DNA of 29,345 nt from a virus. Within the stretch, counting starts at the first letter, position 1. Each line of letters begins with the position of its first letter. The position numbers and the translations under genes were made by a program. Location of the stretch: IMG/VR virus record IMGVR_UViG_3300048839_001038, positions 1 to 29,345 of that record. One strand, given 5' to 3'. Under the pieces are notes generated by a model that did no database searches, was not told the origin of the DNA, and saw only the letters and a program-made list of their open reading frames with translations. This document shows positions 1 to 29,345 of the stretch, one piece after another.

Positions 1-13
1 CCCTTTCGTCTCA

Positions 14-49
14 TAAAAGCGGGTGAATTTTTGGGATTCGAACCCCGCT
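14..49 (-). terminator. Possible terminator of the leftward early operon
   Basis: Read on the minus strand, AGCGGG (bases 44-49) can pair with CCCGCT (18-23), and the second arm runs straight into TTTTAT. It lies just after the stop of the last clear leftward gene, where a terminator would be expected. The loop is long (20 bases) and the T run short, so this is a weak candidate. Confidence 0.35.
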
Positions 50-97
50 CTGCAAGCCGCGTCAATGCTGGATTCCTGCTTTTATGCGGGTGAAACT
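36..97. repeat. Intergenic repeat element, copy 1
   Basis: This stretch carries ATTCGAA (36-42), then CCGCGTCAATGC (57-68), then CTGCTTTTATGCGG (77-90). The same blocks in the same order recur at 4039-4086, and a 16-base match (with one inserted base) to 52-68 recurs at 7940-7955. GCGGGTGAA also appears twice here, at 19-27 and 86-94 approximately. The flanks CCGC and GCGG can pair. Function unknown; a protein-binding site or processed hairpin is possible. Confidence 0.45.
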
Positions 98-114
98 TCC
101 ATTTATGCAGTAGG

Positions 115-384
115 TCATTCGCCCTGCACGCATTCATACACCGTGACAAAAATTTGCTTTCGCTTGAACAAGATGCGCTGGAATGTCACGGATTCGGGCA
201 TGTCATCGGTTGTCGAAAACACCTTGATCGGAACCGGATGCCTGATCAGCTGAATCAGGTCAGGCCGATAAAATTGCAAGCTGTCACAATCAGCTGAATC
301 GAGCGGCTGACATTCTGCCAAAGCTGCCATGACTTTCCCGGGAACATCCGGGTGCATATAGATTTTGCCGGTCTGGTATTTCAT
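115..384 (-). CDS. Small hypothetical protein (89 aa), last clear gene of the leftward operon
   Basis: No family recognised. The protein has three cysteines (one in a DCDS stretch) but no paired CxxC, and a basic segment (FKRKQ) followed by a short hydrophobic strand near the C-terminus. It is soluble by appearance. The ATG overlaps the upstream stop as ATGA, so it is probably translationally coupled. It is downstream-most in a chain of tiny co-oriented genes, which argues for an early accessory protein expressed with its neighbours. Confidence 0.6.
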   Translation of the reverse strand: MKYQTGKIYMHPDVPGKVMAALAECQPLDSADCDSLQFYRPDLIQLIRHPVPIKVFSTTDDMPESVTFQRILFKRKQIFVTVYECVQGE

Positions 385-632
385 TGCAGACTCTCCATTT
401 CCGCTGCGTGTTTCAGCATTTCATTCGCGATGCGCCTGACCGAAGCTGCGTCCATCGGCACCGCTGTTTCAATGCCCGATGCATCGACTACCCCGAACAG
501 TAGCAGCGGAATCCCCGGCCTTGATCTGTGGCTTACTATGGCCATGGTCACGTCAACGCCCTGGCGAACTCCCATGCTGTGCGGTGTCTTGTCTTTCACA
601 TTGATTGTGCGTTCATTTATGATTCGGGTCAT
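381..632 (-). CDS. Small hypothetical protein (83 aa)
   Basis: Begins MTRIINERTINVKDKTPH. The start at 632 was chosen over an upstream in-frame start at 755 because AAGGA sits 8 bases before it and because the longer form would overlap the preceding gene extensively. A hydrophobic beta-like segment (IPLLLFGVVDASG) is followed by a helical C-terminus (SVRRIANEMLKHAAEMESL). No family recognised. It is joined to its neighbours by short overlaps on both sides. Confidence 0.6.
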   Translation of the reverse strand: MTRIINERTINVKDKTPHSMGVRQGVDVTMAIVSHRSRPGIPLLLFGVVDASGIETAVPMDAASVRRIANEMLKHAAEMESLQ

Positions 633-697
633 TGAATTTTTCCTTTTGCTGATCGGCGCGCGCGCTTTTCGGCGGCCTTGCGCATTTGTTTCATCAT
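629..697 (-). CDS. Putative 22-residue basic peptide
   Basis: A short reading frame encoding a very basic peptide that begins MMKQMRKAAEKRARRSAKG. Its ATG overlaps the stop of the 694-1014 gene as ATGA, and its own stop overlaps the ATG of the next gene in the same way, so it fills the only gap between them exactly. That double coupling is the main argument for it. Nine of 22 residues are Lys or Arg, so nucleic-acid binding is conceivable. Shortness makes this uncertain. Confidence 0.4.
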   Translation of the reverse strand: MMKQMRKAAEKRARRSAKGKIQ

Positions 698-1014
698 CTC
701 TTGTCCATTTCACTTGTGTTCCGCGTAGGAACTCCGAGCTTTTTCGCAATGTCACGTGCCCGCTTGCTCATTAAGGCCAATTCCGTTTCCAGGTCAGAGT
801 TGATTGCGTCCCTTGCTTCCGGTGTTTCATTCATGCCGACATGCTGTCCAAATTTATAACCTCTGCTGAAAGCAACGGCGAACGCCTGTGATAGCTGCAG
901 AAAAAGCAGCGGATCATTTTTCCGCAACCAGTCTGCCCCTCGTCCATTTGCAAGCATATTCGCAAAAGGTTCAAACTGCGTTTCAATGAAAGGCGCTCTG
1001 AATTCCATGGACAC
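694..1014 (-). CDS. Hypothetical protein (106 aa)
   Basis: Start taken as GTG at 1014 because GGAGG lies 8 bases upstream; an in-frame ATG at 1008 is 14 bases from it. The GGAGG is inside the last codons of the preceding gene, which ends at the base before the GTG, so the two are coupled. The protein looks helical, with an aromatic middle segment (LLFLQLSQAFAVAFSRGYKFGQ) and a C-terminal charged helix (LETELALMSKRARDIAKKLG). No family recognised. Confidence 0.6.
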   Translation of the reverse strand: MSMEFRAPFIETQFEPFANMLANGRGADWLRKNDPLLFLQLSQAFAVAFSRGYKFGQHVGMNETPEARDAINSDLETELALMSKRARDIAKKLGVPTRNTSEMDKR

Positions 1015-1260
1015 TTATATGTCCTCCCATTTTTCAACTTTGAGTGTCGCAAGCTTGATTCGCTTGCCGGTTCCCATCATTGCCTTTTGCGCGGCGTCCT
1101 TCATATAAGGCAAAAGATGCGCTTCCATCGTGACAAGCGGAAAGTTCTGGCCAGCCAGGCGCGCGCTGACAATGCCGTGATTTCCAATCGCGTCCTCTGA
1201 GATGAACGCATACATAGTTTTGAGCGGCCTGGAGTTCGGCGGGGTTTCGTAGGTTGTCAT
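1015..1260 (-). CDS. Small hypothetical protein (81 aa)
   Basis: Starts MTTYETPPNSRPLKTMYAFI. The sequence alternates beta-like and loop segments and ends in a charged tail (KLATLKVEKWEDI). No motif or family recognised. Its ATG overlaps the stop of the upstream gene as ATGA, and its last codons contain the ribosome binding site of the next gene. Confidence 0.6.
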   Translation of the reverse strand: MTTYETPPNSRPLKTMYAFISEDAIGNHGIVSARLAGQNFPLVTMEAHLLPYMKDAAQKAMMGTGKRIKLATLKVEKWEDI

Positions 1261-1499
1261 CGGCTTACCGTCTCCCAGTGACCATGGATCGCCTGCATGC
1301 CCGCTTCATAGTCTGGATGATCACGCGGGTCAGGGGGAAGGCTATTCAGGTAAGCGGTTTCCAGGTCATCAGCGCAATAGAGGCAATAGACAACGCCGCG
1401 CTGCAGACCGCGCTTTGATTTTGCGCAGCGAAAAACATAGTTTTCATTCTGCATGTCGAAAACTTCTAGCTGCGTTTTTTTGCAGATTGAGCACTGCAT
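1257..1499 (-). CDS. Small zinc-ribbon-like protein (80 aa)
   Basis: Starts MQCSICKKTQLEVFDMQ. Two cysteine pairs, CSIC near the N-terminus and CLYC about 40 residues later, with a further Cys between them, suggest a single bound zinc. The start at 1499 is preferred over an in-frame TTG at 1535 because GAGGAG lies 9 bases upstream of the ATG. No enzymatic motif is visible. Small zinc proteins of this kind are common in phage early regions; a role in binding nucleic acid or a host protein is inference. Confidence 0.6.
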   Translation of the reverse strand: MQCSICKKTQLEVFDMQNENYVFRCAKSKRGLQRGVVYCLYCADDLETAYLNSLPPDPRDHPDYEAGMQAIHGHWETVSR

Positions 1500-1512
1500 T
1501 TTAGTGTTCTCC

Positions 1513-1659
1513 TCATCGGGAAAGTTTTTTTTCAAGACCTTTTCTGATCTTGTTCAGCATGGGCAGACATTCCTTGCAAATAAGATACTGACCCAAGGTC
1601 CCCCAGCGTATCGGCTTGCCTGATTTCGAATTGCCACACCCATCGCATCTGAAACTCAT
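1513..1659 (-). CDS. Zinc-ribbon peptide (48 aa)
   Basis: Starts MSFRCDGCGNSKSGKPIRW. It is a compact CxxC (residues 5-8) and CxxC (27-30 approximately) protein with a basic C-terminal helix (LNKIRKGLEKKLSR), the pattern of a minimal zinc ribbon. The ATG overlaps the previous stop as ATGA, which fixes the start against an upstream in-frame start at 1704. Nucleic-acid binding is likely from composition but not shown. Confidence 0.6.
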   Translation of the reverse strand: MSFRCDGCGNSKSGKPIRWGTLGQYLICKECLPMLNKIRKGLEKKLSR

Positions 1660-1805
1660 CTTGGAAGTTCCCCGAACGTGGCGCTGTCGACCGCTTTCGC
1701 ACATAGCTTGCCGATCAAAATAAGGATTTCATTTTTTCCCCAGCTGTTTTTCTTTTCGATCTCATTCATGAGAGCCTGAAGAACTCCATACTGCGTGTCA
1801 TTCAT
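1656..1805 (-). CDS. Small hypothetical protein (49 aa)
   Basis: Starts MNDTQYGVLQALMNEIEKKN. It is mostly helical, with a hydrophobic stretch (NEILILIGKL) that is too short and too flanked by charges to be a convincing membrane span. It is coupled by 3-4 base overlaps both to the gene before it (stop at 1802) and to the gene after it (start at 1659), which supports it as a real gene. No family recognised. Confidence 0.55.
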   Translation of the reverse strand: MNDTQYGVLQALMNEIEKKNSWGKNEILILIGKLCAKAVDSATFGELPR

Positions 1806-2026
1806 TCCATTCCCTTTCGAAAGGTATACTGACATTCGGTGGACAGCACATAGCGTCCATCGGCAAGCTTTATAATAAGCAGACCCGGTTCCTCTTCATC
1901 GTCCCTGACTATGGTTCCAGGAATTGTGCGCGTGGTGTCGTATTCAAAGCAGACCAGCACGTTCCGGCCTTTCCATTCGCCCTGCTTAGGAAATCGGTCA
2001 ATGCCGACATTAGGATGAATTCCCAT
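1802..2026 (-). CDS. Small SH3-like beta protein (74 aa)
   Basis: Starts MGIHPNVGIDRFP. The body reads as a small beta-barrel: NVLVCFEYD, IPGTIVRDD, GLLIIKLADGRYVLSTECQYTF. The order of strand, turn, strand with a GRYVL motif resembles SH3- or Tudor-like modules that regulate DNA or protein contacts, but this is shape only. AGGAA lies 6 bases before the ATG. It is the first gene after a 138-base gap, so it may have its own promoter. Confidence 0.6.
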   Translation of the reverse strand: MGIHPNVGIDRFPKQGEWKGRNVLVCFEYDTTRTIPGTIVRDDEEEPGLLIIKLADGRYVLSTECQYTFRKGME

Positions 2027-2164
2027 GTATGGTTCCTATTCTGTCTGAGTGTCAACGCACCGCGCGTCAACGTGTTCATGCTTTTGCGATCAAAATACAG
2101 GTGTTTTTTTGATGAACCGGCAGCCAGCTATGAAACCCCTATTTTTATAGAGGCCGGCATGTGA
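2027..2164 (-). promoter_or_regulatory. Intergenic control region inside the leftward operon
   Basis: On the minus strand two copies of GTTGAC lie 14 bases apart (2051-2056 and 2065-2070), the nearer one a perfect TTGACA -35-like hexamer, but no good -10 follows. The plus strand reads GCGCGTCAACG (2062-2072) and then ATGCTTTTGCG, a diverged version of the intergenic element at 36-97 and 4039-4086. A CCGGC/GCCGG stem with an inner CCTAT/ATAG pair lies at about 2117-2158. Likely a promoter, operator or processing site. Confidence 0.4.
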
Positions 2165-2458
2165 TCAGGGTGTTTTATGATCACTGTCGGCGCATAGGGG
2201 TCTGTCCAGAATTTCCTGCAATACCTTGCCAATCGTATGCAGCGCCTCATGACTGTGCGGCGTTTTTAATATGTCCAGCCGCCGCAATTCGTCGGCAATC
2301 AATCGCAGGTGAAACCCGCGCACAATGAACGTGTCGGTGTCTTTCATCGATGAACCCTTTCGGATTGCTTCACAATCGGCGCACAATGCAAAAACTGACG
2401 CCTCAGACTTGCTGATAATTTTGTCGCAGCCGTGACACTCGAAATATTCGTCAGTCAT
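2165..2458 (-). CDS. Zinc-ribbon-like protein (97 aa)
   Basis: The N-terminal third holds two cysteine pairs, CHGC (residues 8-11) and CADC (26-29), spaced as in small zinc ribbons of the DksA/TraR or related type. The remainder is helical (LRLIADELRRLDIL, HEALHTIGKVLQEILD). An internal Met begins MKDTDTFIVRGFH and could start a shorter product. The ATG overlaps the upstream stop. Function unknown; binding of a host factor or nucleic acid is inference. Confidence 0.6.
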   Translation of the reverse strand: MTDEYFECHGCDKIISKSEASVFALCADCEAIRKGSSMKDTDTFIVRGFHLRLIADELRRLDILKTPHSHEALHTIGKVLQEILDRPLCADSDHKTP

Positions 2459-2657
2459 CCTTTTTGATACTCCTCATCATGATTTCCCCGCTGCTGCCGT
2501 AATAAAGAATGGCAATCGACTTTTCTGGCAGCGGCTTATATTTTTCATTCATAATGAAATTGATATAGTCATCCGATTCACACTCTGGACCAGCCGAAGC
2601 TTGAACCAGCGCAATGATCTGCGCACGCGAGAGGATGAACAGGTCGGCGTCATTCAT
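2451..2657 (-). CDS. Small hypothetical protein (68 aa)
   Basis: Begins MNDADLFILSRAQIIALVQ. The start at 2657 is chosen because it overlaps the upstream stop in the pattern ATGAATGA, as at the 2970 junction, and GGA lies 6 bases upstream. A longer in-frame start at 2693 would run far into the upstream gene. The C-terminus looks like a beta hairpin (SIAILYYGSSGEIMMRSI). No family recognised. Confidence 0.55.
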   Translation of the reverse strand: MNDADLFILSRAQIIALVQASAGPECESDDYINFIMNEKYKPLPEKSIAILYYGSSGEIMMRSIKKDD

Positions 2658-2970
2658 CGCTGTCCCCATTGTCCAGAACACCCGGCGCAGCAACGGTCAG
2701 GCGCGCGGACCAGCCGCCGATTTCCGGCATCTTTCCCATGGTGACCGAAGCAAATTCAGCATTGTATTTGTCGCACAATCTTTTCTGATCAATGATTGCT
2801 TCCAGGATTGTGGAGTTAGGTCTTGAATTTCCATATTCAAATTTCCACCGTTCGAAATCCCTGAACAGCTGGTGCAGCGCATGCACGAAATTTTCCGGCT
2901 GTCCACGTTCATGCAGCGTGCGCAGGTGTTCGGCGCAGTGATCAATCAGCTGGTGCGGTATTTCATTCAT
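2650..2970 (-). CDS. Hypothetical protein (106 aa)
   Basis: Starts MNEIPHQLIDHCAEHLRTLH. It is helical and rich in His and aromatic residues in the first 60 residues (HALHQLFRDFERWKFEYGN), with a glycine-containing tail. No zinc motif is complete. Overlaps its upstream neighbour by 8 bases (ATGAATGA) and its downstream neighbour by the same pattern. No family recognised. Confidence 0.6.
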   Translation of the reverse strand: MNEIPHQLIDHCAEHLRTLHERGQPENFVHALHQLFRDFERWKFEYGNSRPNSTILEAIIDQKRLCDKYNAEFASVTMGKMPEIGGWSARLTVAAPGVLDNGDSDE

Positions 2971-3232
2971 CGAACACCGCCTTGACCCATGTATTCAGCG
3001 CCAGGATGTTTTCAGTTTTCATGACTGCTGAACACGCTGATTCCCTGGTCGGATCCAGGCGCGTGCGGTTGTTCCAGCTTTCCAGTTCAGCGAGGTCGAT
3101 TGATTTTGCAATGTCATCCCTGATCAGCTTCGCTGCAAAAGCCAGCGCCTGCGCTTCAAGGTTCGGCATGTCGCAGCGTGGACAATATGCGAAGGAATCT
3201 CTTAATTCAGGTTCCGCTTCGTGTTCTTTCAT
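2963..3232 (-). CDS. Small hypothetical protein with a single CxxC (89 aa)
   Basis: Starts MKEHEAEPELRDSFAYCPRC. One CPRC pair at residues 17-20 precedes a long helix (AQALAFAAKLIRDDIAKSIDLAELESW). This layout, a half zinc site leading into a helix, could bind zinc only as a dimer or with other ligands. Joined to the upstream gene by ATGA. No family recognised. Confidence 0.6.
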   Translation of the reverse strand: MKEHEAEPELRDSFAYCPRCDMPNLEAQALAFAAKLIRDDIAKSIDLAELESWNNRTRLDPTRESACSAVMKTENILALNTWVKAVFDE

Positions 3233-3720
3233 TCCCCCACCCCCAGGAACACCGCCACGCTGCTGATCACTTTCGCCTGGCTTGCCTTGGGACGCGTTTC
3301 AAGGATCCGCAAGACCTTCGCCATGGTGTCAATGTCATCGGCTGCTGAGGACCCTTTTCCGTTCGCCTGACCGGGTCTTTCAGCTGGTGCGGTCGGCAGT
3401 CTGGATTCCAGTCGCAGGGGTTCATCATGTACCGCGTCATCCTGGTCAGGTGCAATGGTCCCTTCCAGAACCCCGATCTGTTTTTCAAGCAGGGTCGGTT
3501 TCAAGTCCACCCGCGCAAAAGCGGCCTGCAATCTTTTCAAAAGTTCCAGTTCCCCCAACTCACCGAGCCGGACAATCAAAGGCCGAAGGTTGTGGACTTC
3601 CCGATTCGTCATTTCCAAAACTTCGGTGATTTTCACGTTCCCCGGTTGCCGTTCATGCGTCATCGCTGTCACAGCGGCTTCAATGTCTGCGACAAATTTC
3701 AGCTGCTTTTCCGTTGCCAT
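3229..3720 (-). CDS. First gene of the leftward operon, unknown (163 aa)
   Basis: Begins MATEKQLKFVADIEAAVTAM. Start 3720 is favoured by GGGGAAAAT directly before the ATG; the in-frame extension to 3966 looks unlike protein. The middle is a helical, possibly coiled region (VHNLRPLIVRLGELGELELLKRL), followed by a flexible Pro/Ala/Gly linker (residues about 105-130) and a C-terminal helix (IDTMAKVLRILETRP). It faces the divergent control region, so it is likely the first early protein made leftward. Family not recognised. Confidence 0.6.
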   Translation of the reverse strand: MATEKQLKFVADIEAAVTAMTHERQPGNVKITEVLEMTNREVHNLRPLIVRLGELGELELLKRLQAAFARVDLKPTLLEKQIGVLEGTIAPDQDDAVHDEPLRLESRLPTAPAERPGQANGKGSSAADDIDTMAKVLRILETRPKASQAKVISSVAVFLGVGE

Positions 3721-3844
3721 ATTTTCCCCACGCGAAAAAATCGGCGGCCGCTGAATGCAGCAGCGCCGTCTGATGATTTTTCTTTCTGACCTGTTGTATC
3801 TCACTGACTGCTGAAAAGTATTCCTGCCGGGGAAAACCTGCAAC

Positions 3845-3997
3845 ATGAAATCCCAGAAAATTGAAGACCAAGTGCGAGTAAGCCGTAGGCGCACGAGTAC
3901 GCGGAGTGTCTTTAAGGTCAATACCGGAATGCATGCACGTGTGACTGACTGGTTTCCCCCCTGCATTTCCCATCAAAAGCAAAAACCGGGAACCTAG
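3845..3997 (+). CDS. Doubtful 50-residue reading frame in the control region
   Basis: Begins MKSQKIEDQVRVSRRRTST, a basic peptide. A GGGG lies 12 bases upstream of the ATG, too far to be ideal. It overlaps repeats and stems that look regulatory. Listed because it is the only rightward frame here with any initiation signal; it may well not be translated. Confidence 0.2.
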   Translation: MKSQKIEDQVRVSRRRTSTRSVFKVNTGMHARVTDWFPPCISHQKQKPGT

Positions 3998-4038
3998 AAT
4001 CATAGAAGGAAAAATTTACAAGTCCTCGAAAACATTGC

Positions 4039-4104
4039 ATTCGAAACCGCGTCAATGCCTGCATTTGCAGCTTTTGTCACGCGGACCATGTCCGCATTTG
4101 CAGC
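4039..4104. repeat. Intergenic repeat element, copy 2, with internal 11-base direct repeats
   Basis: ATTCGAA (4039-4045) and CCGCGTCAATGC (4047-4058) match copy 1 exactly. CCGCGT (4047-4052) can pair with ACGCGG (4079-4084). Inside lies the palindrome CTGCA-TT-TGCAG (4059-4070). GCATTTGCAGC occurs at 4061-4071 and again at 4094-4104, 33 bases apart, about three helical turns, as expected for two sites bound on one DNA face. Confidence 0.5.
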
Positions 4105-4204
4105 CATTGTCGTACAGAAAAAAAGCGCACGCACCGAATTGTGTGACCCTTGCATGACAGGTCTGATCTGGCTTTGAAGCTGCATAACCTTGCTTTCGGT
4201 GCCC

Positions 4205-4225
4205 GATTGTTGTTCAATCCGATTG
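4205..4225. promoter_or_regulatory. Operator-like palindrome cluster
   Basis: GATTG (4205-4209), CAATC (4215-4219) and GATTG (4221-4225) form two overlapping inverted repeats sharing the middle half-site. CCGATTGT is also directly repeated (4203-4210 and 4219-4226). An AT-rich stretch (AATATTTTAATTTTTG) follows about 10 bases downstream, suitable for a promoter of the rightward gene at 4347. Arrangement suggests repressor or activator binding. Confidence 0.35.
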
Positions 4226-4346
4226 TCGCGGGGAATATTTTAATTTTTGAAATCGAGCACTCTTGATGCAGAATTCCTTTCATAAGACGAATTCAATGAA
4301 TGTGTTTTTGTATGCAATGCGATATGGCACAACCAGGGAAAAGATC

Positions 4347-4850
4347 ATGACCGCGCTGCCTCTGACAATGAACCGTAAAAATATTGTTAAGGTTCGCGCG
4401 CGCGGGAAAACTCTGACAGAGTGTCTATCAGCATTGACAGAATGTTCAGAGAAAAGTATTCGGGATACGTTGGGGGACTTGGACGCAACCGGCTGGGGGA
4501 CATGGGACAGGTGCAAGGGCACGTTCAAGGTCAACAAAGATGTTGCCACATGCGATACAAAGGCACCGGACTATGAAGGTCAACCTCTGGCCATTTCGGA
4601 AATGGACCGCATCAGACTGGCCTCAAGAATCAGCGGCCTGTTTCAAATTGAAACCAGGACACGAAACCGTGACAAGGATGAGGAGAAGGAAATGACACGC
4701 GCGATGATGAAAAAAATCGATGACCTGTCCGAGGAAAATAAGGAAATGAAATTGACGCTGCAGGAAATGCTGGAACTCATGCGCAAGCTGGTTGCCGGTG
4801 ATGAGGATGCGAAAAAAACAGCCGAGCGTCATCTGAGACGTGTAAAATAG
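4347..4850 (+). CDS. Predicted winged-helix DNA-binding protein with coiled-coil tail (167 aa)
   Basis: Start 4347 is selected for AGGGAA 6 bases upstream; in-frame starts at 4266 and 4296 lack such a site. The N-terminal half contains a helix-turn-helix-like stretch: LSALTECSEKSIRDTLGDLD followed by GWGTW, the spacing of a recognition helix and wing. Residues about 105-160 form a charged coiled coil (KKIDDLSEENKEMKLTLQEM). It is the sole gene between the divergent control region and a strong terminator, which suits a regulator acting on that region. A replication-initiation role is an alternative. No named family. Confidence 0.6.
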   Translation: MTALPLTMNRKNIVKVRARGKTLTECLSALTECSEKSIRDTLGDLDATGWGTWDRCKGTFKVNKDVATCDTKAPDYEGQPLAISEMDRIRLASRISGLFQIETRTRNRDKDEEKEMTRAMMKKIDDLSEENKEMKLTLQEMLELMRKLVAGDEDAKKTAERHLRRVK

Positions 4851-4884
4851 ATTTGAACCTTTCATATTTAACGCCTCGATTCAT

Positions 4885-4911
4885 GGGAACCTGATCAAAG
4901 GTTCCCTTTTT
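4885..4911 (+). terminator. Rho-independent terminator
   Basis: GGGAACC (4885-4891), an 8-base loop, GGTTCCC (4900-4906), then five T. A perfect 7-bp stem directly after the 4850 stop ends the first rightward unit. The following genes at 5021 onward then need either their own promoter in 4912-5020 or read-through/antitermination. Confidence 0.85.
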
Positions 4912-5020
4912 ATTTCCGCGTATTCCGTTCCCCGCCTGCCTTTCAGCTTGCAATCCAGGTTCACATGATGAAAAATTGAACTGTTTCGTTATCACTTTTT
5001 TTCATCGGGGAAAAACCGAC

Positions 5021-5623
5021 ATGGAAAACCTATTGCTTGAAACCGCGCCGAGCGAGGCGCAGCCGCGTACTATCGTCAAGCCAAAGTCATTGAATGAAAT
5101 CCTGCGCACGCTGGTCCTGATTGATGAGGCGATGCTGGAAGTTGACCTGAACGAAGCGCCGGACTTGATGCAGGACGGCAAGGTCAAGATCGATAATTAC
5201 AAGTATCTGATAGATGAAATTGAAATGCGCCAGGAACATATGAAAAGAAAAAAGGATGAATACGCAAAGGCCGAAACGACATTGAAAAATCAGGCAAGGC
5301 GTCTTAAGGAACACCTGATCTATGCCATGACGGTCAACGGTTTCGAGAAGTTCACCGGCAATGAATTCAAGTGCTGGGTTCAGTATTCTGAATCGGTCGA
5401 AATGAAATACTCCGAACCCGGCGCGAACCATAAAATTCACTATCCTGATCTGGTGCAGACCACTTACGCCTGGAAAAAAAACGATATAAAACGCATATTG
5501 AAAACCGACATTGAAAAGCTGGAAACGGAATCTGAAAAGGTCATGGCGGTCAAGGTGCGCGAGTTTGCATCGATTGCCAAAACGCCGAGCGTCCGCTTTT
5601 CTGTCATGAAGGAAGTCATCTAA
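5021..5623 (+). CDS. Siphovirus Gp157-like protein (200 aa)
   Basis: Matches the Gp157 family in its layout: an N-terminal LNEILRTLVLIDEAMLE segment, a long charged coiled coil (YLIDEIEMRQEHMKRKKDEYAKAE, then a helix ending RRLKEHLIYAM), and a C-terminal beta region ending with TPSVRFSV. Family members accompany single-strand annealing proteins in phage recombination/replication operons, and here ERF follows directly with a one-base stop/start overlap. Start 5021 has GGGG 10 bases upstream, favoured over 4976, which yields an unlikely N-terminus. The biochemical role of the family is not firmly known. Confidence 0.8.
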   Translation: MENLLLETAPSEAQPRTIVKPKSLNEILRTLVLIDEAMLEVDLNEAPDLMQDGKVKIDNYKYLIDEIEMRQEHMKRKKDEYAKAETTLKNQARRLKEHLIYAMTVNGFEKFTGNEFKCWVQYSESVEMKYSEPGANHKIHYPDLVQTTYAWKKNDIKRILKTDIEKLETESEKVMAVKVREFASIAKTPSVRFSVMKEVI

Positions 5624-6363
5624 TGAAACCTCTCATCCAGGCGCTAGCGCGCGCATCAATGAACTTCACCGGAATCAAAAAGGATGGTCATGCACTGGCA
5701 GGCGGGACGCGTCCATATAACTATATGACCCTTGACGAAATCCTTGCAGCCGTTCGTCCGGCGCTTGCAGCTGAGGGACTTTTTCTATGGCATGATCCAA
5801 AGATAATCGAAAACCGCCTTTTGGAAGTTCACTGCCATGTGTCGGACGGTGAGCATACGCTATCAAACCATGTCCCCATGCCGATGACATTCAGCGAAAA
5901 GGCGAACGCTGCGCAGGCCATGGGGTCACTTTTGACGTACGGAAAAAGATATTCCATATGCGCATTACTTGGAATCAGCGCGGACGTGGACGATGACGCG
6001 CAAGCCACGGCACCGGAAACAAAGCCAGCAGCGCCTATGGGTCCTCGCATTGTCCCAGCTGCACCAGCGCCGGAAGTCAAACGCAGCGGCGGTTCAGCTT
6101 CCCCTGTCGCTGCGCCGGACGTTCCCCCGATTGATCATGAAATGCAGGAACGCATGGCTGCGATTGTCGATGAACAGCAGCAAAAGAAACGAAAGGAACT
6201 GCTGGATAAGTTCATCGAAAGGGTCAAGGTCCTTGGTATGAACAAGAATGAAGTGCTTTTGGAAAAGTTCGGAATGACAGGAACAATGATCGTAGAAAAG
6301 GCCACTCTTGCTGAACTCAAAAAATGGTATGACCAGCTTCCCAATCCAAAGGAAACACAATGA
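5623..6363 (+). CDS. erf: ERF-family single-strand annealing protein (246 aa)
   Basis: ERF proteins anneal complementary single strands in phage recombination and genome circularisation. Residues 1-130 hold the ERF core: YNYMTLDEILAAVRPALAAEGL, then AQAMGSLLTYGKRYSICALLGI followed by an acidic patch (DVDDDAQA), which is the family hallmark. A Pro/Ala-rich linker (about 130-170) leads to a helical C-terminus (RKELLDKFIERVKVLGM), as in P22 Erf where the C-terminal domain aids oligomerisation. ATG overlaps the Gp157 stop. No exonuclease or single-strand binding protein is adjacent in this window. Confidence 0.9.
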   Translation: MKPLIQALARASMNFTGIKKDGHALAGGTRPYNYMTLDEILAAVRPALAAEGLFLWHDPKIIENRLLEVHCHVSDGEHTLSNHVPMPMTFSEKANAAQAMGSLLTYGKRYSICALLGISADVDDDAQATAPETKPAAPMGPRIVPAAPAPEVKRSGGSASPVAAPDVPPIDHEMQERMAAIVDEQQQKKRKELLDKFIERVKVLGMNKNEVLLEKFGMTGTMIVEKATLAELKKWYDQLPNPKETQ

Positions 6364-6620
6364 AAAATATCATGTTCACGGTCATAGGACTGGCACTGTT
6401 CGCGTCCTCGATTCTCATGATCATGGTTGTCTATCGGGACATATTTCAAAAGAACAAGGGCATTGTCGAACTGACAAAAGCCGATTGCATCGAAACGTGC
6501 ATCAGGGTATTGCAAACTGAACAGCTATTTCCCGACTATCACCGCACCGTTCAAAAGTGCAATGACGTTTTTGCCGAGGTTGAATCATGCAGACTGGTCA
6601 AGTCAACTACCCGCCCCTAA
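6360..6620 (+). CDS. Single-TM hypothetical protein (86 aa)
   Basis: An N-terminal membrane helix (residues about 4-25, MFTVIGLALFASSILMIMVV) is followed by a soluble cysteine-containing part (DCIETC, KCNDVF, SCRLV). Four cysteines outside the membrane suggest disulfides if that part is periplasmic. Its ATG overlaps the ERF stop as ATGA. Its TAA stop lies exactly in the loop of the first hairpin of the downstream structured RNA. Function unknown. Confidence 0.65.
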   Translation: MKNIMFTVIGLALFASSILMIMVVYRDIFQKNKGIVELTKADCIETCIRVLQTEQLFPDYHRTVQKCNDVFAEVESCRLVKSTTRP

Positions 6621-6998
6621 AGGGGCAGGCATGTAAGGAATAGGTCCAAGCATGTCTCACGTTGACCCGCCCGAGCAAGAGGGGCAACCCTCAAGCTACG
6701 TTAGGAGCGAATCAGATAGGTACCCCTGGATGCTTCACCAGTCCTGGGCTCTACGGCAAGCGGTTAAACAGGAGTAAGGGGATTAGGCCAGTGCTGCTTG
6801 CAAGTAAACCGCTCCATAACATCGGCAAGGTGACCTTTACCCGCGCAAGCGGAGTATGCCGAAGTAATTCGGCGATGTCTCTCACGGGACTGACAGCCGG
6901 GAAAGACCGGCTCCCTTTGGGGATTATCTCCGACCTGGGAGATAGATCACTCTCAATTCCTCCCACCGATGAATCGGTGGGTATCCTTGTGAGGAAAT
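6607..6998 (+). ncRNA. Structured RNA resembling HEARO / IscB omega-RNA, without IscB
   Basis: About 390 bases with no credible gene but many stems: 6613-6617/6622-6626 (TAAA loop), 6679-6683/6688-6692 (GCAA loop), 6726-6729/6738-6741, long-range AGCGGTT/AACCGCT 6759-6765/6807-6813, TCGGCA/TGCCGA 6822-6827/6857-6862 enclosing a GCAA-capped stem 6841-6852, 6895-6900/6907-6912, 6926-6931/6938-6943, and 6962-6969/6974-6981. The starting GCCCC-TAAA-GGGGC hairpin, the CCCTGG...CCAGTCC arm and the position immediately before a start codon resemble HEARO RNAs, which guide IscB nucleases. No HNH or RuvC protein is encoded nearby. Class assignment rests on recalled pattern likeness, not a covariance search; structure itself is well supported. 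Confidence 0.65.
6957..6996 (+). promoter_or_regulatory. Stem that can hide the ribosome binding site of the 7002 gene
   Basis: TTCCT (6957-6961) pairs with AGGAA (6992-6996) outside the strong CCCACCGA/TCGGTGGG hairpin (6962-6981). The AGG of GAGG (6991-6994), the only ribosome binding site for the ATG at 7002, is thereby sequestered. This is the 3' end of the structured RNA and could couple its folding to translation. Confidence 0.5.
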
Positions 6999-7001
6999 AT
7001 T

Positions 7002-7241
7002 ATGAATCGAAAGGTCAACCTCATCAGGTTGGAAGGCGATAACAACGCGGAAAGTCCGCTCACAGTCACGGGGGAACCGCTGGATGCTATCTTTCGCATT
7101 GATCAGGACTTTGGACTTTACACACAAGGCACCCTTACCAAACGCGCCTACTTCGGACTTCTCAGCCGGGGAACGTATCAGGCCTATGAATTTCAGACCG
7201 CCGATGGACAGCGCAATGTCATCGTGCAGCGGGTATACTAG
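7002..7241 (+). CDS. Hypothetical protein directly after the structured RNA (79 aa)
   Basis: Starts MNRKVNLIRLEGDNNAESPL with GAGG 7 bases upstream. The sequence is beta-rich with short repeating strands (GLYTQGTLTKRAYFGLL, YEFQTADGQRNVIVQRV). It shows no HNH, RuvC or zinc motif, so it is not a recognisable IscB remnant. The next gene starts one base after its stop. No family recognised. Confidence 0.6.
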   Translation: MNRKVNLIRLEGDNNAESPLTVTGEPLDAIFRIDQDFGLYTQGTLTKRAYFGLLSRGTYQAYEFQTADGQRNVIVQRVY

Positions 7242-7242
7242 G

Positions 7243-7509
7243 ATGAGGCCTGGCCAATTGATCCTGTCTGTCATTCTGGGTTTCAGCCTTGCGGTTGTGA
7301 CCCTTTTTTCCATCCTTCAGTTCCGCTTGCGCGCGCGCATCAGGAAAAGAAAACAGCCGCTGGACCCAAGGTCAATCATTCAGGCCGTGCGGTCTGATAA
7401 CTTTGTTCGAACCCCGACACATAAAGACCGGCGCACGGTCTGGGTCATCATGTCGATTCTGATTCTGGTCTGGATTCTGTTCATTGCGAAAACAATCGGG
7501 GGACTGTGA
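7243..7509 (+). CDS. Two-TM hypothetical protein (88 aa)
   Basis: Start at ATG 7243, one base after the previous stop. Two membrane helices, at residues about 5-25 (LILSVILGFSLAVVTLFSIL) and 66-84 (VWVIMSILILVWILFIA), flank a strongly basic cytoplasmic-type loop (RLRARIRKRKQ). Both termini would be on the same side. Size and two spans resemble small phage membrane proteins including holins, but it sits in the early unit rather than beside the endolysin, so a holin call is not made. Confidence 0.6.
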   Translation: MRPGQLILSVILGFSLAVVTLFSILQFRLRARIRKRKQPLDPRSIIQAVRSDNFVRTPTHKDRRTVWVIMSILILVWILFIAKTIGGL

Positions 7510-7706
7510 TGAAAAGAAAAGGCCTGCGCCTGAAGGTTGAGGACGTGTCGGATCTCATCAGATCGGGCGCTTCCGATGAGGCGATCACAGACCATTATAG
7601 GGCGCTTCATTTTGATATCAAGGTTGTGGCTCTCACAATCCGGCGCGCGAAAATCAAACTGAAAATAATGAAGCCGCGCCCGGCATTCCATGGGGAAGCC
7701 AAATGA
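7509..7706 (+). CDS. Small basic helical protein (65 aa)
   Basis: ATG at 7509 shares a base with the previous stop. Contains VEDVSDLIRSGASDEAITDHYRAL..., which reads like a helix-turn-helix of the kind that answers 'how many times does this unit recur' in homeodomain-like proteins (S/D-EAI motif), followed by a basic tail (RRAKIKLKIMKPR). DNA binding is plausible but unproven. Confidence 0.55.
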   Translation: MKRKGLRLKVEDVSDLIRSGASDEAITDHYRALHFDIKVVALTIRRAKIKLKIMKPRPAFHGEAK

Positions 7707-7810
7707 CCCAGTTTGAATGGATAATGCTGCTGCTGATTCACCTCACCGCATTCGCCGGTCTAAGCTATGAATGCATGAAACCAAGGCCTGAACGCGGTGA
7801 AGGGGGATGA
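7703..7810 (+). CDS. 35-residue membrane peptide
   Basis: Starts MTQFEWIMLLLIHLTAFAGL, a single amphipathic-to-hydrophobic helix of about 18 residues, then a polar tail ending EGG. The ATG overlaps the previous stop as ATGA, which is the main evidence that it is translated. Function unknown; tiny membrane peptides are common in phage early regions. Confidence 0.45.
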   Translation: MTQFEWIMLLLIHLTAFAGLSYECMKPRPERGEGG

Positions 7811-8038
7811 CCCTGGCCTGAATTGCCCGCCGCATGAGTGAAGGACTCACTCACCCCTCCAGAGTTGTTCCGAGAGAGCGAAAAAAGCATGCCAGACCGA
7901 AAAGCTTCACGCATAAAGCGGGCAGGCCAGGGCCAATGCGCAAGCGCGTCAATGCCCTGTCAGGCATGCCACGCGCCGCATATTCATGATAACATTTTTT
8001 TGCGATCGGATATTCCAACCAACCAAAAGGGGTTCATC
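7811..8038. promoter_or_regulatory. Intergenic gap with inverted repeats and element copy 3
   Basis: No gene is convincing across these 228 bases. GAGTGA/TCACTC inverted repeats occur at about 7836-7852. Copy 3 of the intergenic element lies at 7940-7979: GCAAGCGCGTCAATGC (7940-7955), with GCGCGT (7944-7949) pairing to ACGCGC (7971-7976) around a TGCC/GGCA inner stem. An AT-rich stretch (7983-8000) could contain a promoter for the gene at 8039. Confidence 0.45.
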
Positions 8039-8320
8039 ATGCTGAACGCAGTGAAAGACTGGCTCATCTCTCTTGTCGTCAATTTCATCCTGGATCAGAT
8101 CAAAAGCGGTGCGGTCCAGGGCATGGCGGAACGCCTGCAGTGCACAATCCAGCCTGTCGTTCAAAGCTGGAAAGCGGAAGTCATCCAGCGGCTGAAGGCC
8201 GAAGCCGCCCAGACCCGGGACACAAAGCTTGATGATGCCATTGTGGAAGCGGTTGACGTATTTCTTTCAGCGCTGGTCAGCGCCGGGAGTTCCCAGTGCA
8301 AGGCGTCTGTGTCAAAATAA
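8039..8320 (+). CDS. Hypothetical helical protein (93 aa), last gene of the rightward unit
   Basis: Starts MLNAVKDWLISLVVNFILDQ. Start 8039 is set by AAAAGGGG 5-6 bases upstream; the in-frame extension to 7838 covers the repeat region. The N-terminal 20 residues are an amphipathic/hydrophobic helix, the rest charged helix with two Cys. It could be membrane-associated. A strong terminator follows 44 bases after the stop. No family recognised. Confidence 0.65.
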   Translation: MLNAVKDWLISLVVNFILDQIKSGAVQGMAERLQCTIQPVVQSWKAEVIQRLKAEAAQTRDTKLDDAIVEAVDVFLSALVSAGSSQCKASVSK

Positions 8321-8363
8321 TGTCAGGTATGAAATTCGTTTGAACTATGACGTGAAAAAACTG

Positions 8364-8400
8364 GAAGCGGGGGAAATCATTTTCCTTCGCTTCTTTTTTT
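8364..8400 (+). terminator. Rho-independent terminator of the rightward unit
   Basis: GAAGCG (8364-8369) pairs with CGCTTC (8388-8393), extended inward by GGGGAAA against TTTTCCTT with two G-T pairs, followed by seven T (8394-8400). It ends transcription of the 5021-8320 genes. Confidence 0.8.
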
Positions 8401-8406
8401 CCATGG

Positions 8407-8451
8407 AAAAAAAAATCCCGGCAGGCCGTCTTTTAAAACGGAAATGCCGGG
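8407..8451 (-). terminator. Rho-independent terminator of the leftward unit
   Basis: Read leftward, CCCGGCA (8445-8451) pairs with TGCCGGG (8417-8423) around an inner CCGT/ACGG stem, and nine T follow (8407-8415 as A on the plus strand). It ends the lysis-side transcript 7 bases from the opposing terminator. Confidence 0.85.
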
Positions 8452-8512
8452 ACACTACTAGAGAAATTAAAACAAACTCTCAAGACAGAAAAACAAATGC
8501 AGCGCTTTTGTT

Positions 8513-8773
8513 TCAGGACGCGAAATCACTATGACCCGCGTTCCGCAGGAAACGATATAGCATATCCGTGCGGTCTGCAATATCGACAATCATTTTTTTG
8601 ATCTGACCCTTCCACGGATCATCATCGCAGACATGCGGAAGCAGCGCCGTCAGGCGCGTTTCAAGGTCCTCATAGTCCTTTGCGAGGCCGAGCATTTCGG
8701 CTGCAGGCAAACGATAGAGAATTGAAAAGAGCGAATCCAGCCTTTGTTTTTCGATGATCCTGACAGCTGCCAT
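8513..8773 (-). CDS. Hypothetical protein downstream of the endolysin (86 aa)
   Basis: Starts MAAVRIIEKQRLDSLFSILY with AAGAGAG about 9 bases upstream. All-helical in appearance with three segments (residues 3-22, 27-50, 55-80) and one Cys. No membrane span or family is recognised. It is the last gene of the leftward late transcript and precedes a strong terminator by about 60 bases. Confidence 0.6.
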   Translation of the reverse strand: MAAVRIIEKQRLDSLFSILYRLPAAEMLGLAKDYEDLETRLTALLPHVCDDDPWKGQIKKMIVDIADRTDMLYRFLRNAGHSDFAS

Positions 8774-8789
8774 GACGTGCTCTCTTTTC

Positions 8790-8870
8790 TTAGAAAATAT
8801 CTTTCAGGGGTCGGATCACGCCGATTGATTCGAGTATATCGAGGACGGCCCAAAGCATGCGAGTGATCAA
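8790..8870 (-). CDS. Putative 26-residue hydrophobic peptide
   Basis: TTG start with AAAGGGG 7 bases upstream; begins MITRMLWAVLDILESIGVIR and stops 17 bases before the next gene. The helix is amphipathic with large aliphatic residues. Start type, length and lack of comparison make it uncertain, but the ribosome binding site is good and the endolysin here also uses TTG. Confidence 0.35.
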   Translation of the reverse strand: MITRMLWAVLDILESIGVIRPLKDIF

Positions 8871-9097
8871 GGTTTTTCCCCTTTATGTACAGGATGTACA
8901 ATCGCCTGATATTGATTGACACAAGGCGCAGCATGGATAATGGTTTTGAAAACAGCCTAAGCATGATTTCAATTCGTCCTAAAATTGGCTTGGTAATAAA
9001 CTTCAGAGTAAAGGTAATTGCCTATGTATGCCAGTGGAAATTTGAAAGGCGCTGTCCTGGATCTGGGATTCCTTGGACAGCCTGGATCAAGGAAGCG
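8871..9097. other. AT-richer gap with palindromes between lysis genes
   Basis: No supported gene. Contains TGTACA twice (8886-8891, 8895-8900), each self-complementary, directly upstream of the AAAGGGG site of the small peptide. Near the endolysin stop are a CTGTCC/GGACAG stem (about 9053-9080) and a 9-bp GGATCAAGG/CCTTGATCC stem (9084-9092/9103-9111). Base composition is lower in GC than neighbours. Possibly regulatory. Confidence 0.35.
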
Positions 9098-9457
9098 TCA
9101 AACCTTGATCCAAAGGACGCTAGGCCCGGTTCTGGAATCAATATGGAAATGCTTTTTATAAATCCCGATTGAAATGCCGAGTGCTGAGGCCTCACGGATG
9201 AACTTCCATTTCATGGTTCCGGTCCATGTTTCATGTGAAACGTCCACGGCAATACCAAGGCAGTGCATGCTATTGTCTGCGTGGCCTTTCAGCTTCGCAT
9301 TATATTCAGGCGTCCTGTATCCGCTGGTGATAATGAACTCGAACGCGCAGCGAACGCGAAGCCATTCAAGCAGAATCAGGAAGTGCGGGTCCATCCTGCA
9401 TTCGCCGGTAGGGCATGCAAGTTCATGCTCGAAAAAGTGATCAGTCAGCTTTTTCAA
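9098..9457 (-). CDS. Peptidase M15A-type endolysin (119 aa)
   Basis: Small zinc carboxy/endopeptidase that cuts peptidoglycan peptides at lysis. The M15A signature is present: SMHCLGIAVDV with zinc ligands His65 and Asp72, and HFHID with the third ligand near His105; TSGYRTPEYN precedes it as in the family. Length fits single-domain members. Start is the TTG at 9457, giving KKLTDHFFEHELACP, the usual family N-terminus, with GGGG 6 bases upstream; longer in-frame starts run into the upstream gene. It overlaps that gene by 17 bases. No signal peptide, so release needs a holin or spanin system. Confidence 0.85.
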   Translation of the reverse strand: MKKLTDHFFEHELACPTGECRMDPHFLILLEWLRVRCAFEFIITSGYRTPEYNAKLKGHADNSMHCLGIAVDVSHETWTGTMKWKFIREASALGISIGIYKKHFHIDSRTGPSVLWIKV

Positions 9458-9656
9458 TGCTGTCCCCCTTTTCAGCTTCACTGTGATTTTTGAGGCGGTC
9501 AACCTCTGCCTGCAAAAGCACAAGCCGCGCCTTGTATGCAGCTTTTTTTGCATGGATCGCATAGGTTGTAAGCTTGCCAATGCTATAGCCTGCCAGCAGT
9601 ATAAGCAGGTGTTCGGTCGAAAAACCTTTCAGGGCATCCAGGAATTGCTGATCCAT
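9441..9656 (-). CDS. One-TM coiled-coil protein, possible holin or spanin-like (71 aa)
   Basis: Residues about 16-35 (HLLILLAGYSIGKLTTYAIH) form one membrane helix; the rest is a charged coiled coil (KARLVLLQAEVDRLKNHSEAE). GGGGG lies 7 bases before the ATG. Position immediately upstream of, and overlapping, the endolysin suggests a lysis role. The N-in/C-out layout with a coiled coil fits an inner-membrane spanin or a small holin, but no lipobox partner was found to decide. Confidence 0.55.
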   Translation of the reverse strand: MDQQFLDALKGFSTEHLLILLAGYSIGKLTTYAIHAKKAAYKARLVLLQAEVDRLKNHSEAEKGDSIEKAD

Positions 9657-9713
9657 GGCAGATTCCCCCGATTTTTAATTGTTCTGATCGGTCATTATGA
9701 TCATATCATGAGG

Positions 9714-9747
9714 AAAAAAAAAGAGCGCATCCGTCAAGGATTCGCCC
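9714..9747 (-). terminator. Rho-independent terminator after the virion genes
   Basis: Read leftward, GGGCGAATCC (9738-9747) pairs with GGATGCGCTC (9723-9732) with two mismatches and a 5-base loop, followed by nine T. It separates the structural operon from the lysis genes. The lysis genes then need read-through or a promoter in 9660-9713, where CATAAT and TATGAT lie on the minus strand. Confidence 0.75.
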
Positions 9748-9783
9748 TTTGTTCAAAATATAGCCGTTCATTTCTTTCTTAGG

Positions 9784-9833
9784 AGGCCTTGAAACGCGCA
9801 GGTGAATTCCATCTTACCCGGTTTCCAAGGCCT
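9784..9833 (-). other. Long stem-loop in the 3' region of the structural operon
   Basis: AGGCCTTGAAAC (9784-9795) pairs with GTTTCCAAGGCCT (9821-9833), 12 pairs with one bulged C, around a 25-base loop. No T run follows leftward, so it is not a standard terminator; it may protect or process the mRNA 3' end before the terminator at 9714-9747. Confidence 0.45.
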
Positions 9834-9865
9834 GATCCAGCAAGGCCGCGAAGGCAAGCGGAATG

Positions 9866-10756
9866 CTAGCCCTTTCCGCATATGGTTGACACTAGCTCAA
9901 CCTGCCCATCGCCGATTGCAAAAGCAATTTTGATAAATTTCATCGAAACATCAGCAGGCTTGAACTTCGATGCGCCGGTTGCGGTGATCGTAGTGGACAT
10001 GCTTGCAATGTCATCCCAGTCTGTTCCGTTGTTCGATTCCTGCAGCTTCACCGTGCATGCTGAGAGAGCGGCGGGCGTCATGGTATGGGTTCCGGTGCCG
10101 AGTGCGGTGATATTCACTGCAGTGCCTGCCATGGCATTGGAGAGCGAGGTTGCGAACTTCAGCGTGTCATCGCTGACCCGGATCATCCAATAGTTGGTTG
10201 CAGTCAGGCCGGTGGGCAGTGCGCTTGAGGTTGTAAGAGCAATCTTGCGGCCTGTTCTGAAACCATGCGCGGTTGACTTGACAAGGTCATTATCAATATC
10301 GACTTCCCCGGTTCCCCCGGTCAGTGCCGCGGCTGCAGCCACAACCTGCGCATTGCTTCCGGTGCCGGTGATAGCGGAGGTAGCGAGTGCAACCGCTTCG
10401 GCTTTGGCATCCCATGCGGCCTTGACCTGCGTGGCTGTCGATACGCCCGTTGCAATCTGAACAGTCACTGCTGACCCGGAAACCGTGACCACTTCCGCGC
10501 CCGCGGTTGCGCCTGCGGTATATGCAATTGTGATCGCATTGCCTGTGTCACCGTATCCCGATGCTGCCGTATAGGTTATGTCCTGAATGACCTTACTGGC
10601 CTTGACGCCTGTTATAAAGGTTTTTGCCGTACTCGCTGCAACCGTGTACTTGTTATAAACAGAGAGCGAAGTCAGATCCTGGCAGTTGATCACGTATTCA
10701 GTATCTTCTGCATAGGATGCATTGATGACTGCGCCTTCATTCAGAATTCGAACCAT
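9866..10756 (-). CDS. Virion-associated beta-structural protein (296 aa)
   Basis: Starts MVRILNEGAVINASYAEDTE with AAGGA 6 bases upstream. Residues about 50-150 form an Ala/Thr/Gly-rich module (ITYTAASGYGDTGNAITIAY, GVSTATQVKAAWDAKAEA) and about 168-230 a second module (HGFRTGRKIALTTSSALPTG, NYWMIRVSDDTLKFATS), both seen repeatedly in phage tail, fiber and decoration proteins. The flanking N- and C-terminal parts (TVKLQESNNGTDWDDIASM) resemble a beta sandwich. Final gene of the virion operon; likely a decoration or fiber-associated protein. Exact location in the virion is not known. Confidence 0.65.
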   Translation of the reverse strand: MVRILNEGAVINASYAEDTEYVINCQDLTSLSVYNKYTVAASTAKTFITGVKASKVIQDITYTAASGYGDTGNAITIAYTAGATAGAEVVTVSGSAVTVQIATGVSTATQVKAAWDAKAEAVALATSAITGTGSNAQVVAAAAALTGGTGEVDIDNDLVKSTAHGFRTGRKIALTTSSALPTGLTATNYWMIRVSDDTLKFATSLSNAMAGTAVNITALGTGTHTMTPAALSACTVKLQESNNGTDWDDIASMSTTITATGASKFKPADVSMKFIKIAFAIGDGQVELVSTICGKG

Positions 10757-10777
10757 GGTTTTTTCCTTTCGTTATTT

Positions 10778-11428
10778 TCAGGCAGTGAGTGCCGGTTTCA
10801 GTTTGGCAACCTTCTTTTCGAGTTCATCAAGCTTTGCAGTCAGGCCTTCATTGATCAAGGCCAGTTCCTTCACCGCACCGACCAGCATGGGAATCAGTTC
10901 CTCATAGGACGTGATCTGAAAGCCCTGCTGTTCGATGACTGAAATCGAATCATCATCGTCGCTCTCATCATCGTTTGCCGCCGCCAGTGCGGTGACTTCA
11001 CCCTTTGCTTCACCGACCGGCGCAATGGGGTCATCGGTGAAAAAGGCCGCGAGTGTCCGGGGACCGCCCGAAGTTCCAGGCGCGGGATTGGTATTGCTTC
11101 CCCCAGTTCCTGGATTCACTGGCACTGTCGGCGCAGGGGTTTCCGGCTGTGCGGTTCCCGATCCAGGAACCGGCAGAGGTTCAGGCACGCGCGGCGGCTT
11201 TGGCTTTTTGATCGGCTTTATGCCGTCATCCTTTTTGCGCTTTCGAACAAGGTCAGGGAAAACCTTTTCAAAATCCTGCGCGATGAAACCGATTGATATA
11301 GGCTGGTTCGGGTCCTCATCAATGTTTCGAAATGAAACGGTCTGCAGCGCTGCGATCTTTTCGAGTGCATGCGCGCCGAGAATATTTTGAACGTCTTTTA
11401 TTTTTCTGCGGTCTGAATTGCGTGACAT
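10778..11428 (-). CDS. Stand-alone S74 intramolecular chaperone-like protein (216 aa)
   Basis: S74 domains normally end phage fibers, help trimerise them and then cleave themselves off before a Ser-Asp. Here SDRRKIKD starts at residue 5, the point at which cleavage normally occurs, and ISIGFIAQDFEKVFPDLV (44-61) is the conserved core. The usual following segment appears only at 169-190 (GFQITSYEELIPMLVGAVKE), after a Pro-rich linker (71-122) and an acidic run (153-160). A C-terminal coiled coil (195-211) follows as in the family. It lies 12 bases after the fiber gene, so it probably acts on that fiber in trans. Confidence 0.8.
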   Translation of the reverse strand: MSRNSDRRKIKDVQNILGAHALEKIAALQTVSFRNIDEDPNQPISIGFIAQDFEKVFPDLVRKRKKDDGIKPIKKPKPPRVPEPLPVPGSGTAQPETPAPTVPVNPGTGGSNTNPAPGTSGGPRTLAAFFTDDPIAPVGEAKGEVTALAAANDDESDDDDSISVIEQQGFQITSYEELIPMLVGAVKELALINEGLTAKLDELEKKVAKLKPALTA

Positions 11429-11440
11429 ATTTGTTTCCTT

Positions 11441-14329
11441 TCAGGCTATGCGTATTGCAGTAATACGGCCTCTTGCTTGTGGAGTTCCGCCCGAGTAACT
11501 TCCCAGCCCTTTGAGATAATAGGTGGTACTTGAACTTATGTTTGCATGGACGCCAGGAATTGATATCGGTGTGTTGTATTGAGCGGTTGGTGGTGGTCCA
11601 TCAAATTGCGTGCTTCCCTGTGATGCTCCGCCGCCTGTGTTTCCTGCCACTGTTCCCAGCGCAGCATACATCACAGTCATTCCAGTGCCAGTATTGAGAG
11701 CACCACTTAAAGCGGCGTTTATGATCCATACTCCTGCAGTCAGTGTCACGCTGCAAATATCTGTGTATGCTCCAGTTCCTGAAAGGTTAACAGCGCCGGA
11801 AACACTTTCGAGTTTTTCCCCAACATACCCCGCTGCAATCGCAACGCCCGTAGTCAGGCCAGGCGCACTGCCCGCTTTATAAAGCTGCGCGCCGCCGTGA
11901 AACTGGCCGTATTCTAGGCCTGCGGGGATTCCAGGCTTGGATTTTCGGATGCGGTATGTCCAGCCTGAAGTCCTGAAATCAGACCAAGAATTTCCAACGG
12001 CAACCGCTCCAATTCCACTTGCTGGACTAAACCCAGCATTCCCAAAATTTACAACAATTTGGCCATTGGCTTGTTTTCGAACTTGAATGCCGAATATGTA
12101 ACCGCCGGTTCCATTGATCCAAGGGAAGCCGCTATTCGAAAGAATAACGCCAGTGCCGTCTTTAAGTTCAATTTCCAGAATGTCATCTGACAGGCAAGGG
12201 TATAAAGGGTTTATGGTGTATGAAGTAAAACTTGTGGCACCCGCAATATTAGGAATCTGTGCCCAGTCATTTGATTGCGCGCTTCCGTTATGTGAAACAT
12301 ATTCAACCGTATTCGCAGGACCCACCACAACCGAATCATCCCAGCCGACGATGGGGACGGTGACTGTTAGCGACAATTGCAGCGTAGTATTAGCAAAAGT
12401 TCCTTGTGAAGAACTCCAAGTAGAAAGTGCTGTGGTTTCATTGCTGAGCATGCAATGAATTTTATTAGCGTATGAACCTGAATTTGCTATGCATGCCTTT
12501 ACATCGAACAAAGTCGATGCAACAAGCAAAGTACCTTCCCCTACAGACCCGTTCCATGAAGAGGTTGAGGTATATCCTGCGCGCGAATAGTCGATTGACA
12601 AATTGCTAGGCAGAGGCAAAAGGTAGTCCCCGGTTCCTGCGCTGCCTGCAACGGCCTGCCGAATTTCATATCTTATAATTGCCCATCGACCCGCTCGAAA
12701 AGTGTTCCTTAAATAGGTTATCCCGGTTCCAGGGGTCGGCGGTGTTGTTGTTGCTCCTACAGTAAACGTGGTGACATGTTCCAATTCCCCCATCGCATTC
12801 GCAACGGTGTTCGGCTGGGGACCCAGCTGAAGGTTTACAATCGTGAGCCAGTTGGTTCCCGACACGCGAGGAAACCGGACTTCATAGTAGTCCTCATCTC
12901 CGGCATCAAACGCGATAATATTCCCGCTGCCAAAAAATCCGTTGTATGCAGGAATGGAAGTCACGCTGCTGGAATCAGATCGCAACGCTTTTCTGGTCGC
13001 GCCGGTTGTATAGGCGCTGTCGGTGAAGGTGTAAACGTCAACCTTGAATTCGCCGCTTACCGCACCCGTTTGAACCTGCTGCAGCCATGAGATCGGAAAC
13101 ACCGTGTTTTTCAGGCCTGCAGGCATGCGCCAGCGGTAGGCGTCATAGGACGCCGCGGTTGTTCTGGTCATTTTGATTGCCGTGGTCACAACCGGATATA
13201 GCGGACATTCGCTTGTCGTCGTCGTCGTCGTCGCAGCGGTTGAGGCAGAGGAATACCAGCCATAGCCCAGCGAGGCCGAAAACTGGCCTGCAGTGTCGTT
13301 AGGGGAAAGACAGCAATTGATGCCTGACCCAGAACCCCCGCCCGATCCTGAGCCGCCTATGACCCTCCAGCGAAGGGAATCTGAATCATAGGCCATAACG
13401 ATCGAAGCGCCGTCCTTCACCGAAAGGTCAACGCCGGTTCCTGTGACGATCCTTGTCGTCGCACTGGCACCGCTTGCCTCATTTTTTATGCTGAGCGTTG
13501 CGCCGGTTCCATTGATCAGGATCATGTATTGAATGATCAGCGGCGAAACGCCGCGAATCGAACTGAGTGAAGCATTTGTGACTTTGATGATCTGCTTGCG
13601 CGCCGGGGTCAGATCCTGGTCAGAGCCGGTCAGCGATGAATTGACATCGGTTTCAAAGGCCACGCGGTTATTAAACCAGGCGTTCCCGTCATGCTCACGC
13701 ACGACATTGCTGGTTGTGTTCCAGTAGCGTGATCCAGCGGCGGCGGGTCCGTGCGCCGTGACATAGGCCGCGTCATCGACGAAAGCTTCCAGGCCAGTGA
13801 TCGGCTTCGAAGCGATCAGCCAGCGTGATTGGTCCTCATCATAAATCAAGGTGACAAGCTGACCTGTCTGGATCACGTAGTCCAGGCCGCATTTGATTCG
13901 GTTCGCAGCAGTTGCGCCTGCGGCCTCATTTTTCAGCGTGATACCGTTGGATGCCTGGCCGTTATAAATATAGACCAGCCGCTGATTGGCTGGATTGATC
14001 GAGCGAATGGAAGCAAGAGAGCCCTGCGTGAATCGGATGATCTGATCAGTGGTATTGGGGGATATGTCCTGATCTGATCCGGTTGTTGTGCTGTCGGTCT
14101 GTGCGGTGAAGGTTGTTTTGTCAAACTGCCAGGCCGTGCCGTTATAAATGCGAACCGCGCCATAGGTCGAATTGAAATAAAATTCACCCGCGCCAGGGGA
14201 AGGCCGAACAACTTCATAGGCTGCATCGGTTGCGAAAACTTCCAGCCCGCTTGCGGTGAAAGGGTTCTCAGTGGGCGCGGAAACCTCAACTCCCTGAATG
14301 TCCGTCAGTTCACGAATTATCGTTGACAT
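11441..14329 (-). CDS. Tail fiber / receptor-binding protein (962 aa)
   Basis: Start 14329 has AAGG 7 bases upstream. Two tandem modules of about 150 residues (29-179 and 180-326) share LE.F..DAAY, GSDQD, ..SIR...P and a final RW; a Gly/Ser linker (about 326-340) follows. The centre (340-780) is beta-rich with no named domain. The C-terminal 130 residues (from about 830) carry a Gly-rich beta domain ending RGRITAIRIA, like trimeric fiber tips that touch the receptor. The modular N-terminus probably attaches to the hub, whose gene overlaps its start by 20 bases. Host specificity cannot be read from sequence. Confidence 0.8.
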   Translation of the reverse strand: MSTIIRELTDIQGVEVSAPTENPFTASGLEVFATDAAYEVVRPSPGAGEFYFNSTYGAVRIYNGTAWQFDKTTFTAQTDSTTTGSDQDISPNTTDQIIRFTQGSLASIRSINPANQRLVYIYNGQASNGITLKNEAAGATAANRIKCGLDYVIQTGQLVTLIYDEDQSRWLIASKPITGLEAFVDDAAYVTAHGPAAAGSRYWNTTSNVVREHDGNAWFNNRVAFETDVNSSLTGSDQDLTPARKQIIKVTNASLSSIRGVSPLIIQYMILINGTGATLSIKNEASGASATTRIVTGTGVDLSVKDGASIVMAYDSDSLRWRVIGGSGSGGGSGSGINCCLSPNDTAGQFSASLGYGWYSSASTAATTTTTTSECPLYPVVTTAIKMTRTTAASYDAYRWRMPAGLKNTVFPISWLQQVQTGAVSGEFKVDVYTFTDSAYTTGATRKALRSDSSSVTSIPAYNGFFGSGNIIAFDAGDEDYYEVRFPRVSGTNWLTIVNLQLGPQPNTVANAMGELEHVTTFTVGATTTPPTPGTGITYLRNTFRAGRWAIIRYEIRQAVAGSAGTGDYLLPLPSNLSIDYSRAGYTSTSSWNGSVGEGTLLVASTLFDVKACIANSGSYANKIHCMLSNETTALSTWSSSQGTFANTTLQLSLTVTVPIVGWDDSVVVGPANTVEYVSHNGSAQSNDWAQIPNIAGATSFTSYTINPLYPCLSDDILEIELKDGTGVILSNSGFPWINGTGGYIFGIQVRKQANGQIVVNFGNAGFSPASGIGAVAVGNSWSDFRTSGWTYRIRKSKPGIPAGLEYGQFHGGAQLYKAGSAPGLTTGVAIAAGYVGEKLESVSGAVNLSGTGAYTDICSVTLTAGVWIINAALSGALNTGTGMTVMYAALGTVAGNTGGGASQGSTQFDGPPPTAQYNTPISIPGVHANISSSTTYYLKGLGSYSGGTPQARGRITAIRIA

Positions 14330-16262
14330 AAAAATACCTTCCCTGGATTGCACGGCCTAGAGGCTGCTTTGTTATCTGAGTGATGAATATTTTTTTTGAG
14401 CATGCAGGATGATCCAGCTGGACGCAATCAGCAAGTTCAAGGTCAACCTCATCATCCAAAAGAGTGAAGCTGACCGTGCTCAAAGGAGAGCCGAAAAATT
14501 CGGTCATTTCCTCCCAGCGTGTCGGGGGGACTTCACTGAGGACATGATCAATTGTCAGTTTTCTTTCCGAGCCGAACAGCGTTGCCATGGATGAGGAGTA
14601 AGCCCGATAGAGCGAAGCTTTTTGGGAATCACTGCGGGCGTACTTCGGCCTGAACTCCACGGCCTTTGCCTGGTCACGGTATTCATGCCCGAAGCGAAGG
14701 CCGGAAATTTGCTCCTCATAAATTGTCTGACTGGCGGCCTGATTCGCATCGACCTTCACAAGGAAGGGTTCATCATTGGACGCGGGAAAGACCAGGACAG
14801 TCAGGAGGGACCGATTGATTTCTGAGATGAACGCGCCGAGCGTGGGGACGTTCTGAGCAAGTCCTGCCTGCTGTATGGTCTTGTATGGAAGGTCAGCCGC
14901 AAGCGCCGCGAAGGATGCTGCATCGACCGTATAGCCGTGCGCTTCCAGTGCGAACTGCATGACTTCCACCGCCGTTTTTTCGCCGCTGATTGACGTGATC
15001 ACAACATAAAGATCATCGGTTGTCAGGTCCATCCCGCCGATGGAACTCACTGTGAGCCAGCGATGACCGCCCGGCGTGAAGGTCCCTGAAAGGACCGCAC
15101 CGCCTGTCCAGGTTGTTTTTGGGATTGCCGATGGAAAGAAGTGAATATTTTCATCGCAGCCGCTGATTGCATTGTAATTGACATAGTTCGCGGGGTTCGC
15201 CTGATCGCTTGTGCTCTCAGGATCATCAGCCGACATGACGAAATAACCGCGCACGGTGTCACGGTTATAAAGCCTGGCGCAATTTATATAGCCAGGCGAT
15301 GAGAGCGTGCAGACTTCACCGATGATCATTTTCGTCATTATGACAGTGTTGGTTCCCTGTTCCGCTTTGGTCCAGTTATGCTGAGAGCCTGTCAGCGCCT
15401 GGCTGATCGGCACTGAGGAAAGGGATTGCCATGACGGCATGCGGCCTATGATTCCGGTCGATGCACTGGTCGGAATCACGCGCGCTATGAACGTGGACGT
15501 GTTCACGCCCTTGCCCGCTCTTTTATTTCCAGGGGGAACCAGAAAGCCAGGCGTGGCGGTTCCCAGGTCATATTCCTCGCTGTCTTTCGCTTCATAGGGA
15601 AAGCTGTCACCGAAAAAAAAGGGGACCGCAAAACCTTCGAACTCTGTCGGGATATTCGCGCCATTATAAAAGGCCGTGTTCGAACTCCGCTTGATCCTGC
15701 AGAGGTAATCAGGGTCCCCCCAGTTCAGTTCCGATTCCAGTATGGTCTGCCTTTTCTGGATCTGGACCGTCATCACATAATCGGAAATATCCATTTTGGT
15801 TGTGATGCCTTTAAAGGAAATCACGTCATCGGTATAGACCCTTATTGTGCGGTTGGAAAAGATGATCAGTTCCGTGATCAGATCCATCCATTCATCATCA
15901 ATTCTGATCTGAATGGACCCGCCTGAAACTTCAGTCAGGCCGGTTTCAAAGCTTTTGATGGAACTCGATACCGAGAAAAAAGAACCCAGCCTGTTTTCCC
16001 AGTAAACAGGGGTTGAGCCGGTGTCGGTTGGATCGGATGGATAATAGCCGGAAGGAAGGTCATAAAGGAGATAGAGCGTGAAGTCCGCGAGGACGATACC
16101 CGAAGTATAGCCGGTCACGGTCAGTGTTCCATCCGACCAGGTGAACGCATTCGATACGCCGTTCACATAAACCGCCGTGACTTCCCAAGGCCATGCGCAG
16201 CTGGTCCCCGACATGCGCGAAGTCAGGTCCACGTAGGGCGTGACTGTCATTTTCTGGCTCAT
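14310..16262 (-). CDS. Tail hub / baseplate protein (650 aa)
   Basis: Long beta-rich protein placed after the distal tail gene and before the fiber, where siphovirus hub (Tal/gp27-like) proteins lie. Hub-like traits: an N-terminal region with ITTKMDISDYVMTVQI and QTILESELNWGDPDYLC, and a second half with TLGAFISEINRSLLTVLVF and LVKVDANQAASQTIYEE and EVDLELADCVQLDHP, as in proteins of this class that carry tail-tip domains. No lysozyme or peptidase motif was seen. ATG overlaps the upstream stop as ATGA. Assignment is from position and fold-like features. Confidence 0.65.
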   Translation of the reverse strand: MSQKMTVTPYVDLTSRMSGTSCAWPWEVTAVYVNGVSNAFTWSDGTLTVTGYTSGIVLADFTLYLLYDLPSGYYPSDPTDTGSTPVYWENRLGSFFSVSSSIKSFETGLTEVSGGSIQIRIDDEWMDLITELIIFSNRTIRVYTDDVISFKGITTKMDISDYVMTVQIQKRQTILESELNWGDPDYLCRIKRSSNTAFYNGANIPTEFEGFAVPFFFGDSFPYEAKDSEEYDLGTATPGFLVPPGNKRAGKGVNTSTFIARVIPTSASTGIIGRMPSWQSLSSVPISQALTGSQHNWTKAEQGTNTVIMTKMIIGEVCTLSSPGYINCARLYNRDTVRGYFVMSADDPESTSDQANPANYVNYNAISGCDENIHFFPSAIPKTTWTGGAVLSGTFTPGGHRWLTVSSIGGMDLTTDDLYVVITSISGEKTAVEVMQFALEAHGYTVDAASFAALAADLPYKTIQQAGLAQNVPTLGAFISEINRSLLTVLVFPASNDEPFLVKVDANQAASQTIYEEQISGLRFGHEYRDQAKAVEFRPKYARSDSQKASLYRAYSSSMATLFGSERKLTIDHVLSEVPPTRWEEMTEFFGSPLSTVSFTLLDDEVDLELADCVQLDHPACSKKIFITQITKQPLGRAIQGRYFYVNDNS

Positions 16263-16762
16263 CGGTTCGCCTTTTGACCATAGAGTTCCAGAGCAACCGG
16301 CGCACTGCTGACCGTTCCCGGCGTGGCGTTATATCCCATTGTGATCGGCCAATCCAGAACCGCACCGATCCAGGTTGTGCTTTCCGTATAGGCGTAGTTC
16401 CCGAGTTCGAGCACAATCCTTGTATGGTCCACTGCGGAAAGGTTCAGCCGCGGCGTGAAGCGGAAGCGAATCCAGCCGACGAAATTTCCGGTTCCATTGG
16501 TATTGTGAAGGCTTTCGATTTCAGAGACGGTCCATAGGTCACTTGAGCCGATCAGGACCGCATCGCGGTAGGCCTTCAGCTGCAGGGTCACGGTCGGCTG
16601 CAGGCCGCGTTTGAATATCATGACACCCATGCGTTCGATCTGCTGACTGCCTTCGGTCGAAAGCATTTCGGTTATGAATATCTCATGGGGAAGGCCGTTG
16701 CAGATCACGGCAACCATAGGCTCTGGCCACTGACCGAAATACCTGCTTGCGGTTTTTGTCAT
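16259..16762 (-). CDS. Tail-tip associated protein, unknown (167 aa)
   Basis: Starts MTKTASRYFGQWPEPMVAVI. Predominantly beta (VTLQLKAYRDAVLI, WIRFRFTPRLNLS, RIVLELGNYAYTES), with features of a jelly-roll or carbohydrate-binding-type sandwich, but no family recognised. Joined by ATGA overlaps to the Tad2-like gene before it and the hub gene after it. Location suggests a minor tail protein. Confidence 0.5.
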   Translation of the reverse strand: MTKTASRYFGQWPEPMVAVICNGLPHEIFITEMLSTEGSQQIERMGVMIFKRGLQPTVTLQLKAYRDAVLIGSSDLWTVSEIESLHNTNGTGNFVGWIRFRFTPRLNLSAVDHTRIVLELGNYAYTESTTWIGAVLDWPITMGYNATPGTVSSAPVALELYGQKANR

Positions 16763-17031
16763 TCGGAAAGCTCCCAGTCACTCGCAAGGATGTCTGACTG
16801 CGAGGCAACCCAAGGCACAAATTCATTGTCGGCGGTTTTCATCATGAGGTATGGACGGAACACGCAGAGCGTTCCTTCAGCGAGGCCCGTGGCGCGTGCG
16901 GTGTTCTGGTTGATCGGGATGCCTGAAGGGTAGGCCTCCTGATAACAGACATACATGCCCTTGCCGTTCCAGCCTGATCTGCATACCCTGCGGCCTGACT
17001 TCAAATATAAAAGGGCGTTTCCAAAATCCAT
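16759..17031 (-). CDS. tad2: Tad2-like anti-Thoeris protein (DUF2829, 90 aa)
   Basis: Matches DUF2829 along its length: MDFGNALLYLKSGRRVCRSGWNG at the start with RSGWNGKGM, then YLMMKTADNEFVPWVASQSD and a closing DILASDWE. Tad2 proteins bind the cyclic ADP-ribose signal made by Thoeris ThsB, so ThsA is not activated; some also bind other cyclic nucleotides. Length fits the family (about 90 aa). GAGG lies 8 bases before the ATG inside the end of the distal-tail gene. Its place in the middle of the tail module is odd, since anti-defence genes usually sit in early regions. Confidence 0.85.
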   Translation of the reverse strand: MDFGNALLYLKSGRRVCRSGWNGKGMYVCYQEAYPSGIPINQNTARATGLAEGTLCVFRPYLMMKTADNEFVPWVASQSDILASDWELSE

Positions 17032-17844
17032 TTACACAACCTCACGCAGCGAAAAGGCTACATTGAATTTCGTCATATAGACATGGGTCAGCTGGGGAAG
17101 CTGTTCGAAGTAACAAAGCTTCGTGCCGTCCTCGAGATCGAAACCGATTTCCAATGGATCAAGGCAGAAAACAAAGGGGTTCGAAAGACCGAGCCGCGCA
17201 ACCGTGGACTGAATCTTTTGCCGGTCGGAAGTATCGAGGTAGGAAAATCCCATACCGCTGAAAACGGAATATTGGTTTTTTGCCACGCTATAGACCACGC
17301 CTGAATCCGATGACACCCGCTTGGAAAGGTCCTGCTGGTTCCACTGAAAGCCCTGATTCACATTGAATGCAAAATCGGTATGGTCCCCGAGGTATATATA
17401 GGCAATCTCCACGTCATCAGGATTCGTGCTGTCATCAATGATGATCTGAACGAAGCGATACTGAAAGCCGGTCAGGTTTGATGCATCGGTCAGATCAGCG
17501 AACGCGCCGCTGTCAGTGACCGGGATTGTTTTCGAATAGGGGACCGCGCCTGAAAAGATATTGATGGAGTTCGCTTTGATCGTGATTGTCGCAGCGTTCG
17601 ATATTTTGAAAACCTGATTTGATTCCCCGAATATTCCGACGAATGAAAATTGCTTTGCGGTCAAAAGGTCAATTTCGATTGTGAAGGAATTGGTTCCAGG
17701 CTTCCAGACTTTCCCCCTTCGCTTCGCATTGATCGCATTTGAAAAGGGAAAGCCGACCGCTGCCGGTGCCGTGACCGAAGCAATCGTCATATGATTATTA
17801 TCGCAGATCCGTGCGTTGCGCCGCCCGCGTTGCCCTGCTGCCAT
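17032..17844 (-). CDS. Distal-tail-like protein (270 aa)
   Basis: Starts MAAGQRGRRNARICDNNHMT with AAGGGGA just upstream. Beta-rich throughout: an N-terminal discoidin-like sandwich (FTIEIDLLTAKQFSFVGIFG, FRFVQIIIDD-type strands) and a C-terminal region (DRQKIQSTVARLGLSNPFVF, FCLDPLEIG). It directly follows the tape measure gene, the normal site of the distal tail (Dit) protein that caps the tail tube and supports the hub. Family membership is inferred from position and composition. Confidence 0.6.
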   Translation of the reverse strand: MAAGQRGRRNARICDNNHMTIASVTAPAAVGFPFSNAINAKRRGKVWKPGTNSFTIEIDLLTAKQFSFVGIFGESNQVFKISNAATITIKANSINIFSGAVPYSKTIPVTDSGAFADLTDASNLTGFQYRFVQIIIDDSTNPDDVEIAYIYLGDHTDFAFNVNQGFQWNQQDLSKRVSSDSGVVYSVAKNQYSVFSGMGFSYLDTSDRQKIQSTVARLGLSNPFVFCLDPLEIGFDLEDGTKLCYFEQLPQLTHVYMTKFNVAFSLREVV

Positions 17845-17853
17845 GGCTTCCCC

Positions 17854-20217
17854 TTACTGATTCTTGGTTCTGCTGTTCACTCGCCCACCGCCGCTATTGC
17901 CTCTGCCTGAAGGCTCAACCTGCGGCTGCTGTCTTTCAATTTCCTCTGTCGCTTCCTTGACCGCTTCAGTATTGGTTCCCGAGGAAATGGAAATACTGCT
18001 TACCGCGTCCCTGACACGTTCAATGGCCGCAAGCATGCTCGTGAGTTTTTCGCCCACCGTTCCATAAGTCAGAGTGTCGAGGATGCGCATTTGTATATTG
18101 TTCCCGGCCTGCAGCAGCATGACCTGATCATCAGCAACCGCACCGCGAACGAAGGAATCCTGAAGGTCCCCGAAATTTTTCTTCGGCACGACTACTTCAC
18201 CGGGGGTCAGCAGTGCCGGAACTGTGTCCTTGTTTCCCACGCCTGGAACAATACCGCCTTCGGCAAGTGCGAGGCGCTGGGACTGGATTGTCCTGACCTG
18301 TTCCATGCCTGCCACAACCGCCGCCGCTGCAGCTGCTGCGCCGAGTGCAGGACCGACCAGGGGAACGCCTGCCAGTGATTTATATGCATCGATTGCGGTT
18401 GCAGGGATTGCAACCAGCGCCTGCGCAATGGCGGCGGCTTTTCCGATTTCAAATGCTTCCCGGTTTTTTGATTTCATCAGACCGGCAAGCGCATTCAGTC
18501 CTGTCTGTGCGGTGGCAAGGCGCTGCGCATAGGTCTGTTCATCCCATTGCTTTTGCGCCTGGGTTGTAGTTGCAGCTATGTCCCATTGATCCTTTTGCGC
18601 CTTTCGGATGACACCCATGCGATCGGCTTCGGCCTTTTTCTGTGTCTCCGTTATTTTGCGCTGGGTTTCCTGCGCGCGCGTGACTTCGGCCGATTCGAAC
18701 TGTCCCAGGAGTTCCTGGCGTGATGCCTCTGCTGCGGTGCGCGCGGCGGTCAGTTCCGATTCCCTGGCATTGACCGCTTCCAGCATCAGAGTGCGGCGGC
18801 GTTCATTGGTTTCCAGTTCCCTCGCTTCGTCGGCAAGTTCGGCCTCTGAACGCAGGATGAAAAGACCCTCAGCCTTTTCCCGCTCACGAAGCAATGCATC
18901 AGCAGCGGCTTTCTTTTCGGCCTCTGCGTTCCTTTCCTGCTGCTGCTGGATCAAAAGGGTTTCACGCTGCAGACCAATCGATTGCTCGGCGGTCCTTAGA
19001 TCATTGATCTGCTTTTCTGTCTCAGCTATTTTCTTTTTCTTGTCCTCATCGGCTTTCGCCTGAATCGCATCCTGCGCAGCAGCCGCTTCCTTAAGTTTGG
19101 CCTTCCGTTCATCGTCGGCCTTGTTCTGCTGCTTTGCGAGTTCAGCGGCGGCGTCCGCGTCCCTTTTCAGGGTTTCAGACATGCCTTCCTGTTTGATCAG
19201 CTTGAGGCGTTCCATTGACAGATTTCGAATCGACAGCGTGACCTGATCGATTTTGTCAGTCAGTTCCAGCTGGTCATCACCGAAAAACTTGAACCCTTCG
19301 GACTGGGTCTGTTTCAGTTCTGTCAGGGTTTCAGTGAGTTCTGAAACCTCCTCACCGATCGAACGGATTCTTTTCTGCGCTTCGTTTTCATTCGCGATCT
19401 TTTGCTGTTCTTTCAGATACGCGATATTGCCTTCAACCGCCTTGGAAATGATATTGACCAGGGACGAAAAGGCAGGGACAGCGGACGTTCCGACCGTGCT
19501 GGCGAGAATGCTGACATTGTCGGTCAGCGAGGAAATGGAACCCGAAACGGTTCCTGCCATGCGTTCGGTTGAGCCGAAAAACTGACCGCCTTCGGAAGTC
19601 ATTTTCCGAAATGCAGCTGCGACAACTTCGGCGCTGACTTTCCCTTCGGACGTGAACTGCTTGACCGCTGTTTCAGCAATCCCCATGGACTTCGCAATCT
19701 CTGGTCCGAGATTGACGCCTCGTTCGATCAGCTGTCCGAATCTTTCACCGGTCAATTTCCCTTCGGCCTGGATCTGCCCGAATATTGTGGCAAGGTCCCC
19801 AAGGTCCTTTCCGGTTGCGGCTGACACTTCCCCGAGTTGTCTTAGCTGTTCGAGGGACGCGGTTGTCGATGAACCAAAAGCCAAGAGTGTTTTGTTGGCG
19901 TTGGCAACATCGGCAAGTGAGAAGGGGGATTTCGAAGCGAACGCAGTCAAACGTTCCATCTGATCGGCTGCGCCTGCAGCGGAACCGGTGAACGCGATGA
20001 ACTGGGTCTGAAGGTCCTCCATTTCACGCGTGGCGTCCAGGATGAAATCAAAGGTTCCCGCCAGTGCGGCCACACCTGCAAGTGCGCCGGTTATCTTTCC
20101 AAAGCCGTCACTGACACTGAAGGACTTTTTTTCAACATCATCAAGGCTGTCTTTAACATCAGCGAAAGGGTCCTTTGGCTGCGTGGCAACCTTTATAAGC
20201 AGATCGGCATCAGCCAT
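17854..20217 (-). CDS. Tape measure protein (787 aa)
   Basis: Sets tail length and helps DNA entry. Typical layout: an N-terminal TMP domain (residues about 1-230, with AFASKSPFSLADVANANKTL and GQIQAEGKLTGERFGQLIER), a long charged coiled coil (about 270-590, Ala/Glu/Lys/Arg rich), a hydrophobic Ala-rich stretch (VPLVGPALGAAAAAAAVVAG) and the C-terminal GGIVPGVGNKDTVPALLTPGE motif. Start at 20217 has AAGGGG 8 bases upstream; the GTG at 20226 is too close to that site. At roughly 1.5 angstrom per residue the tail would be about 115-120 nm. Confidence 0.92.
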   Translation of the reverse strand: MADADLLIKVATQPKDPFADVKDSLDDVEKKSFSVSDGFGKITGALAGVAALAGTFDFILDATREMEDLQTQFIAFTGSAAGAADQMERLTAFASKSPFSLADVANANKTLLAFGSSTTASLEQLRQLGEVSAATGKDLGDLATIFGQIQAEGKLTGERFGQLIERGVNLGPEIAKSMGIAETAVKQFTSEGKVSAEVVAAAFRKMTSEGGQFFGSTERMAGTVSGSISSLTDNVSILASTVGTSAVPAFSSLVNIISKAVEGNIAYLKEQQKIANENEAQKRIRSIGEEVSELTETLTELKQTQSEGFKFFGDDQLELTDKIDQVTLSIRNLSMERLKLIKQEGMSETLKRDADAAAELAKQQNKADDERKAKLKEAAAAQDAIQAKADEDKKKKIAETEKQINDLRTAEQSIGLQRETLLIQQQQERNAEAEKKAAADALLREREKAEGLFILRSEAELADEARELETNERRRTLMLEAVNARESELTAARTAAEASRQELLGQFESAEVTRAQETQRKITETQKKAEADRMGVIRKAQKDQWDIAATTTQAQKQWDEQTYAQRLATAQTGLNALAGLMKSKNREAFEIGKAAAIAQALVAIPATAIDAYKSLAGVPLVGPALGAAAAAAAVVAGMEQVRTIQSQRLALAEGGIVPGVGNKDTVPALLTPGEVVVPKKNFGDLQDSFVRGAVADDQVMLLQAGNNIQMRILDTLTYGTVGEKLTSMLAAIERVRDAVSSISISSGTNTEAVKEATEEIERQQPQVEPSGRGNSGGGRVNSRTKNQ

Positions 20218-20230
20218 TGAATTCACCCCT

Positions 20231-20458
20231 TCACTTTTTTGGCCTTGTCAGTCGCAGCTGGGATTGCAGATAGGTCACAAGTTCAAAGTCATAAAGACTG
20301 AAATCGGACAGCGAAAGCGGAGTAAGGCCGAGGGATTGAACGCCGTTGACTGCGTTCAATAGATCCAACGCATACCGCACCGCGCCTTCCTTCCCCGGTT
20401 CCACTCCATCCATCAATTCAAAGTTTGAATTGATATTAACAGCCGCTGTCCTTACTGC
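20231..20458 (-). CDS. Tail assembly chaperone T part, made by -1 frameshift
   Basis: This frame has no good start and is continuous with the upstream G frame after slippage at 20458-20464. The new part starts AVRTAAVNINSNFELMDGVE and adds 75 residues, giving a G-T fusion of about 218. In lambda-like tails G coats the tape measure protein and GT recruits tube subunits; only a small share of ribosomes shift. It ends 13 bases before the tape measure start, as in such systems. An internal initiation at TTG 20416 is a less likely alternative. Confidence 0.75.
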   Translation of the reverse strand, partial: AVRTAAVNINSNFELMDGVEPGKEGAVRYALDLLNAVNGVQSLGLTPLSLSDFSLYDFELVTYLQSQLRLTRPKK

Positions 20459-20464
20459 TTTTTT
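20439..20464 (-). promoter_or_regulatory. Programmed -1 ribosomal frameshift signal
   Basis: On the minus strand the in-phase heptamer A AAA AAG lies at 20464-20458, with zero-frame codons GAA AAA AAG. Eight bases downstream is a small ACAG-CGG-CTGT stem-loop (20449-20439), and 26 bases downstream a 9-bp palindrome CAATTCAAA/TTTGAATTG (20432-20414). The zero frame stops two codons after the slip. Confidence 0.8.
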
Positions 20465-20886
20465 TCGGCTTCGGGGACGCGCGTGCCTGCTATGTGAAGT
20501 GCAACCATGATCAGCGCATCCAGGTTATCCCGATCGCTGATCACTTCATCCATGGTCTTGTATTCACCTTCAATCGAAGTCACGAATGGATGGATCTGAC
20601 CGATTGCATGCGAGGTTCTGAGTGCGCCGTCCTGCGAAATTTCCGGGTCATACCATTTTGCTGCTGACTGAAAGCGCAGCTGTTCGATGACGTTCGGAAG
20701 GCGATAGGTGATCTTTCCCTTCCCCTTTGGCAGTTCAGCGGTATATGTCCCTGGCGTTTTTTGCGGTTCAGTCATGGCCTTTGTTCCTTCGATTGCTATG
20801 GCGTGATTCACGTTCAATGGAAGCGAAGCGCCTCCCATCAGGGCGTTCAGACTTTTCTGGATGACCTTGGTCAAAAGGCTCTTCAT
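20452..20886 (-). CDS. Tail assembly chaperone G (144 aa)
   Basis: Starts MKSLLTKVIQKSLNALMGGA with AAGGA 7 bases upstream. Central beta/alpha body (TYTAELPKGKGKITYRLPNV, EQLRFQSAAKWYDPEIS) and a helical end (LDALIMVALHIAGTRVPEAEKKQ). Location between tail tube and tape measure genes and the slippery site at its 3' end identify it as the G-type chaperone. An internal ATG near residue 38 (MTEPQKTPG) could give a shorter form. Confidence 0.75.
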   Translation of the reverse strand: MKSLLTKVIQKSLNALMGGASLPLNVNHAIAIEGTKAMTEPQKTPGTYTAELPKGKGKITYRLPNVIEQLRFQSAAKWYDPEISQDGALRTSHAIGQIHPFVTSIEGEYKTMDEVISDRDNLDALIMVALHIAGTRVPEAEKKQ

Positions 20887-20896
20887 TGATTTTCCT

Positions 20897-22417
20897 TCAA
20901 AGGAAATTGATATAAACGTCCTGCAGATCATTGCCGACAAAGGCCGTGCCTTCGATCTGCACAACCAAATATCCATCCTGATCAGCGATAGTCGATGCAG
21001 TCAGCGAGATCGTAGGACAGAACACGGATACGATCGTGCCGGGCACCCAGTTCCCCGCGGTGCGCTGACCATGCACGAAACTCAGCTGCGTTTCAGCGTT
21101 ATTGATCAGGTTATAAAAGTTTTTGACATGATGCTTTTCAAATTTCAGCGTGGCGCTGACAGTGACTTCCCGGCTCAATACAACCGATTCATCAAGGCCG
21201 TTTTCCGCGCACCAGTTTGGGATATCTGTTTTTGGAGTGCCGATGGAAATGGAAAGCGAGGAACCGCCCGCGCAGAGGTAGTCGCTGAAGGAACCCAGCT
21301 GCAGCATGTTGTATCGAACAACCTGCGGCGCTTGATCATCATGGGCGGGAGTGACCGAAGGCGCATAGCTTTGCGCGGTGTCACTCACATAGCTAAGAGA
21401 GCCGGTGTCATTGGTATTCGAAAAGCCCAGTTTGGTTTTTGCGCTGTTCGCCGTGTTCGCGCCTGAGTTCCAAAGGAGGGACAGGGTTGAGCCGTCACTG
21501 CTGATTGTGAACTTCCCTGTGCTGTTCGAAAAGCTGCAGCTGATAACATCGACCGAGGCCGCCGTCATTTTCGCCGCAATTTCATTCGCCAGGTCCATGG
21601 GACTGGAATAGGTTTTTTCTGTCAGCTGACAGGCAACCGTGCTGCTCGAATCGGTGAAGTCGATATACTTGCTGCTGGAAGTGATTGTGATCGGGTTCTG
21701 GTAGAAAGAGAGGCCGCCGATTTCAAAGCTTGCTGCGGCGAGTTCATTGGCCACGAATTCAATATTCATTGCAGTCGTTCGGCATCCTGCCATTGCCAAA
21801 TGAACGCCGCTTGCAGCTGCTGCAGACTGATACCAGTGCGCGGTATAGGTCGGCTGGGAAACATCCGAAGGCGCGTACAGAACGGCCTTGCCGAGGCCTA
21901 CGCCGGTTCCCGGTGCCGTGCCGAAGTTGAAAGATGAAGTCAGTTCGCCCGATGCCTTTGCAGTGACATTGCGAACTGCATAACCGTTCACGCCGTCCTT
22001 CACAAGAACAGCCTGACCCAAAGCAAAGTTCGCTTCCTCGCCCGCGGTGACCTTGATTTTTGCGGCTACCGCCGCGGTGCCCGCGGTCGATGACGCGGCT
22101 GTCACATATTCGGTTGAGGCCTCTGATACAGAACCGATGCAGGATTCGATCAGGATACTATAGTCAGGTGCCTGACCTTCCACGCCCGAAGGCTTGAAAT
22201 ACTTCGGAACTGAGCCGGTCGGTGCCTGACTGGTCGCAAAAGCTTTCGATGCGCCGATGGAGTTTCGGAGTTCATCGGAAGTGACCGTGTTCATCGCGCC
22301 TGAAATCGAAGCGCCTTCACGCACAACGGTGAAATTATCTGCGGCTGGGTCAACCGGCGTGCCTTCCGTGACCTCTGGAACGAATGCCATAACTGAACTG
22401 CGGGAAGCGTAGGCCAT
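20897..22417 (-). CDS. Major tail tube protein (506 aa)
   Basis: Starts MAYASRSSVMAFVPEVTEGT; the N-terminus (EVTEGTPVDPA) and the middle strands (AHWYQSAAAASGVHLAMAGC, MNIEFVANELAAASFEIGGL) and C-terminus (RTAGNWVPGTIVSVFCPTIS) are those of tube proteins. At 506 residues it is about twice the usual length. The excess includes an inserted domain at about 250-350 (KTYSSPMDLANEIAAKMTAA, STGKFTISSDGSTLSLLW), a module common in phage surface proteins that would decorate the tube outside. Precedes the chaperone pair. Confidence 0.75.
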   Translation of the reverse strand: MAYASRSSVMAFVPEVTEGTPVDPAADNFTVVREGASISGAMNTVTSDELRNSIGASKAFATSQAPTGSVPKYFKPSGVEGQAPDYSILIESCIGSVSEASTEYVTAASSTAGTAAVAAKIKVTAGEEANFALGQAVLVKDGVNGYAVRNVTAKASGELTSSFNFGTAPGTGVGLGKAVLYAPSDVSQPTYTAHWYQSAAAASGVHLAMAGCRTTAMNIEFVANELAAASFEIGGLSFYQNPITITSSSKYIDFTDSSSTVACQLTEKTYSSPMDLANEIAAKMTAASVDVISCSFSNSTGKFTISSDGSTLSLLWNSGANTANSAKTKLGFSNTNDTGSLSYVSDTAQSYAPSVTPAHDDQAPQVVRYNMLQLGSFSDYLCAGGSSLSISIGTPKTDIPNWCAENGLDESVVLSREVTVSATLKFEKHHVKNFYNLINNAETQLSFVHGQRTAGNWVPGTIVSVFCPTISLTASTIADQDGYLVVQIEGTAFVGNDLQDVYINFL

Positions 22418-22419
22418 TG

Positions 22420-22875
22420 TTATACCCCTTCGTAGTAATCAACGCTGATTGTGGTGACAATCATAATATATTGTTTTTCGCCGGATTCACTCAAAAGATA
22501 TTCGATTCCGTTATCAAATGCAAAATCGGAACTGATCGCTGCGCCTGTGAGTTCAGGATCAGAATGAATGACCTTCACAACCGCGTTCTGATCATCCATC
22601 AAGGCATCCTCTGCGGCCTGCCTTCCATCGGCATCAAGGTTCGGAACGTAGGCATTGGTCAGAGCAAAGCTGAACTGCCTGCGCCTTTGAATATGGGTCA
22701 TGCACCAATCGCGGCTTGAGTTATCAGCGGGTCCATAGCCTACCCGATATCCCTTTTGCAGCATGACATTGACGTTATCAATCGTGTCGATTGAATCGGT
22801 AAGTTTAAAATATGTCGGGAGTGCGGTTTCGATGATGAGGTTCAGTGCATCCCGAATGTCAGTGACTTTCGACAT
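22420..22875 (-). CDS. Tail completion / terminator-like protein (151 aa)
   Basis: Starts MSKVTDIRDALNLIIETALP. The pattern of an N-terminal helix, a YFKLTDSIDTID turn, strands (MLQKGYRVGYGPADNS) and a C-terminal beta pair (KQYIMIVTTISVDYYEGV) matches siphovirus tail terminator or tail-completion proteins, which close the tail at the head-proximal end. Position before the tube gene agrees. No single conserved residue decides the exact class. Confidence 0.6.
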   Translation of the reverse strand: MSKVTDIRDALNLIIETALPTYFKLTDSIDTIDNVNVMLQKGYRVGYGPADNSSRDWCMTHIQRRRQFSFALTNAYVPNLDADGRQAAEDALMDDQNAVVKVIHSDPELTGAAISSDFAFDNGIEYLLSESGEKQYIMIVTTISVDYYEGV

Positions 22876-22879
22876 GCTC

Positions 22880-23731
22880 TTATCCCCTTGTCATGCGCAG
22901 CGTTGTGCTCGTGCGGTCGATGGGTCCTTTGATTCCATCCTTGTCAGCGTCCACCTGAAACTTGCCGAGGACCAGACTGTCCTCAAAAGCCTTTTGCGCG
23001 GCTGCAATTTCGGCGGCGTAGTTCTTCGCGCCGAGGCCTGAAAAAATTATCTGCGCCGTTTTATGCACGCTGGGAGTGCGAAGGACTGCCAGATCCAGCA
23101 GCTGTTCATTCGATTGGATGATATTTTTCTGGCGCAGAACCTTGGTTATATAGCACGCAGCGAGTAAGTGCTGGTCATTCCAGTCTGCCTTGCCAGTCTG
23201 CCATGCATTCAAAAGTCCGGTGTTTCGGAGTGCGGGATATTCCTGGAACAGATCGGAATCGGATGAAAAGCACTGACCGATATAGCTGAGAGCGAAACTG
23301 ATCGAACCGGCAGGAAAGCTTAAGCGGGTCCAGAATGAATCATAAACCTGTGTTGGTGCTCCACTCATGACGGGAATATCCCGCTTGTTATTTGTCACCC
23401 GTCCCCAGCGTCCATCGCGGTCACGCGTGAACTGAAGGACGCCTGCGGCGGTCATCCCGGAAGTATGGTCAAGCTGATCGGCAACCGGAAACCATGACGC
23501 CTGATCATTGGTTTCGATATAGGGGGAACGCGCCGTCACTGCGGGCGTGGTGATTTTGAAGTGCTTATGATTGAAGGGGAGAAAGGAGGAAATATAGAGG
23601 TAGTCGCCAGAATCAAACGATAGCGTGACAGTCTTTCCGTTGTTCCAGTCATTCAGCTGGATACTATAGTCGGTCCAGGTTGTGGCGCTTAGGTCATAAA
23701 AAAGAATGCGCTGATCGAGTGAACTTTGCAT
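22880..23731 (-). CDS. Beta-domain protein with head-tail adaptor-like C-terminus (283 aa)
   Basis: Start 23731 has GAGGG 8 bases upstream; the earlier ATG and in-frame extension are poorer. Residues 1-75 are a beta sheet (TVTLSFDSGDYLYISSFLPF). The C-terminal half is helical (LLAACYITKVLRQKNIIQSN, AAEIAAAQKAFEDSL) and ends in FQVDADKDGIKG then RTSTTLRMTRG, the D.D.DG plus basic tail of head-tail adaptors. An adaptor binds the portal ring. Coming right after the coat gene, it is likely a neck protein; the N-terminal fusion is unusual. Confidence 0.55.
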   Translation of the reverse strand: MQSSLDQRILFYDLSATTWTDYSIQLNDWNNGKTVTLSFDSGDYLYISSFLPFNHKHFKITTPAVTARSPYIETNDQASWFPVADQLDHTSGMTAAGVLQFTRDRDGRWGRVTNNKRDIPVMSGAPTQVYDSFWTRLSFPAGSISFALSYIGQCFSSDSDLFQEYPALRNTGLLNAWQTGKADWNDQHLLAACYITKVLRQKNIIQSNEQLLDLAVLRTPSVHKTAQIIFSGLGAKNYAAEIAAAQKAFEDSLVLGKFQVDADKDGIKGPIDRTSTTLRMTRG

Positions 23732-23746
23732 GACGTGAACCCTCAT

Positions 23747-23782
23747 AAAAAACAATAGGGGGAACGGTCGCCCGATTCCCCC
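23747..23782 (-). terminator. Attenuator-like terminator after the coat gene
   Basis: GGGGGAA (58-64 of the 23700 block) and TTCCCCC (23776-23782) form a perfect 7-bp stem with an inner CGG/CCG pair; leftward it is followed by TATTG and six T. The imperfect T run suggests partial termination that would lower expression of neck and tail genes relative to coat. Confidence 0.7.
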
Positions 23783-23821
23783 GCGTTGCCCGACAAAAGA
23801 CGGGGTCAATGGATCATTGGA

Positions 23822-24682
23822 TCAGGGCGCTGCAACCTGAACCAGGTTGTACTTGTCATCGCCGTCGATGCCGAGTTTTCCGCCGCCCACGAGATCGCAG
23901 GAAAGGACATAGGAAAACTTTTTCTGCGCATGCTGACTGGACAGCATGAAGCGAGGCGCATACTGCATGCAGAAAAGGATTGCGTCAGGATGGAAAAAGT
24001 AACCTTTGTTGGTCAGCGAACTGTCTTCAAACAGGTTGAAGCCAAAGCGCTTGACGCCGCCTGCCAGTGCGTTTTCAACCAGACCAGCCGCAACGAAATC
24101 ACTGGAAGTCAGCTTTTCGTCCACGAGGCAATCGGCCCAGTATTCAGGGGACAGGTTGCCATACCATGGCTTGGTCTTATCCCATTTTTTCTGACCGGCA
24201 AGCTTGCGAACTGCAGCCATGACAGCGGCGGTCATGGTCGAAGTCGAAGCGGTTGTCGTGCCGCCGCTGAACAGACCATAGATATAGGTGTTGACCTGCG
24301 TGTTCACCGCGTCCAGCAGTGCGCCGCGAACCTTCACAGAGTTCGGGGAAAATGGATCAAGCAAAGTCTGAAGGTCAACCGTGTCATCAATTTCATAGGA
24401 AGCGACAAAGCGCTTGTCTGCGATCACGTCCACATAGCTGATCGACATGGTTTCAGGAGTGAAGGTTGTTTCACCGCCTGAGCCGTCTTTGGTAAGGGTC
24501 TGACCCGTAGGCTTGTTGACCTGAAGGACTTTTACAGTGTCCCCCATTTTTGCCATGCTTCCCTCATATTCACGGTTCACCTGCGACACGACAATATTTG
24601 TCTGGCGCAGTTCATCCATGAATGTCGGACTCCAGAATTTCTGGATCGCATTACTGACATCACCTGTATTGGTATCCGCCAT
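23822..24682 (-). CDS. Major capsid protein (286 aa)
   Basis: Starts MADTNTGDVSNAIQKFWSPT with AAGG just upstream. HK97-fold coat features: FWSPTFMDELRQTNIVVSQV and the loop GDTVKVLQVNKP (the P-domain/N-arm edge), FVASYEIDDT, and LLDAVNTQVNTYIYGLFSG as the spine helix. The length and NREYEG...GDTVKVLQ motif are like P22-type/siphovirus coat proteins rather than the larger HK97 form; there is no protease, which agrees with the separate scaffold. It follows the scaffold gene by a 60-base gap holding a stem-loop. Confidence 0.85.
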   Translation of the reverse strand: MADTNTGDVSNAIQKFWSPTFMDELRQTNIVVSQVNREYEGSMAKMGDTVKVLQVNKPTGQTLTKDGSGGETTFTPETMSISYVDVIADKRFVASYEIDDTVDLQTLLDPFSPNSVKVRGALLDAVNTQVNTYIYGLFSGGTTTASTSTMTAAVMAAVRKLAGQKKWDKTKPWYGNLSPEYWADCLVDEKLTSSDFVAAGLVENALAGGVKRFGFNLFEDSSLTNKGYFFHPDAILFCMQYAPRFMLSSQHAQKKFSYVLSCDLVGGGKLGIDGDDKYNLVQVAAP

Positions 24683-24715
24683 GATTTAAAACCTTCCTTC
24701 CCTGGGTTGATTTAA

Positions 24716-24742
24716 TAAACCATGGCCTGAACCATGGATTTA
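24716..24742 (-). other. Stem-loop between scaffold and coat genes
   Basis: TAAACCATGG (24716-24725) pairs with CCATGG-A-TTTA (24732-24742), 10 pairs with one bulge and a 6-base loop, directly after the scaffold stop codon. It could limit scaffold-to-coat read-through or mark an RNA cleavage site that sets the ratio of the two products. Confidence 0.5.
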
Positions 24743-25360
24743 CTATTGCTTGATATCCTTGAAGCGTTCTTTCTTTTCCTTCGGCGGGAGTTTCGTCCAG
24801 GCCTCATAGGTGAGCGTGGTGGACGAATTTCCTGGCCGCGTTCCCGGCAGATCATTCGGCAAAGCCGCAACCAGCCTTGGATGCTCCTTGATGAAGCTAT
24901 CGACCGCCTTCACAACGGAAGCCATATCCGGCTTGCCTTCGGCATCGACCTGAATTGCATCAGCAGGAATCAGATCCAGATACTTTTGATCCAGCTGAAT
25001 TCCTTTTTGATGTAGAAGACCAACCGCCGCATGCATTTTGCGGCTGAAAGTCTGCGCCTCATGAAAGGACTGAATTTTTCCATTCAATTCTTCATTTTGC
25101 TTTTTCAATTGTTCGATGACAGTCAGGTGCTGGTTCTGTTCGAGCAGCTTCGCTTCATTCGCGGCCTGCTGCTGTTTTTCAAATTCAGCAAGGCGCGTTT
25201 CACGTTCTGCCAGCGCTTGTTTCAGCTTCTTTTCATTATCGACCGCTTTTCGATACGTGCGGTAATCGACTTTGTCTTGAATCTGACTTTCGCCGTCCTG
25301 CCCTTCGCCACCAGCTAGGGGGTCAATCCCACCGGGATTGTTTTGATTGGCTTGTGTCAT
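24743..25360 (-). CDS. Head scaffolding protein (205 aa)
   Basis: Starts MTQANQNNPGGIDPLAGGEG with GGAGG 8 bases upstream; the ATG at 25375 is in-frame but poorer. Acidic/Gln-rich N-terminus, then a long coiled coil (about 35-110, KKLKQALAERETRLAEFEKQ), a short Pro-containing helical part (MHAAVGLLHQKGIQLDQKYL) and a basic C-terminus (LPPKEKKERFKDIKQ) that would bind the coat. Position immediately before the coat gene fits. A TTGACA hexamer with 17 bases to TTATCC lies upstream at about 25361-25389, a possible weak promoter. Confidence 0.8.
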   Translation of the reverse strand: MTQANQNNPGGIDPLAGGEGQDGESQIQDKVDYRTYRKAVDNEKKLKQALAERETRLAEFEKQQQAANEAKLLEQNQHLTVIEQLKKQNEELNGKIQSFHEAQTFSRKMHAAVGLLHQKGIQLDQKYLDLIPADAIQVDAEGKPDMASVVKAVDSFIKEHPRLVAALPNDLPGTRPGNSSTTLTYEAWTKLPPKEKKERFKDIKQ

Positions 25361-25408
25361 TAGGATAACCTCCAAAAAAAGAATATGTCAACCGAAACAC
25401 TGTATCTT

Positions 25409-25879
25409 TCACACTTCATCGGCTACAATTTTTGCCGCGTGCTTGCGCATTGTCACAATCTCAGTGCTCGAGAGAACAAGGAACCGCCTGCCCTGCTTTT
25501 CCTGGCCTTCAGCTTTCAGGTCCTCCCGCCGATTTCGGAACCCTATGAATATCTCACTGCCCGAAACCCTTTTCAGGATCATCGAATCCAAAAGGGCTCC
25601 GGTTGCGGTCAGGTTCGATCGGTTGCCGGTTGCGGCCTGTGGATGACGCCCACGCATTTTCGCCCGCTGAGCGGCGTATTCCGGGGTCACGCGGCGCAGC
25701 TGGGATGCCCGACCGTTCGGCCTTTGAACGCCCTGACCTTTCCCGCGGGTCCTTTCCCTGATTGTGACTATGACAAATGCGCCCAGCTTCCGCATCAGTT
25801 CGGGGGAACTGAGCCGCTTTGAAATGTCGGCGAAAAGCTTTCTGACTTCGCGCGTGTCCGCGCCGTTTGATTTCGTCAT
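25409..25879 (-). CDS. Virion morphogenesis (gpG-like) protein B (156 aa)
   Basis: Starts MTKSNGADTREVRKLFADIS; ATG at 25879 has GGAGG 5 bases upstream and overlaps the previous stop. Shared features with the gpG/tail-completion family: an N-terminal helix, GVQRPNGRASQLRRVTPEYA, then SNLTATGALLDSMIL and a C-terminal helical end. Mu gpG and relatives act in head completion. It resembles the 26102-26539 gene, especially in the VTPEYA and LTATG-LLDSM segments, suggesting duplication or two members of one family. Confidence 0.6.
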   Translation of the reverse strand: MTKSNGADTREVRKLFADISKRLSSPELMRKLGAFVIVTIRERTRGKGQGVQRPNGRASQLRRVTPEYAAQRAKMRGRHPQAATGNRSNLTATGALLDSMILKRVSGSEIFIGFRNRREDLKAEGQEKQGRRFLVLSSTEIVTMRKHAAKIVADEV

Positions 25880-26115
25880 AGCGGCCTCCAAAGGAAAATG
25901 TCACAGAGCACTGACACCGCACCGAACAGAGCAATCAGCCAAAGGACTATGCGGACATGCCTATAGGAAAAGCGGTTGGCAAAGTTCATGCTGTCGCGGC
26001 TTGCCTTGCAGTGCCTGCAGGTGTCCCCTGGCTCGTTATCTTTCAGATACTCCCAGCATTCCTTGCAGATCCATGGAACCCGCTGCTGCTGCTTTATGTC
26101 ATCAGTCACGTTCAT
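25876..26115 (-). CDS. Zinc-ribbon peptide with C-terminal membrane helix (79 aa)
   Basis: Residues about 17-38 hold CKECWEYLKDNEPGDTCRHC, a complete two-CxxC zinc ribbon, and residues 54-75 a membrane helix (HVRIVLWLIALFGAVSVLCD) near the C-terminus. It is sandwiched between two gpG-like genes and overlaps the first by 14 bases and the second by 4. Such a tail-anchored zinc protein is not part of a known head pathway; it could be an accessory or moron gene. Confidence 0.5.
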   Translation of the reverse strand: MNVTDDIKQQQRVPWICKECWEYLKDNEPGDTCRHCKASRDSMNFANRFSYRHVRIVLWLIALFGAVSVLCDIFLWRPL

Positions 26116-26539
26116 CCCTCACTTCCGCAATCAGGTCATTCAGATCCTTTTTCAGAATGTCGAGGAACGGCCTGGCCTTTTTCGGGTTCGGATCAGGCTT
26201 GCCGTAGGTGCCGAGTATATTCCCTTCGGCCTTCCTTTCGATTTTGGTTCCTGATTTAAAACCAATCGCGCCCTGGCCAGGAAAATACTGGATCGCCTCA
26301 ATCATCTCATGGGACAGCGCCAGGTCCACTGGACCGCCTTCCTTTTTGCCGACCTTCCGCGCGTATTCGGGCGTATATTTCCCGGCCTCACCCGACCAGT
26401 CACGCCCATGCACGTTGTACCCCATCTTCGTTCGGTCCTGGATGAACTCGATAACCTTTTCAGCAAGCAGCCTGCGTTCCTCGCTGCTGAAGTCCTCGGG
26501 GAAATCTATGGGAAGCTTGGTTGACTTGTTCCGCGTCAT
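26102..26539 (-). CDS. Virion morphogenesis (gpG-like) protein A (145 aa)
   Basis: Starts MTRNKSTKLPIDFPEDFSSE. Family-like segments: YNVHGRDWSGEAGKYTPEYA, GGPVDLALSHEMIEAIQYFP, and a charged C-terminal helix (RPFLDILKKDLNDLIAEVRD). The pattern of YTPEYA followed by a conserved VDL-L-EM-EAI corresponds to the gpG/tail-completion group. Located directly after the portal gene. Likely a head-completion or neck protein. Confidence 0.6.
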   Translation of the reverse strand: MTRNKSTKLPIDFPEDFSSEERRLLAEKVIEFIQDRTKMGYNVHGRDWSGEAGKYTPEYARKVGKKEGGPVDLALSHEMIEAIQYFPGQGAIGFKSGTKIERKAEGNILGTYGKPDPNPKKARPFLDILKKDLNDLIAEVRDERD

Positions 26540-26550
26540 GGCTGAACCTC

Positions 26551-27999
26551 TCAGCTTGCAAGGAAGTCATTGCTGCTGTCGATGGACCTAAGAGGCGCGG
26601 GTTGCGGCGCACGCGCAGCCATTTCATCCTTTGCTTCATCAATCAGCTGCTGAATAGCCTTGTCATCCATTTCAGGATTCAGCCTTTTGACCGCACGCTC
26701 GAGCGTGGTGAAGCCTGATTCCAGTTCGGTCTTGAGTTCATTGATAAGGTCACTCCGCGCCTGCATCGGCTTTGGCTGCGTGAATTTTGTCACCACGCGG
26801 GCGCTGGGGTTGAACAGCTGCGTGTTTTCCACGCGCCCGGCTGCAACCCAGAACGGATGGATCTGCTTTAAAAGCTTTTCCCAGAACGCCGCTTCGGCTT
26901 GTTCATAAACCCCGATCTGTTCCTTAACCGATTCATAGGTGTCTGATTCGTCGATCATCTTACTGACACCCGATGCGAATTCATCAGCGCCCAGTGATCC
27001 AACCGCGCCCGGTCTGATTCCCTTTGAACTGAGCCATAGGGACATTTCCGAGGATGCGAGGCCGAGTGTCTGCTGGATATCAATCGAAGGCTTGATCGCT
27101 TCAAAGCTTGGCTTGTTCCCGCTTCCATCGGATTTCAGGAACACAACGGCGTTCGGTGAGAGTTCAATTTTCGTGTCATCGGTATCGGTTGCGACGAAAG
27201 TTGAAAAGGCCTGGAACTTGACCGCATAGTTCAGGTCAGTCAGCAGCAGCGGAATCAGTATGGACATTTCCCGATTGTCAGGCTGGATCATTGGCATCGA
27301 AAGATGCTCACTCCAATTGTTATAAATATAGGGCGTGGTCCCATAGGGGTTCATCCCATCGGCCTCATGCCTCTGCATTTCCCTGGTATGGATACGGCCT
27401 TCACCGTTCATGATAATGAACTGATAATTTGTAAAGACGTAGTAGCAGTCATCCTCTTTCCCTTCATCATTTTCAATCCGATCCATGCAAAGGATAACCA
27501 CGTCAGGACTGGTCGGATCTGATTCCGATACCGACATGATCAGAAATTGATGATTGGGAATCGACCGCACAAAAGGCTTGCCCAGTCTGGTCAGCGGGTT
27601 CACTTCCGTCAGAGTGATCTGCAGCAGCGAATAGAGGAATGCATTATAAAGAAAATTGTTTCGTCCTAGTTTCACGTTCAGGTTCAAAGTCTTTTCATAC
27701 CAGCGCAAAAGGCTAATGTCCTCATCCCCGCCGCCTTCCACGGTTCTGATAACCGGCTGGTTATAAATGCTGGTCTGCTTTGCGACAATCTTTTTGAAAA
27801 TATTGATCGGTGCCATGCGGGTCCTGGCCTGAGCGAAGGAACTTTTTCCTAAGTCCTCCATCATGCGTTCCTCAAGCAGTTCCCTGACATTGCCTTCCAG
27901 GATTTTAAAAATGTCCGCATTGAAAGCAAGGCGCGGCTTTTCCTTTTGAATGAAGGACGCGATCATTTTTCTGGTTCCATCATTGAAAAGATCAATCAT
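26551..27999 (-). CDS. Portal protein (482 aa)
   Basis: Dodecameric portal through which DNA enters and leaves the capsid. Starts MIDLFNDGTRKMIASFIQKE. Portal-type features: an N-terminal helical region (ILEGNVRELLEERMMED), the wing sheet (MSVSESDPTSPDVVILCMDR), the stem/crown helices in the C-terminal half (KEQIGVYEQAEAAFWEKLLK), and FTTLERAVKRLNPEMDDKAIQQ near the end. Overlaps TerL by 8 bases (ATGATTGA), the standard TerL-portal order. Length fits. Confidence 0.85.
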   Translation of the reverse strand: MIDLFNDGTRKMIASFIQKEKPRLAFNADIFKILEGNVRELLEERMMEDLGKSSFAQARTRMAPINIFKKIVAKQTSIYNQPVIRTVEGGGDEDISLLRWYEKTLNLNVKLGRNNFLYNAFLYSLLQITLTEVNPLTRLGKPFVRSIPNHQFLIMSVSESDPTSPDVVILCMDRIENDEGKEDDCYYVFTNYQFIIMNGEGRIHTREMQRHEADGMNPYGTTPYIYNNWSEHLSMPMIQPDNREMSILIPLLLTDLNYAVKFQAFSTFVATDTDDTKIELSPNAVVFLKSDGSGNKPSFEAIKPSIDIQQTLGLASSEMSLWLSSKGIRPGAVGSLGADEFASGVSKMIDESDTYESVKEQIGVYEQAEAAFWEKLLKQIHPFWVAAGRVENTQLFNPSARVVTKFTQPKPMQARSDLINELKTELESGFTTLERAVKRLNPEMDDKAIQQLIDEAKDEMAARAPQPAPLRSIDSSNDFLAS

Positions 28000-29345
28000 C
28001 AGTCACCACCTTGTTTTTGCGGTTTTCGTTTTCTTTCAAAAAGCACAGGGCATAGCCCAGCGCCGTTGTTATATGCTGGTATCGCTTCGAATCATCCTCG
28101 ATAGCGGTTCCAGGTTTTTTCCTGGACAGCTTCATGCCGAGGTTCAGGACCGGGCACGAGGCGTATACGTATAGCCGTGTTTGATGGAGTGCATTTTCAC
28201 ATAGGGCATTGACCGTAGTCCAGCGCTTTACAATCGGGGGATTGATATTGGGGACAGCCATTTGCACGGGGATGCCACGGTCAGCGAACCAGCCTGTGAT
28301 CAGTTCATAGTTTGAGCGAAGTGAATTCGTGCTGCGCGCCTTGCCTGTGGCGTCCCCATGGACGAAAACCTTTTGAACCCTCACTTTTCTTTCGCCCTGC
28401 TTTCCCTCGAATATGCCCTTCGCTTCCAGGTCATCAAGGTTATCAAGACACCAGTTCGCCTGGTCGATCACCGATTCCTGGAAAAAATGAAAGTTCCCAT
28501 GCTGGTCCTGCTGGAAGGCCGCGCATGACTGGGGTTTCCCATCGGCGGTATTGAAGTCGAACGTGACATGCAAAGGCCGCGTCCAGTCATATTTATAAGG
28601 TTCCTTGATGAAGTTTTTTTCCTCACGGTAGGCGTGGTATATGCCCTTCCCTTCCAGGCTGATCCAGCGGCCTCTCAGATACCTTTCAGCTTCCAGGGGG
28701 GAATAATCCTGCAGCAGCTGCGATAGGTATACCGGATCGAGGTAGGGGTTATCAGCGGTCTGGGAATAAAAGACAAAGCGGCTTTCGAACTTCTCAGCGC
28801 CTTGAATGAAGTATCGGTGCCAGACCGATTCGGGTTCATCGGGGTTCGTCGCGGCTATCAGAATATTTTCGGGAACCCATGGGATACGGCGAAGGCGTGC
28901 TTTCAGAATTTTGAAACCAGGCTCAAAGTCCTCATCGTTTTCGGTGAGTTCCTCAAAGGCCAGCATGCTGAATTTCATCGACCTGAACTTGCTATAGCGC
29001 TGGTCCCCCCATGTCACAGGCATGATCGAAGCGCCGTTCGAAAAAAGGATTTCGGCGGTGTTATCCCGCTTTTTATAATGTCGGCCTTCGATCAGGCAGG
29101 GACCGTGCGAACCGACCGACATATGCTCGAGGATTTCCTTATAGAGTGTCTTTTTCAGATCAGGCAGGGACCGCCGCCCGATGCCCACGCATGCGCCTGG
29201 CCACTGCAGGCAGTGCTTCAAAATCAGGTGAGCCATCAGGCTGGATTTTGCCGAGCCGACCGAGCCAGACAGGAGTATCTCAGGAGTGAAGCGCCTATAG
29301 TCATGGTCCATCAGCAAGGCCAGGACTTCCTTTTGATAACCAAAG
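27992..29345 (-). CDS. terL: Terminase large subunit TerL, N-terminus beyond window
   Basis: Packaging motor ATPase and nuclease. Reading remains open to the right edge of the window, beginning FGYQKEVLALL in frame, so the true start lies outside. Walker A GSVGSAKSS (from about 29265 downward), Walker B FSMLAFEEL, motif III IAATNPDEP, and C-terminal RNase-H nuclease residues in VTFDFNTADG and VFVHGDATG. Tail-end residues KLSRKKPG lead to a helical end. The downstream neighbour is the portal. The ATPase and nuclease domains are intact in the part seen. Confidence 0.92.
   Translation of the reverse strand, partial: FGYQKEVLALLMDHDYRRFTPEILLSGSVGSAKSSLMAHLILKHCLQWPGACVGIGRRSLPDLKKTLYKEILEHMSVGSHGPCLIEGRHYKKRDNTAEILFSNGASIMPVTWGDQRYSKFRSMKFSMLAFEELTENDEDFEPGFKILKARLRRIPWVPENILIAATNPDEPESVWHRYFIQGAEKFESRFVFYSQTADNPYLDPVYLSQLLQDYSPLEAERYLRGRWISLEGKGIYHAYREEKNFIKEPYKYDWTRPLHVTFDFNTADGKPQSCAAFQQDQHGNFHFFQESVIDQANWCLDNLDDLEAKGIFEGKQGERKVRVQKVFVHGDATGKARSTNSLRSNYELITGWFADRGIPVQMAVPNINPPIVKRWTTVNALCENALHQTRLYVYASCPVLNLGMKLSRKKPGTAIEDDSKRYQHITTALGYALCFLKENENRKNKVVTDD

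Follow-up and report, generated by a model that had tools for sequence, protein, structure and literature searches.

A HEARO/omega-RNA element without IscB at a start codon in a phage genome

How does a structured RNA of the kind that guides the IscB nuclease come to lie, with no nuclease gene beside it, exactly between two phage genes? This question is raised by the IMG/VR virus record IMGVR_UViG_3300048839_001038, whose entire 29,345-nucleotide sequence (here, the window) was analyzed. The original prediction, made from the sequence alone, placed a HEARO/omega-RNA-like structure at 6607-6998, noted the absence of an IscB gene after it, and offered three roles for it: a relic, a guide acting in trans, or an RNA reused for regulation.

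The HEARO RNA of the window

The Rfam HEARO model RF02033 (gathering score, 83) matches positions 6602-6840 of the plus strand over its full length (model positions 1 to 211) with 123.6 bits and an E value of 1.9e-25, and this is the sole HEARO in the 29,345-base record. The 400 nt from 6602 to 7001 are predicted to fold better than every one of 100 dinucleotide shuffles (z = -4.4). In an alignment of 12 related sequences, 30 of the 67 HEARO pairs have changed in both partners, and 85.9% of the cells are paired (28 to 37% in slid controls), a share that favors the window because the structure was taken from the Rfam match fitted to its sequence; the double changes are therefore the stronger part of the covariation. 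None of the 500 shuffles attained any of these measures. The left end and first HEARO domain (6602-6667, plus strand), which comprise helices 1 and 2 and the hairpin CCCGCCCC-TAAA-GGGGCAGG, illustrate this: pairing in helix 2 reaches 95.8%, and 4 of its 6 pairs carry double changes. Judged by family match and covariation, the scaffold at 6602-6840 is a real HEARO/omega-RNA without IscB. Both refuting checks set by the original prediction turned out in its favor: there is a covariance-model match, and the frame that overlaps the RNA is not conserved (see below). The two GCAA-capped stems that it listed are found at 6679-6692 and 6842-6853, and its starting hairpin, CCCTAAAGGGG, is present.

No IscB is encoded in the 29-kb record (best tblastn E value of about 6), as had been stated for the DNA following the RNA. 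HEARO RNAs are usually located upstream of an IscB or IsrB gene, which is absent here, so the window RNA can be at most a standalone member of the family. A 126-codon frame at 6662-7042 was considered as a gene and rejected: it is broken in three homologs (L010, C32, and C8) by indels whose lengths are not multiples of three, in agreement with the earlier view that the run contains no convincing gene.

Limits, copies, and relation to IscB-bearing elements

Copies of the locus were located by pattern and family scans in the viral contig L010 and in an Oligoflexaceae MAG (L037; genome G001). The solo copy in L010 is 82% identical to the window element; its alignment with the window begins no more than two bases from 6602 and runs to the ATGAA of 7002-7006, with different genes on the flanks. 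In G001, the copy on contig C32 is 89% identical over 400 of 400 positions, and the one on C8 is 73% identical to positions 1-362 of the element. Because the copies share ends at different flanks, the 390-base run can be read as one mobile unit of 400 bp at 6602-7001 (plus strand). Its ends are precise and are common to L010, C32, and C8 at unrelated sites, which corrects the limits originally set at 6607 and 6998. The predicted close fit between two phage genes was confirmed: an upstream gene with one transmembrane segment (6360-6620, plus strand) ends within the element, and a downstream 79-residue gene (7002-7241, plus strand) starts immediately after it. Neither of these genes could be assigned to a Pfam or PHROG family. 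The element displays typical ISC traits: each end has a hairpin, and one side is bordered by a fixed target tetranucleotide, ATGA at 7002-7005 (plus strand). No Y1 transposase is encoded within 6602-7001, so the element is non-autonomous.

The right transposon end (6923-7001, plus strand), which includes a hairpin at 6962-6981 (CCCACCGATGAATCGGTGGG), links the window element to IscB-bearing relatives. In G009, contig C95 carries a HEARO RNA, an intact 429-aa IscB, and a right end with 81% identity to positions 322-395 of the window element, and in G001:C52 a remnant of the iscB C terminus precedes a right end that shares 96% identity with that of the window. The first 254 nt of the IscB-bearing relative on viral contig L023 are 89% identical to the window, and the two diverge where iscB begins; no hairpin was found after this iscB and the junction is unclear, and L023 was excluded from the junction tally. 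Since the right end is common to IscB-bearing elements, the solo form is best read as the product of an internal deletion that removed iscB and retained the RNA and both ends. The putative former iscB start is the ATG at 6875-6877 (plus strand), 3' of the stem GCCGAAgtaaTTCGGC; L042 and L050 have a comparable stem ahead of the ATG of iscB. The frame that begins there remains open in all four solo copies (C32 has ACG for ATG), with no stop within the element. It extends the frame that follows iscB in G009 and enters the captured gene in a different reading frame; it is taken as a coding remnant.

The 3' part of the element also contains a hairpin AGCCGG-GAAAGA-CCGGCT (6895-6912, plus strand), which is kept in L010, C32, and C8 and appears in the predicted folds. 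The motif GACAGCCGGGAAAGACCGGCTTC, found in the window at 6893-6914, was additionally seen, mostly in intergenic positions, in approximately seven unrelated phage contigs (L029-L036) that have no HEARO match; it has no Rfam family.

Among the 13 viral HEARO loci examined, some of them contig fragments, 7 have IscB and 6 lack it. Genome G001 contains three full HEAROs, two solo and one with an IscB open reading frame of 398 codons, which runs off the contig end and is 71% identical to the G009 IscB. The same genome carries three Y1 transposase genes, all outside the element. Thus, a genome that carries close solo copies also has both factors that would be required in trans, the IscB being of the matching clade, and a supply of IscB in trans is plausible from these gene contents. 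In G016, which carries a solo cousin of the element, a full IscB was not found in the assembly.

No DNA match to the element was found in curated phage or plasmid records, and the ERF protein of the phage retrieved no relatives. Matches to the pattern GGATGCTTCNCCAGTCC in L004, L006, L009, and others were dropped as unrelated phage genes. The one close phage relative, L111 (96% identity in TerL), covers only 21.4-29.3 kb of the window, so that the HEARO locus is outside it. The TerL of the window phage was not found in genomes of the phylum to which G001 belongs; a host placement for the phage is suggested solely by the relatedness of the element.

Start codons and a Shine-Dalgarno-like sequence at the right end

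Empty sites were read by joining both flanks (a slash marks the junction). In the window, the joined sequence is ...ACTGGTCAA/ATGAATCG, in which the upstream gene would end in AAATGA, its stop codon TGA overlapping the ATG that opens the 79-residue gene; the insertion replaces that end with STTRP*. The corresponding sites are GCAACGGAGGTTAAA/ATGAAA in L010, GCGGAGCCTCCCT/ATGAAACC (the start of glyA) in C8, ATGAAGGACTGATCA/ATGAAA in G009, and TTGAAGGAGAATA/ATGAAC (the rpsI start after rplM) in G016. At these four sites, the element separates the native Shine-Dalgarno sequence from the start codon; at the window site itself, the native Shine-Dalgarno sequence is weak and the flanking genes look coupled. 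The G016 insertion (G016:C27; L059) is a solo omega-RNA element at the start codon of rpsI, with the other ribosomal protein gene, rplM, on its other side. A short copy, G001:C81:10348-10500 (L076), represents a MITE-like stage with most of the omega-RNA deleted and both ends intact; it is inserted ahead of a response regulator ATG, and C233 ahead of the ATG of a VIT1-like gene, both gene names being readings of the translations. The C32 copy is located at an ATGA inside a HigB-like frame.

At the right ends of this clade, the element is followed by ATG in all 10 junctions and by ATGA in 9 of them. The ATG is start-like, i.e., it opens a frame of at least 45 codons with an in-frame stop within 20 codons upstream, in six of the seven copies with both flanks known, a set that includes one autonomous copy (G009) and one cousin (G016). 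As background, 10.7% of the 1,494 ATGA sites found across about 178 kb of G001 are start-like (P = 9.5e-6); with sites in the interior of long open reading frames set aside, the share is 19.4% (P = 3.1e-4). Purifying selection against harmful insertions can explain part of this bias, which therefore is not proof of targeting. The exact fit between the two phage genes then reflects the usual insertion position, immediately 5' of an ATGA that in this case is a start codon; the first description of HEARO reportedly placed insertion adjacent to ATGA or GTGA.

A similar tendency is seen outside this clade. In 20 plasmid and phage IscB regions, for which feature coordinates were copied by hand from tables, five clear cases (Trichormus parA/parB, Nostoc C052, two Pseudomonas plasmids, and a Polaromonas pilin operon) have their right end exactly at the annotated start of the following gene, and two more do so less clearly; annotated starts make up about 2% of the [AG]TGA sites in these regions. 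The Trichormus case (L091) is on plasmid C of Trichormus variabilis, a natural conjugative plasmid, with IscB between parA and parB and the right end at the parB start. Three solo elements from other clades were compared in viral contigs: in L024 and L022 the element is flanked by AAGG(A) and an ATGA start, which is not so in L014.

The right end of the window element carries a Shine-Dalgarno-like GAGG (6991-6994, plus strand), 7 nt 5' of the ATG. The right ends read GTGAGGAAATATT/ATG in the window, GTGAGGAAAGATT/ATG in L010, GGAGGAAGCTTG/ATG in C8, GGAGAAAACTTG/ATG in C81, and GAAAGGAAGCATT/ATG in G009, and GAGG, GGAG, or AAGG occurs at about the same place in L010, L038, C8, C32, C52, C81, C233, and G009. 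Parallel motifs are found in Trichormus (CGAGGATTTTGT/ATG) and Nostoc (CTGGAGGGTTAG/ATG), and none was seen in L024, L028, or the Pseudomonas aeruginosa type. The phage contig L038 carries two family pieces: at 1-126 a left end truncated by the contig boundary, and at 1117-1221 a right end before a start codon. The position of the motif suggests that the captured gene could be translated from the element's own Shine-Dalgarno sequence.

Proposed mode of persistence and comparison with known systems

In IscB and IsrB systems, the guide lies 5' of the scaffold, and NTGA is the target-adjacent motif (TAM) of IsrB (PMC9581776). By this analogy, and with the corrected left limit, the guide expected in the window is the 16 nt at about 6586-6601 of the left flank on the plus strand (20 nt in IsrB) rather than 6591-6606 as first proposed. 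With this guide and ATGA, compare NTGA, as the TAM, the RNA would target the empty site. The following scenario is favored, with a probability of about 0.7 for the whole. An IscB-bearing transposon of the IS200/IS605 type would have lost iscB by internal deletion, keeping both its ends and the omega-RNA complete. A Y1 transposase from the host would insert the element just 5' of ATGA, here between two phage genes, so that the flanking phage sequence becomes the guide. The RNA, if expressed, could be taken up in trans by a same-clade IscB from the host or a prophage, and this IscB would cut phage genomes lacking the element at that site, with the result that the element is kept and copied in, a drive-like retention. 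The filled site would be spared, as the guide sequence there is followed by GTCA instead of ATGA. The insertion itself would be nearly neutral: the native ribosome-binding site is split from the ATG, and the element would bring its own Shine-Dalgarno sequence, 7 nt upstream. An exact 20-mer of guide plus ATGA had no match in viral contigs. Several further observations weigh against this scenario: C81 persists, and perhaps moves, with most of its omega-RNA deleted, the IscB frame of this clade in G001 is cut by a contig end, and G016 is without a full IscB. A broader proposal, that of a family of guide-RNA-only elements that use the start codon as target and TAM, bring their own ribosome-binding site, and act as a nuclease-free gene drive with host IscB, is put forward only tentatively.

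Of the three roles originally offered, a parasitic guide acting in trans fits best. Should the element instead be a relic, i.e., a deletion derivative moved in trans whose omega-RNA is a not yet decayed and now idle interior, the loss of most of the RNA in C81, the decay of the right-end fragments C52, C233, and C245, and the lack of IscB in the window would all be expected. Such a derivative does not readily account for full RNAs retained in solo copies that are 73 to 89% identical to the window or for the compensatory changes in the clade alignment, and decay alone does not easily explain why almost half of the viral HEARO loci examined (6 of 13) are IscB-less; an idle RNA is therefore considered unlikely. 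Even less probable is its reuse as a cis-acting leader that, with or without host IscB, controls translation of the 79-residue gene by hiding the new Shine-Dalgarno sequence. The predicted folds of the window, L010, and C32 pair CUCACGGG with CCUUGUGAG and cover part of the Shine-Dalgarno sequence, which suggests that it can be hidden by pairing; however, this right-end tail is different in C8, and there is no common regulon, as the family precedes unrelated genes (glyA, the response regulator, the VIT1-like gene, several phage genes, and, in the cousin, rpsI).

A further alternative concerns the start codons only and is compatible with trans-guided retention. Here, GAGGA would be part of the recognition sequence of the transposase, so that the Shine-Dalgarno motif may be a by-product, and the bias would result from the ATGA target and the purging of harmful insertions. 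CCTT-GTGA-GG, CCTT-GAAA-GG, and CCTC-TG-GAGG indeed resemble a small conserved end hairpin, and other ISC clades (L022, L024, L028, and a P. aeruginosa plasmid) insert at starts with no obvious Shine-Dalgarno sequence. Nevertheless, the motif stands approximately 7 nt 5' of the ATG in the clade copies read, including the one before glyA, which presumably needs translation, and the bias persists against sites outside long open reading frames. This alternative is a serious one, albeit with less than even odds.

Under the broader, tentative proposal, an element relying on its own ribosome-binding site would be tolerable even in essential genes. Insertion before ATGA, mostly at starts, with a replacement Shine-Dalgarno sequence would provide a simple reason why ISC elements are able to persist in tight operons and in blocks of phage genes. 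Standalone omega-RNAs have been described before; a phage-borne one with start-codon capture and a putative built-in ribosome-binding site appears to be new, in that the papers searched, which do not extend to the founding HEARO and omega-RNA papers, contain no mention of start codons or ribosome-binding sites in connection with such elements.

The RNA agrees with the RF02033/IscB omega-RNAs in the full-length model match, the helices, the expected 5' position of the guide, and the covariation; it differs from them in that no iscB is present in the element or the record and in an additional ~160 nt on the 3' side that end in the right end. MITE- and PATE-type non-autonomous IS200/IS605 elements have hairpin ends, no transposase, many sites, and a target tetranucleotide on one side; unlike them, the window element has a full guide RNA, is of a kind that captures start codons, and brings along a Shine-Dalgarno sequence. 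IStrons likewise combine an insertion sequence with an RNA function that renders insertion harmless, but they splice out (PMC4227781), whereas here replacement of the ribosome-binding site would suffice. TnpB drives the spread of insertion sequences in plasmid populations as a gene drive (PMC11870625), in which, as proposed here, the guide keeps a record of the insertion site and copies free of the element are attacked; that was shown for TnpB, and here both an IscB acting in trans and a phage population would have to take these parts. A further parallel is with the standalone omega-RNAs reported to function together with IscB (Altae-Tran 2021, as cited in PMC9581776), which are also complete guide RNAs without a nuclease gene and with IscB in a related genome. 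Compared with what that citation conveys of them, the present case is phage-borne and has its limits, right end, and insertion site resolved, with use in trans proposed by analogy. For RNAs of such little-known lifestyle, it provides the whole unit of guide, scaffold, ends, and insertion site in a phage, and a related genome that pairs a likely nuclease donor with solo copies.
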